Assembly (NCBI GenBank): GCA_945865425.1 | Contig: CAMBFN010000002.1 | Location: forward strand, 1 to 52,297 | Length of the DNA: 52,297 nt | Direction: 5' to 3' | DNA from: Comamonas sp. lk | GTDB lineage: Bacteria > Pseudomonadota > Gammaproteobacteria > Burkholderiales > Burkholderiaceae_C | Shown: one piece after another, positions 1 to 52,297 of the stretch | How positions within the stretch are numbered: the stretch's first letter is position 1 | How the letters are laid out: each line of letters begins with the position of its first letter | The notes under the pieces: generated by a model | What the model was told of the DNA's origin: nothing | Seen by the model: only the letters and a program-made list of their open reading frames with translations | The model's database searches: none | Made by a program: the position numbers and the translations under genes

Positions 1-2
1 TA

Positions 3-446
3 CAGGCGCTGGAGATGGGCGGTAAGCAGACCAATTTGCGTGCCCTCAAAGGCCAGTGGCTCTTGATCAGCGTGGCCGGCGCTGACTGCCAGGCGCAGTG
101 CCAGCACCATTTGTACATGCAGCGCCAATTGCGCGAAGGGGTGGGTAAAGAAAAAGACCGTGTCGATTGGGTGTGGCTTGTCAGTGATGAGGCGGCTATT
201 GCGCCAAGTTTGTTGCCCGCGCTGGGCAGCGCCACTGTGTTGCGCGTGCCAACCGCGCTATTGCAAACCTGGCTGCAGCCTGAGCCAGGCATGGCTCTAG
301 AAGACCATTTGTATGTAGTTGATCCGCTGGGCAACTGGATGATGCGTTTTCCCGCCCGTATCGAGGTGGACAAGGCACCCAAAGCCAAGCGTGATGTGGA
401 GCGACTGCTACGCGCTTCCGCATTTTGGGATACGCCCGGGCGCTAA
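3..446 (+). CDS. Conserved protein of cytochrome oxidase assembly loci (SCO/thioredoxin-like), 5'-truncated at window edge
   Basis: Frame is open from the window edge without a stop before the ATG at 15; '..LKGQWLLISVAGADCQAQCQHHLYMQRQLRE..LEDHLYVVDPLGNWMMRFP' resembles the small protein commonly found just upstream of ctaA in Burkholderiales; directly precedes ctaA. Confidence 0.6.
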   Translation, partial: QALEMGGKQTNLRALKGQWLLISVAGADCQAQCQHHLYMQRQLREGVGKEKDRVDWVWLVSDEAAIAPSLLPALGSATVLRVPTALLQTWLQPEPGMALEDHLYVVDPLGNWMMRFPARIEVDKAPKAKRDVERLLRASAFWDTPGR

Positions 447-449
447 GCC

Positions 450-1631
450 TTGACAGCGAAAACCATGGACACCGCGCTCTGGAACCTCTCGCCACTGGGC
501 CAGCTTGTGCTCATCGGCATGGCCGTAGCGGCCCTACCCCTGGCCTACCTGCTTTGGAGTGGGCGCCACCGCCAGGCCGCAGGCTGGCATTACGCTTTGA
601 CCCTGACCACCTTGTTCCTGACCTTTGATCTGGTTTTGTTCGGCGCCTTTACCCGCTTGACCGACAGCGGTTTGGGTTGCCCCGATTGGCCTGGATGCTA
701 CGGCCATGCCAGCCCAGTTGGCGCCAAGGGTGCTATCGCCTTGGCGCAGACGGTTAACCCTGAAGGCCCTGTCACGCATGGCAAGGCCTGGATCGAAATG
801 CTGCACCGTTACCTGGCTTCGGGCGTGGGTATGTTGATCGTGCTGCTAGCCATCAGCGCATGGCGTGAACATCGAGAGGCACGGGCGGCACAACAGCGTG
901 CACCCATTCACCCCGCATGGGCGATTACGACCTTGGTCTGGGTATGTGTGCAGGGTGGCTTTGGCGCGCTGACGGTCACCATGAAACTTTTTCCGGCCAT
1001 TGTCACCATGCACCTGCTAGGCGGCTATGTGTTGCTGGGCTTGCTGACATTACAGGCCGCGCAGCTGTGGCTGCGGTCCGGTGCGCGGCAAGTCCAAGCT
1101 ATTGCGATATCCGTGCGAGTCGGCCTGTGGCTGGCCCTGGCGGCACTTGGGCTACAGGCCGCGCTGGGCGGCTGGGTTAGTACCAACTACGCGGTGCTGG
1201 CCTGCATGGAATTTCCCACCTGCCAAGGCAGCCATTGGCCGGCGATGGATTTCGCGCAAGGCTTTACGCTGTGGCGCCCCCTGGGCTTGCAGCCCGATGG
1301 CCAGCCCCTGAGCTTTGAGGCGCTAACCGCTATCCATATGGTGCATCGCTGGATGGCCGCTGGCCTCGTTTTGGTGATGGGGCTGGTGCTTTGGCAATTG
1401 CGTGTCTACTCGGCGCTGCGCCGCCCGATGCAGTTATTGGGATTGCTGTTAGCCTTGCAATTGCTAACCGGCTTGAGCAACGTGGTATTGGGTTGGCCGT
1501 TGCTAGCCGCTGTGCTGCATACCGGTGGCGCAGGCGCTATGTTGGTATGCATGGTGTGGCTGCTGACCGTCAGCCGTGTGCCCGTGAACCGCCCTGTGGC
1601 TATGCCAACAACCTTGAGACAAGCAACGTGA
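450..1631 (+). CDS. ctaA: Haem A synthase (CtaA/COX15 family)
   Basis: Multi-TM protein with '[22 protein letters not shown]', 'EMLHRYLA', 'IHMVHRWMA' and a Cys pair 'CMEFPTC'; followed by ctaB. Confidence 0.93.
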
Positions 1632-2536
1632 CCCCACCGGCCAGCATCACCTCTTGGCTGCCCACTATGTCCGTGGTGCGGCAGTTCAACGCCTTGACCA
1701 AGCCACGGGTGATTCAGTTGATTGTGTTTTGTGCGCTCATCGGCATGGTGCTGGCCGTACCTGGCGCGCCGGATGGGGCGCAAGTACGGTTGGCGGCGAT
1801 CGCTTGTTTCGGTATCTGGCTGGTGTCGGCCGCTGCCGCTGCCTTCAATTGCATTGTGGAGCAGCAGATTGACGCCAAGATGAAACGCACCTCTTGGCGG
1901 CCCACCGCGCGCGGTGAACTAAGTAATACCCAAACCCTGATTTTTTCCGCGCTCTTGTGCAGTGCCGGCTCGGCGATTTTGTTTTTTTGGGTCAACCCGC
2001 TGACGATGTGGCTGACCTTTGCTACTTTTGTGGGATATGCGGTGATTTACACCGTCATCCTCAAACCCCTGACGCCGCAAAACATTGTCATCGGCGGCGC
2101 ATCTGGCGCTATGCCACCGGTGCTGGGTTGGGCCGCGATGACGGGCGATGTCGGGCCCGAGGCGTTGATCTTGTTTCTGATTATTTTTTTGTGGACACCA
2201 CCGCATTTCTGGGCTCTGGCCTTGTACCGGGTGGAGGACTATCGCAAGTCCGGTTTGCCCATGCTGCCGGTCACCCACGGCAGTGAGTTCACCCGCTTGC
2301 ATATCCTGCTTTACACCTGGGTTTTGTTTGCTGCCTGCCTGCTGCCCTTTATGTACGGCATGAGTTCCTGGCTGTATCTGGCGGCGGCCGTAGTTTTGAG
2401 CATATGGTTTTGTGTCTATGCCTGGCGCCTGATGCGCAATTACTCAGACACCTTGGCGCGCGCTACTTTTCGCTTTTCGTTGATTCATCTCAGCGCATTG
2501 TTCGCCGCTTTGTTACTGGACCATTACCTCTTATGA
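1628..2536 (+). CDS. ctaB: Protohaem IX farnesyltransferase (haem O synthase)
   Basis: GTG start at 1628 overlaps the ctaA stop (GTGA); '[19 protein letters not shown]', '[19 protein letters not shown]', '[28 protein letters not shown]' are UbiA/CtaB signatures. Longer ORF-track start (1391) lies inside ctaA. Confidence 0.95.
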
Positions 2537-3156
2537 AACACCATGCTTTCCCTGCAACGGCGGGCATGTTGCAACGCCGTGGTGTGATGCGCCTGGGCCT
2601 GGCCGCCGCCGCTTTGTTGCTGGCCGCTTGTAACCCGAACAAGCCTGCTTTCAGTTCGGTGGACGTGACGGGGGCTGATTACGCCAAAGGTTTTGAACTG
2701 AGCGACCACAACGGGCAGTTGCGCCACCTTAGTGACTTTGCCGGCAAAGTGGTGGTGATGTTTTTCGGTTACACCCAATGTCCGGACGTATGTCCCGCCA
2801 CCATGATCGAACTGGCGCAGGTCAAAAAACTAATGGGTGCTGACGGTGAGCGCTTGCAGGCGCTGTTCGTGACGCTAGACCCTGAACGCGATACGCCGGA
2901 GTTGCTCAAAGCCTATATGGTCAACTTTGACCCTATGTTTTTGGCATTGCGCCCGACGCTAGAGCAACTGCCGCTGCTGGCCAAAGACTTCAAAATTTAT
3001 TACAAAAAAGTAGCAGGAAAAAGCGCAGATAGCTACACCATGGACCATTCCGCTGGCAGTTATATCTTCGATACCAAAGGCCAGTTGCGCCTGTTCACCC
3101 GCTATGGCAGCGGCGCGTCGGTACTGACGGCAGATATTGCGCAGTTGTTGAAATAA
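2533..3156 (+). CDS. SCO1/SenC family copper chaperone (lipoprotein-like)
   Basis: ATG at 2533 overlaps the ctaB stop (ATGA); 'LLAACNP' lipobox, CxxxC 'CPDVCP', '[21 protein letters not shown]'. Confidence 0.92.
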
Positions 3157-3172
3157 AAAAGGCTCGCGCCAA

Positions 3173-4111
3173 TCAAGCGTAATCGACCAACGCGGTTTTC
3201 ATTTTTTTCATTGCCGCCACTTCGATTTGGCGGATGCGCTCGGCGCTCACGCCGTATTCGGCTGCCAACTCATGCAGCGTCATACCACCGCTGTTGTCGT
3301 CGTTGACCTTGAGCCAGCGTTCCTCCACGATGCGGCGGCTGCGCGGGTCCAGCACTTCCAGCGCGCTGGCAATTCCGTCGGAGGCCAGCACATCGCGCCG
3401 GTGCGCTTCGATCACCGCCAGCGGCTCGTGATTGCTATCGGTCAGGTAAGAAATAGGGCCATAGACTTCTTCGCCATCGTCCGAAGCCATCGGGTCGAGC
3501 AAGACGTCGCCGCCCGAAAGCCGGGTTTCCATTTCCAGCACATCTTGGGCGCTGACGTTTAGTTCGTCGGCCATGGCGCGCACTTGGGCCGGGCTCAAGG
3601 TGTCCCGGTGGGTGGCCATGTCAGCGGCGGCATCGTTTGATTTAAAGCGTTGCTTCATGGAGCGCAAATTGAAAAAGAGTTTGCGTTGGGCCTTGGTGGT
3701 GGCCACTTTCACCATGCGCCAGTTCTTCAGGATGTACTCGTGGATTTCAGCCTTGATCCAGTGCAGCGCGTAGCTCACTAAGCGGACGCCCTGGTCGGGG
3801 TCAAAGCGCTTGACGGCCTTCATCAGGCCGACATTGCCTTCCTGGATCAGGTCACCATGCGGCAAACCATAGCCCAGGTACTGGCGCGCTACCGACACCA
3901 CCAAGCGCAGGTGTGAAAGCACCAATTTACCGGCGGCTTCCAGGTCGTTGTCGTCGCGGTACTGGCGCGCAAAGCGCTGCTCTTCTTCCAGCGTCAGCAT
4001 GGGCAGCCGGTTGGCGGCAGAAATGTAAGCGTCCAGGTTGCCAAGCGGCGGCACCAAAGACCAGGGATTGGCCGAGGCCAAAGCGGTATTCGAGGCGATT
4101 GCGTGGGACAT
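3173..4111 (-). CDS. rpoH: RNA polymerase heat-shock sigma factor RpoH (sigma-32)
   Basis: 'DLIQEGNVGLMKAVKRFDPDQGVRLVSYALHWIKAEIHEYILKNWRMVKVATTKAQRKLFFNLR' contains the RpoH box QRKLFFNLR; C-terminal region 4.2 HTH. Confidence 0.97.
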   Translation of the reverse strand: MSHAIASNTALASANPWSLVPPLGNLDAYISAANRLPMLTLEEEQRFARQYRDDNDLEAAGKLVLSHLRLVVSVARQYLGYGLPHGDLIQEGNVGLMKAVKRFDPDQGVRLVSYALHWIKAEIHEYILKNWRMVKVATTKAQRKLFFNLRSMKQRFKSNDAAADMATHRDTLSPAQVRAMADELNVSAQDVLEMETRLSGGDVLLDPMASDDGEEVYGPISYLTDSNHEPLAVIEAHRRDVLASDGIASALEVLDPRSRRIVEERWLKVNDDNSGGMTLHELAAEYGVSAERIRQIEVAAMKKMKTALVDYA

Positions 4112-4141
4112 AGGGGACTCCTTTAGTCTTAAGCCTGAATA

Positions 4142-4168
4142 TTAGCACTCAAACACAGAGAGTGCTAA
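4142..4168. promoter_or_regulatory. CIRCE element (HrcA operator)
   Basis: Perfect TTAGCACTC-N9(aaacacaga)-GAGTGCTAA, matching the CIRCE consensus; ends 30 bp upstream of the rpoH start codon. Confidence 0.95.
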
Positions 4169-4196
4169 TAAATCTACTGGTTTACCCTAGGTTTAC

Positions 4197-5114
4197 TTGC
4201 GGGCTTATAGTCCGAGGATAAACGAATTTGTCCAATTGTTGCAGCAAGGCAACAGTAGTGTCTGGTGGTTTATCCCCAGCGCCATTGCGCTGGGGGCGCT
4301 GCACGGCCTGGAGCCCGGGCATTCCAAAACCATGATGGCTGCCTTCATCATCGCGGTGCGCGGCACGGTCGGCCAGGCGGTATTGCTGGGCCTGGCGGCA
4401 ACGCTATCGCACACCGCCATCGTGTGGGCGGTCGCCATGGGCGGCTTGTATTTCGGCGGCCAGTGGGACGCCGCGCAAAGCGAGCCCTATCTGCAACTGG
4501 TGTCTGCCGTGTTGATCGCCGCCACCGCCTTGTGGATGGCCTACCGCACTTGGCTGCAGGGATTGCCCCATGCACATGGGCACGAATATGGGCATGCGCA
4601 TCCGCACAAGCACAGCCACGATCACGATCACGATCACAGCCACAGCCACAGCCACGGGGCGACTCACGGCCACGCGCATGGCGGGGCGCACACGCACAGC
4701 CCATCCACTGCTGATGCAGAACCAGGCATGGACGCCCATGCCCGTGCGCATGCGCAGGAAATTGCCCGCCGCTTTGCCTCCGGCCATGCCACCAATGGTC
4801 AAGTTTTGGTGTTCGGACTGACCGGCGGTTTGATTCCCTGTCCGGCTTCCATTACCGTGCTGCTGCTGTGCCTGCAACTCAAAAAAATCGCCTTGGGAGC
4901 CGCCCTGGTGCTGAGCTTTAGTGTGGGCCTGGCGCTCACCATGGTGGCTTCGGGCGTGCTGGCTGCTTGGAGTGTGGGGCAGGCGACCAAGCGTTGGTCT
5001 GGCTTTGGTCATTGGGCTGCCAAAGCGCCCTATATTTCTACGGTCTTGATGCTGCTGCTCGCAGCCTGGATGGCTGGCGAAGGCTGGCATGGCTTGCAAG
5101 CACTTGCGGCCTAA
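4197..5114 (+). CDS. rcnA: Nickel/cobalt efflux protein, RcnA-like
   Basis: 'WWFIPSAIALGALHGLEPGHSKTMMAAFIIAVRGTVGQAVLLGLAATLSHTAIVWAVA' plus a His-rich loop (HAHGHEYGHAHPHKHSHDHDHDHSHSHSHG) and 'FGLTGGLIPCPASITVLLLCLQLK'. Start codon uncertain (TTG). Confidence 0.9.
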   Translation: MRAYSPRINEFVQLLQQGNSSVWWFIPSAIALGALHGLEPGHSKTMMAAFIIAVRGTVGQAVLLGLAATLSHTAIVWAVAMGGLYFGGQWDAAQSEPYLQLVSAVLIAATALWMAYRTWLQGLPHAHGHEYGHAHPHKHSHDHDHDHSHSHSHGATHGHAHGGAHTHSPSTADAEPGMDAHARAHAQEIARRFASGHATNGQVLVFGLTGGLIPCPASITVLLLCLQLKKIALGAALVLSFSVGLALTMVASGVLAAWSVGQATKRWSGFGHWAAKAPYISTVLMLLLAAWMAGEGWHGLQALAA

Positions 5115-5277
5115 AGGGGCAGGGCAAGTAAGACGCCGCTGCTTCGCCGAGCCAAGGCAAACCACATCAAATCAAACCTAGCGCAGTCCGTGCAACCTAG
5201 TTGCGCATTGCGCCTACTATGCAAGGGCTTTGGGGCTGGTGCCGCTTGTGTGTCTGAACCGCGCACCATGTTCCAAT

Positions 5278-5299
5278 GGGGGATGATCTCATCACCCCC
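5278..5299 (+). promoter_or_regulatory. Hairpin directly upstream of the MFS start codon
   Basis: GGGGG(a)TGAT-ctc-ATCACCCCC inverted repeat, 5 nt before the ATG at 5305. Confidence 0.5.
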
Positions 5300-5304
5300 T
5301 TGCA

Positions 5305-6537
5305 ATGCATCCTGACGCCCAATCGCTGTGGCGTCTTCCCCAATGGGCTTTTGCGGTGCTGCTGGCGGTGCTGGGCATGTTGGGGCCGTTTTCCATCGAT
5401 ACCTACTTACCGGCTTTTGCTGACATTTCTGCTTCGCTAGGCACTACGCCTTTGCACATGCAGCAGACTTTGTCGGCTTACTTGTTTGGCTTTGCATTTA
5501 TGTCGCTGTTTCACGGAACGATTTCCGACAGCTTTGGTCGCCGCCCGGTGGTGCTCTGGGGCTTGGCGGTGTTCACCTTGGCCTCGATGGGGTGCGCGCT
5601 TTCGCAAAGCATCGGGCAGCTGATTTTTTTCCGTGCACTGCAAGGCTTTTCCACCGGCGCAGGCATTGTGGTGGCACGTGCGGTAGTGCGCGATATGTAC
5701 CCGCCCTCGCAAGCGCAAAAAGTGATGAGCCAGATCACGATTTACTTCGGCATTGCCCCCGCGATTGCGCCGCTGATCGGCGGGCAGTTGTTGCTGTGGG
5801 GTAGTTGGCACTTGATATTTTGGTTCCTCACCGCGATCGGCGTGGTTTTGTGGATCGCTAATTACCGGCTCTTGCCCGAGACGCTACACATCAGTCTGCG
5901 CCAGCCTTTTCAAGTGCGGCACTTGATGGCTGGTTACTGGCAACTGGGCTCGGACCCGCGCTTTGTGTCGCTCGCATTGGCCAGCGGCATTCCGTTTAAC
6001 GGCATGTTTTTGTATGTGCTCAGCGCGCCGGTGTTTTTGGGCGAGGTGCTGCATTTAGCACCGCAGCATTTTTTTTGGTTTTTTCTGTTAACCATCGGCG
6101 GCATCATGGCCGGGGCCTGGATCAGCGGGCAGGTGGCCGGACGCATAACGCCCAAGCGCCAGATCCGCAACGGCTTTGTCATCATGCTGTGCATCGGGGT
6201 GGTCAATTTGGTCGCCAATGTGCTGTTCGCCGCCCATGTCAGCTGGGCCTTGTTTCCGGTAGCAATTTTTGCCTTTGGTTGGGCCATGATGGTGCCAGTG
6301 GTCACACTGCTGGTGCTGGACTTGTACCCCGAGCGGCGCGGCATGGCTTCCTCGCTGCAAAGTTTTATTGGCTCGCTGGCCAATGCCGTCGTCGCCGGTG
6401 TCATCTCACCTTTGGTGATGCATTCAGCGGTCGCGCTGGCTGCGACGTCGATTTGCATGATGGGCATTGGGCTGGTGGCCTGGGTACATATGCGCAAGCG
6501 CTGGCCGGCGATTGGCAACGAGATTCTCAAGGCTTGA
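5305..6537 (+). CDS. MFS transporter, Bcr/CflA-type drug resistance family
   Basis: 12-TM protein; 'MLGPFSIDTYLPAFADISASLG', 'GTISDSFGRRPVVLWGLAVF', 'RALQGFSTGAGIVVARAVVRDMY'. Confidence 0.9.
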   Translation: MHPDAQSLWRLPQWAFAVLLAVLGMLGPFSIDTYLPAFADISASLGTTPLHMQQTLSAYLFGFAFMSLFHGTISDSFGRRPVVLWGLAVFTLASMGCALSQSIGQLIFFRALQGFSTGAGIVVARAVVRDMYPPSQAQKVMSQITIYFGIAPAIAPLIGGQLLLWGSWHLIFWFLTAIGVVLWIANYRLLPETLHISLRQPFQVRHLMAGYWQLGSDPRFVSLALASGIPFNGMFLYVLSAPVFLGEVLHLAPQHFFWFFLLTIGGIMAGAWISGQVAGRITPKRQIRNGFVIMLCIGVVNLVANVLFAAHVSWALFPVAIFAFGWAMMVPVVTLLVLDLYPERRGMASSLQSFIGSLANAVVAGVISPLVMHSAVALAATSICMMGIGLVAWVHMRKRWPAIGNEILKA

Positions 6538-6572
6538 CGCGGGCGTAGGGCAGCGCGCCAAGCTGCCATATA

Positions 6573-6588
6573 CTGTATTTATTTACAG
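6573..6588. promoter_or_regulatory. LexA (SOS) box upstream of imuA
   Basis: CTGT-ATTTATTT-ACAG (CTGT-N8-ACAG), within tACTGTATTTATTTACAGTa, upstream of the imuA-imuB pair. Confidence 0.92.
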
Positions 6589-6600
6589 TATTTTTAGCCC

Positions 6601-7386
6601 ATGTCCGCCTTGCCTGCTCAAAGCCCCGGCCTGCCCGAACGCATTGCGCCGGGGCTGCTGCGCGCCGATGTTTGGCGAGCCGATGCGCTGGCCGCACCGC
6701 GTGTGCAGACCTTGTCCAGCGGCGATGCAGCGCTGGACGCCCAATTGCCTGGTGGCGGTTGGCCGGTTGGCGCGCTGACCGAATTGCTGCAAGCCCCGGG
6801 TGTGCATAACGAATGGCGCTTGCTATTGCCCGCGCTGGCGCGCTGTGGCAGCGGCCCGGTGGTACTGGTGGCGCCGCCCTATCTGCCGTTTGCGCCCGCC
6901 TTGCAGGCCCAGGGTTTGCAGGCGCAGCGCCTGCTCTGGCTGGGCGCGCCGGACAGCCAGGGCACGGCCGCCCTGTGGCTGAGCGAGCAGGCGCTGCGCT
7001 GCGCTGCGGTGGATGCGGTCTTGGCCTGGCTGCCGCAGGTGCGCCCCGAACAATTGCGTCGTTTGCAGTGGGCCGCTGCAGAACACCACAAATTGCTTTT
7101 CGTGCTGCGCCCCAGCGCCGCGCAGACCCAGGCCTCGCCTGCTGTGCTGCGCTTGTTATTGGACTTGGACGATGGCGCGGCGCTTTCGCTGCACATCCTC
7201 AAGCGCCGCGGCCCGCCACTGACCGGGCCCCTGCATCTGGCGGCACGCCCAGCAGCGCTGTTGCGCGTACTGGCCAGCGCCAAGCCGGCGCCTGCGGCAG
7301 AGTCTGCACCAAGCCTGCAGGCCGCCCCAGCGCAGACCACCTCAGCGCACATCGCTGTCTTACAACCGCGCAGGGCGACGCCATGA
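6601..7386 (+). CDS. imuA: Translesion synthesis-associated protein ImuA (RecA/SulA-like)
   Basis: 'LRADVWRADALAAPRVQTLSSGDAALDAQLPGGGWPVGALTELLQ' ImuA N-terminus; next to imuB and a LexA box. Confidence 0.9.
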   Translation: MSALPAQSPGLPERIAPGLLRADVWRADALAAPRVQTLSSGDAALDAQLPGGGWPVGALTELLQAPGVHNEWRLLLPALARCGSGPVVLVAPPYLPFAPALQAQGLQAQRLLWLGAPDSQGTAALWLSEQALRCAAVDAVLAWLPQVRPEQLRRLQWAAAEHHKLLFVLRPSAAQTQASPAVLRLLLDLDDGAALSLHILKRRGPPLTGPLHLAARPAALLRVLASAKPAPAAESAPSLQAAPAQTTSAHIAVLQPRRATP

Positions 7387-8906
7387 AGCCCTACTGGCTG
7401 GCTGTGTGTCCGCAAGACGCGCATCACGCTGACCGTGATGCCGGTGCAATTGGCTATGCGCCATTACCGACCCTGCCGCTTGCAAGCGCTTTGCGTGGCG
7501 CTACTTCCCCGGATGCGGGAACAGAGTTTTCAGACGCTGCAGTCTGGGCGGACCCGCTGGCGGCGCTGGCCTGGTGGAGTTTGCAATTTACGCCCTGGGT
7601 GGCGCAAGTACAGCAGGCTTTAGTGCTGGAAATCTCGGCCAGCGAGCGCTTGTTTGGTGGACGCAAGGCGCTGGTGCAGGCGCTGTTGGAGTCCGGCCAC
7701 GCGCCCCTGCCTATGCAGTACGCGCATGGCGAGAGCGCTTTGCTCGCGCTGGCGCGCCTGGCCTGCGATGCTTTACAACAGGCGGGCGAATTGGCCCAGC
7801 CGCCCTTACCACCCGATGCTTTGCCCCTATACACGCTGGCCGCAGCGCAGGCCCATCTGCCCACGCTGGAGCGTTTGGGCTGTACCACCTGGGGCCAGTT
7901 GCGCGCCTTGCCGCGTGGTGGTGTGGCCCGCCGCTTTGGCGCGCCCCTGCTGACGGCTTTGGATAAGGCTTATGGCGCCGCGCCCGAGACCTATGCCTGG
8001 TTGCGCCTGCCCGAGGTGTTTGAGGCACCGCTGGAACTGGCCGCGCAGGTCGAATCGGCCGCAGCCATGTTGTTTGGCGCGCGCCGTTTGCTGGCGCAGT
8101 TGCAACTGTGGTTGCGCGCCCGCCAGCACGGGGTGCTGGCGCTAGAGTTGCGTTGGCAACTCGATGCGCGCCGTGCCAATGCCCGCCACCGGGACGCTTG
8201 GCACCAAGGCGATGGCTATGGCCGCCTGCACTTGCGCACTGCTGAGCCCACCCAGGACCCGCGCCACTTGGAGCGTCTGCTGGCCGAACACCTGGCGCAG
8301 GTCACGCTGCCTGCGCCGGTTTTGTATTTGCGCCTGCGTACGCTAGAAACCTGCGCATTGCGCGGCCAAAGCCTGAGCCTCTTGCCCGATGAAATACGCA
8401 GCGGCGACAGCCTGCACCATTTGCTTGAGCGCGTGGCCGCGCGCCTGGGGCCTGACAGCGTGCGCGCCGTGACCTTGCAAGATGAGCATCGCCCCGAGTG
8501 CATGCAGACCTGGCAAGCGCTGGGCGCGCAGGCAAGCGCCGTGGTGTCAACCGGCATAGGACGACCCAGCAGTGTCGCAGCGCAAACTGGCATGGCCTTA
8601 GGCACCCGCGCCACATCGCAAGCAAGCACCATCGCCGCGCAGGCGCTTTATCCCACTTGGTTGTTGCCCCAGGTGCGCAGCCTGCCCTGCGGCGCTGATG
8701 GTTTGCCCCAGTGGGACGGCCCGCTGGCCTTGCTGGCCGGGCCGCAGCGCTTGGAGCTGCAGGCCTGGGACACGGGGCCGCAAGTGCAGCGCGACTACTA
8801 CATCGCCCACAGCCCTGGCCAGGGTTTGCTCTGGGTCTATCGCGAGCGTTTAGGCCTAGCCCAGGGGCAGGGGGCCGCCTGGTATTTGCATGGCTTGTTT
8901 GCCTGA
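7383..8906 (+). CDS. imuB: ImuB, Y-family-polymerase-like mutasome protein
   Basis: ATG at 7383 overlaps the imuA stop (ATGA); 'PLYTLAAAQAHLPTLERLGCTTWGQLRALPRGGVARRFGAPLLTALDKAYG', clamp-motif-like 'QSLSLLPDE', C-terminal 'YLHGLFA'. ORF-track start at 6813 is in the wrong context. Confidence 0.9.
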   Translation: MKPYWLAVCPQDAHHADRDAGAIGYAPLPTLPLASALRGATSPDAGTEFSDAAVWADPLAALAWWSLQFTPWVAQVQQALVLEISASERLFGGRKALVQALLESGHAPLPMQYAHGESALLALARLACDALQQAGELAQPPLPPDALPLYTLAAAQAHLPTLERLGCTTWGQLRALPRGGVARRFGAPLLTALDKAYGAAPETYAWLRLPEVFEAPLELAAQVESAAAMLFGARRLLAQLQLWLRARQHGVLALELRWQLDARRANARHRDAWHQGDGYGRLHLRTAEPTQDPRHLERLLAEHLAQVTLPAPVLYLRLRTLETCALRGQSLSLLPDEIRSGDSLHHLLERVAARLGPDSVRAVTLQDEHRPECMQTWQALGAQASAVVSTGIGRPSSVAAQTGMALGTRATSQASTIAAQALYPTWLLPQVRSLPCGADGLPQWDGPLALLAGPQRLELQAWDTGPQVQRDYYIAHSPGQGLLWVYRERLGLAQGQGAAWYLHGLFA

Positions 8907-8931
8907 AGGCCTTGTGAGCTTATGCCGTGGC

Positions 8932-10287
8932 TCAAGCCAACACAGACAAAGCCCAGCCCGCCAGCGCACAGGCTGCAAGTACCTGCACTACTGGCCGCTT
9001 AAAGCGGATCAGCGCCAGCGCGGCTGCGGCAGCGATGACAGCGGATGCCACATCAAAGCGCCCGTCCACCCCTTGCGGCCAAAACACATGCTGACCAAAG
9101 AACAGCGCCAGGCTGACGATGACGCCGACCACGGCGGCGGTAATCGCGGTCAGCGGCGCGCTTAAACGTAAATCCTGGTGCGTCGATTCGATGAAGGGCC
9201 CGCCTGCCAGAATGAACACAAACGAGGGCAAAAAAGTAAACCAGGTCACCACCGTGGCGGCCAGGGCACCGGCTAAAAACAGATGGTCCGGGCCTAGCAG
9301 TGCTTGGGTGTGTCCGCCCACATAGCCTACAAAAGCCACCACCATGATCAGCGGCCCCGGCGTGGTCTCGCCCAGCGCCAAGCCATCGATCATTTGCGCC
9401 GCCGTCACCCAGCCGAACTGCTCCACGCCGCCCTGGTACACATAGGGCAGCACCGCATAGGCGCCGCCAAAAGTCAGTAGCGCCGCCTTGGTGAAAAACC
9501 AGGCCATTTGCGTCAGCGTGTGTTCCCAGCCTTGCGTCAGCAACAGCAGCGCCATGGGCACTAGCCACAGCAGTAGCCCGATGGTCAGCACTTTCACCAA
9601 ACCGGACAGCGAAAAACGAGCATGCGCGGGCGTAGGCGTATCGTCGTCAATCAAGGCCGGTGCGTGCGGCCCGGCCTTGGCTGCATGGCCGGTGCCAGCT
9701 CGAAACACTTGCGGCGCAAAGCGCCCGCCGATGGCGCCGATCAGCCCCGCACCCAGCACGATGGCCGGGAAGGGCGCTTGCAACAAATACAGCGCAAACC
9801 AGGACAGGGCCGCCAGCGCCCACAACAAACGGTGGCGCAGCGTGCGCGTGCCGATGCGCCAGGCCGCTTGCAGCACGATGGCCGTCACGGCTGGCTTGAT
9901 ACCGGCAAACAGCCCCGCCACCAACGCGGTGCTGCCAAACATCAAATAGACCCACGACAGTCCGATGAGTATGAACAGCGAAGGCAGCACAAACAACACC
10001 CCCGCCACGATGCCACCCCAAGTGCGGTGCATCAGCCAGCCCAAGTAGGTGGCCAATTGCTGCGCTTCCGGTCCGGGCAGCAGCATGCAGTAATTGAGCG
10101 CATGCAAAAACCGCGCATCCGAAATCCAACGCCGTCGTTCCACCAACTCTTCGTGCAACAGCGCAATCTGCCCGGCCGGCCCGCCAAAGCTGATAAAGCC
10201 GACCTTCAGCCAAAACGGCCAGGCCCGGCGCAGGCTGATGGGGGCTGGGGCGGTGGGGGGAGAGTTGTGGGCCGCTGGTGCGTTCAT
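8932..10287 (-). CDS. chrA: Chromate transporter ChrA (two-domain)
   Basis: 'FWLKVGFISFGGPAGQIALLHEELVERRRWISDARFLHALNYCMLLPGPEAQQLATYLGWLMHRTWGGI' and second half 'TFGGAYAVLPYVYQGGVEQFGWVTAAQMIDGLALGETTPGPLIMVVAFVGYVGG'. Confidence 0.95.
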   Translation of the reverse strand: MNAPAAHNSPPTAPAPISLRRAWPFWLKVGFISFGGPAGQIALLHEELVERRRWISDARFLHALNYCMLLPGPEAQQLATYLGWLMHRTWGGIVAGVLFVLPSLFILIGLSWVYLMFGSTALVAGLFAGIKPAVTAIVLQAAWRIGTRTLRHRLLWALAALSWFALYLLQAPFPAIVLGAGLIGAIGGRFAPQVFRAGTGHAAKAGPHAPALIDDDTPTPAHARFSLSGLVKVLTIGLLLWLVPMALLLLTQGWEHTLTQMAWFFTKAALLTFGGAYAVLPYVYQGGVEQFGWVTAAQMIDGLALGETTPGPLIMVVAFVGYVGGHTQALLGPDHLFLAGALAATVVTWFTFLPSFVFILAGGPFIESTHQDLRLSAPLTAITAAVVGVIVSLALFFGQHVFWPQGVDGRFDVASAVIAAAAALALIRFKRPVVQVLAACALAGWALSVLA

Positions 10288-10352
10288 GGTGTTTCCTGAC
10301 TTACAGCGCCGGATCCTAGGGCCGTCGCCCGTATTGAAGCGGCCTGTTTATA

Positions 10353-10368
10353 CTGTATTTTTATACAG
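10353..10368. promoter_or_regulatory. LexA (SOS) box between chrA and dnaE2
   Basis: CTGT-ATTTTTAT-ACAG (CTGT-N8-ACAG), in the divergent chrA/dnaE2 intergenic region. Confidence 0.92.
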
Positions 10369-10387
10369 TATTTAAAACGAAGCTTCC

Positions 10388-13300
10388 GTGCCCGCCGCCC
10401 CGTCACCTGCCTATGCCGAGCTGTACGCCATGAGCGCGTTCAGTTTTCAGCATGGCGCGTCTTTGCCCCAGGAGTTGGTGGCCAGGGCCAAGGCTTTGGG
10501 CTATGCGGCCTTGGCGCTGACGGACGAATGCTCTGTGGCTGGCGTGGTGCGCGCGCACGAGGCGGCGCGCGCGGCGGGCCTGCAGTTGCTGCCGGGCGCC
10601 GAGTTTGGTGTGCGCGCATCAGTTGCGCCTGCGCAGGAGGTGCTGTTTCGCTTCGTCGCCTTGCCGCACGATTTGCAAGCTTGGGGCAATCTGTGCGAGT
10701 TCATTAGCAGCGCGCGTCGCGCCGCGCCCAAGGGGCAGTACGCGCTGCATTGGCAGCCAGCGCAAGGCGGCTGGGCGGCCTGGCCGAGCTTGGCGGGCAA
10801 TGAGATTATTTTGCTTTTGCCGCCTACTTTGCCTATGGAAAAAGCCTGTGCGATTGCAGCGGCTGCGCGCGCGCACTATGGCGCGCAAGTGTGGCTAGGC
10901 GCGACGCGCAGCCTGGGTGCGCAGGACGCGCTGCACACTTTGCGCTTGCGCCAGATCGCACACCTAAGTGGCCTGCCGCTGGTGGCCGTGGGCGCGGTGC
11001 AAATGCATGTGCGTTCGCGTAAGCCTTTGCACGATGTGATCACCGCCGTGCGCTTGCGGCTGCCGGTGGCGCAGTGCGGGCGCGGCTTGCAGGCCAACGC
11101 CGAGCGGCATTTGCGCAGCCGTGCGCGTTTGGCAAGTTTGTTTGATGCAGAGCATTTAGCGAACACTTTAGAAATTGCCAGCCGCTGTCATTTTTCCTTG
11201 GACAGCTTGCGTTATCACTACCCACTGGAGGCGGTGTTACCGGGCCAAACGCCGGCGCAAACGTTACGCCATTACACCGAAGAGGGCGCGTGCGTACGCT
11301 ACCCCGCAGGCATGCCCGAGAACGTACGCGCCCAGGTGGAGCATGAGTTGGCGCTGATTGCCGAACTGAAGTACGAGATGTATTTCCTCACGGTGCACGA
11401 CATCGTGCGCTTTGCGCGCAGCCGGGGCATCTTGTGCCAGGGGCGCGGCTCGGCGGCTAATTCGGCGGTCTGCTACTGCCTGGGTGTGACCGAGGTGGAC
11501 CCTTCGCGCATGAGTGTGCTGTTTGAGCGCTTTATCTCCCGCGAGCGCGACGAGCCGCCCGATATTGATGTGGACTTTGAACACCAGCGGCGCGAAGAAG
11601 TCATCCAATACATCTACGCCAAATATGGCCGCGAGCGCGCTGCGATTACCGCGGTAGTTACCCGCTACCGCCCGCGCAGCGCGCTGCGCGATGTAGGGCG
11701 CGCGCTGCAAATTCCTGAAGCCCTAATTAACGCGCTGGCCAAAGAGCATCCCGGCATGTACGGCCGCACCGTGCTGGCCGAGCGCTTACAAAGTGCGATG
11801 GAACGTGTAAGCGCGGCACCAGCCGAAGCAAGTGACATCGCCATCCCACCACCCCGCCGCCTACAACTGTGGCTTGATCTGGCTACGCAACTACAAGGCT
11901 TCCCGCGCCACCTCAGCCAACACGTGGGTGGCTTCGTGCTGACGCAAGGCCCGCTCACCCGCATCGTGCCAGTGGAAAACGCCGCCATGCCTGAGCGCAG
12001 CATCATCCAGTGGGATAAAGATGACCTCGATACGGTGGGCTTGCTCAAAGTCGATGTGCTGGCTCTGGGCATGCTTAGCGCTATCCACCGCTGCCTGGAC
12101 TTAATAGGCCAATGGCGCGGCAAACCGCTGCGCCTGCAAGACATCCCGGCCGAAGACCCGGCGACCTACGACATGATTTGCCAGGCCGATACGGTAGGCG
12201 TGTTCCAGATCGAGAGTCGCGCGCAAATGAGCATGCTGCCGCGCCTCAAACCCCGTTGCTTTTACGACTTGGTGGTGCAAGTGGCCATCGTGCGACCCGG
12301 CCCCATTCAGGGCGGCATGGTGCATCCCTACCTCAAAGCACGCGCCAACCCGCAAGCTGTGCAATACGCCAGCGTGGCTTTGCAAGAAGTGCTCAAGCGC
12401 ACTTTGGGCGTGCCGATTTTTCAGGAACAGGTGATGCAAATCGCCATGGCAGCGGCCAACTTTAGTGGCGGCGAAGCCGATAGCCTGCGCCGTTCCATGG
12501 CCGCCTGGAAACGCCAGGGCGGGGTACAGCATTTTTACGAGCGCCTGGTCGGCGCCATGGTCGCCAACGGTTACACCCAAGACTATGCCGATGCCTTGTT
12601 CAAACAAATCGAGGGCTTTGGCGAATACGGCTTTCCCGAAAGCCATGCCGCCAGTTTTGCGCTGCTGGTTTATGTGAGCTGCTGGCTCAAATGCCACGAA
12701 CCTGCCTGTTTCCTGGCCGCCATGCTCAACAGCCAACCGCTGGGCTTTTACAGCCCCAGCCAATTGGTACAAGACGCCCGCCGCCATGCCCTCGAAGTGC
12801 TGCCCGTAGACGTGAGCTACAGCGACTGGGATTGCTCTCTCGAAAAATTGGAAAAATTGGGGTCAGAACCCAATTTCACTGCGCCTCATGGAGCGGAGCC
12901 GCGCCCGCTGGCTTGGTCGCTGAAAGGAAATGAGAAATTGGGGTCAGAACCTAATTTACAAGCGGCCATCCGCCTGGGTTTGCGCATGGTGGCGGGCTTG
13001 CATGAGCGTGTGGCTTTGCGTATCAGTGCGGCTCGCAGACAGGGGGCTTTTGCCAGTACTGAGGACTTGGCTTTGCGCTGCGGGCTGGACGCGGGCGACC
13101 TCAAAGCCTTAGCCAGCGCCGATGCTTTGTTATCGCTCAGCGGCCACCGCCGCCAGCAGGTATGGGATGCGTCTGCGCTGCACCGTGCGCCCGCGCTCTT
13201 GCAAGGCGCGCCGGTGTATGAAAAGCCGCTGGTCTTAGTCGCAGCGCATGAAGCGCAGGAAGTAATGTTTGACTATGCGGCTACTGGCCTTACTTTGCGC

Positions 13301-13678
13301 AGCCATCCGCTGCAGTTTTTGCGCGCGCGCCTTGCAGCTAAAAACCTGCTGAGTGCCGCGCAGTTGCGCGACTTGCCGCATGGCCGTTTGGTGCGCGCCT
13401 GCGGCATCGTCACCATGCGCCAGCAACCGCAAACCGCCAAAGGTGTGGTCTTTGTGACCTTGGAAGACGAGACCGGCTGCATCAACGTCATCGTCTGGAA
13501 AAGCCTGAAAGAAAAACAGCGCACTGAGCTATTGCGGGCACGTCTGTTGGCAGTCTATGGCATCTGGCAGCGCGACGAAGACAGCGGCGGCCAGGTGCGC
13601 CACTTGATAGCCAAGCGCCTGGTGGATTTGACGGATTGGTTGGGTGATTTATCCGCAGGCAGCCGGGATTTCCGCTGA
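10388..13678 (+). CDS. dnaE2: Error-prone DNA polymerase DnaE2 (ImuC)
   Basis: GTG start; 'PAYAELYAMSAFSFQHGASLPQELVARAKALGYAALALTDECSVAGVVRAHEAA', 'RGSAANSAVCYCLGVTEVDP', 'PPDIDVDFEHQRREEVIQYIY', 'FQEQVMQIAMAAANFSGGEADSLRRSMAAWKR'. Interrupted in frame by the repeat-derived segment at ~12842-12957. Confidence 0.95.
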   Translation: MPAAPSPAYAELYAMSAFSFQHGASLPQELVARAKALGYAALALTDECSVAGVVRAHEAARAAGLQLLPGAEFGVRASVAPAQEVLFRFVALPHDLQAWGNLCEFISSARRAAPKGQYALHWQPAQGGWAAWPSLAGNEIILLLPPTLPMEKACAIAAAARAHYGAQVWLGATRSLGAQDALHTLRLRQIAHLSGLPLVAVGAVQMHVRSRKPLHDVITAVRLRLPVAQCGRGLQANAERHLRSRARLASLFDAEHLANTLEIASRCHFSLDSLRYHYPLEAVLPGQTPAQTLRHYTEEGACVRYPAGMPENVRAQVEHELALIAELKYEMYFLTVHDIVRFARSRGILCQGRGSAANSAVCYCLGVTEVDPSRMSVLFERFISRERDEPPDIDVDFEHQRREEVIQYIYAKYGRERAAITAVVTRYRPRSALRDVGRALQIPEALINALAKEHPGMYGRTVLAERLQSAMERVSAAPAEASDIAIPPPRRLQLWLDLATQLQGFPRHLSQHVGGFVLTQGPLTRIVPVENAAMPERSIIQWDKDDLDTVGLLKVDVLALGMLSAIHRCLDLIGQWRGKPLRLQDIPAEDPATYDMICQADTVGVFQIESRAQMSMLPRLKPRCFYDLVVQVAIVRPGPIQGGMVHPYLKARANPQAVQYASVALQEVLKRTLGVPIFQEQVMQIAMAAANFSGGEADSLRRSMAAWKRQGGVQHFYERLVGAMVANGYTQDYADALFKQIEGFGEYGFPESHAASFALLVYVSCWLKCHEPACFLAAMLNSQPLGFYSPSQLVQDARRHALEVLPVDVSYSDWDCSLEKLEKLGSEPNFTAPHGAEPRPLAWSLKGNEKLGSEPNLQAAIRLGLRMVAGLHERVALRISAARRQGAFASTEDLALRCGLDAGDLKALASADALLSLSGHRRQQVWDASALHRAPALLQGAPVYEKPLVLVAAHEAQEVMFDYAATGLTLRSHPLQFLRARLAAKNLLSAAQLRDLPHGRLVRACGIVTMRQQPQTAKGVVFVTLEDETGCINVIVWKSLKEKQRTELLRARLLAVYGIWQRDEDSGGQVRHLIAKRLVDLTDWLGDLSAGSRDFR
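12854..12876 (+). repeat. REP-like palindrome copy 1 inside dnaE2
   Basis: AAATTGGG-GTCAGAA-CCCAATTT, perfect 8-bp stem. Confidence 0.85.
12935..12957 (+). repeat. REP-like palindrome copy 2 inside dnaE2
   Basis: AAATTGGG-GTCAGAA-CCTAATTT; same orientation and same reading frame as copy 1, offset 81 bp; 1-nt difference. Confidence 0.85.
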
Positions 13679-13742
13679 TAGTCTTGCCGCCGCATACTCG
13701 CTGTAAGGCCTTGCTTAGAATCCTTTGAAACAAGGAGACAGC

Positions 13743-14906
13743 ATGAAAAAGTTCTTTTACGCGCTGGCACTGCTACTGGCCTTGCCGGTGGCAGCGATTC
13801 AGTTCAGCGGCCATAGCTATTTTTGGAAAGCCCTGGCCAGCACCTATTTCCAGGGGCATAGCACGGCGCATATAGACGATGCCCATAACTTTGCCCAGCG
13901 CACGATCGCGGCGGGCACCGCCCAGCCATGGCCCAAGGACGCACGCTACAACCAAAAAACCTTGGACCCGGCCATGGCAAGCTATTTGCAACAGCACGGC
14001 AGCGCAGCGTTTTTGGTGGCGCAAAAAGGCGCTCTGGTGCACGAGCAGTATTTCGGCACTTATTCCGCCCAAAGCCGCACCAACTCGTTTTCCATGGCCA
14101 AAACCATCACCACCTTGCAGGTACAACAAGCCGCGCAGCAGGGCTTTATCAGCAGTTTTGACGCACCCTTGACCGAGCGCTTGCCCGAATACGCGCAAGA
14201 CCCGCGCGGTCAAAAGGCCACCGTGTCGCAACTCTCCAGCATGAAGTCCGGCCATGACTGGACAGAGAACTACTACCTACCGCTCAACATCACTACCGAT
14301 TTGTACTATGGCAAAAATGCCGAAAAACTGGTGCTCGGACAAGGCTTTGAGCGTGAGCCTGGCACCGAGTACGAATACAGCAGCGGCAGCACCCAGCTAT
14401 TGGGCGTTTTTCTCAAGCGCGCTTTGCAGACCAAGGAACCGGAACTGAGTATTAGCGGGCATTTGTCCCGCAGCCTGTGGGCGCCGCTAGGCATGGAAAG
14501 CGATGCGCTTTACACCCTGGACCGGCAAGGCAGTGAAGGCGGCATGGAGCGTACCTACTGCTGTATTTTTGCCACGGCGCGCGACTTTGCCAAGTTCGGC
14601 CAACTGCTGTTGCAAGACGGGCAGTGGAACGGCCAGGCCTTACTGGATAAGGCGTTTGTGGAGCGCATCCGCAAGCCCGATTTACAACCCTATTACGGGC
14701 ATTCGCTGTGGATGGACTGGACGTATAAACACCCGTTTTATTTTTTACAGGGTCACCAAGGCCAGTACGTCATCGTGGTGCCTTCGCTAGAACTCGTAGT
14801 GGTGCGCACCGGTCAGACGCGCGACAAAAAAACCAAAGGCCCCAATGGCATCACGCCGGCTGAGGTGTATCGATTTGTCGATCAGGCGGTGGCGATGGTG
14901 CAGTAA
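13743..14906 (+). CDS. Exported serine hydrolase, beta-lactamase class C / 6-aminohexanoate-dimer hydrolase-like
   Basis: RBS aaggag before ATG 13743; signal peptide 'MKKFFYALALLLALPVAA'; SxxK motif 'FSMAKT'; 'EYSSGSTQLLGVFL'; 'GHQGQYVIVVPSLELVVVRTG'. Confidence 0.85.
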   Translation: MKKFFYALALLLALPVAAIQFSGHSYFWKALASTYFQGHSTAHIDDAHNFAQRTIAAGTAQPWPKDARYNQKTLDPAMASYLQQHGSAAFLVAQKGALVHEQYFGTYSAQSRTNSFSMAKTITTLQVQQAAQQGFISSFDAPLTERLPEYAQDPRGQKATVSQLSSMKSGHDWTENYYLPLNITTDLYYGKNAEKLVLGQGFEREPGTEYEYSSGSTQLLGVFLKRALQTKEPELSISGHLSRSLWAPLGMESDALYTLDRQGSEGGMERTYCCIFATARDFAKFGQLLLQDGQWNGQALLDKAFVERIRKPDLQPYYGHSLWMDWTYKHPFYFLQGHQGQYVIVVPSLELVVVRTGQTRDKKTKGPNGITPAEVYRFVDQAVAMVQ

Positions 14907-14951
14907 GCCAATGCTATGCGCAGCAGGTGAGCGTTGGCACAGTGACCCGAA

Positions 14952-16733
14952 TTACAAAGCCACGCAAGCCTCCTGCAAAAAGCGCAGGTCTTGACCCTGC
15001 AAATGCGGGCTCAGGCGCTCCAGCACGGTGGCATGGTAGTTGTTCAGGTAAGCAGTCTCTTCCGTGCCTAGCAAGTCTTTGCGCACCACGCGCGTGTCTA
15101 TGGGGCAGAGGGTGAGCGCTTCGAAGCGGTAAAACTTGCCGTGCTCGGTGGCGGCGTGGTCTTCGCACAATAAGATGTTTTCTATGCGTATGCCATAGCG
15201 GCCGGGCAGGTACACGCCAGGCTCATTAGTGACCACCATGCCGGGCAGGATGGCTTGGTCGATCATGCCGGGGCTGATGCTGTGTGGGCCTTCGTGCACA
15301 TTGTTGAAATAGCCCACGCCATGGCCGGTGCCGCAGGCGTAGTTCACGCCCTCGTTCCACAGCGCCTGGCGCGCCAGCACATCCAGTTGCAGGCCGCGCG
15401 TGCCCTGTAGAAAAATAGCGGCAGACAAGCGCAGCATGCCTTTGAGCACCAAGGTGAAATGCCGCGCCTGGTCTTCGCTCACCGGGCCACAAACCAAGGT
15501 GCGGGTGATGTCGGTAGTGCCGTCGTCGTACTGGCCACCCGAGTCCAGCAGAAAAAATCCTTCGGGCTTGACCTGTGTGTCCACTCCGTCTTTCAAGCCG
15601 TAATGCATCATGGCTGCATTGGGGCCATAGGCCGGTATCGAGGTGAAACTCAGCCCACGAAACAAATCCAGTTTTGCGCGCTCGCCGTCGATACGGTCGG
15701 ACACGATGCGCTCTGTCAGTTGACCCTTGCCCACGTTTTCGTAAAACCACCGCAAAAAGCGCACCATCGCCACACCGTCGCGCACAAAGCAGTTTTTCCA
15801 GTGGCTGATTTCGCTGGTATTTTTCACCGCTTTGAGCAGCACCGAAGGTGCGCGCTTTTCCACGAGTGTGCAGCCTTGGGCGCGCAAGGTGGCAAAGGTG
15901 AGCGTATTGCTTTGCGCCGGGTCCACCAGCACGCTCTGTCCGCGAAGTTGGGTAAGTGCTACAAAAAAACTGTCGTAGTCTTGCAGAGCAACACCTTCCT
16001 CGGCCAGGCTGGCGCGCAAGCTAGGACTAAACCGCGCCAAGTGGGCGTACAGCACAGCCCTGTCCTCGGTCAGCACTAAGTAGGCATGAAAGTAAGGCGA
16101 GGTGGGCACATCGCTGCCGCGCAAATTGAGCAAGTAGCCGATATCGTCCAGCGCATTGAGCACATGCGCCTGCGCACCGGCTTTGTGCATTTCAGCGCGC
16201 ACTTTGGTGAGCTTTTGTGCAGCGCTCTCGCCTGCATATTCCAGCGCATGCGCAAACACCGGCTCCATGGGAAAGCCGGGTCGGTCGGTCCAGACGGCGT
16301 CGACGACATCATGCTCGGTGATGAGTTTGACGTTTTTGGATTGAAGCGTGCCTTCTATATCGGCCATGGCCTTGACCATCATGGTCGCGCCGAAAAAACC
16401 CAGGCGCGCGCCTGGCGCCAGGGTTTCGGCCAGCCACTGGTTCCAGGGCAGCACATCGGGCTTGCCCAGGTACACAATCTGTATGTCTGTGCCCGCCAAT
16501 TCCTGCTCGGCCTGCAGCCAGTAGCGCCCATCGGCCCAGATATAGACGCTATCTTTGAGCACCACCATGGTCGATACCGAGGCAGTAAAGCCCGAAATGT
16601 ATTCCCGCACTTTCCAGCGCAGCGGCATGTACTCCGAGTTATGTGGATCCGAGGAGGGCAGTACCCAGGCGTCGAGCTGGTGCTTTTCCATTTCGGCGCG
16701 CAGGGCGGACAGGCGTTGGGCAATAAGCGTCAT
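14952..16733 (-). CDS. pepP: Xaa-Pro aminopeptidase (M24B)
   Basis: Start codon at 16733 ('MTLIAQRLSALRAEMEKHQLDAWVLPSSDPHNSEYMPLRWK'); 'FLLDSGGQYDDGTTDITRT', 'GTGHGVGYFNNVHEGPHSI', 'VTNEPGVYLPGRYGIRIEN'. Confidence 0.93.
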   Translation of the reverse strand: MTLIAQRLSALRAEMEKHQLDAWVLPSSDPHNSEYMPLRWKVREYISGFTASVSTMVVLKDSVYIWADGRYWLQAEQELAGTDIQIVYLGKPDVLPWNQWLAETLAPGARLGFFGATMMVKAMADIEGTLQSKNVKLITEHDVVDAVWTDRPGFPMEPVFAHALEYAGESAAQKLTKVRAEMHKAGAQAHVLNALDDIGYLLNLRGSDVPTSPYFHAYLVLTEDRAVLYAHLARFSPSLRASLAEEGVALQDYDSFFVALTQLRGQSVLVDPAQSNTLTFATLRAQGCTLVEKRAPSVLLKAVKNTSEISHWKNCFVRDGVAMVRFLRWFYENVGKGQLTERIVSDRIDGERAKLDLFRGLSFTSIPAYGPNAAMMHYGLKDGVDTQVKPEGFFLLDSGGQYDDGTTDITRTLVCGPVSEDQARHFTLVLKGMLRLSAAIFLQGTRGLQLDVLARQALWNEGVNYACGTGHGVGYFNNVHEGPHSISPGMIDQAILPGMVVTNEPGVYLPGRYGIRIENILLCEDHAATEHGKFYRFEALTLCPIDTRVVRKDLLGTEETAYLNNYHATVLERLSPHLQGQDLRFLQEACVAL

Positions 16734-16780
16734 AGTGGTGGACTGTAAAAAACGTTGTGAGGTGAATGTTGGTCGCTCAG

Positions 16781-16911
16781 GGAAGGTGTACCTAAGTCCG
16801 CCATCGCGCGGAGCGAAGCGACGCGGCGATCCATCAATGCAAGCTTTGCAAGCCAATGTGGATTGCTTCGCTGCGCTCGCAATGGCGGGTTTGGACTTAT
16901 GCAGAGGCTCC
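16781..16911. repeat. Dispersed intergenic repeat, copy 1 (inverted ends)
   Basis: Shares 'taagtccgccatcgcg', 'gacgcggcgatccatca.tgcaagct', 'ggattgcttcgct.cgctcgca' and an inverted right end 'ggacttatgcagag' with the copy at ~47897-48060. Confidence 0.8.
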
Positions 16912-16950
16912 TTAGCTTCATAGCCTAAAAATCAAACTTTGCGGGGCAGG

Positions 16951-17952
16951 CTAAAAAACTGCATGGTCGCCGCGTTCCAGGGATGCGCCTTCGCGTACCA
17001 GTGTCGCATAACAATCCCATAGCGTGTGCGTGCCGGTGGAAGGTGTGGCACCGGCATCGTAGCGAGCCGTCTGCGCGTCCCACACCAGCATGGACTCGGT
17101 AGCGTAGTAGCGGCCTATGCGCGCGAATTCGGCTTTATCGGCCAGGGGCGCGATGATGCGGCCCAGCAGCGACAGCACGCCAATGATGGCATCCATCATG
17201 CCCACCGGCACATGGGTATAGCGCGGTGGCTTGCCCAGCAACGCGAACAATTTTTCCCCTTGTTGCAGCGGCGTGATGGCAGGCCCCGGCCCGCCAATGG
17301 GCAAGATACGGTTGTGGCAGTTGCTGTCGCCAAGGCAATGTGCAAGGTAGTCGCCTAGGTCTTCGTCGCTGATAGGTTTACACGCGGTTAACTGTCCATC
17401 GCCAAAAAGTAAAAACGGTTTGCCTTTGCGTACTCGCTCAATCTGCCCGCACAGCGATTTGAAAAACGCGGTAGGCCGTACGATGGAATAACGCATCCCC
17501 GATTGCACCAAGGCCTCTTCAAAGGCTAGCTTGGCGCGCTGAAATTCCAACAACGGCTTTTGCACACAAATCGCCGACAGCAATACAAAGTGCTGCACAC
17601 CCGCCTCTGGTGCTGCTCGGAGCGCATGCAGATGGGCCTGGTGGTCAATCGCCCAGGCGTCTTTAGGGCTGCCGGTGCGCGAGGCCAGGCAGGAAACCAG
17701 CGCATCAAAGCGCTCGCCAGCAAAGCCGTCGCGGCGTAGGGACTGCGGGTCCGTGGCGTCGCCTGTGCGCAGCAGCGCGCCGGGCAATCGCGTTGGCCAG
17801 TCCTGCAATTGCCGCTTGCCGCCTACCCCGGCGTGGGGGCGTATCAGGCAGACCACTTCGTGGCCCTGGCGCAGTAAGGCCCGCACCGTGGCTTGGCCGA
17901 TGGTCCCGGTGGCTCCGAGCACAAGTACGCGCTGCTTGGTTGGGGTGATCAT
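16951..17952 (-). CDS. bciA: 3,8-divinyl (bacterio)chlorophyllide 8-vinyl reductase, BciA/DVR family
   Basis: 'LVLGATGTIGQATVRALLRQGHEVVCLIR', 'VSCLASRTGSPKDAWAID', 'HFVLLSAICVQKPLLEFQRAKLAFEEAL', 'YSIVRPTAFFKSLCGQIERVRKGKPFLLFGDGQLTACKPISDEDL', 'ILPIGGPGPAITPLQQGE', 'AEFARIGRYYATESMLVWD' closely match recalled plant DVR/BciA sequence. Start 17952 or in-frame 17982. Confidence 0.9.
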   Translation of the reverse strand: MITPTKQRVLVLGATGTIGQATVRALLRQGHEVVCLIRPHAGVGGKRQLQDWPTRLPGALLRTGDATDPQSLRRDGFAGERFDALVSCLASRTGSPKDAWAIDHQAHLHALRAAPEAGVQHFVLLSAICVQKPLLEFQRAKLAFEEALVQSGMRYSIVRPTAFFKSLCGQIERVRKGKPFLLFGDGQLTACKPISDEDLGDYLAHCLGDSNCHNRILPIGGPGPAITPLQQGEKLFALLGKPPRYTHVPVGMMDAIIGVLSLLGRIIAPLADKAEFARIGRYYATESMLVWDAQTARYDAGATPSTGTHTLWDCYATLVREGASLERGDHAVF

Positions 17953-17999
17953 GGTGCGGGGGGCCACAGGTATGGTTTGCATCTGGAAACGAGAGGCGC

Positions 18000-18281
18000 T
18001 CAGTTCGCCCGAGCCACCCACACCGTGGCGCCCTGCGGGCCATAGCGTTCGGCATGCGGCACATCGCGCGCAAGGCGAAAGCCTTGGCCCTGCGGGATAT
18101 GGCGCGTGCTGCCATCGACCGTCAGCCAGAACTCGCCGCGCACCACGCGCGCGCTGACGGCAAAGGCGTGGGTATGGGTATCGAGCTCCAGGCCCGGCGC
18201 CCATTCGCGCACCAAAATTTCATCAAAGCCTTCATCCATGGCTTGGGCGGTGAATGTTTCAAGCGTGGGTTCCATGGGCAA
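18000..18281 (-). CDS. Small cupin-domain protein
   Basis: 94 aa; 'WAPGLELDTHTHAFAVSARVVRGEFWLTVDGSTRHIPQGQGFRLARDVPHAERYGPQG' cupin pattern; same strand just upstream of bciA. Confidence 0.75.
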   Translation of the reverse strand: MPMEPTLETFTAQAMDEGFDEILVREWAPGLELDTHTHAFAVSARVVRGEFWLTVDGSTRHIPQGQGFRLARDVPHAERYGPQGATVWVARAN

Positions 18282-18344
18282 TCTCCTTCAAGGGCTTCGC
18301 ATGCTAAAGGTCTAGGCACGCCTTGTCGCGTGCCGCCCGCATTG

Positions 18345-19430
18345 TCAGGGCACCAGGGTCAGAAATAGAAAGCTGGCAAACAAGACGAGGTGGATAGCGC
18401 CTTGCATCACGTTGGTCCGGCCCGAGCCCAGGGTGATGCTACCTACCAAAAAGGTCAGCGCCAGTAGTGCTACGTCCTTGGTTTCCAGACCCAGTGTCAG
18501 GGGTAGGTGCAGCAGCACGCAGGCCACTACCACCAAAGGAATCGTCAGACCGATACTTGCCAAGGCCGAACCGATGGCCAGGTTCATGCTGGTTTGCAAG
18601 CGGTCGGCGCGTGCAGCGCGGATGGCCGCCCAGGTCTCAGGCAGCAACACAATCAGCGCGATAACGATGCCCACCACCGCTGGCGGCGCCCGGTAAGCTT
18701 TGACCACGGCTTCAATGGCCGGCGAAAGCAGCTTGGCAAAACCGACCACGCACACCAGGGATAGCAGCAAAAGAAAAAAACTGATGCGCGTTTGCGTCAG
18801 GCCGGGTGGCTGCGCATGCACCGATTCATCGTCCGCGCTTTCCATGGGCAAAAAATAGTCGCGATGGCGCACGGTTTGGATAAACACAAACACTAGCCAC
18901 AAGGCTAGCGAAGAAAGTGCCACAAAAATTAGCTGTGCATCGGTGTAGGTACCTTCGGGTGAGCTGGTGGTGTAAAGGGGCATGATCAGCACCATCACCG
19001 ACAGCGTGGCCAGTGCGGCAAAGCCCGAGCCGGTGCCTTCGATTCGGAACAACTGCTCTTTGTGGTGCAAACCGCCTAGCAACAGGCAAATGCCGACCAC
19101 GCCATTGCAAGCAATCATGACTGCCGAATAAATCGTGTCGCGTGGCAGCGTGGCACTGGCCGTGGCGCCGGCCAGCATCATGGAAAGCACCAGCGCGGTT
19201 TCAATTACCGTAACGGCCAGCGCCAGCACCAGTGTTCCAAAAGGTTCGCCCAGCCGATGGGCAATCACCTCGGCATGGTGTACCGAAGCAATCACCGCTA
19301 GCAACAGGGCCAGCACCAGCCACAGGGCTTGCAGTCCAGGCAGCGATGCCCCCGTCACGCCATACAAAGCCAGAGCGCTTGCAATGGGAAAGAAGATGGG
19401 CCAACGATTCCAAATATTTTTACAGTTCAT
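18345..19430 (-). CDS. chaA: Calcium/proton antiporter, ChaA-like
   Basis: 'SVHHAEVIAHRLGEPFGTLVLALAVTVIETALVLSMML', 'MIACNGVVGICLLLGGLHHKEQLF', 'VIALIVLLPETWAAIRAARADRLQTSMNLAIGSALASIGLTIP' CaCA family. Start taken at 19430 (MNCKNIWN). Confidence 0.88.
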   Translation of the reverse strand: MNCKNIWNRWPIFFPIASALALYGVTGASLPGLQALWLVLALLLAVIASVHHAEVIAHRLGEPFGTLVLALAVTVIETALVLSMMLAGATASATLPRDTIYSAVMIACNGVVGICLLLGGLHHKEQLFRIEGTGSGFAALATLSVMVLIMPLYTTSSPEGTYTDAQLIFVALSSLALWLVFVFIQTVRHRDYFLPMESADDESVHAQPPGLTQTRISFFLLLLSLVCVVGFAKLLSPAIEAVVKAYRAPPAVVGIVIALIVLLPETWAAIRAARADRLQTSMNLAIGSALASIGLTIPLVVVACVLLHLPLTLGLETKDVALLALTFLVGSITLGSGRTNVMQGAIHLVLFASFLFLTLVP

Positions 19431-19544
19431 CAGTACTTGTGCCTGTGCGTTAAGCCCACCTATTGCCCTGACTCGGTGTAGTGGTTCTCCCAATGTCGAA
19501 ACAATAGTAAATAAATTATGTATGCCCAAGTAGGAGAAGTCGCC

Positions 19545-19712
19545 ATGTCCATGCTATCGATCGCCCGTTCCGCCTTGGCCCAACGCGGTGCCTTGCGCAA
19601 GGCCCGCCGTCTTGCCTACGCGCGTGCCCAAGCCAGCCAGGGCTTGGTGCGTAATCCGCTCGTGTGGGCCTTTGGCCTGCTGCTGATCGCCTTTGCGGCG
19701 GCCTGGGACTAA
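19545..19712 (+). CDS. Small single-TM hypothetical protein
   Basis: 'taggagaagtcgcc' SD-like sequence before ATG 19545; basic N-terminus and one C-terminal hydrophobic segment 'PLVWAFGLLLIAFAAAWD'. Confidence 0.5.
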   Translation: MSMLSIARSALAQRGALRKARRLAYARAQASQGLVRNPLVWAFGLLLIAFAAAWD

Positions 19713-19841
19713 AAAGTTATGCGGCCTGCAAATTGGTTGCAGGCCACGCAAGCACAATAGCCTGGTGCACCCAACCTTTGGTGCACAAAATGCCATCGGC
19801 CCCTAGCGCCAATCTAAATTGCGCCCAGCGCACTAGCAAAT

Positions 19842-20783
19842 ATGTCGTCCAGCCCTGTTCCTTCTTCCGCATGGGCTGCCAACGGGGCATGCATGTTGTC
19901 CATGCTGGTCTGGGCAATGGGCCTGCCCGCTGCCAGTCTGTTATTGGATACGGTACCGCCGCTGCCCTTGACAGCGGCACGCATGCTGATGGCGGCGGCT
20001 TGCTTGCTGCCCTTTTGGTGGTGGATTGAAGGCGCAGAGGCGTTGCGCAAGGCACCCTGGTGGCAAGGGCTTCGCGTGGGCGGTTCCACCATCGGGCTAG
20101 GGGCTTTTTTGATGGTGGTCGGCCAGGGTATGACCGATGCCGTTACGGTGGCGGTTATTTCGGCCGCTATGCCGGTAGTGGGCATCGCCATCGAAGTGCT
20201 GCTCGATGGCCGCAATCTCAGCCGGGGCTTGGTGATCGGCGTGGCGCTCAGTTTGCTTGGCGGTGTAATGGCGCTCGATGGCGGTAATCAGCAACTCGCC
20301 TTGGGCTTGGGCGCCCTCATAAGTTTTGCCTCGGTGCTGGTCTATACCTTGGGCTCGCGCATGACGGTGACTTCCTTTCCCGACTTAAGCCCCCTGGGCC
20401 GCACCACGGTCACCTTGACGGGCGCTGCGGTGCTTACCACCCTGGCCGCCTGCCTCGCCGCATTGGCCGGTGCGCCACCGCCGCAATGGGCCGCGCTGGG
20501 TTGGCGTGAGCTCGGTGCCTTGGCTATTTTTGCTATTGGCGGACTGGCCATCAGCCAGGTGCTGTGGATACGCTCGGTAGGGCAATTGGGCATTGCCTTA
20601 TCGTCACTGCATATCAATGCAACGCCGTTTTATGTGATGCTGATTTTGTTTGCATTAGGCGGCGCATGGAACTGGACGCAGGCCGCTGCCGCGCTGCTTG
20701 TTGGCGTCGGGGTCTTCATCGCGCAGGGCATCTTTTTCAAGGCGGTAACTGAAGCGCCAAACCAAGCCCCTATTGAACGCTAA
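19842..20783 (+). CDS. EamA/DMT-superfamily transporter
   Basis: ~10 hydrophobic segments; 'GLPAASLLLDTVPPLPLTAARMLMAAACLLPFWW', 'VISAAMPVVGIAIEVLLDGRNLSRGLVIGVALSLLGGVMAL'. Confidence 0.85.
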   Translation: MSSSPVPSSAWAANGACMLSMLVWAMGLPAASLLLDTVPPLPLTAARMLMAAACLLPFWWWIEGAEALRKAPWWQGLRVGGSTIGLGAFLMVVGQGMTDAVTVAVISAAMPVVGIAIEVLLDGRNLSRGLVIGVALSLLGGVMALDGGNQQLALGLGALISFASVLVYTLGSRMTVTSFPDLSPLGRTTVTLTGAAVLTTLAACLAALAGAPPPQWAALGWRELGALAIFAIGGLAISQVLWIRSVGQLGIALSSLHINATPFYVMLILFALGGAWNWTQAAAALLVGVGVFIAQGIFFKAVTEAPNQAPIER

Positions 20784-20822
20784 CCATCACGGACTATGGT
20801 GTTGCCTCGTGATAAGGAAATG

Positions 20823-23570
20823 TCACTGCGCAGCCGCTTTAGCCGCTCCCGCGAAGTCACCGGCGTGTACCTGCACCAAGCGGCTCCAATCCATGTACTT
20901 GCGGATTGCTGCATTCACTTCTCCTAGGCTGGCCGCCTCAATTTTTGCTAGACGTTGCGCGGTGTAGTCCATAGTGCGCCCGGTACTTAGTTGGCCAAGC
21001 AGGGTGCCGCTTAATGCGCCGTCCTGTGCCAGCGAAATTTTGCTTGCTTCGAGCATCGATTTTTTTGCGTCGGCCAGTTCTTGCGCTGTGACGCCATCGC
21101 GCACCAAGCGCTCGGTTTCTTCGCGTAGGGCAGTTTGCAAACGCGCCAGGTTTTGTGGCGCATGAATTGCATACAAAATCAAATCGGCAACCGGCTCAAA
21201 ACTACTGGCCGATAACTGGCTACCGGCGGAATAGCTGATACCTTCTTTTTGCCGCAGACGCTCTTCTAAGCGGTTGTTGGAGCCGCCGCCCAGCACGCGA
21301 TTGCCCAGGGCCAAAGCGACAAAGTCGGGCGCATCGTCGCGCACGCTCAGCGGCAGGGCTGCCAAATACATGGCATTAGGCTTGTCCGGTGCCGCCAGCA
21401 TCACGCGCGCAGGGTCGGCGCTATAGGCGTTTTTCGTCAGACGCGCATAGGATTTGCCGCTGCGCCAGTCGTCCCACAGGGTTTGGCTTTGGGTTTGCAC
21501 TGCATTGGCATCGAAGTCGCCCACCATGGCCAGCTTAGCGTTACTGGCGCCGTAAAAAGCTTTGTAAAACCCTTGTACGTCTTGCACGCTGGCAGCGCGT
21601 AAATGGGCCAGAATTTCATCAAAGCTCAAGACTTTGCGCACATCGCCCGCTGGGTAGTTGTCCAGCGCTTTGCGCAGGGCTTGCGATGCCATGGCCTGCG
21701 GATCGCTGCGCTGCGACTCAATCTGGGCAATGCGCTCTTTGCGCAGCAGTTCAAACTCGGCAGGCAGCAGCATGGGCGCGCGCGCAATGTCGCGCACAAT
21801 GTCCAGCACCTGGGGCAGATGCTGACGCACCGTCTCAAAACTAATGTTCACGCTGGTACCACCGCCGTCCACGCTGATCTTGGCTTTGAGTTCATCCAAG
21901 CGGCTGCTCAATGCCGCGCGGCTCAGCGTGCCGGCGCCGCGCATCAGCATGCGCGCCGTCAGCCCAGATACCGTGGCCTGGCCTTGCAGCGATTGGGCAT
22001 CGCCAAAGTCCAACTGCAATTGGCCGCTCACGGTTTGACCACGGGTTTTTTTACTCAAAAGCGCTAATTGCATGCCCCCGGGTAGCGTGCTGCTTAACGT
22101 GCGTTTGCCGATATGGGCGGGGCTGGCATCAAAGTTTTCGCCCGCATTTACTGCCGCGCGTCCCTGGTACTTGGCTAGGAGCGCCGTGATATCTACCGGC
22201 TCGGGTAGGACGCTACGCTCGGGCGCGGCCGTGGGGATGAACTGGCCGAAGGTGCGGTTGCTTTCTTTGAAATAGTTTTCCGCTACGGCTTGCACTTGCT
22301 GCACGGTCAGCGCATCTAAGCGGTCGCGCTCTAAAAAGAACAAACGCCAGTCGCCATGCGCAATACTTTCGGACAGTTGCATCGCCAGTCGCTGTGGGTC
22401 GTTCATGGTGTCGTCAAAGCCGACCATCAGGCTGGTTTTGGCGCGCTGCAACTCCTGTTGGGTCACCGGCTGGGATTTGATATTTTCCAAAGCCACTTGC
22501 ATTGCAGCGCGCAAGTCGGGGATGGATTGGTCTTTGCCCAGCTCGGCCATGAAAAGAATATAGCCAGGTTCGGTCAGCGAAAAATTCCAAGGCGCAATCG
22601 ACACGGCTTTGTTTTTCTCTACCAATTCTTTGTGCAAGCGCCCATTTGGGGTGTCGGCCAATATCTCGGACAGTGCTTGCATGGCCACCGCGTCCGGGTG
22701 GCTGGCCGCTGCAGTGTGGTAGAGCACGCCGGCCAGCTGTGTATCGCCTACGCGCTTGATATTGACTTCGCGCGCTCCCTGTTGCACCGGGTCACGGGTG
22801 TACGTTAGCGGCAGGCTACGCGCCGGTTTGGCGATGGCGCCGAAATAGCGCTCCACCAGCGCCAAGGTTTTGGCCACATCCAACTTGCCGGTAATGATGA
22901 GCACTGCATTGTCCGGCTGGTAATACTGGCGGTAAAAGGCTTGCAAGTTTTCAATACGCACATTTTCTACATCGCTGCGTGCACCGATGGTGGACTTGCC
23001 GTAGTTGTGCCAGTCATAAGCCGTGGCCACCATGTATTTCCATAGCGTGCGCCGGGGGTTGTTCTCGCCCATTTCCATTTCATTGCGCACCACGGAAAAC
23101 TCCGTTTCCAGATCTTTGCGCGCAATAAAGCTATTGACCATGCGGTCCGCTTCCATCTCCAGCGCCCACTGCAAGTTGTCGTCGTTAGCGGCAAAGGTTT
23201 CGAAGTAATTGGTGCGGTCGTAGGAGGTGGTGCCATTAAAGCGCATGCCGCGCTTGCCCAACTCTTGCATGATGTTGCCGCGCGAGGGCGTGCCTTTAAA
23301 CACCAGGTGCTCCAGTAGGTGTGCCATGCCGGTTTCGCCATAGTTTTCATGCCTGCTGCCCACCAGATAGGTGATGTTCACCGTTGTGGTTGGCTTGGAG
23401 GCATCGGGGGCGAGCAGGACGCGTAAGCCATTGCTTAGGCGGTATTCGCTCACGCCTTCGACCTGGGTGTACAAGCTAGCGGCCGTGCTGGCCTGCACCA
23501 TGGATGGTGCTAGAAAGCCGTTTATTGCGATGCCCAAGGCCAGCAGGGCCGCATTGCAGGAGATTCGCAT
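20823..23570 (-). CDS. Exported M16-family zinc metallopeptidase (two-domain), copy A
   Basis: Signal peptide 'MRISCNAALLALGIAINGFLAPSMVQAS'; inverted zinc motif HxxEH 'HLLEHLVFKGT' with downstream 'VVRNEMEMGEN'; second M16 half. Confidence 0.92.
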   Translation of the reverse strand: MRISCNAALLALGIAINGFLAPSMVQASTAASLYTQVEGVSEYRLSNGLRVLLAPDASKPTTTVNITYLVGSRHENYGETGMAHLLEHLVFKGTPSRGNIMQELGKRGMRFNGTTSYDRTNYFETFAANDDNLQWALEMEADRMVNSFIARKDLETEFSVVRNEMEMGENNPRRTLWKYMVATAYDWHNYGKSTIGARSDVENVRIENLQAFYRQYYQPDNAVLIITGKLDVAKTLALVERYFGAIAKPARSLPLTYTRDPVQQGAREVNIKRVGDTQLAGVLYHTAAASHPDAVAMQALSEILADTPNGRLHKELVEKNKAVSIAPWNFSLTEPGYILFMAELGKDQSIPDLRAAMQVALENIKSQPVTQQELQRAKTSLMVGFDDTMNDPQRLAMQLSESIAHGDWRLFFLERDRLDALTVQQVQAVAENYFKESNRTFGQFIPTAAPERSVLPEPVDITALLAKYQGRAAVNAGENFDASPAHIGKRTLSSTLPGGMQLALLSKKTRGQTVSGQLQLDFGDAQSLQGQATVSGLTARMLMRGAGTLSRAALSSRLDELKAKISVDGGGTSVNISFETVRQHLPQVLDIVRDIARAPMLLPAEFELLRKERIAQIESQRSDPQAMASQALRKALDNYPAGDVRKVLSFDEILAHLRAASVQDVQGFYKAFYGASNAKLAMVGDFDANAVQTQSQTLWDDWRSGKSYARLTKNAYSADPARVMLAAPDKPNAMYLAALPLSVRDDAPDFVALALGNRVLGGGSNNRLEERLRQKEGISYSAGSQLSASSFEPVADLILYAIHAPQNLARLQTALREETERLVRDGVTAQELADAKKSMLEASKISLAQDGALSGTLLGQLSTGRTMDYTAQRLAKIEAASLGEVNAAIRKYMDWSRLVQVHAGDFAGAAKAAAQ

Positions 23571-23636
23571 AGAGATTCCTTTGACGCTTGGCTACATAGA
23601 TCTGCACCAATGCATTCGATTCTGGCATACCAGCTT

Positions 23637-23657
23637 GGGTAAACCTACTATTTACCC
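23637..23657. promoter_or_regulatory. Perfect inverted repeat in divergent M16-A/RND promoter region (candidate operator)
   Basis: GGGTAAA-cctacta-TTTACCC. Confidence 0.4.
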
Positions 23658-23796
23658 TGTCCAAATTGGCTGTCCTGGGGCTGCTCAGCGCTAACCTAGA
23701 ATCCCCGGGTAGTTGAAATTATTGGCCCAGCGCCCAATCAATGCGGCTCCCATGCTAGTTACAAGCTAGGGTTTTCCCTTGAGCCAGCCCGAATTT

Positions 23797-24930
23797 ATGA
23801 AACGTATACCCCTACTTTTGTGCATCGTTCTTATCGTGGCAGCCTGTAAAAAGACGCCTGACACGACCGAAACTGTCGGCCTGCCCGCAGCGCCTTTGCT
23901 GATTGCGCCAGAGGATCTGGTGACCGTGTCTGACGGCGCCGCTGGCGGCGGGCCGCTCATTTCGGGCTCTATCCTTGCCGAGCGTAAGGCAGACCTGCGC
24001 GCAGAGGCCTCAGCGGTAGTGCTTGAGGTGCTTAAAGATAACGGCGATGTGGTACGCCGGGGTGATTTGCTGGTTCGGCTCGACGAAACAGCCATTCGCG
24101 ACAACCTCAATGCCGCCGAAGACAGCGCCCGCAATGCCGGCTTTCAGTGGGAGCAGGCCAAGCGCAACTTGGAGCGCCTCAAAACCCTGCGCGCCAGCGG
24201 CATGGCTACCTTGCAATCGATCGATGATGCCGAAATTCGTGCCAATTCGGCACAAAACGAGGTATCTGGCGCCAACTCACGCGTAGCGCTGGCGCGTCAA
24301 CAGCTGCAGCGCACCCAAGTCCGCGCGCCTTTTGATGGTGTCATCGGCGAGCGCAAGGCCTCCCCTGGCGACACTGCCTCCGTGGGCAAGGAATTGCTCA
24401 AGGTCATCGACCCTGCTAGCCTGCGCTTGGTGGGCCGCGTCTCGGCCGACCAGGCCGGCCGGGTGAAGTTGGGCCAAGCGGTGCGCTTTCGCGTCAATGG
24501 CTATGGCGACGAGAGCTTTGACGGCAAAGTCACCCGCATCGATCCCACGGCCAATGAGGCTACCCGCCAACTTGAAGTGCTGGTCGCATTTACCGGGCCT
24601 GCGCGCCCGCGCGTGTCCGGCCTATATGCGGAAGGTCAAATCAGCAGCGAGGCAAATGGCCAAAGGGTTCCAGTGGTCGATGAGTCGGCAATTCAGCGTC
24701 TGGGCGATGGCAGCTTTGTCTGGCGGGTGGACGCCAGCGTCGTGCACAAGGTGGCGGTTAGCCTGGGAAACCGTGATATCCGCAGCGGCCAGTATGCGGT
24801 GCAATCTGGGGTTCAAACCGGTGATCGGCTGCTGCGCAATCCGGGCAGCAGTTTAAAAGATGGCCAAGCCATAAGTCTGGTGGTGGCACCTGCGCAGGCC
24901 AAGCCTAATGCTGCGGCATCGGGGCTATAA
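23797..24930 (+). CDS. RND efflux periplasmic adaptor (membrane fusion protein), lipoprotein-like
   Basis: 'LCIVLIVAACKK' lipobox; 'LRAEASAVVLEVLKDNGDVVRRGDLLVRLDETAIRDNLNAAE', 'LQRTQVRAPFDGVIGERKASPGDTASVGKELLKVIDPASLRLVGRV'. Confidence 0.92.
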   Translation: MKRIPLLLCIVLIVAACKKTPDTTETVGLPAAPLLIAPEDLVTVSDGAAGGGPLISGSILAERKADLRAEASAVVLEVLKDNGDVVRRGDLLVRLDETAIRDNLNAAEDSARNAGFQWEQAKRNLERLKTLRASGMATLQSIDDAEIRANSAQNEVSGANSRVALARQQLQRTQVRAPFDGVIGERKASPGDTASVGKELLKVIDPASLRLVGRVSADQAGRVKLGQAVRFRVNGYGDESFDGKVTRIDPTANEATRQLEVLVAFTGPARPRVSGLYAEGQISSEANGQRVPVVDESAIQRLGDGSFVWRVDASVVHKVAVSLGNRDIRSGQYAVQSGVQTGDRLLRNPGSSLKDGQAISLVVAPAQAKPNAAASGL

Positions 24931-24932
24931 AC

Positions 24933-27900
24933 ATGTTTTTATCGGATTTCAGCATCCGCCGCCCGATTGCTACGGTGGTGCTCATCCTGGGGTTGATGGC
25001 CCTGGGCCTGATGGCGCTCAACAAGTTACGCGTCAACCAGTTCCCCGATATCGAAAACCCTGGTCTTTTTATTTCTATCGCCTATCCGGGTGCCTCGCCC
25101 GACACGGTGGAGCGTGAAGTCGTTAATCGGCTGGAAAAGTCACTCCAAAGTGTTGCGGGTGTAGAGAAAGTCTGGTCTACGAGCGCCGAAGGCAACGCCC
25201 GCTTTGATATGCAGTTCGCGTTTGGCAAAAACATGATCGAAGCGGGCGACGAAGTGCGGGGGGTGATTGCCTCGGTGCGCTACAAGCTGCCCATCGAAAT
25301 GCGCGAACCGGTGATCCGCCGCTACGACCCCTCTGCCCAGCCCATCATCAACCTGGCCTTGTCCAGCAGCAGCCAAAGTCATGCCCAAATTTCGCGCCTC
25401 GCAGAAGATGTGCTAGCCGACAAGTTGCGTGCTTTGCCCGGCGTGGCCGCAGTCACTGTATCGGGTTCACTCAAGCGCGAACTATCCGTGTTGCTGCGTA
25501 CTGCCAAGCTTCGCGAATACAAGGTATCGGTGGGCGAGGTCGTCAATGCCATTCGAGCGCAAAACGCCAATGCCCCCGTGGGCAAACTGCGTGGCCCCTA
25601 TGAAAACGACAGTATCCGCCTGGTAGGGCGCATCGCGGAACCCCAAGACTTTAGACAAATAGTCGTTAAGCGCATGGGGACGCAACTGGTGCGCCTGGAG
25701 CAAGTGGGCACGGTGGAAGACGGATTTGCTGATCTCGATGGCATAAGTACCCGTAGTGGCAAGCCCAATGTGGGCATTTTCGTGACCCGTTCGCGTGATG
25801 CCAGTACCGTGTCGGTCGCCAAGGCCGTGCGCGAGGCCACCAAAGAATTCAACGCCCAACTGGCCAAGAACAGCCCCGGTACCGTCCTGGAGATTACCCG
25901 CGACGGCGGCAAAGACGCGCAGAACAGCCTCAATAACGTGATCGAATCGCTGGTACTCGGAGCTGGGCTGACGATCGTGGTGGTTTACGCTTTTCTGAAC
26001 TCCTGGCGCTCCACCTTGATTACCGGATTGAGCCTGCCCACCTCGGTCATTGCCGCGTTTATCGGCGTTTGGTTGTGTGGCTTTACCCTCAATTTCATGT
26101 CTTTGCTCGGTTTGTCGCTGGCAATTGGCGTGCTTATTGACGATGCTATTGTGGTGCGGGAGAACATCGTGCGCCATATGCAGCGTGGCTCGGATAGGCG
26201 CACCGCCGCTTTGGAAGGCACTGCCGAAATTGGGCTGGCGGTGACGGCAACCACCCTGTCCATCATGGCGGTGTTTTTGCCGGTGGCTTTCATGCCCGGT
26301 GGGGCGGGTGAATGGTTTCGGCCTTTTGCCTTGACGGTGGCCTGCTCGGTGATGGTCAGTTTGGTGATTTCGTTCACTTTGGACCCCATGCTTTCTGCCT
26401 ACTGGGGCGATCCTTCAGACCACCATAGTGCACCTAAAGGCCCGTTGGGGCGCAGGCTGCAAGTATTCAATGACTGGTTTGACCGCCAGGCCGATCGTTA
26501 TGCCGGTGTGATTGCCTGGGCTTTGCACCACCGCCGCGCTATGGGGCTGATCGCCCTGAGTTCATTGATTGCCGCCATTGCACTGCATATGCGCTTTGGT
26601 GGCTCGGCCTTTTTGCCTGCCGCCGATTCGGGCAATCTGATGATTGATGTGCGCACGCCCGCTTCTTCCTCACTCGAGTACGCGCGACTCAAGATGGAGC
26701 GGGCCGCCGAAATTGCCCGCACGCTGCCCGAGACGCGTGAGACCAACAGTAATATTGGTCCCAACGGGGGACGCATTTACGTGGACATCGGCCCGCGCAA
26801 GGACCGACGCCGCAGCGCCAAAGAAGTGGCTATGGAACTGCGGGAGAAAATCCGACCACTCATTGGCGCTGAATTCACCGTGTTTGACGACTTGGGTAAT
26901 GGCGCGCGCAAGCCAGTGCAAATCGAATTCACGGGACCTGACTCTCGCCGATTACTGGAGATCACCAACCGCTTTATGGAAAAACTGCGCCAGGTACCTG
27001 GCGCTGTAGATGTGGGCCTGTCTGAGCAAGATCCGAGCAAAGAGCTTCGCATCGAACTCAATCGCGGGCTGGCCAACTCCATGGGGATTTCTGCCAATGA
27101 TGCGGCCCAGGCCCTGCGCGTCGCGTTTGCGGGGGTCGAGGTGGGCGACTGGGTGGATCCAACCGGCGAGACGCGTGATGTGGCCGTGCGCCTGCATCCT
27201 AGCGACCGACTATCGCGTGAAAACATCGAGCGTCTGCCCATCGCGATCAGCGGCACGGGCGAGTTGGTGCCTTTGGAGCAAATTGCCACGATTACGATGG
27301 GTAAAGCACCTTCCACAATTTCGCACAGCGAAGGCAAGCGCGTGGTGACGGTGGCGGCCAATGTCCAGGGCCGCTCCAACGGCGAAGTGACCGCTGATGC
27401 GCTGAAACTGGCACAGGCCATGGACTACCCCCCCGGCTACGGCTTGGAATTAGCTGGTGCTGGCCAAGACCAAAAAGAGCTTTTCACCGAAATGCTGATT
27501 GCCCTGGTCAGTGGCATCGGTCTGATGTACCTGATTTTGGTGATCCAATTTAGCTCGTTCATTGCGCCATTGGGCGTGATGTTGTCTTTGCCTTTGTCAC
27601 TCATTGGTGTCGTCATTGCTTTGTTGCTCACAGGCGGTACGCTCAATCTCATGAGCTTTATCGGCATCATCATGCTCATGGGTCTGGTGGCAAAGAATGC
27701 GATTTTGTTGCTCGATGCGGCGCGCAAAGAAGAGGCTGGTGGCGTCAATCGTGAGGAAGCTTTGATGCACGCGGGCCGGGTACGTCTGCGTCCGATTTTG
27801 ATGACCACTTTTGCGCTGATCGCGGGCATGATGCCGGTGGCGCTGGGGCTGGGTGAGGGGGGCGAGTTTTACCAGCCACTGGCCGTATCCATCATCGGTG

Positions 27901-28136
27901 GAACTATTACGTCGACTCTTCTGACTTTGCTGGTGGTGCCCAGTTTTTACGACAGCATTGAAGGCGCTAGCGAACGTATGCAGGCCAAGATCAGGGCGCG
28001 CAGCCTGCGATACCACGGCGCCCTCGCGCTGGCGGTGACCATGCTCGAAGCACTGATGACCTTGCTGCTTGTGCGCTTCGTGTGGCGTAGTGGGGTCGCC
28101 GGTTCTGTCTGGTTGCGCCGACGCTCCACGGGCTGA
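24933..28136 (+). CDS. RND efflux inner-membrane transporter (HAE1/AcrB-like)
   Basis: '[40 protein letters not shown]', '[24 protein letters not shown]', '[54 protein letters not shown]'. Confidence 0.95.
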   Translation: [1067 protein letters not shown]

Positions 28137-28210
28137 GCGCCTTGGATAGGTTTTACAGTGAGATCGCAGAGTGAACTTTGACGACCGAACTTGTCAGGCT
28201 GCCTTCCACC

Positions 28211-29698
28211 ATGTCCTGTAATCGCGTTTTTTTTGGGCCTTGGCTTGCATTGCTGCTCTTGGCTTTACCTTCCCTTGCCAGCGCCTCAGAGGCGTCGGTA
28301 GCAGACCCGACCATCGCCTGCCGCGTTGCGGGTATCAAAACCGAGGCTCGCTGTGGGCGCCTAGTGCGCGCGCTAGATCCAGCGCGTGCCGGCGGGCCGC
28401 AAATCAGTGTGCACTTTGTGGTGCTGCGCTCAGTGGCGCGCAACCGCAAGCCGGATCCGGTCTTCATGCTCGCTGGCGGCCCTGGCCAAAGTGCGATTAG
28501 CCTGGCTGGTACCGTCTTTCCCTGGTTCGAGCGTTTGCTTCTGCAACGGGACCTAGTGCTAGTGGACCAGCGCGGCACCGGCCAGTCCGCGCCGCTGATG
28601 TGTCCGTCGGCGCCCACGCTGCCCTTCTCCTGGGCGAACACGCAAGCCCAGGAACTGGCGCAATGCCGCGCCGCGCTGGAGCGCCTGCCCTACATCACGG
28701 CGCCCGCCGACCTGGGCTTGTTCACTACGACGCTGGCTATGCAAGATTTGGACGCGGTGCGCCAAGCGCTAGGGGCAGAGCAGATCAATCTGGTGGGCGC
28801 TTCTTACGGGACACGCGCTGCCTTGGAATACATGCGCCAGTTTGGCGCCCATGTGCGACGCAGCGTACTGGACGGCGTGGCCCCGCCTGACATGGTGTTG
28901 CCCACCACAATCGGCCCGGATAGTCAGGCCGCCCTCGATGGGCTGTGGGCCAGTTGCAGCGCGCAAGGTCATTGTCAAAAAGCCTTCCCCACGCTGTCAG
29001 CCGACTGGCAGGCGCTTTGGAAAAACTTGCCCAAGGCCGTGAGGCTGGCGCACCCCATGACCGGCCAAGCGACCACGGTGAGCGTGACGCCTGAGGCGGT
29101 CATGGGTGCTGTGCGCGGCGCGCTTTACACGCCGGCTTTGGCCGCTGCATTACCCCAGGCCGTGCACGACGCAGCGCGCGGGCATTTTCAAGGTCTGGCC
29201 GGGCTGGCGAGCACAGTGCAAAACGGAGCAGCACACATGCGGCTTGCCATGGGCATGCACCTGGGCGTGGTCTGCGCCGAAGACTACTCCCGCATGGCAG
29301 CGGCACCAACGGCCAGCACACCCAACACCGACCCACAGGCACACTACCGTGCAGCTTGCCGTGACTGGCCACAAGGCGCCGTGCCAGCGGAGTTCTACCA
29401 AATCCCTGCCACGCAGCATGCCAGTTTGTTGCTCAGCGGCGGCCTCGACCCGGTCACCCCGCCACGCCATGCGCAGCGGGTACAGCAGGCACTTGGACCT
29501 TTGGCGCGCCATGTCGTCGTGCCGCAGGTGGGACATGGTGTCTTGTCCCATGCCTGCATGCACAAGGTGTTGACGGCCTTTATCCAAGCATCCGACAACG
29601 CCAAAGCACTGGCCATCGATGCCAGTTGCGCCCAATCGATCCCGCGACCACTTGCTTTTGTGCGGCCCGTCGAATCTACCTCTGGTAGCGCACCATGA
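28211..29698 (+). CDS. Exported alpha/beta hydrolase, S33/TAP-like peptidase
   Basis: Signal peptide 'MSCNRVFFGPWLALLLLALPSLASA'; 'FMLAGGPGQSAISLAG', 'DLVLVDQRGTGQSAPL', nucleophile elbow 'LVGASYGTRAALEYMRQF', C-terminal TAP-like 'LLLSGGLDPVTPPRHAQRV..PQVGHGVLSHACM'. Confidence 0.9.
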   Translation: MSCNRVFFGPWLALLLLALPSLASASEASVADPTIACRVAGIKTEARCGRLVRALDPARAGGPQISVHFVVLRSVARNRKPDPVFMLAGGPGQSAISLAGTVFPWFERLLLQRDLVLVDQRGTGQSAPLMCPSAPTLPFSWANTQAQELAQCRAALERLPYITAPADLGLFTTTLAMQDLDAVRQALGAEQINLVGASYGTRAALEYMRQFGAHVRRSVLDGVAPPDMVLPTTIGPDSQAALDGLWASCSAQGHCQKAFPTLSADWQALWKNLPKAVRLAHPMTGQATTVSVTPEAVMGAVRGALYTPALAAALPQAVHDAARGHFQGLAGLASTVQNGAAHMRLAMGMHLGVVCAEDYSRMAAAPTASTPNTDPQAHYRAACRDWPQGAVPAEFYQIPATQHASLLLSGGLDPVTPPRHAQRVQQALGPLARHVVVPQVGHGVLSHACMHKVLTAFIQASDNAKALAIDASCAQSIPRPLAFVRPVESTSGSAP

Positions 29699-30504
29699 TC
29701 CTGATTGACCACGTTGCCAAGCGTTTTGCGTCGCCTGTTGCGGGTGCGGATTGGCAGCGTAAAGGCTGGCGGATTGCGCGCACGCCGCAGGCCTGGGTGC
29801 AGGCGGTTAGCGACATCAGTGTGCATGCGCCCAACGGCCAGATTACCGGCTTGCTCGGCCCCAATGGTGCAGGCAAAACCAGCACCTTGCGCATGCTGGC
29901 CGGGTTGCTTGTGCCTGACAGTGGACGACTGGAGGTCGATGGCATCTCAGTCACACAAGAGCGCACCTTAGCGCAATCGCGTATGGGCATCCTGGCGGAT
30001 GCGCGCGGCCTGTACCCGCGCCTCACCGCTCGGGAAAACATGGTGTACTTTGGCCGCCTTCAAGGACTGTCGGATCTGGCGGCCCAAGCGCGTGCTGAGC
30101 AACTGGCCGATTTGTTGGACTTGCGTCCCTTGCTAGACCGCGCTACAGATGGCTTTAGCCAAGGCGAGCGGGTCAAAACCGCATTGGCCCGCGCGCTGGT
30201 GCATGACCCGGACAACATCATTCTCGATGAGCCCACCAATGGGCTGGATGTGCTGGCCACGCGTGCGCTGCGTGAGACACTGCAGTTTTTATGCTCGCCA
30301 AAGGGCGGGAGCAAATGCATTGTGTTTTCCACCCACATCATGCAAGAGGTTGAGCGCCTGTGTGATCACGTGGTGGTCGTGGCTCGGGGGCGTAACGTGG
30401 CCAGTGGCACCGTTGCGCAATTACTGGCGCAGACGGGGCAAACTGAATTTGAAGACGCCTTTGTGCAACTGGCGTTTGCGGCCGACGCGCAGGTGCCCGC
30501 ATGA
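29695..30504 (+). CDS. ABC transporter ATP-binding protein, NatA-like
   Basis: ATGA overlap with upstream gene; Walker A '[10 protein letters not shown]', '[34 protein letters not shown]'; partner of the downstream NatB-like permease. Confidence 0.92.
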
Positions 30505-31694
30505 ACCGCAGCAGTGTGCTGCGCGCCCTGGCGCAATGGACAGCCGTTTTTCTCAAAGAGGCCAAAGACGCATGGCGCGACCGGCGCACCTTGCGCATGG
30601 TGCTATTGCTCAGTGTGGTGCAAGGGCCGCTGGTACTGCTGCTGGTTTCCACTTTGGCTAGCGAGAAAGAAAACCGCATCGACCAGCGAGAAATCTATAT
30701 CCAGGGCATGCAGCACGCCCCGGGTTTGCAAAACTTCATTGAGCGACAGGCCTATGTCATCAAAGTTCCTCCAGCCGATGCGTTGGACAAGCTCGCCGCA
30801 GGGCAACTAGAGGATGCGGTCATCGTGGTGCCGTCTGATTTCGAGCAGCAATTGCAAACCCTACAGATGCCTTCCATCGAAATTTTTGCCAACAGCAGCA
30901 GCCGAGGATCTAGTACATCGCGCGAGGTAGCGCGCAAGCTATTGCAGGCTTATGCCCAGGAGCGAGTGGCGCTTACGCTGGCCTTGCGCGGCGTAGCCGT
31001 GGCAAGCCTCAAGCCGCTCGAGGTGCAAGAGCACGACATGGCCAATGCCAATGCACGCTCGGCGCAGCTAACCGGCGCCTTGATTCCGCTGTACGTACTG
31101 ATTGCGGTGCTTACCGGGGCCATGGGTGCGGCTATGGACAGCACGGCCGGTGAGCGCGAGCGCAGCTCACTCGAACCCTTGATGATGAACCCGGTCTCGC
31201 CCTGGGCGCTTGCACTGGGCAAGTGGGCTGCGGTGGCGGCGCTGGCGGCCTTGATCGCCCTGCTCACCAGCCTGAGTTTTATCCCCGCGCAATTGCTGAT
31301 CCGTAGCGATGCCTTACAGGCTTTGTTTCGCTTTGATCTGGCTGATGCCGTGCACTTTGGCCTGATTTGCCTGCCCTTTGCAGGCGCCGTCTCCGCATTA
31401 CTCATGGCTACGTCGGTGCGCGGCAAGAGCATCAAGGAAGCCCAGGCCGGCAATTCGCTGGTGCTCTTGGTTTTTATGCTCCTGCCTTTGGTGTCTTTGC
31501 TCAATGACGCGGCCGAACCTGATTGGTACTACCTGGTGCCCTCCTTGGCGCAACAAACCCTGATGCTGCATGTTTTGCGCGCTGAGCCGATAGCGCTCTG
31601 GCAGTGGCTGATTCCGTGTGGGATAGGCTTGGTGCTCACTGTGGTCGGCTTGGCTTATGTAGGGCGGGCTATGCGCAGCAATGCGGTACGCTAG
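30501..31694 (+). CDS. ABC-2 type permease, NatB-like
   Basis: ATGA overlap with NatA-like gene; 'FLKEAKDAWRDRRTLRMVLLLSVVQGPLVLLLVSTLASEKE', 'GAMGAAMDSTAGERERSSLEPLMMNPVSPWALALGKW'. Confidence 0.9.
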   Translation: MNRSSVLRALAQWTAVFLKEAKDAWRDRRTLRMVLLLSVVQGPLVLLLVSTLASEKENRIDQREIYIQGMQHAPGLQNFIERQAYVIKVPPADALDKLAAGQLEDAVIVVPSDFEQQLQTLQMPSIEIFANSSSRGSSTSREVARKLLQAYAQERVALTLALRGVAVASLKPLEVQEHDMANANARSAQLTGALIPLYVLIAVLTGAMGAAMDSTAGERERSSLEPLMMNPVSPWALALGKWAAVAALAALIALLTSLSFIPAQLLIRSDALQALFRFDLADAVHFGLICLPFAGAVSALLMATSVRGKSIKEAQAGNSLVLLVFMLLPLVSLLNDAAEPDWYYLVPSLAQQTLMLHVLRAEPIALWQWLIPCGIGLVLTVVGLAYVGRAMRSNAVR

Positions 31695-31807
31695 CCCGGC
31701 CTGCCGATCGGGTGGACTACTTTGCAGTCCGATCCCGTTTATCTGCATTTGGTCACAAAGGCCTTGGCCTATGGGGTGAGGGGTCTCACAATTTTGTTCG
31801 TATTTTG

Positions 31808-32734
31808 ATGAAAAGGGCGTTTCCCATGCTTGAACTCAGTCAGCTTTCGCATCGCTATGCCAACGGAACCCAGGCGCTTGATGGTATCGATTTGCGTATT
31901 CCCACCGGCATGTTCGGTCTGCTTGGCCCCAATGGCGCTGGCAAATCCACCCTGATGCGCTGCATTGCCAGCTTGCAAACGCCCAGTGAGGGCAGTATCC
32001 GATTTGGTGACATCGACGTGGTGCGCGAGCCCGAAAAACTGCGCCAAGTCCTTGGCTATTTGCCGCAGGACTTTGGTGTCTACCCACGTATCAGCGCCTA
32101 TGATTTGCTAGACCATTTGGCCGTGCTCAAAGGCATCACGGCGCGTGGGGCGCGTAAAGACACGGTGGAAAGCCTGTTGGCTAAAGTGAATTTATGGGAT
32201 GTGCGTAAAAAAGCCGTTGCCGGATTTTCGGGCGGTATGCGCCAGCGTTTTGGTATTGCCCAGGCCTTGATTGGCAACCCCAAGCTGATTATTGTGGACG
32301 AGCCCACCGCAGGCTTGGATCCGGAGGAGCGCAACCGTTTTAATAATCTGCTGGTGGAAATCGGCGAGCAAGTGGTCGTTATTTTGTCGACCCATATCGT
32401 CGACGATGTCTCTGATCTGTGTCCCCAAATGGCCATCATCGTAGCCGGGCGCGTACTTTTGCAAGGTGCGCCCGAAGCCCTGGTGCAAAGTTTGCAGGGT
32501 CGGGTCTGGCGCCGCGAAATCGCAACCGGTGCTTTGGAGGAGTTTCGCCAGCAGTTCTCAGTCATTGCCAACCGGCTGCGTGCAGGTCAAACCGTCATCC
32601 ATGTGCTGGCCGACAGCGCTCCCGATGCGCAATTTACGCCGGTGACGGGTTCCTTGGAAGACCTGTATTTTTCCATTGTGGTAGCAGCCCGGCAAGCCGC
32701 TGGCGCCGCCTCCCATGCCACGGCCCTGGCCTGA
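31808..32734 (+). CDS. ABC transporter ATP-binding protein (partner of ABC permease::M1 fusion)
   Basis: '[53 protein letters not shown]', 'FSGGMRQRFGIAQALIGNPKLIIVDEPTAGLDPEERNRF'. ORF-track start at 31604 overlaps NatB-like gene; start at 31808 or 31826 more likely. Confidence 0.9.
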   Translation: MKRAFPMLELSQLSHRYANGTQALDGIDLRIPTGMFGLLGPNGAGKSTLMRCIASLQTPSEGSIRFGDIDVVREPEKLRQVLGYLPQDFGVYPRISAYDLLDHLAVLKGITARGARKDTVESLLAKVNLWDVRKKAVAGFSGGMRQRFGIAQALIGNPKLIIVDEPTAGLDPEERNRFNNLLVEIGEQVVVILSTHIVDDVSDLCPQMAIIVAGRVLLQGAPEALVQSLQGRVWRREIATGALEEFRQQFSVIANRLRAGQTVIHVLADSAPDAQFTPVTGSLEDLYFSIVVAARQAAGAASHATALA

Positions 32735-32741
32735 GCCCGTC

Positions 32742-35700
32742 ATGTGGAGCGCTATCGCCCTTTTTGAAGTCCGCTACCAGCTGCGCTCGCCGCTGTTTGT
32801 GGTGGCTTTCGCCTTGTTTTTCTTGCTGGCCTTTGGCAGTGTCGCCTCTGAAAACATCCGCATCGGTGCGGGCGGTAATGTGCATGTCAATGCACCGTTT
32901 GCCATTGCCCAAACCATTGCGGTGCTCAATTTGTTTGGACTGTTTGTGGTCACTGCCTTCGTCGCGAACGTCATTATTCGCGACGATGAGACCGGCTTTG
33001 CGCCACTGGTACGCAGTACGCGGATTGGAAAATTCGATTATTTGATAGGGCGTTTTAGCGGTGCATTTTTTGCCGCTTTGGCGGTGATGGCCTCGGTGCC
33101 GCTGGGCATGTTGCTAGGAAGCCTGATGCCTTGGATAGACCCTGAAACGCTGGGTCCCATGGTATTGCAGCACTATGGCCTGGCGTTTTTGTATTTCGCC
33201 GTGCCTACCTTGTTCTTGACGGCAGCAGCCTTTTTTGCCTTGGCCACTGCCACCCGCTCACTCATGTGGACCTTTATCGGCGTCATTGCATTTTTGGTCT
33301 TGTTCATTACCTCGCGCATCATGCTGCGCGATCCCGCTTGGGACGCGGTATCGGCCTGGACCGATCCTTTTGGCATGACCGCGCTCAATCAGGTAACGCG
33401 CTACTGGACGGCGGCCGAGCGCAATACGCAATTGCCGGAGATGACCGGACTGATTTTGTATAACCGCCTGCTTTGGGGTGGCATTGGTCTGGTATTTTTA
33501 GCTTTGGCCTACGCGATTTTTCGATTTGATAGGGCGGCAGACGCCCCCGAAAAAAAATCGACAGCAAGCACATCCCTGGACTTGTCGCCTCCCATCCAGC
33601 GCCCACTGCCAGTAGGCCACGCCGGGCCGCAGGTCGCCTTTGCGCAGTGTCTGGCATTGGCACGCTTTGATTTGGCTTATGTGCTGCGCAGCCCGGCCTT
33701 TATCGTGTTGCTGGTGTTGGGTTTGTTCAACGCTTTGGGTGCTATGACGGGTACCGTGGATCAGCGCGGGGTGGAGTTTTTCCCTGTCACTCGCAACATC
33801 ATCGGCGCGCTCAGCGGCGCTTACAACCTGTTTATTTTCATCATCGCTGTGTTTTACGCGGGTGAATTGGTCTGGCGCGATCGCGACCGTCGCATGCACG
33901 AAATTGTCGGCGCCAGCGCTGCGCCCGACTGGACTTTTATGCTGCCTAAGGTGCTGGCCATTGGCGGTGTTTTGCTGGCCACCTTTGTGGTCGCGGTGCT
34001 GGGCGGCATCGTTTTTCAGACCTTTAACGGCTATACCGAATTTGAACTCTTGGCCTATGTGGCATGGTTTATTGCCCCGCATATAGTGGAGGCGTTTTTA
34101 CTGGCCGTGCTGGCCATTTTTGTACAAACGCTGGTGCCCAACAAATTCAGTGGCTGGGCGGTGATGCTGCTGTACTTTGTATCGACCATCGTGCTGGTCA
34201 ACATGGGCTTTGAGCACAATTTGTACAACTACGGTAGCAGCACGGCAGTGCCCCTGTCGGACATGAATGGTGCTGGCCATTTTTGGATCGGCCGCAGTTG
34301 GATGCAGGTGTATTGGATGGGTTTTGCAGGCGTATTGCTAGTGCTCAGCCATTTGATGTGGCGCCGTGGCGTCGATACATCTCTGTTGCCGCGTATGCGC
34401 CGCATCACTGGTCGTCTTCGGGGTGGTGTACTTTTGCTGTTGGGGGCCTCTGCCAGCGTGTGGCTAGGTGCAGGTATCTGGATTTTTTACAACACTAACG
34501 TGCTAAACCGCTATGAGGTGCGCGACGAGCGCGAGGTGCTCGCCGCCGACATGGAAAAGCAATTGTTGGGCTTTGAGAAGCTGCCCCAGCCCACCATCGT
34601 CGAGGTAAAGCTGCAGGTCGAGCTATATCCGCGGCAGCAACGGGCGCAAACCCAAGGCAGCTATGTGTTGGAAAACCGCAGTGGTGCTGCGCTAAGCCAT
34701 TTTCATGTGCAGTTGGATCCGGATGCCAAGCAATACGCTTTGACCATGGACGGCGCAAAGTTAGAAAAGGAATACCCCCGCTTTGGCTACCGCATTTATG
34801 CGCTGAGCAGTCCGATGTCGATTGGCGAGCGTCGTACGCTGCGCTTTTCAAATACGCTGGAACAGCAGGGCTTTAGGAACGAGGGCAACCAAACCCGCAT
34901 CGTGGAGAACGGCAGTTTTCTGAACAACTTTGAAGTTGCACCCATGATGGGGGTCAGCCGCGAAGCGTTTTTGCAAGACCGGGTTAAGCGCCGCAAGCAG
35001 GGGCTTCCCGCCGAGCTGCGCCAGGCCAAGCTAGAAGACCAGCAGGCCAATGCCCACCATTATTTGCGCCATGACAGCGATTGGGTGCAAGCACACATCA
35101 CCTTGAGCACCGACGCCGATCAAACGCCGGTGGCGCCCGGCTACACCGTGAGCGACACCACGGCCAATGGCCGGCGCACACTGGTCACCCGCACCGAGGC
35201 ACCTATTCACAACTTCTTTTCATTGCAGTCGGCGCGCTATGTGGTCAAGACACAGCAGTGGAAAGGTCCGCTTGGCCAGAGCGTAGATCTGGCGGTTTAT
35301 CACCATGCTTCCCATGGCCATAATGCGCAGCGCATGCTCGACGCCATGAAGGTCAGCCTGGATGTCTTTAGCGAGAAATTCTCGCCCTACCAATTTCGCC
35401 AAATGCGGATTTTGGAATTTCCGGCTTATGCATCCTTTGCCCAGTCCTTTGCCAACACTGTTCCCTATTCGGAGTCCATTGGCTTTATCCAGAATTTCAA
35501 AGAGGAGTCGCGCGATAGCAAGATCGACCTGGTCACTTATGTCACCGCCCACGAGGTGGCGCACCAATGGTGGGCGCACCAAGTCATCGGTGCCGACAAG
35601 CAGGGTATGACGATGCTCAGCGAATCCTTTTCTCAGTACGGCGCATTGCTAGTGATGGAGAAGTTGTACGGGCGCGAGCAAATCCGAAAATTTCTGAAAT

Positions 35701-36353
35701 ATGAGCTCGATGGCTATTTGCGCAGCCGGGGCGGCGAGGTGCTAGAGGAGTTACCGCTGTACCGTGTTGAAAACCAGGGCTACATCCATTACCAAAAAGG
35801 TGGCCTGGCCATGTACGCCCTTAAAGAGGAGGTAGGGGAAGCGGCGGTCAACCGGGCTTTGCAAAAGTTGCTGGCGCAATTTGCCTTCAAGGCCGCGCCT
35901 TACCCCTCAAGTACCGATTTTTTGCGTCTATTGCGCTCCGAGGTGCAGCCAAGTCAGCATGCATTGATCGTCGACTTGTTTGAAAAGATTACCCTCTACG
36001 ACCTCAAAGTAAGCGCCCCCACCGTGCAAGTGCGCACCGACGGCAAGTTTGACGTACGCTTTACCGTGCAAGCGAACAAGTACTACGCCGATGGCAAGGG
36101 CAAGGAAACTGAGGCGCCCTTGGCGGAAAATTTCGAAATAGGCGCTTTCAGTGCCGAGCCCGCCAAGAAAGGTTATGGGCCGCAGGCGGTGCTGGCCTTG
36201 CAGCGCGTGGCCTTGCACTCAGGCAGCCAAGAGCTGCATCTGGTGACCGATAAGGCGCCCGCCTTTGTAGGGGTGGACCCGTTCAACGTACGTATCGATC
36301 GCAATTCCAATGACAATATCGTCAAAGTGGGCGCGCCGGACGCTGCACCCTAG
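32742..36353 (+). CDS. ABC-2 permease fused to M1-family (gluzincin) aminopeptidase domain
   Basis: N-terminal ABC permease segments ('MWSAIALFEVRYQLRSPLFVVAFALFFLLAFGSVAS...'); second permease half after ~300 aa; C-terminal zinc site 'HEVAHQWWAHQVIGADKQGMTMLSE' (HEVAH at 35550). Confidence 0.93.
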   Translation: MWSAIALFEVRYQLRSPLFVVAFALFFLLAFGSVASENIRIGAGGNVHVNAPFAIAQTIAVLNLFGLFVVTAFVANVIIRDDETGFAPLVRSTRIGKFDYLIGRFSGAFFAALAVMASVPLGMLLGSLMPWIDPETLGPMVLQHYGLAFLYFAVPTLFLTAAAFFALATATRSLMWTFIGVIAFLVLFITSRIMLRDPAWDAVSAWTDPFGMTALNQVTRYWTAAERNTQLPEMTGLILYNRLLWGGIGLVFLALAYAIFRFDRAADAPEKKSTASTSLDLSPPIQRPLPVGHAGPQVAFAQCLALARFDLAYVLRSPAFIVLLVLGLFNALGAMTGTVDQRGVEFFPVTRNIIGALSGAYNLFIFIIAVFYAGELVWRDRDRRMHEIVGASAAPDWTFMLPKVLAIGGVLLATFVVAVLGGIVFQTFNGYTEFELLAYVAWFIAPHIVEAFLLAVLAIFVQTLVPNKFSGWAVMLLYFVSTIVLVNMGFEHNLYNYGSSTAVPLSDMNGAGHFWIGRSWMQVYWMGFAGVLLVLSHLMWRRGVDTSLLPRMRRITGRLRGGVLLLLGASASVWLGAGIWIFYNTNVLNRYEVRDEREVLAADMEKQLLGFEKLPQPTIVEVKLQVELYPRQQRAQTQGSYVLENRSGAALSHFHVQLDPDAKQYALTMDGAKLEKEYPRFGYRIYALSSPMSIGERRTLRFSNTLEQQGFRNEGNQTRIVENGSFLNNFEVAPMMGVSREAFLQDRVKRRKQGLPAELRQAKLEDQQANAHHYLRHDSDWVQAHITLSTDADQTPVAPGYTVSDTTANGRRTLVTRTEAPIHNFFSLQSARYVVKTQQWKGPLGQSVDLAVYHHASHGHNAQRMLDAMKVSLDVFSEKFSPYQFRQMRILEFPAYASFAQSFANTVPYSESIGFIQNFKEESRDSKIDLVTYVTAHEVAHQWWAHQVIGADKQGMTMLSESFSQYGALLVMEKLYGREQIRKFLKYELDGYLRSRGGEVLEELPLYRVENQGYIHYQKGGLAMYALKEEVGEAAVNRALQKLLAQFAFKAAPYPSSTDFLRLLRSEVQPSQHALIVDLFEKITLYDLKVSAPTVQVRTDGKFDVRFTVQANKYYADGKGKETEAPLAENFEIGAFSAEPAKKGYGPQAVLALQRVALHSGSQELHLVTDKAPAFVGVDPFNVRIDRNSNDNIVKVGAPDAAP

Positions 36354-36368
36354 AAAGTAGAGACTTGT

Positions 36369-39155
36369 ATGCAATTTCGTACCTGGGTCCAGCGGGCTTG
36401 TGCCACTTTTTGGGTAGGCCTTACCGGTCTGAGCATGGTGACATCAGCCAACGCCCTCACCACGGATGCCTCTAGTGTTTCCGTGGCGCAACGGGTGCGT
36501 AGTGTGGAGGGCATCACCGAATACCTGCTGCCTAACGGCCTGCAAGTGCTGCTTGCGCCCGATGCCTCTAAACCCACCACCACCGTCAATATCACCTACC
36601 TGGTAGGCAGTCGCCACGAAAATTACGGCGAGACCGGTATGGCGCATTTGCTGGAGCACATGGTCTTTAAAGGCACGCCCAGCCAGGGCAACATCATGAC
36701 TGCGCTGGGCAAACGCGGCATGGATTTCAACGGCACGACCTATACCGATCGCACCAATTATTTTGAAACCTTCCCTGCTTCAGAGAGCAATTTGCGCTGG
36801 GTCTTGCAGATGGAGGCCGACCGCATGGTTAACAGCTTTATTGCGCGTGCCGATTTAGAAAAAGAATTTTCAGTAGTGCGCAATGAAATGGAAGCGGGTG
36901 AAAACCGGCCGCAGCACGTACTGATGCAAAAAATGCTGGCCAGCAGTTTTGACTGGCACAACTACGGCAAAGACACCATCGGCGCGCGCAGTGATGTGGA
37001 AAACGTCAAGATCGAGAATTTGCAAAATTTTTACCGCAAGTACTACCAGCCGGACAACGCAGTGCTGGTGATCGCCGGGGCTTTCGATGTGGCGCAGACG
37101 CTGTCCATGGTTGAGCGGGCCTTTGGCCCTATACCGCGACCTGCGCGGGTACTGGAGCCGACCTACACGCGCGAGGCGCCGCGTGACGGCGCGCGTGAGC
37201 TCACGGTGAGCCGCGTGGCCGACAGCTATTGGTTAGCTGCGCTCTACCTGGTATCGGCTGGAGCGCATCCTGATACCGCTGCACTTTTCGCGCTGGGCGA
37301 GATATTGGCCTCGCCGCCGGCAGGGCGCTTGCATACCGAACTCGTCGAGCGCAAAAAGGCGTCGCAAAGTTATGCATGGACGCTGGACTTTGCCGAACCT
37401 GGTTGCATGATCTTCTGGCTCGAGTTGGATAAAGGTCACTCCATGACCCAGGCACGCCAGGCCATGCTAGAGCAACTTGAAGGTGTGGCGCGCAAGCCTA
37501 TTACGGCGGCCGAATTGGCGCGCGCCAAGGCTTCTCTATTGAGCGAAATCGATAACACGCTCAACAACGCACAAAGCTTAGCCATCGCATTGTCTGAGGC
37601 CATAGCCAAGGGCGACTGGCGCCTGTTTTTCCTGCAACGCGATCGCATTGAAGCACTGACGGTAGCCGATGTACAAAGGGTGGCGCAGCACTATCTGCAA
37701 AGCAGTAACCGCACCCTGGGCCAGTTCGTGCCGGTTGCTCATGCCAAGCGCGTCCTTATTCCGCCCACGCCCGCTCTGGCCGATATGCTGTCCGATTACC
37801 AAGGCAAGGCGGCGGTGGCCCAGGGCGAAGCCTTTTTGCTCACGCCTGTGGTGATCGAAGAACGGACCTTGCGCACAACGCTGCCCGGTGGTGCGCGATT
37901 GGTGCTGATTCCAAAAAAGACGCGCGGCCAGACGGTTTCGGGCCAGATCGTGCTGGAGCTGGGTGACGAAAAATCGCTGGCCGGGCGTGCCAGCGCTATC
38001 GAGATGGTGGCCAACTTGCTCACACGCGGCGCCGGACAGCGCAGCCGCAGCGACATCAGCAGCACATTGGACCTGCTCAAAACCAAGCTGTCGGTCAGCC
38101 AGCACGGCCAAAGCCTGGTGCTGCAGTTTGATACGGTGCGTGCTAGCCTGCCCGCGCTCATGCCCTTGCTGCGCGACGTTTTGCGCGCCCCCACGTTTTC
38201 GCAGGCTGAGTTTGAGCAGGCTCGCAGCCAGGATCTGACTTTTGTCAAATCTCAGCGCAGCGACCCCGAGGCTTTGGCGTCCAAGGCCTTGGCGCGTGGC
38301 CTCAACAACTTTGGGCGCAGGGACATTCGCTACGCCCGCAGCTTTGAGGAGACTATTGCGGATCTTCAAGCCCTGCGCCTGCCGCAGGTCAAGGCCACGT
38401 ATGCTGAGTTGGCCGGCTCCGCCTCGGCACACTTCGCATTGGCTGGTGATTTTGATCCGGCATGGGCACAGACTGCCGCCCAAACGCTGTTTGCCGGTTG
38501 GGCTGGCAAAGTGACTTTTGAGCGCCTGCGCAAGCTAGCGCCCGAGCCTAATGCGGCTACTTTGCAATTAGAAACGCCAGATAAAGCAAACGCTGTTTAC
38601 ATGGCTGCCTTGCCACTTAAAGCGCAAGACACCATGTCCGACTACCCAGCACTTTTGCTGGCCAATGAAATTTTGGGCGGCGGCGCCCAGTCGCGCTTGC
38701 CCGAGCGTTTGCGCCAGCAAGAGGGCATCAGTTATGGCGCGGGAAGTCAGCTGGGGGTGTCGGCCCTCGAGCCATCTGGGCAACTGACTTTGTGGGCGAT
38801 TTTTGCGCCCGAAAACCGCGCCAAGGTCGAGCTGGCCGTTTCCCAGGAACTGGCCCAGTTGCTTGCCAGCGGCATTAGCGAAGCCGAATTGCAGGACGCC
38901 AAGAAAAGCCTGGACCAGCAGCGCCTGACTAGCTGGGCTCAGGACAGCGCCCTGGCCCAGTTGCAATTGGTCAATGGACGCATCGGACGCAATATGGCCT
39001 TTTATGACAAGCTGTATTTACAGATCGCAGCCACCAGTGTGCAGGAGGTGAACGCCGCAATTGCCCGCTGGATCTCGCCGGCTCAGCTTTTACACGTCTA
39101 CGCGGGTGATTTTGCCGCCGCCAAAAACAAAGCCGCACCCGGCACCCGGCCCTGA
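36369..39155 (+). CDS. Exported M16-family zinc metallopeptidase (two-domain), copy B
   Basis: Signal-peptide-like N-terminus; 'VLLAPDASKPTTTVNITYLVGSRHENYGETGMAHLLEHMVFKGTPSQGNIM', 'VVRNEMEAGEN'; paralogue of copy A. Confidence 0.92.
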   Translation: MQFRTWVQRACATFWVGLTGLSMVTSANALTTDASSVSVAQRVRSVEGITEYLLPNGLQVLLAPDASKPTTTVNITYLVGSRHENYGETGMAHLLEHMVFKGTPSQGNIMTALGKRGMDFNGTTYTDRTNYFETFPASESNLRWVLQMEADRMVNSFIARADLEKEFSVVRNEMEAGENRPQHVLMQKMLASSFDWHNYGKDTIGARSDVENVKIENLQNFYRKYYQPDNAVLVIAGAFDVAQTLSMVERAFGPIPRPARVLEPTYTREAPRDGARELTVSRVADSYWLAALYLVSAGAHPDTAALFALGEILASPPAGRLHTELVERKKASQSYAWTLDFAEPGCMIFWLELDKGHSMTQARQAMLEQLEGVARKPITAAELARAKASLLSEIDNTLNNAQSLAIALSEAIAKGDWRLFFLQRDRIEALTVADVQRVAQHYLQSSNRTLGQFVPVAHAKRVLIPPTPALADMLSDYQGKAAVAQGEAFLLTPVVIEERTLRTTLPGGARLVLIPKKTRGQTVSGQIVLELGDEKSLAGRASAIEMVANLLTRGAGQRSRSDISSTLDLLKTKLSVSQHGQSLVLQFDTVRASLPALMPLLRDVLRAPTFSQAEFEQARSQDLTFVKSQRSDPEALASKALARGLNNFGRRDIRYARSFEETIADLQALRLPQVKATYAELAGSASAHFALAGDFDPAWAQTAAQTLFAGWAGKVTFERLRKLAPEPNAATLQLETPDKANAVYMAALPLKAQDTMSDYPALLLANEILGGGAQSRLPERLRQQEGISYGAGSQLGVSALEPSGQLTLWAIFAPENRAKVELAVSQELAQLLASGISEAELQDAKKSLDQQRLTSWAQDSALAQLQLVNGRIGRNMAFYDKLYLQIAATSVQEVNAAIARWISPAQLLHVYAGDFAAAKNKAAPGTRP

Positions 39156-39176
39156 ACGACAACCGCTACTGGGTGC

Positions 39177-40886
39177 TTAAGCCGCCGGTCGAAACTGGAC
39201 GCGCGGTGCTGCGTCCAAGAGCTGGCGCGTGTAATCGGACTGTGGTTGCGCGTACAAGGTGGCTGCATCACCTTGCTCAAGCACTTTGCCTTGGTGCATG
39301 ACCAGCAGCGTATCGGCCATGTGACGGACCACGTCCAGGTCGTGCGAGATAAACAAGTAGCTCAGCGCCAACTCTGCCTGCAGGTCTTTGAGCAGATTGA
39401 GCACCTGCGCTTGCACCGACACATCCAGCGCCGAGACCGCTTCGTCGAGCACCAGCACCTGCGGCGATAAGCTCAGGCTGCGTGCAATCGCAATGCGCTG
39501 GCGTTGCCCGCCTGAGAACTCAAAAGGATAGCGCCCCATGCTGCTGGCGGGCATGCCCACCTGGTCGAGCAGGCGCTGCGCGATGCGTTGGCGCCCCGCG
39601 GCGTCGCCCCCCAGGCCGTGCAGGCGCATGGGTTCATCCAAAACTTCCGCCACGGTAAAACGCGGATTGAGTGAGGCGTAGGGGTTCTGGAAAACGATTT
39701 GTAAATGTCTTTTGTAGGGCGCAAATTCGGCCTTGGACAGCGCCAGCAGATTGCGCCCCTGCATCAGCACTTCGCCACCGCTGGCCTGGTGCAGTCGCAG
39801 CATGGCCAGGCCCACCGTGGTTTTGCCCGAGCCCGATTCACCCACCAGACCAACCGTTTGGCCCTTGAACATCGAAAAACTCACATCCTCGACCGCCACA
39901 AATTGCTTTTTGCTAAACCAGGAGCCGCCCACATCGAACACTTTGCGCAGATTGCGCACTTCAAGCAGTGGCGTATCGTTGGCCGCTTGCGCCGCGGGCG
40001 TCGTCGCCTGGACGGGAAGTCTTTGGGCAGGGGCGGCGGTAGCCTGGGCCTGCATCCAGTCGTCGATAGTTAATAGGCGTTGACCCAGGCGCTCGGGGCT
40101 GGGGCGGCAACTGAGCAAGGCCTTGGTGTAGGCGTCCTGTGCCCGGGTAAAAATCTGCTGCACCGGGCCCGACTCACGCACCTGGCCGTGGCGCATGACT
40201 ACCACCTCGTCGGCGATTTCGCTCACCAAGCCCAGGTCATGGGTGATAAAGAGCATGGCCATTTTGCGGCGCTTACGCAGCTCGGCCAGCAGTTGCATGA
40301 TCTGGCGCTGCACCGTCACGTCCAGCGCAGTGGTCGGCTCATCGGCGATCAGCAGCGCGGGCTCGCAGGCCAAGGCCATCGCGATCATCACGCGTTGCTG
40401 TTGGCCACCCGAGAGCTCGTGTGGGTAGGCGTCCAAGCGGCGCGCCGCCTCGGGGATGCCGACTTCCTCGAGCAAAGCCAGCGCCCGCTTGCGCGCCTGC
40501 TTGCGGCCCATGCCCTCATGTACCCGCAGCATCTCGGCCAACTGAAAGCCGATGCTGTAAACCGGGTTGAGCGAGCTCATTGGGTCCTGGAAGATCATGG
40601 ACATGTGCTTGCCGCGGATGCGTTGCCAGTCGGCCAGTCCCAGGCCCAATAGCGATTGGCCCTGAAACTGCAGCCGGGTCTGCGCGCCAATGCGCGCGTT
40701 GTGCCGGGGCAAGAGCCCCATCACCGCCAGGGCGCTGACCGATTTGCCGCTGCCCGATTCGCCCACCAAGGCCAGCGTGCTTTCGCTGCGCAGGCTAAAG
40801 CCCACGCCATCGACCGCACGCACTGGGGGGCGCGAGGCGCTGACAAAGTCGACCGTAAGTTGTTCAACCGAAAGCAAAGTGGTCAT
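39177..40886 (-). CDS. Peptide-type ABC transporter, duplicated ATP-binding protein
   Basis: Two Walker A '[19 protein letters not shown]' and '[17 protein letters not shown]'; '[37 protein letters not shown]', '[37 protein letters not shown]'. Start at 40886 ([10 protein letters not shown]). Confidence 0.93.
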
Positions 40887-40896
40887 GGCGGGCCTG

Positions 40897-41949
40897 TTAT
40901 TGCACGACTTTGGGGTCGAGCGCATCGCGCAGGGCGTCGGTGAGCAAGGACAGGGCGGTGACAAACAAAGACATGGCCAGCGTGGCGCAAAGCAGCTGCC
41001 ACCATATGCCGACCAATAAATCGTTTTGCGCCTCGGTCAGCATGGTGCCCCAGGAGACGCCGTCCACAGGCACGCCAAAGCCCAGATAGGACAATACCAC
41101 CTCTGCTTTGATACAGGCCACCGTCAGCAGCGAGTACTGCACCAGGATCACATGGCTGACGTTGGGTAGGATATGCACAAACATGCGCCGCATGTTGGAG
41201 GCACCAATAGCGTCCGCAGCACGCACGTACTCGCGCTCGCGGTGCTTCATAAACTCGCCACGCATCAGGCGGTACACACCAGTCCAGCTGGTGGAGCCCA
41301 AGATCACCACTACTGCCGCGCTGCCCTTGGTATCGAGCACCGCCGCAATCGCCAATATCAGCAAAATCCCCGGGATGGCGTGGAACACGTTGTACAGCCA
41401 GTTGCTCAGGTCATCGACCCAGCCACCAAACCAGCCCGATACCGCGCCCAGCACGGCTCCCAGCACGGTGGCCGCCAGCGCTGCAGCCAGGCCGACCAGC
41501 ACACTCGTCTCGGCTCCTTTGATGGTTTTGCTCAGCACATCGCGCCCCCACTTGTCAGCCCCCATAGGAAGGTGCGCGGCCAGGACGTTGGGCTTTTCAC
41601 CCGCCGGTTTGACGGCCCGTTGCGCCTGCGCCCACTCCTTGGCAATCGGGTCGGTCACATCGGCATGGCTGGGGGTGTAGTCCAGCACGCTTGGCAGCGG
41701 CCGTGATGGACCAGTGCCCTGACTACTTGCGCTCGTTACCCAACTTGGCGGGGCGTGGCCGATTGCCACCTCCTTTTCCCATTCGGCTGCAATTAGGCCC
41801 ATGGCCGTTAACGCGACCAGGAGTAAAAAACACAGCACGATGCACGCGCTGCCCATACCGATGCGGTCGGCACTAAAGCGTTTCCAGGCTAAACGCCAAG
41901 CGCCCGGGCTGGCTTGAACGGAGTTGTCGGAGTGTGGGGAACGTGTCAT
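40897..41949 (-). CDS. Peptide-type ABC transporter permease (DppC/YejE-like)
   Basis: 'GADKWGRDVLSKTIKGAETSVLVGLAAALAATVLGAVLGAVSGWFGGWVDDL', 'EYVRAADAIGASNMRRMFVHILPN'. Confidence 0.92.
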   Translation of the reverse strand: MTRSPHSDNSVQASPGAWRLAWKRFSADRIGMGSACIVLCFLLLVALTAMGLIAAEWEKEVAIGHAPPSWVTSASSQGTGPSRPLPSVLDYTPSHADVTDPIAKEWAQAQRAVKPAGEKPNVLAAHLPMGADKWGRDVLSKTIKGAETSVLVGLAAALAATVLGAVLGAVSGWFGGWVDDLSNWLYNVFHAIPGILLILAIAAVLDTKGSAAVVVILGSTSWTGVYRLMRGEFMKHREREYVRAADAIGASNMRRMFVHILPNVSHVILVQYSLLTVACIKAEVVLSYLGFGVPVDGVSWGTMLTEAQNDLLVGIWWQLLCATLAMSLFVTALSLLTDALRDALDPKVVQ

Positions 41950-41958
41950 GGCGGCTCT

Positions 41959-42903
41959 TTAGCGCAACTGCACGCGCGGATCGGCCAAACGGTAGAGCAA
42001 GTCTCCCATCAGGTTAAACACCATGGTAGCCAAGGCTACATACACCGTGACCGCTTTGATTACCGGAAAATCACTGCGTTCCACCGCCAAAATAATTTCA
42101 CGGCCCACGCCAGGTATGCCGAAAAACCGCTCAAGCAAAAAGGCACCTAGTAACAGGCCGGGAATGTTGGAAATGACAAAGGTAATGACTGGAATCAGTG
42201 CATTGCGCAGCACATGCACAAACATCACCCGTGCCTCGGACAGCCCTTTGGCGCGGGCCGTGCGCACATAGTCCTGGTCCACCTCGTCGAGCACAAAGGT
42301 GCGAAACAAACGGGTATGCGGCGCCACGCCCACCAGCAGGCCCAGGAGAATCGGCAAAGGCGCGTAAGTGCTGAGGTTTTTCCACAGACCGTCGCCCCAG
42401 CCCTGCACCGGAAAGAGACCCCAGCGGTAGGCCAGCAGGTACTGGCCCACGATGATGAATACCAAAATACTCACCGACATCAGCAGCGTAAAAAACACCA
42501 TCACCCCACGGTCTATGCGCGAGCCGCGCACCCAGGACAAGCCCACCGCCAGTACCAGGCAAACCATGGTCTCTATCACCAGCAAGGGCAGCATCAAGGT
42601 CAGCGAGGCCGGCAAGCGCGACGCAAACAGCTGCGCCACCGGCTCGCCCGTGGTCCAACTGGCGCCGAAGTCAAAAGTGGCTACTTGTTTGACAAAAATC
42701 CAAAGCTGAACGTATAGCGGCTCGTTCAGGCCCAGCGCGGTGCGGATGCTCTCGATTTGCTCCTGGTTGGACATCAGGCCAGCCAGCACATAGGCTGGAT
42801 CGCCACCCACCCAGTTGAACAAGAAAAACACCAGCAAGATCACTCCCGCCATGGTGGGCAGCATCTGCCACAGGCGCCGCGCGACGTAGGCAGTCATACT
42901 CAT
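41959..42903 (-). CDS. Peptide-type ABC transporter permease (DppB/YejB-like)
   Basis: 'YVARRLWQMLPTMAGVILLVFFLFNWVGGDPA', 'QDYVRTARAKGLSEARVMFVHVLRNALIPVITF'. Confidence 0.92.
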   Translation of the reverse strand: MSMTAYVARRLWQMLPTMAGVILLVFFLFNWVGGDPAYVLAGLMSNQEQIESIRTALGLNEPLYVQLWIFVKQVATFDFGASWTTGEPVAQLFASRLPASLTLMLPLLVIETMVCLVLAVGLSWVRGSRIDRGVMVFFTLLMSVSILVFIIVGQYLLAYRWGLFPVQGWGDGLWKNLSTYAPLPILLGLLVGVAPHTRLFRTFVLDEVDQDYVRTARAKGLSEARVMFVHVLRNALIPVITFVISNIPGLLLGAFLLERFFGIPGVGREIILAVERSDFPVIKAVTVYVALATMVFNLMGDLLYRLADPRVQLR

Positions 42904-44729
42904 TTCTCCCCATCCGAGCTTGGGCGGATGTCCATGAACTGCCAGCCGTTGCTCACCAAGGGGTGCGCGCGGTATCCATCCACATAGGTCTGGCTCAGGC
43001 GGGTGCGAATACGGGTCGAACTCAGGCCGAGCACGCCATAGACTTCCATAATTCGGTACAAATTGCGCAACACCTGGGTACGCTCCGGTCCGTCGGGCAG
43101 GATTCGCAGGCGTTCAAATTCGCGGTCGTACTCCGCGTTTTCAAAGCACGCGTAGTTGCTTTGCCCAATGGCTTTGGAGGACAAAAGTCCCATCACAAAC
43201 TCCGCCTCTGAAGCGCCGATCCAGCCCAAACCAAAAGACGAAAGCGAACAGGTCTTGCCCTGCTTAAGTAGCTCCGCAAACTTGTCCTTTTTGATCTTTA
43301 GGCGTATGCCCAGGCGATCCATGGATTTCTTCCACAGCTCATCACGTTCACGATAGTCCGAGGATGTGAGAGAGTGAATGGAAAAAACCAAGGGTTTACC
43401 ATCCGGATGCATGCGGTATCCGCGCGCGTCCTTTTTGTAGCCGAACTGGTCCAGCAGCGCATTAGCCTGCAACGGGCTAAAGCGCACGATGCTGCGGTAG
43501 TCGGCGTCGTGCCCGGGTATCACGGGAGAGACCATTTGCTGCGCCCGGATGGCCTGGCCTTTGCGGGTCACGCGGATCTCCTCGTCCACGTCATAACCCA
43601 AGATAATGGCCCGGCGCAGTGCGATTTTCTCGGGCGTGTAGCCGCCGATGACGGGGTCGCGTAAATTGAAGAACTGGTAGGTGATGTCCGGCTCTACAGT
43701 GCGGTACATCTGCACACCTTTGTTACCCAGTTCAGGCAGTAATTGGTTTTGGCCGTTAAGGGCTTTCTCGATAAAGCTGGGCGGCATTTCAACGATGTCA
43801 ATTTCCTTGCCGCTAAATGCCAACCACATGGACTGGGGCTCTTCAATGATGCTGATCTCCACCCGCCCGATCTGCGGCATGTTGCGCCCCTGCAGGCGTG
43901 CGGCAATGGCCATGTCCTGCGCGTGCTGTGGGTCAGGTTTAAAGTCCCAGGTAAAGCCAGGGTAAGTCGGGTTGGCGCGCAGTTTGATTTTGGAGCCGCG
44001 CACCCAGCTTTCGAGCATATACGGCCCGGTGCCCACCGGATGCGCCATGATGCCCTCAGGCCCGTAGGCCTCCACCACCTCGCGCGCCATGCCGCCGGCG
44101 CTGGGGCCGCTCAGCAAGGTCAGGAAATTGCGGTCAGGCCGCACTAGGCGAATATGCAAGGTGTACCGGTCACTGGCATAAATGCCGGGGTGGCGTTGGT
44201 CGTAATTCATGCCCTCTTTGGCCGCTTGGCGGCGGGCGGCTGCAAAGCCCTCTATCTTGTCCTCCAGGTCGGCTACCCGGGGCGACTTGTTTTTGGGGTC
44301 GATATGGCGCAGCAAGGTGTAGACAAAGTCCTGTGCCGTCAGCTCGCGCTTTTGGCCTTTGAAGGCGGGGTCGGCCGAAAAGTACAGGCCTTTGCGGATC
44401 TTGAAGGTGTACAGCTTGCCGTCGTCGGTGATTTCGGGCAGCGTCTCGGCGGCATTGGGGACGATGGTGCTGGGCCGGGCCATCCACTCATAAGTCACCA
44501 GGGGCTGAAAAATTCCCAAATTCACGATATTGGAGTACAGGTCACTGACGCGCACCGGGTCAAAACCCGTCTCAGCTACGGGAAAGGCCATGTGCAGCAC
44601 CTTGGCCGGATCGGCAGGATTGGTGCTGGCCTGGGCATGGCCCCACAACATGGCAGCACTACAAGCCCATGCGGCAACCCAGCGGCGGGTCCGATGTGTT
44701 GGCATAGCAGTCAAAACCAAACGCAGCAT
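42900..44729 (-). CDS. Family 5 extracellular solute-binding protein of peptide-type ABC transporter
   Basis: ATGA overlap with permease gene; signal peptide 'RRWVAAWACSAAMLWGHAQAS'; 'ITDDGKLYTFKIRKGLYFSADPAFKGQKRELTAQDFVYTLLRHIDP', 'HPVGTGPYMLESWVRGSKIKLRANPTYPG'. Start 44729 or 44705. Confidence 0.92.
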   Translation of the reverse strand: MLRLVLTAMPTHRTRRWVAAWACSAAMLWGHAQASTNPADPAKVLHMAFPVAETGFDPVRVSDLYSNIVNLGIFQPLVTYEWMARPSTIVPNAAETLPEITDDGKLYTFKIRKGLYFSADPAFKGQKRELTAQDFVYTLLRHIDPKNKSPRVADLEDKIEGFAAARRQAAKEGMNYDQRHPGIYASDRYTLHIRLVRPDRNFLTLLSGPSAGGMAREVVEAYGPEGIMAHPVGTGPYMLESWVRGSKIKLRANPTYPGFTWDFKPDPQHAQDMAIAARLQGRNMPQIGRVEISIIEEPQSMWLAFSGKEIDIVEMPPSFIEKALNGQNQLLPELGNKGVQMYRTVEPDITYQFFNLRDPVIGGYTPEKIALRRAIILGYDVDEEIRVTRKGQAIRAQQMVSPVIPGHDADYRSIVRFSPLQANALLDQFGYKKDARGYRMHPDGKPLVFSIHSLTSSDYRERDELWKKSMDRLGIRLKIKKDKFAELLKQGKTCSLSSFGLGWIGASEAEFVMGLLSSKAIGQSNYACFENAEYDREFERLRILPDGPERTQVLRNLYRIMEVYGVLGLSSTRIRTRLSQTYVDGYRAHPLVSNGWQFMDIRPSSDGEK

Positions 44730-44844
44730 GAAGGTGGGTCTCCGGATACGGGGCCAAGGCAGCGGGCATCATAAAGTAAGCCGCAGCGCATGCTTTTGGA
44801 CGCTTAGCCTTGGTGCAGCGCGCACTATCTATTACAGTGGGCGG

Positions 44845-46911
44845 ATGACGCACGCTAACAATCCCCTCCTGTCCCCGTGGGACACGCCCTTCCAGGTACC
44901 GCCTTTCGCATCTATTGCGCCGCAGCATTTTTTACCGGCATTTGATGCTGCCTTTGCCGCCCACCAGGCCGAGATCGCGGCCATCGCGGCCAACCCGGCG
45001 CCCCCCGACTTTGACAACACCTTGCTGGCGCTGGAGTCGGCCGGGCAGTTGCTGGCGCGCTGCCGCTTGGTATTTTTCAATTTAGTGGCCTCGCACAGCT
45101 CCGACGCTTTGCGCGCCTTAGAGCGCGAAATTGCACCTCGGCTGGCCGCCCACCAGGCCGCATTTTTTCTGCATGCCGACTTGTTCGCCCGCATCGAGTC
45201 CGTCGCTCTTAACAGCGCCGCGCTGGACGCGCAAAGCCAGCGCCTGCTGTCGCGTTACCTACTGGACTTTGAGCGCGCAGGCGCCCGGCTGGCCCCCGCC
45301 CAGCGCAGCGAATTTGCCGCCAATGCCGAGCGCCTGGCACGCTGTTTTACCCAGTTCTCACAAAACGTGCTGGCCGACGAGTCGGCTTTCCAGATGGTGC
45401 TGCGCAGACCTGATGAACTGGCCGGGCTGCCGGCTTTTGTCGTCTCCGCAGCGCGTCAGGCGGCTACCGAGCGGGGCGTGGAGGGTGCGGACGCCCACGT
45501 CATCACACTGTCGCGTTCGTCCATCACGCCCTTTATGATGTTTTCCGAGCGTCGCGACCTGCGCCAGCACATTTGGCAGGCCTGGTGCGCACGCGGTGAG
45601 CACAGTGGCGCGCACGATAACCGACCGCTGATACGCGAGATCCTGCAACTGCGCCTGGCCCAGGCGCGCTTGTTGGGCTACGCCCATTTCACCGACTTTG
45701 CCCTGGCCGACACCATGGCCGGCCACCATGGCGCCGTCCGCGAGTTGATGATGCGTGCCTGGGAGCCGGCGCAGCGCAAAGCGCTGCAGGAGCGCGCCGC
45801 ACTGGCCGCGCAGGCCAGCGAGCAAACCGGCGACGCCTGGACCAGCCAAGACATTCAGGCCTGGGACTGGCACTACTGGACTGAGAAAGTGCGCCAGCGT
45901 GCCTATGCGCTCAATGAAGCCGAGATCAAACCCTTTTTGCAGCTTGAGCGCCTGACCGAGGCTATGTTTTATGTGGCCGAGCGCCTTTTCGGACTGCGCT
46001 TTGCGTCGCGCAGCGATATAGCCACCTACCACGATAGCGTCAAGGCCTGGGAAGTGTGCGATGCCGATGGCCGCCATGTGGGCGTGTTTTTGGCGGACAA
46101 CTTTGCCCGCAGTGGCAAGCGCTCGGGCGCATGGATGAGCACTTATCGTGACCAAAGCGAGCTGCCCACCGTCGTGCGCCCGATTGTGGTGAACAACAAT
46201 AATTTTTCACAGGCTGCCGCGGGTGAGCCCAACTTACTCAGCCTGGACGATGCGCGCACTTTGTTCCATGAGTTCGGGCACGGATTGCATGGGCTGCTTT
46301 CGCAATGCCGTTTCCGTCGCCTTTCGGGTACCAGCGTACTACGCGACTTTGTCGAGTTCCCTTCGCAAATTTTTGAGAACTGGCTGCTGCAGCCAGAAAT
46401 TTTGCAACGCTTTGCCACCCACAGCCAAAGTGGCCAGCCCATGGGACAGGGCTTGCTCGAAAAAATATTGGGGGCGCAAACCTTTAACCAAGGTTTTGCC
46501 ACAGTCGAGTATCTAGCCTCCGCCTTGGTGGATCTGGACTTGCACCAGCGCACCGACCCGGATACGCTGGACTTGCAAGCCTTTGAGCGCGACACTTTGC
46601 ATGCATTGGGCATGCCATCGGGCATCGGCATGCGCCACCGCTTGCCCCATTTTTCGCATCTGTTTTCCTCTAATGGCTATGCGTCGGCGTATTACGTCTA
46701 TATGTGGGCCGAAGTGCTGGACGCAGACGGCTTTGACGCTTTCTTGGAAAAAGGCGATGTATTAGATCCGGTCTTGGGCCAGTCCCTGCTGCGCCATGTG
46801 TATGCCGCAGGCAACCAGCAAGCGCCTATGCAAGCCTATGTCGCCTTCCGTGGCCGCCCACCGGCGGTCGAACCCATGCTGCGCAAGCGTGGCCTGCTTA
46901 CCCCTGCATGA
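44845..46911 (+). CDS. prlC: M3-family oligopeptidase A
   Basis: 'NPLLSPWDTPFQVPPFASIAPQHFLPAFDAA', zinc motif 'LFHEFGHGLHGLLSQC', 'RRLSGTSVLRDFVEFPSQIFENW'. In-frame start at 44845; upstream ORF extension overlaps the divergent SBP gene. Confidence 0.94.
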   Translation: MTHANNPLLSPWDTPFQVPPFASIAPQHFLPAFDAAFAAHQAEIAAIAANPAPPDFDNTLLALESAGQLLARCRLVFFNLVASHSSDALRALEREIAPRLAAHQAAFFLHADLFARIESVALNSAALDAQSQRLLSRYLLDFERAGARLAPAQRSEFAANAERLARCFTQFSQNVLADESAFQMVLRRPDELAGLPAFVVSAARQAATERGVEGADAHVITLSRSSITPFMMFSERRDLRQHIWQAWCARGEHSGAHDNRPLIREILQLRLAQARLLGYAHFTDFALADTMAGHHGAVRELMMRAWEPAQRKALQERAALAAQASEQTGDAWTSQDIQAWDWHYWTEKVRQRAYALNEAEIKPFLQLERLTEAMFYVAERLFGLRFASRSDIATYHDSVKAWEVCDADGRHVGVFLADNFARSGKRSGAWMSTYRDQSELPTVVRPIVVNNNNFSQAAAGEPNLLSLDDARTLFHEFGHGLHGLLSQCRFRRLSGTSVLRDFVEFPSQIFENWLLQPEILQRFATHSQSGQPMGQGLLEKILGAQTFNQGFATVEYLASALVDLDLHQRTDPDTLDLQAFERDTLHALGMPSGIGMRHRLPHFSHLFSSNGYASAYYVYMWAEVLDADGFDAFLEKGDVLDPVLGQSLLRHVYAAGNQQAPMQAYVAFRGRPPAVEPMLRKRGLLTPA

Positions 46912-46920
46912 AAGCGCCTT

Positions 46921-47898
46921 ATGTCTGACAACGCCTACCAACGCGGCCGCTTAGATTTGCCTTTTGTCGGCCACTGTACTTTTGCTAAATCCCCCGCCTG
47001 TGTGGACTGGAACGCGATTGATGCCGATGTCGCTGTGATCGGCGTGCCCAATGACATGGGCACGCAGTGGCGGCCCGGTGCGCGCTTTGGTCCGCGTGCC
47101 ATCCGCGAGGCCTCTACCTTGTTTTCTTTTGGCCATGCCGGCGCCTACGACCATGAGGACGATGTGATGTACCTCACGCGCGACCAGGCGCGCATCGTGG
47201 ATGTGGGTGATGCTGACATCGTGCACACCGATATGCACAAAAGCCATGCCAATACCGAATACGCCATCCGCAAAATTCTGGCTAGTGGGGCCATGCCCTT
47301 GGTGCTGGGCGGTGACCATTCGGTACACGCGCCGGTCATCAAGGCCTTTGATGGCATGGGCCCCATTCATATCGTGCATTTCGACGCGCACCTCGACTTT
47401 GTGGACGAACGCCACGGCGTGCGCTACGGCCACGGCAACCCGCTGCGCCGCGCCTCTGAGATGGACCACATCACCGGCATGACGCAGCTGGGCATACGCA
47501 ATGTGTCTTCCTCTAACCGCGATGACTATGACGCCGCACGCGCTGCCGGTTCGCAAATTTATTCCGTCCGCCAAGTGCGCAAGATGGGCGTGGCCGGCGT
47601 GCTGGCCGCGATACCTGAGGCGCCGCAGTACTACTTCACCATCGACATTGACGGCTTTGACCCGTCTATCGCGCCCGGCACCGGCACGCCCAGCCACGGC
47701 GGCTTTTTGTACTACGAGGTGCTGGAAATCATCGAGGCGCTTGTCAAGCGATGCCGGGGCCGGATTGTGGGCATGGACCTGGTGGAAGTGGCCCCGGCCT
47801 ACGACCCGACCGGCATCACCGCGATCCTGGCCGCGCAGTTATTACTCAACAGCCTAGGCTTTATTTTTCACCAGCGGCAACTGGCTAAACAAGGCTAG
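46921..47898 (+). CDS. Agmatinase/ureohydrolase-family protein
   Basis: 'VIGVPNDMGTQWRPGARFGPRAIREAS', metal-binding 'GGDHSVH', 'FDAHLD', 'TIDIDGFDPSIAPGTGTPSHGG'. Substrate not assignable from sequence alone. Confidence 0.9.
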   Translation: MSDNAYQRGRLDLPFVGHCTFAKSPACVDWNAIDADVAVIGVPNDMGTQWRPGARFGPRAIREASTLFSFGHAGAYDHEDDVMYLTRDQARIVDVGDADIVHTDMHKSHANTEYAIRKILASGAMPLVLGGDHSVHAPVIKAFDGMGPIHIVHFDAHLDFVDERHGVRYGHGNPLRRASEMDHITGMTQLGIRNVSSSNRDDYDAARAAGSQIYSVRQVRKMGVAGVLAAIPEAPQYYFTIDIDGFDPSIAPGTGTPSHGGFLYYEVLEIIEALVKRCRGRIVGMDLVEVAPAYDPTGITAILAAQLLLNSLGFIFHQRQLAKQG

Positions 47899-48060
47899 GG
47901 AAGGCCTGCATAAGTCCGCCATCGCGAGGAGCGGCCTTTAGCCGCGAGGCGCTTGCGCCGTGGCGGGACGCGGCGATCCATCAGTGCAAGCTTGGCAGGT
48001 AAAAAAAGGATTGCTTCGCTACGCTCGCATTGGGACGGGTTTGGGCTTGTGCAGAGCTTG
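47897..48060. repeat. Dispersed intergenic repeat, copy 2 (inverted ends)
   Basis: 'ctgcataagtccgccatcgcgaggagcg', 'gacgcggcgatccatcagtgcaagct', 'ggattgcttcgctacgctcgcattggga', 'gggcttgtgcagag'; left end CTGCATAAGTCC is the exact reverse complement of the right end of copy 1 (GGACTTATGCAG). Confidence 0.8.
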
Positions 48061-48164
48061 TCTAGGGAAAGCTAGTGCCCTTGCGTTGGGACGGCTGCCC
48101 ACCTGCTAGCCCCCGTCCAAAAAAGCCTTGACCGCTGCCCCCGGCCTGGCACTAGAATGGTGCG

Positions 48165-48323
48165 GTCAGGAGAGAGTCGCAAGACCGCCGAAGGCTGAAC
48201 GCTCAGGCAAAAGGACTGACTAATCATTCTGTTGGAGAGAGACAGCCCTTCGCGGCTGTCCACCGAAGGGGCAATGCGCCGACAAGTGTCGGCGTTGAAT
48301 CTCTCAGGTAAAGCGGACAACAG
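48165..48323 (+). ncRNA. Tandem glycine riboswitch upstream of gcvT
   Basis: Aptamer 1 ~48165-48220 (gtcagGAGAGAG..CCGCCGAAGG..GCTCAGGCAAAAGGActgac); aptamer 2 ~48229-48323 (ctgttGGAGAGA..CACCGAAGGGGCAA..CTCTCAGGTAAAGCGGACaacag). Confidence 0.95.
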
Positions 48324-48372
48324 GGTTCCCGGCTTGCTTTGCACAGGGCAGGCCCTTTGTTTGGAGCCCCGT

Positions 48373-49515
48373 TTGTCTGAACCCCATTCCCACCCGCCCG
48401 CTGCACCCTTGCTGCGCACCCCGCTCTACGATATGCATGTGTCGCTTGGCGCGCGCATGGTGCCATTTGCTGGCTACAGCATGCCGGTGCAATACCCCGC
48501 CGGGGTGCTGGCAGAACATCTGCACACCCGCGCCCAAGCCGGTTTGTTTGACGTCTCGCATATGGGTCAGCTATTGCTCTCCGGCCCGCAGGCGGCGTCG
48601 GCCTTTGAGCAACTGGTGCCCGCCGATGTCATTGGCCTGGCACCTGGTCGCCAGCGCTACGGCATGCTGCTCAATACACAAGGCGGCATCCTCGATGACC
48701 TGATGTTTAGCTTGCGCGAGGACGGTATTTTTGTGGTGGTGAACGGTGCCTGCAAGCAGGCCGACATCGCCCATATCCAGTCGCACATTGGCGCGCAATG
48801 CAGCGTCACCCCCATGCCTGAATACGCTTTGCTGGCTTTGCAAGGCCCTGCTGCGGTGACCGCATTGCAGCGCCTGGTGCCTGGCGTAGATGCGATGGTG
48901 TTTATGGATGGCGCAAGCTTCACTTGGCATGGTCATGCGCTCTACATTACGCGCTCTGGCTATACCGGCGAGGATGGATTTGAAATCTCCGTGCACCAGG
49001 ACGGCGCCCATGCTCTGGCCCAGGTCTTGCTGGCCCAGCCCGAGGTCATGCCCATAGGCTTGGGTGCGCGCAATTCGCTGCGCCTAGAGGCCGGTTTGTG
49101 CTTGTATGGCAATGACATGAACGCCGCCACCACGCCCCTAGAGGCGCAGCTGATGTGGGCGATCCAAAAAGTACGACGCGAGGGCGGCGCGCGCGCTGGT
49201 GGATTTGTGGGTGCAGAGGCCTTGTTTGCGCAGATGCAGCAGGGCGCGGGCCGCCTGCGCGTGGGCTTGCGGGCGCTAGAGCGCATACCGGTGCGCGAGC
49301 CCGCCTTGCTGGAAGATGCCCAAGGCCAAAATGCCGGCGCGGTATGCAGTGGCCTCTTAGGGCCCAGCGCGGATGCGCCGATTGCCATGGCCTATGTGCG
49401 CCCCGCTTGCGCGACACTAGGCACGCCGCTGTTCGCGCTGGTACGCGGCAAGCGCGTGCCCATGCAGGTCTGCGCCATGCCTTTTGTTCCCCACCGTTAC
49501 CGCCGGGCTGCTTAG
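48373..49515 (+). CDS. gcvT: Glycine cleavage system T protein (aminomethyltransferase)
   Basis: 'LLRTPLYDMHVSLGARMVPFAGYSMPVQYPAGVLAEHLHTRAQAGLFDVSHMGQ', 'RSGYTGEDGFEISV'; TTG start at 48373 preceded by ggag. ORF-track start at 48232 falls inside the riboswitch. Confidence 0.94.
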   Translation: MSEPHSHPPAAPLLRTPLYDMHVSLGARMVPFAGYSMPVQYPAGVLAEHLHTRAQAGLFDVSHMGQLLLSGPQAASAFEQLVPADVIGLAPGRQRYGMLLNTQGGILDDLMFSLREDGIFVVVNGACKQADIAHIQSHIGAQCSVTPMPEYALLALQGPAAVTALQRLVPGVDAMVFMDGASFTWHGHALYITRSGYTGEDGFEISVHQDGAHALAQVLLAQPEVMPIGLGARNSLRLEAGLCLYGNDMNAATTPLEAQLMWAIQKVRREGGARAGGFVGAEALFAQMQQGAGRLRVGLRALERIPVREPALLEDAQGQNAGAVCSGLLGPSADAPIAMAYVRPACATLGTPLFALVRGKRVPMQVCAMPFVPHRYRRAA

Positions 49516-49572
49516 GCCTATTTCAATTGCACCATTTCACTAACTTCATCTACTGCCCAAAAAGGATAATTT

Positions 49573-49938
49573 ATGAGCCTCCTCTATACCGCTGACCATG
49601 AATGGATTTCCAATGACAACGGCAGTGCCGTAGTTGGCATCACGCACCATGCGCAAGACGCGCTGGGTGATGTGGTGTTTGTCGAACTGCCCGAAGTGGG
49701 CAAGACTTTTACCCAAGGCGATGTCACTGGCGTCGTCGAGTCGGTCAAAGCTGCTGCCGATGTATATATGCCGGTCTCGGGCGTGATCGTCGAAGTCAAT
49801 GAATCCTTGCGCGACAACCCGTCCTTGGCCAATACCGACCCGCAAGGCGAAGGATGGTTTTTTAAGGTGCGCCTGAGTGACCCTGGTCAACTTACCGCCT
49901 TGATGGATGAGGCCGCTTACAAGGCCATGACGGCGTAA
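49573..49938 (+). CDS. gcvH: Glycine cleavage system H protein
   Basis: '[75 protein letters not shown]' with lipoyl-lysine ESVKA. Confidence 0.97.
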
Positions 49939-50006
49939 ATGGGTTCGCATTTTTGGCCTCTTCATTTTCTGTCGCAGGCCATGGCCTGTTTGCAAGGAAA
50001 ACCGCT

Positions 50007-52297
50007 ATGAATACACCTACCGCCACATCCTGGAGTGCTTTAGAAAACCCGCAGGAATTTATCGCCCGGCATATCGGCCTGTCGCCGCAAGATGAGGCGC
50101 ACATGCTGTCTACCATCGGTGAAGCCTCGCGCGAGAGCTTGATCGCAGGCATCGTGCCGGCCAATATCCGGCGCAGCGCACCCATGGATTTGCCCCCGGC
50201 CATCGGCGAGGCTGCAGCGCTGGCTGAACTGCGTGCCATGGCTGCGCGCAACCGGGTCATGAAAAGCTTTATCGGCCAGGGCTATTACGGCACGCACACA
50301 CCGGGCGTGATTTTGCGCAACATCCTGGAAAACCCCGCCTGGTATACCGCTTACACGCCGTACCAGGCCGAGATCAGCCAGGGCCGTATGGAGGCCTTGG
50401 TGAATTTTCAAACTATGGTGTGCGACCTGACGGCTATGCCGATCGCCAATGCCTCCATGCTGGACGAAGCCACGGCTGCTGCCGAGGCCATGACCCTGGC
50501 CAAGCGCAGCGTGAAAAACAAAGGCAACATCTTCATAGTGGGCGGCGACTGCCATCCGCAAACCATTGCCGTGATCCAAACGCGCGCCGGGCCTTTGGGT
50601 ATCACCGTGAAAGTGGTGAATTCGCCAGAGGCTTGGTACGCGGCGCTGGCCCAAGATGACTACTTCGCCGCGATCAACCAATACCCCGGCAGCACCGGCT
50701 GGCTGCAAGACTGGCAGCGCGATGCGGACTTGGTGCATTCCAAAAACGCGGCGCTGATTTTGGCCGCTGATTTGCTGGCGCTGACGCTGCTCAAACCGCC
50801 GGGCGAAATGGGTGCCGACATTGTGGTGGGCAGCACGCAACGCTTTGGCATGCCCATGGGCGCCGGTGGCCCGCACGCTGCTTTCCTAGCCTGCCGTGAC
50901 GAATTCAAACGCTCGATGCCGGGCCGACTGGTGGGCGTCAGTGTGGATGTGCACGGCAAACCGGCCTACCGCCTGGCGCTGCAAACCCGCGAGCAACACA
51001 TACGCCGCGAAAAAGCAACCTCCAATATTTGTACCGCGCAAGTGCTACCCGCTGTGGTGGCCAGCATGTACGCGGTCTACCACGGCCCTGCTGGCCTCAC
51101 GCGCATCGCGCAGCGCGTTGCAGCCTATACCGCCACGCTGGCTGCAGGCCTGTCCAGCCTGGGCTGCGCGCCTTTGTACGACAGTGCATTTGATACTTTG
51201 ACGATGGACACCGGGAGCGCGGCCGCAGCCCAAGCTATCGCCACCAAAGCCGTCGCAGCCGGGGTCAATGTTCGCGTGTTGCGTGGCACTTGTATCGGCG
51301 TCTCGCTGGACGAAACCAGCATGCGCGAGGACGTGGTTTTGCTCTGGGGCGTTTTTGCAAAAGACGGGCAGGCCTTGCCGCAATGGGATGTACTGGCACA
51401 AGCGCCCGGCTCCATGATTCCCGCAGCCCTAAGCCGCACGGGCAGTTTTCTCACGCATCCGGTATTTAACAGCTACCACTCCGAGACCGGCATGCTGCGC
51501 TACATCCGCCGCCTAAGCGATAAAGACCTGGCGCTGGACCGCAGCATGATTCCGCTGGGCTCATGCACTATGAAGCTCAATGCAACCAGTGAGATGATTC
51601 CCATCACCTGGCCCGAGTTCGCGCAGGTCCACCCGTTTGCCCCGGCTGAGCAATTGCAGGGCTATGCCATGCTGGACGAGCAGTTGCGAGCTTGGTTGTG
51701 TCAGGCCACGGGCTATGCGGGTATCAGCCTGCAGCCCAATGCCGGCAGCCAGGGCGAATATGCGGGCCTGCTGGTGATACGCGCGTACCAGGCCGCCCAC
51801 GGACAGGGGCACCGCAATATTTGCCTGATCCCGTCCTCGGCCCACGGCACCAACCCGGCCAGCGCGCACATGGCCGGCCTGGAGGTGGTGGTGACCGCCT
51901 GCGACGCGCAGGGCAACGTCGACATGGACGACTTGCGCGCCAAGTGCGAGCAGCACAGCACCCACCTGGCGGCAGTGATGATTACCTACCCCAGCACCCA
52001 CGGCGTGTTTGAGACCCAGGTCAAGGCCTTGTGCGCACTGGTGCACCAGCACGGCGGGCGCGTCTACGTGGACGGCGCCAACATGAACGCCCTGGTGGGC
52101 ATTGCCGCTCCCGGCGAATTTGGCGGCGACGTCAGCCACCTCAAGTTGCACAAAACCTTTTGCATCCCCCACGGCGGCGGCGGCCCCGGAGTAGGCCCGG
52201 TCTGCGTGGTCGAAGACCTGGTGCCCTACCTGCCCGGCCACACCGGGGGCAGCGCAGCACACGCAGTGGCATGCGTGGGGGCCGCAGAATTTGCCGC
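50007..52297 (+). CDS. gcvP: Glycine dehydrogenase (decarboxylating), P protein; 3'-truncated by window end
   Basis: Not in ORF track because no stop falls inside the window. Translation from ATG 50007: '[85 protein letters not shown]' to '..[32 protein letters not shown]'; same frame confirmed at 50007, 51300 and 52161. Confidence 0.95.

Follow-up and report, generated by a model that had tools for sequence, protein, structure and literature searches.

A SOS mutasome kept as two LexA-boxed units in Comamonas, with a chromate-transporter gene as a probably uninvolved neighbour

Introduction

DNA damage activates RecA, upon which LexA is cleaved, and ImuA and ImuB deliver the polymerase DnaE2. 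The best-described form of this system is the imuABC SOS cassette of Proteobacteria, with which the locus analysed here shares all three gene families (ImuB by homology), LexA boxes in the promoters and an overlap of imuA with imuB. It differs from that cassette in that dnaE2 forms a separate unit with a box of its own, rather than the third gene of the operon. A single contiguous operon is a common but not an obligatory trait of the mutasome, and it is absent here, where chrA lies between the genes and the genus as a whole carries them split. A split mutasome also exists in Mycobacterium tuberculosis, which differs from the present genus in phylum and in LexA motif. There, dnaE2 (imuC) lies apart from imuA'-imuB, a known configuration (PMC3901139) and the same separation as the one described here, with imuA' in the place that imuA takes in the window (the whole 52,297-nucleotide stretch of Comamonas sp. 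lk DNA analysed). The split SOS mutasome of the window is a known kind of arrangement.

The intervening gene product belongs to the long-chain ChrA proteins, matching TIGR00937 over its whole length and above the cut-off. ChrA relatives in other taxa sampled are not linked with SOS genes, unlike the chrA gene of the window, and in the literature we found no link between chrA and SOS or LexA, or between chrA and imuB. Bearing loosely on this question, lexA mutants of P. stutzeri are sensitive to Cr(VI), and one ChrA homologue was without fitness effect (PMC5554334).

Gene content of the locus

The locus comprises an imuA-imuB pair, a chrA gene on the opposite strand and a dnaE2 gene, chrA being convergent with imuB and divergent from dnaE2 (Table 1). 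The order, strands and reading-frame coordinates given in an earlier note on this DNA hold, and ImuA, DnaE2 and ChrA match their respective families. ImuB, which in the mutasome is an inactive Y-family-like protein encoded next to imuA, gave no match to any Pfam or NCBIfam model in the profile search. It is homologous to the gene that precedes dnaE2 in other genera across the family, and its gene overlaps imuA. Owing to its short N-terminus and the missing model match, the ImuB of this group (7383-8906) could be overlooked by automatic annotation. ChrA matches PF02417 in two separate stretches and is by family a CHR chromate transporter, for which chromate efflux is a putative function. No chrB or other chromate-resistance gene was noticed beside chrA.

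Table 1. Features of the imuA-imuB, chrA and dnaE2 locus, in positions of the window.
Feature	Position	Strand	Remarks
LexA box of the imuA-imuB unit, TACTGTATTTATTTACAGTA	6571-6590		Ends 10 bp before the imuA ATG; a box also stands before imuA in congeners
imuA	6601-7386	+	NF033429, 197.5 bits (cut-off 150)
imuB	7383-8906	+	4-bp overlap with imuA; short N-terminus; homologues beside dnaE2 in other genera
chrA, long-chain CHR-family transporter	8932-10287	-	PF02417, 261.7 bits; TIGR00937, 227.2 bits (cut-off 171.7)
63-bp chrA-side interval	10288-10350		Invariant TAGGAT (chrA strand) 25 bp before the chrA ATG
Conserved regulatory core	10343-10374		TGTTTATA, LexA box (20-mer 10351-10370), then mostly TATT
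dnaE2 (GTG start)	10388-13678	+	NF004225, 1432 bits (cut-off 939)

The assembly that contains the window is fragmented into 183 contigs and 73% complete, and assembly or binning might have falsely joined an imuAB-chrA end to dnaE2. The probability of such an artefact is negligible, since the chrA-dnaE2 junction recurs with 78-95% DNA identity in five other assemblies (G278, G281, G050, G041 and G002), and imuB, chrA and dnaE2 all stand on a single contig in G002 and in G055.

LexA boxes

The two boxes claimed previously, at 6573-6588 and 10353-10368, are exact matches to CTGT-N8-ACAG. By itself, the bare 16-mer is weak evidence and not improbable in 52 kb, with a mean of 0.68 matches expected and at least two found in 16 of 100 shuffles. 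The boxes are nevertheless not chance matches, because the extended form TACTGT-N8-ACAGTA is limited to exactly two sites in the whole 2.12-Mb assembly (6571-6590 and 10351-10370) and because boxes recur at the matching places, before imuA and before dnaE2, in relatives. By sequence, both are LexA sites, that is, predicted operators. The chrA start codon was likewise confirmed to lie 65 bp from the 16-mer; the distance to the 20-mer is 63 bp. The lexA gene was not found in the window's own, 73%-complete assembly. Of 18 relatives, 17 have it, and the lexA of close relatives has its own CTGT-N8-ACAG box about 75 bp upstream.

Distribution of the split mutasome

Positions of imuB and dnaE2 were compared across 60 congeners, 40 genomes of other families in the order and 150 genomes from the family. 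In other genera of the family, the two genes are contiguous in 75 of the 96 genomes having both and apart in the remainder, where contiguous means within 700 bp and the same tally also includes the congener G202, whose two genes are 18 kb apart. Among the examined congeners, no contiguous main copy of imuAB and dnaE2 was found; the two are separated by as little as 1.3 kb in G029 and as much as about 45 kb in G009, or they lie on separate contigs. Two congeners carry, besides the split main copy, a second and contiguous imuB-dnaE2 copy (G009:C56 in G009 and G018:C38 in G018), perhaps acquired.

A contiguous representative from another genus, G149, has a single box before imuA and none before dnaE2, whereas the majority of split congeners carry two, one ahead of imuA and one shortly ahead of dnaE2. 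An exact box before the split dnaE2 was not seen in a few congeners (e.g. G013, G018, G023 and G053). Because most split dnaE2 genes across the genus have a box of their own, the two-box layout is unrelated to chrA, and the two-unit, two-box architecture is, as far as sequence can tell, the standing state of the whole genus, independent of chrA. The earlier note was right in assigning a LexA box to each half of the mutasome, as both the split and the boxes recur across the genus. In most congeners, this genus-wide split occurs with no chrA close by.

Although the intervening DNA is constantly reshuffled, the genus has retained its SOS mutasome as a pair of units with a LexA box each, and co-regulation is thus apparently maintained by two operators and not by an operon. 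Upon DNA damage, cleavage of LexA would derepress imuA-imuB (box 6571-6590) and dnaE2 (box 10351-10370) together, and ImuB and ImuA would then bring DnaE2 to stalled forks for error-prone bypass.

History of the chrA-dnaE2 junction

In the DnaE2 tree, the root of which is arbitrary, the window's subclade (support 0.99) stands apart from a sister clade (1.00). The sister clade shows a different order of genes (G048 and G056): an MFS gene, a box with imuA-imuB, dctP-dctQ-dctM, and then, on the opposite strand, chrA, lnt and corC. Partial contigs of two further members, G005 and G038, contain parts of this imuAB-dctPQM-chrA-lnt-corC order, and in G016 a TctC-type gene replaces dctPQM. The dnaE2 gene of the sister clade resides at a different locus, behind a DUF2721 gene. 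In the window's subclade, dnaE2 together with its box is attached to the upstream side of chrA. An intermediate arrangement is found in G028, with imuAB-dctPQM, opposite-strand chrA, and then the box and dnaE2, while dctPQM is absent from the window, G002 and G055. Both clades have an NmrA-like gene downstream of dnaE2, which places the new junction on the upstream side of dnaE2.

Parsimony, applied to these draft assemblies, suggests an order of events. The chrA gene would have adjoined imuAB, with the TRAP genes dctPQM in between, before dnaE2 arrived; dnaE2 would have been joined to the upstream side of chrA in the ancestor of the 14-species subclade; and dctPQM would have been lost later on the window's line.

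The earlier note had instead presented the mutasome as a cassette split by chrA, which would require that a transposed chrA inserted into an intact imuA-imuB-dnaE2 operon of this lineage. The contiguous operon is indeed the common state in the family, and chrA is inverted relative to its neighbours. However, imuAB and dnaE2 are apart throughout the genus, for the most part with no chrA in the vicinity. In the sister clade, chrA is already a neighbour of imuAB-dctPQM and dnaE2 occupies a different locus, and G028 retains dctPQM between imuB and chrA. Contradicted by G028 and the sister clade, insertion into an intact operon was rejected as very improbable. A single reciprocal inversion that swaps chrA/lnt with DUF2721/dnaE2 was also considered and is unsupported, as the lnt-corC neighbourhood of the window's clade differs and is without an adjoining DUF2721 gene.

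Within the subclade, the interval between chrA and dnaE2 occurs in two forms. In the short form, found in six of the 14 species (the window, G278, G281, G050, G041 and G002), chrA lies 62-63 bp from the box. The other eight (G055, G057, G280, G279, G021, G019, G289 and G028) carry toxin-antitoxin genes or their remnants on the side of the box that faces chrA, among them PemK, HicB with a HicA-like gene, YoeB and a PBECR2 nuclease. Each form is represented on either side of the subclade's basal split, and G021 and G028 share the junction with the PemK remnant. The interval may be a hot spot, or it may reflect exchange between species. Intervals bearing toxin-antitoxin genes or remnants can be inspected at L093 5195-6257, L095 5643-6502 and L096 5465-6749, and also in L214, L216 and L220.

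Regulation of chrA

The location of a LexA box between two divergent genes had led to the suggestion that chrA may be under SOS control. The comparisons lend this no support: no LexA box, either exact or one-off with A/T flanks, was found upstream of chrA in any of the 20 congeners with chrA elsewhere; among 80 chrA loci retrieved by similarity from the genome collection, a single one has a box within 300 bp upstream, which is about the chance level; and in eight sister species toxin-antitoxin genes or remnants occupy the chrA side of the box. On that side, TGTTTATA is unchanged across all 12 aligned clade members, with or without an adjacent chrA, and bases farther out vary. These 12 were all the sequences that the script could align, with short-form and toxin-antitoxin-separated intervals both included. 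As the core of TGTTTATA and box is the same in both forms, it travels with dnaE2, whether chrA is present or not.

Promoter elements were sought in the same region. A scan with the sigma-70 consensus returned no promoter above threshold in 8880-10440 or in 6500-6640. In the short form, the TAGGAT in front of chrA is invariant and may be the -10 element of a promoter of chrA's own. Closer to the box, TGTTTATA reads TATAAACA in the chrA direction, which is a better match to a -10 element than to a -35 element in the dnaE2 direction. Together, TTTAAA (in G281 TTGAAA, a better match) and TATAAA form a divergent promoter-like pair with 18-bp spacing, the box filling the spacer. This pair straddling the box is a weak candidate promoter for chrA.

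The pair nonetheless defines an alternative in which the dnaE2 operator has captured chrA in the short-form species, with LexA repressing both genes at a divergent TTTAAA-N18-TATAAA promoter. The divergent hexamers straddle the box as this would require, the TATAAA facing chrA does not vary among any of the aligned subclade members, and the 62-63 bp spacing is kept in six species from both sides of the basal split, which could mean constraint. Moreover, outside the lnt-corC surroundings that it has in the sister clade, chrA must have some promoter at its present site. Against this, the TATAAA flank is equally invariant where toxin-antitoxin genes or remnants adjoin it instead of chrA, and the invariant TAGGAT offers a separate element nearer to the chrA start. 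The near absence of boxes before chrA in congeners and similar loci, and the empty consensus scan, also speak against capture, which we consider unlikely. If true for the six short-form species, it would mean that the dnaE2 operator became a bidirectional LexA operator and that an oxyanion exporter came to be co-induced with the mutasome after a chance juxtaposition of genes.

Most likely, chrA is a bystander, a neighbour outside the SOS unit, and the box between chrA and dnaE2 serves dnaE2. Taken jointly with this status of chrA and with the rearrangement history proposed above, we regard it as probable that the mutasome is of the ordinary ImuA-ImuB-DnaE2 error-prone translesion-synthesis type, encoded as two LexA-repressed transcription units. 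The case cautions against assuming SOS control of a gene from an SOS box in the intergenic region beside it, and the sister species with chrA away from the box provide a natural test of SOS control.

Repeats and linkers in dnaE2

The dnaE2 gene of the window contains two exact copies of AATTGGGGTCAGAACC, at 12855-12870 and 12936-12951. This sequence is part of a quasi-palindromic repeat, in the window AATTGGGGTCAGAACCyAATT, one or two copies of which are present in the linker that connects the polymerase finger with the HhH region. The motif GGGGTCAG occurs in frame at the same linker in nine of the 13 dnaE2 genes compared, with differing insert lengths and orientations, and the repeat core has opposite orientations at this place in the window and in G055. 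The repeat is also found in dnaE2 of other genera of the family (e.g. L173 and L169), often as an inverted pair. Across 838 kb of loci surrounding these genes, nearly all matches to GGGGTCAGA fall within dnaE2, and in a further 1.69 Mb GGGGTCAGANCC was confined to dnaE2 except for one match, at about the level expected by chance. This repeat may deserve more attention than the main finding. A second linker of DnaE2, at residues ~480-487 (window ~11825-11848), has undergone large in-frame low-complexity expansions of up to ~100 residues in some congeners (G021, G045 and G007).
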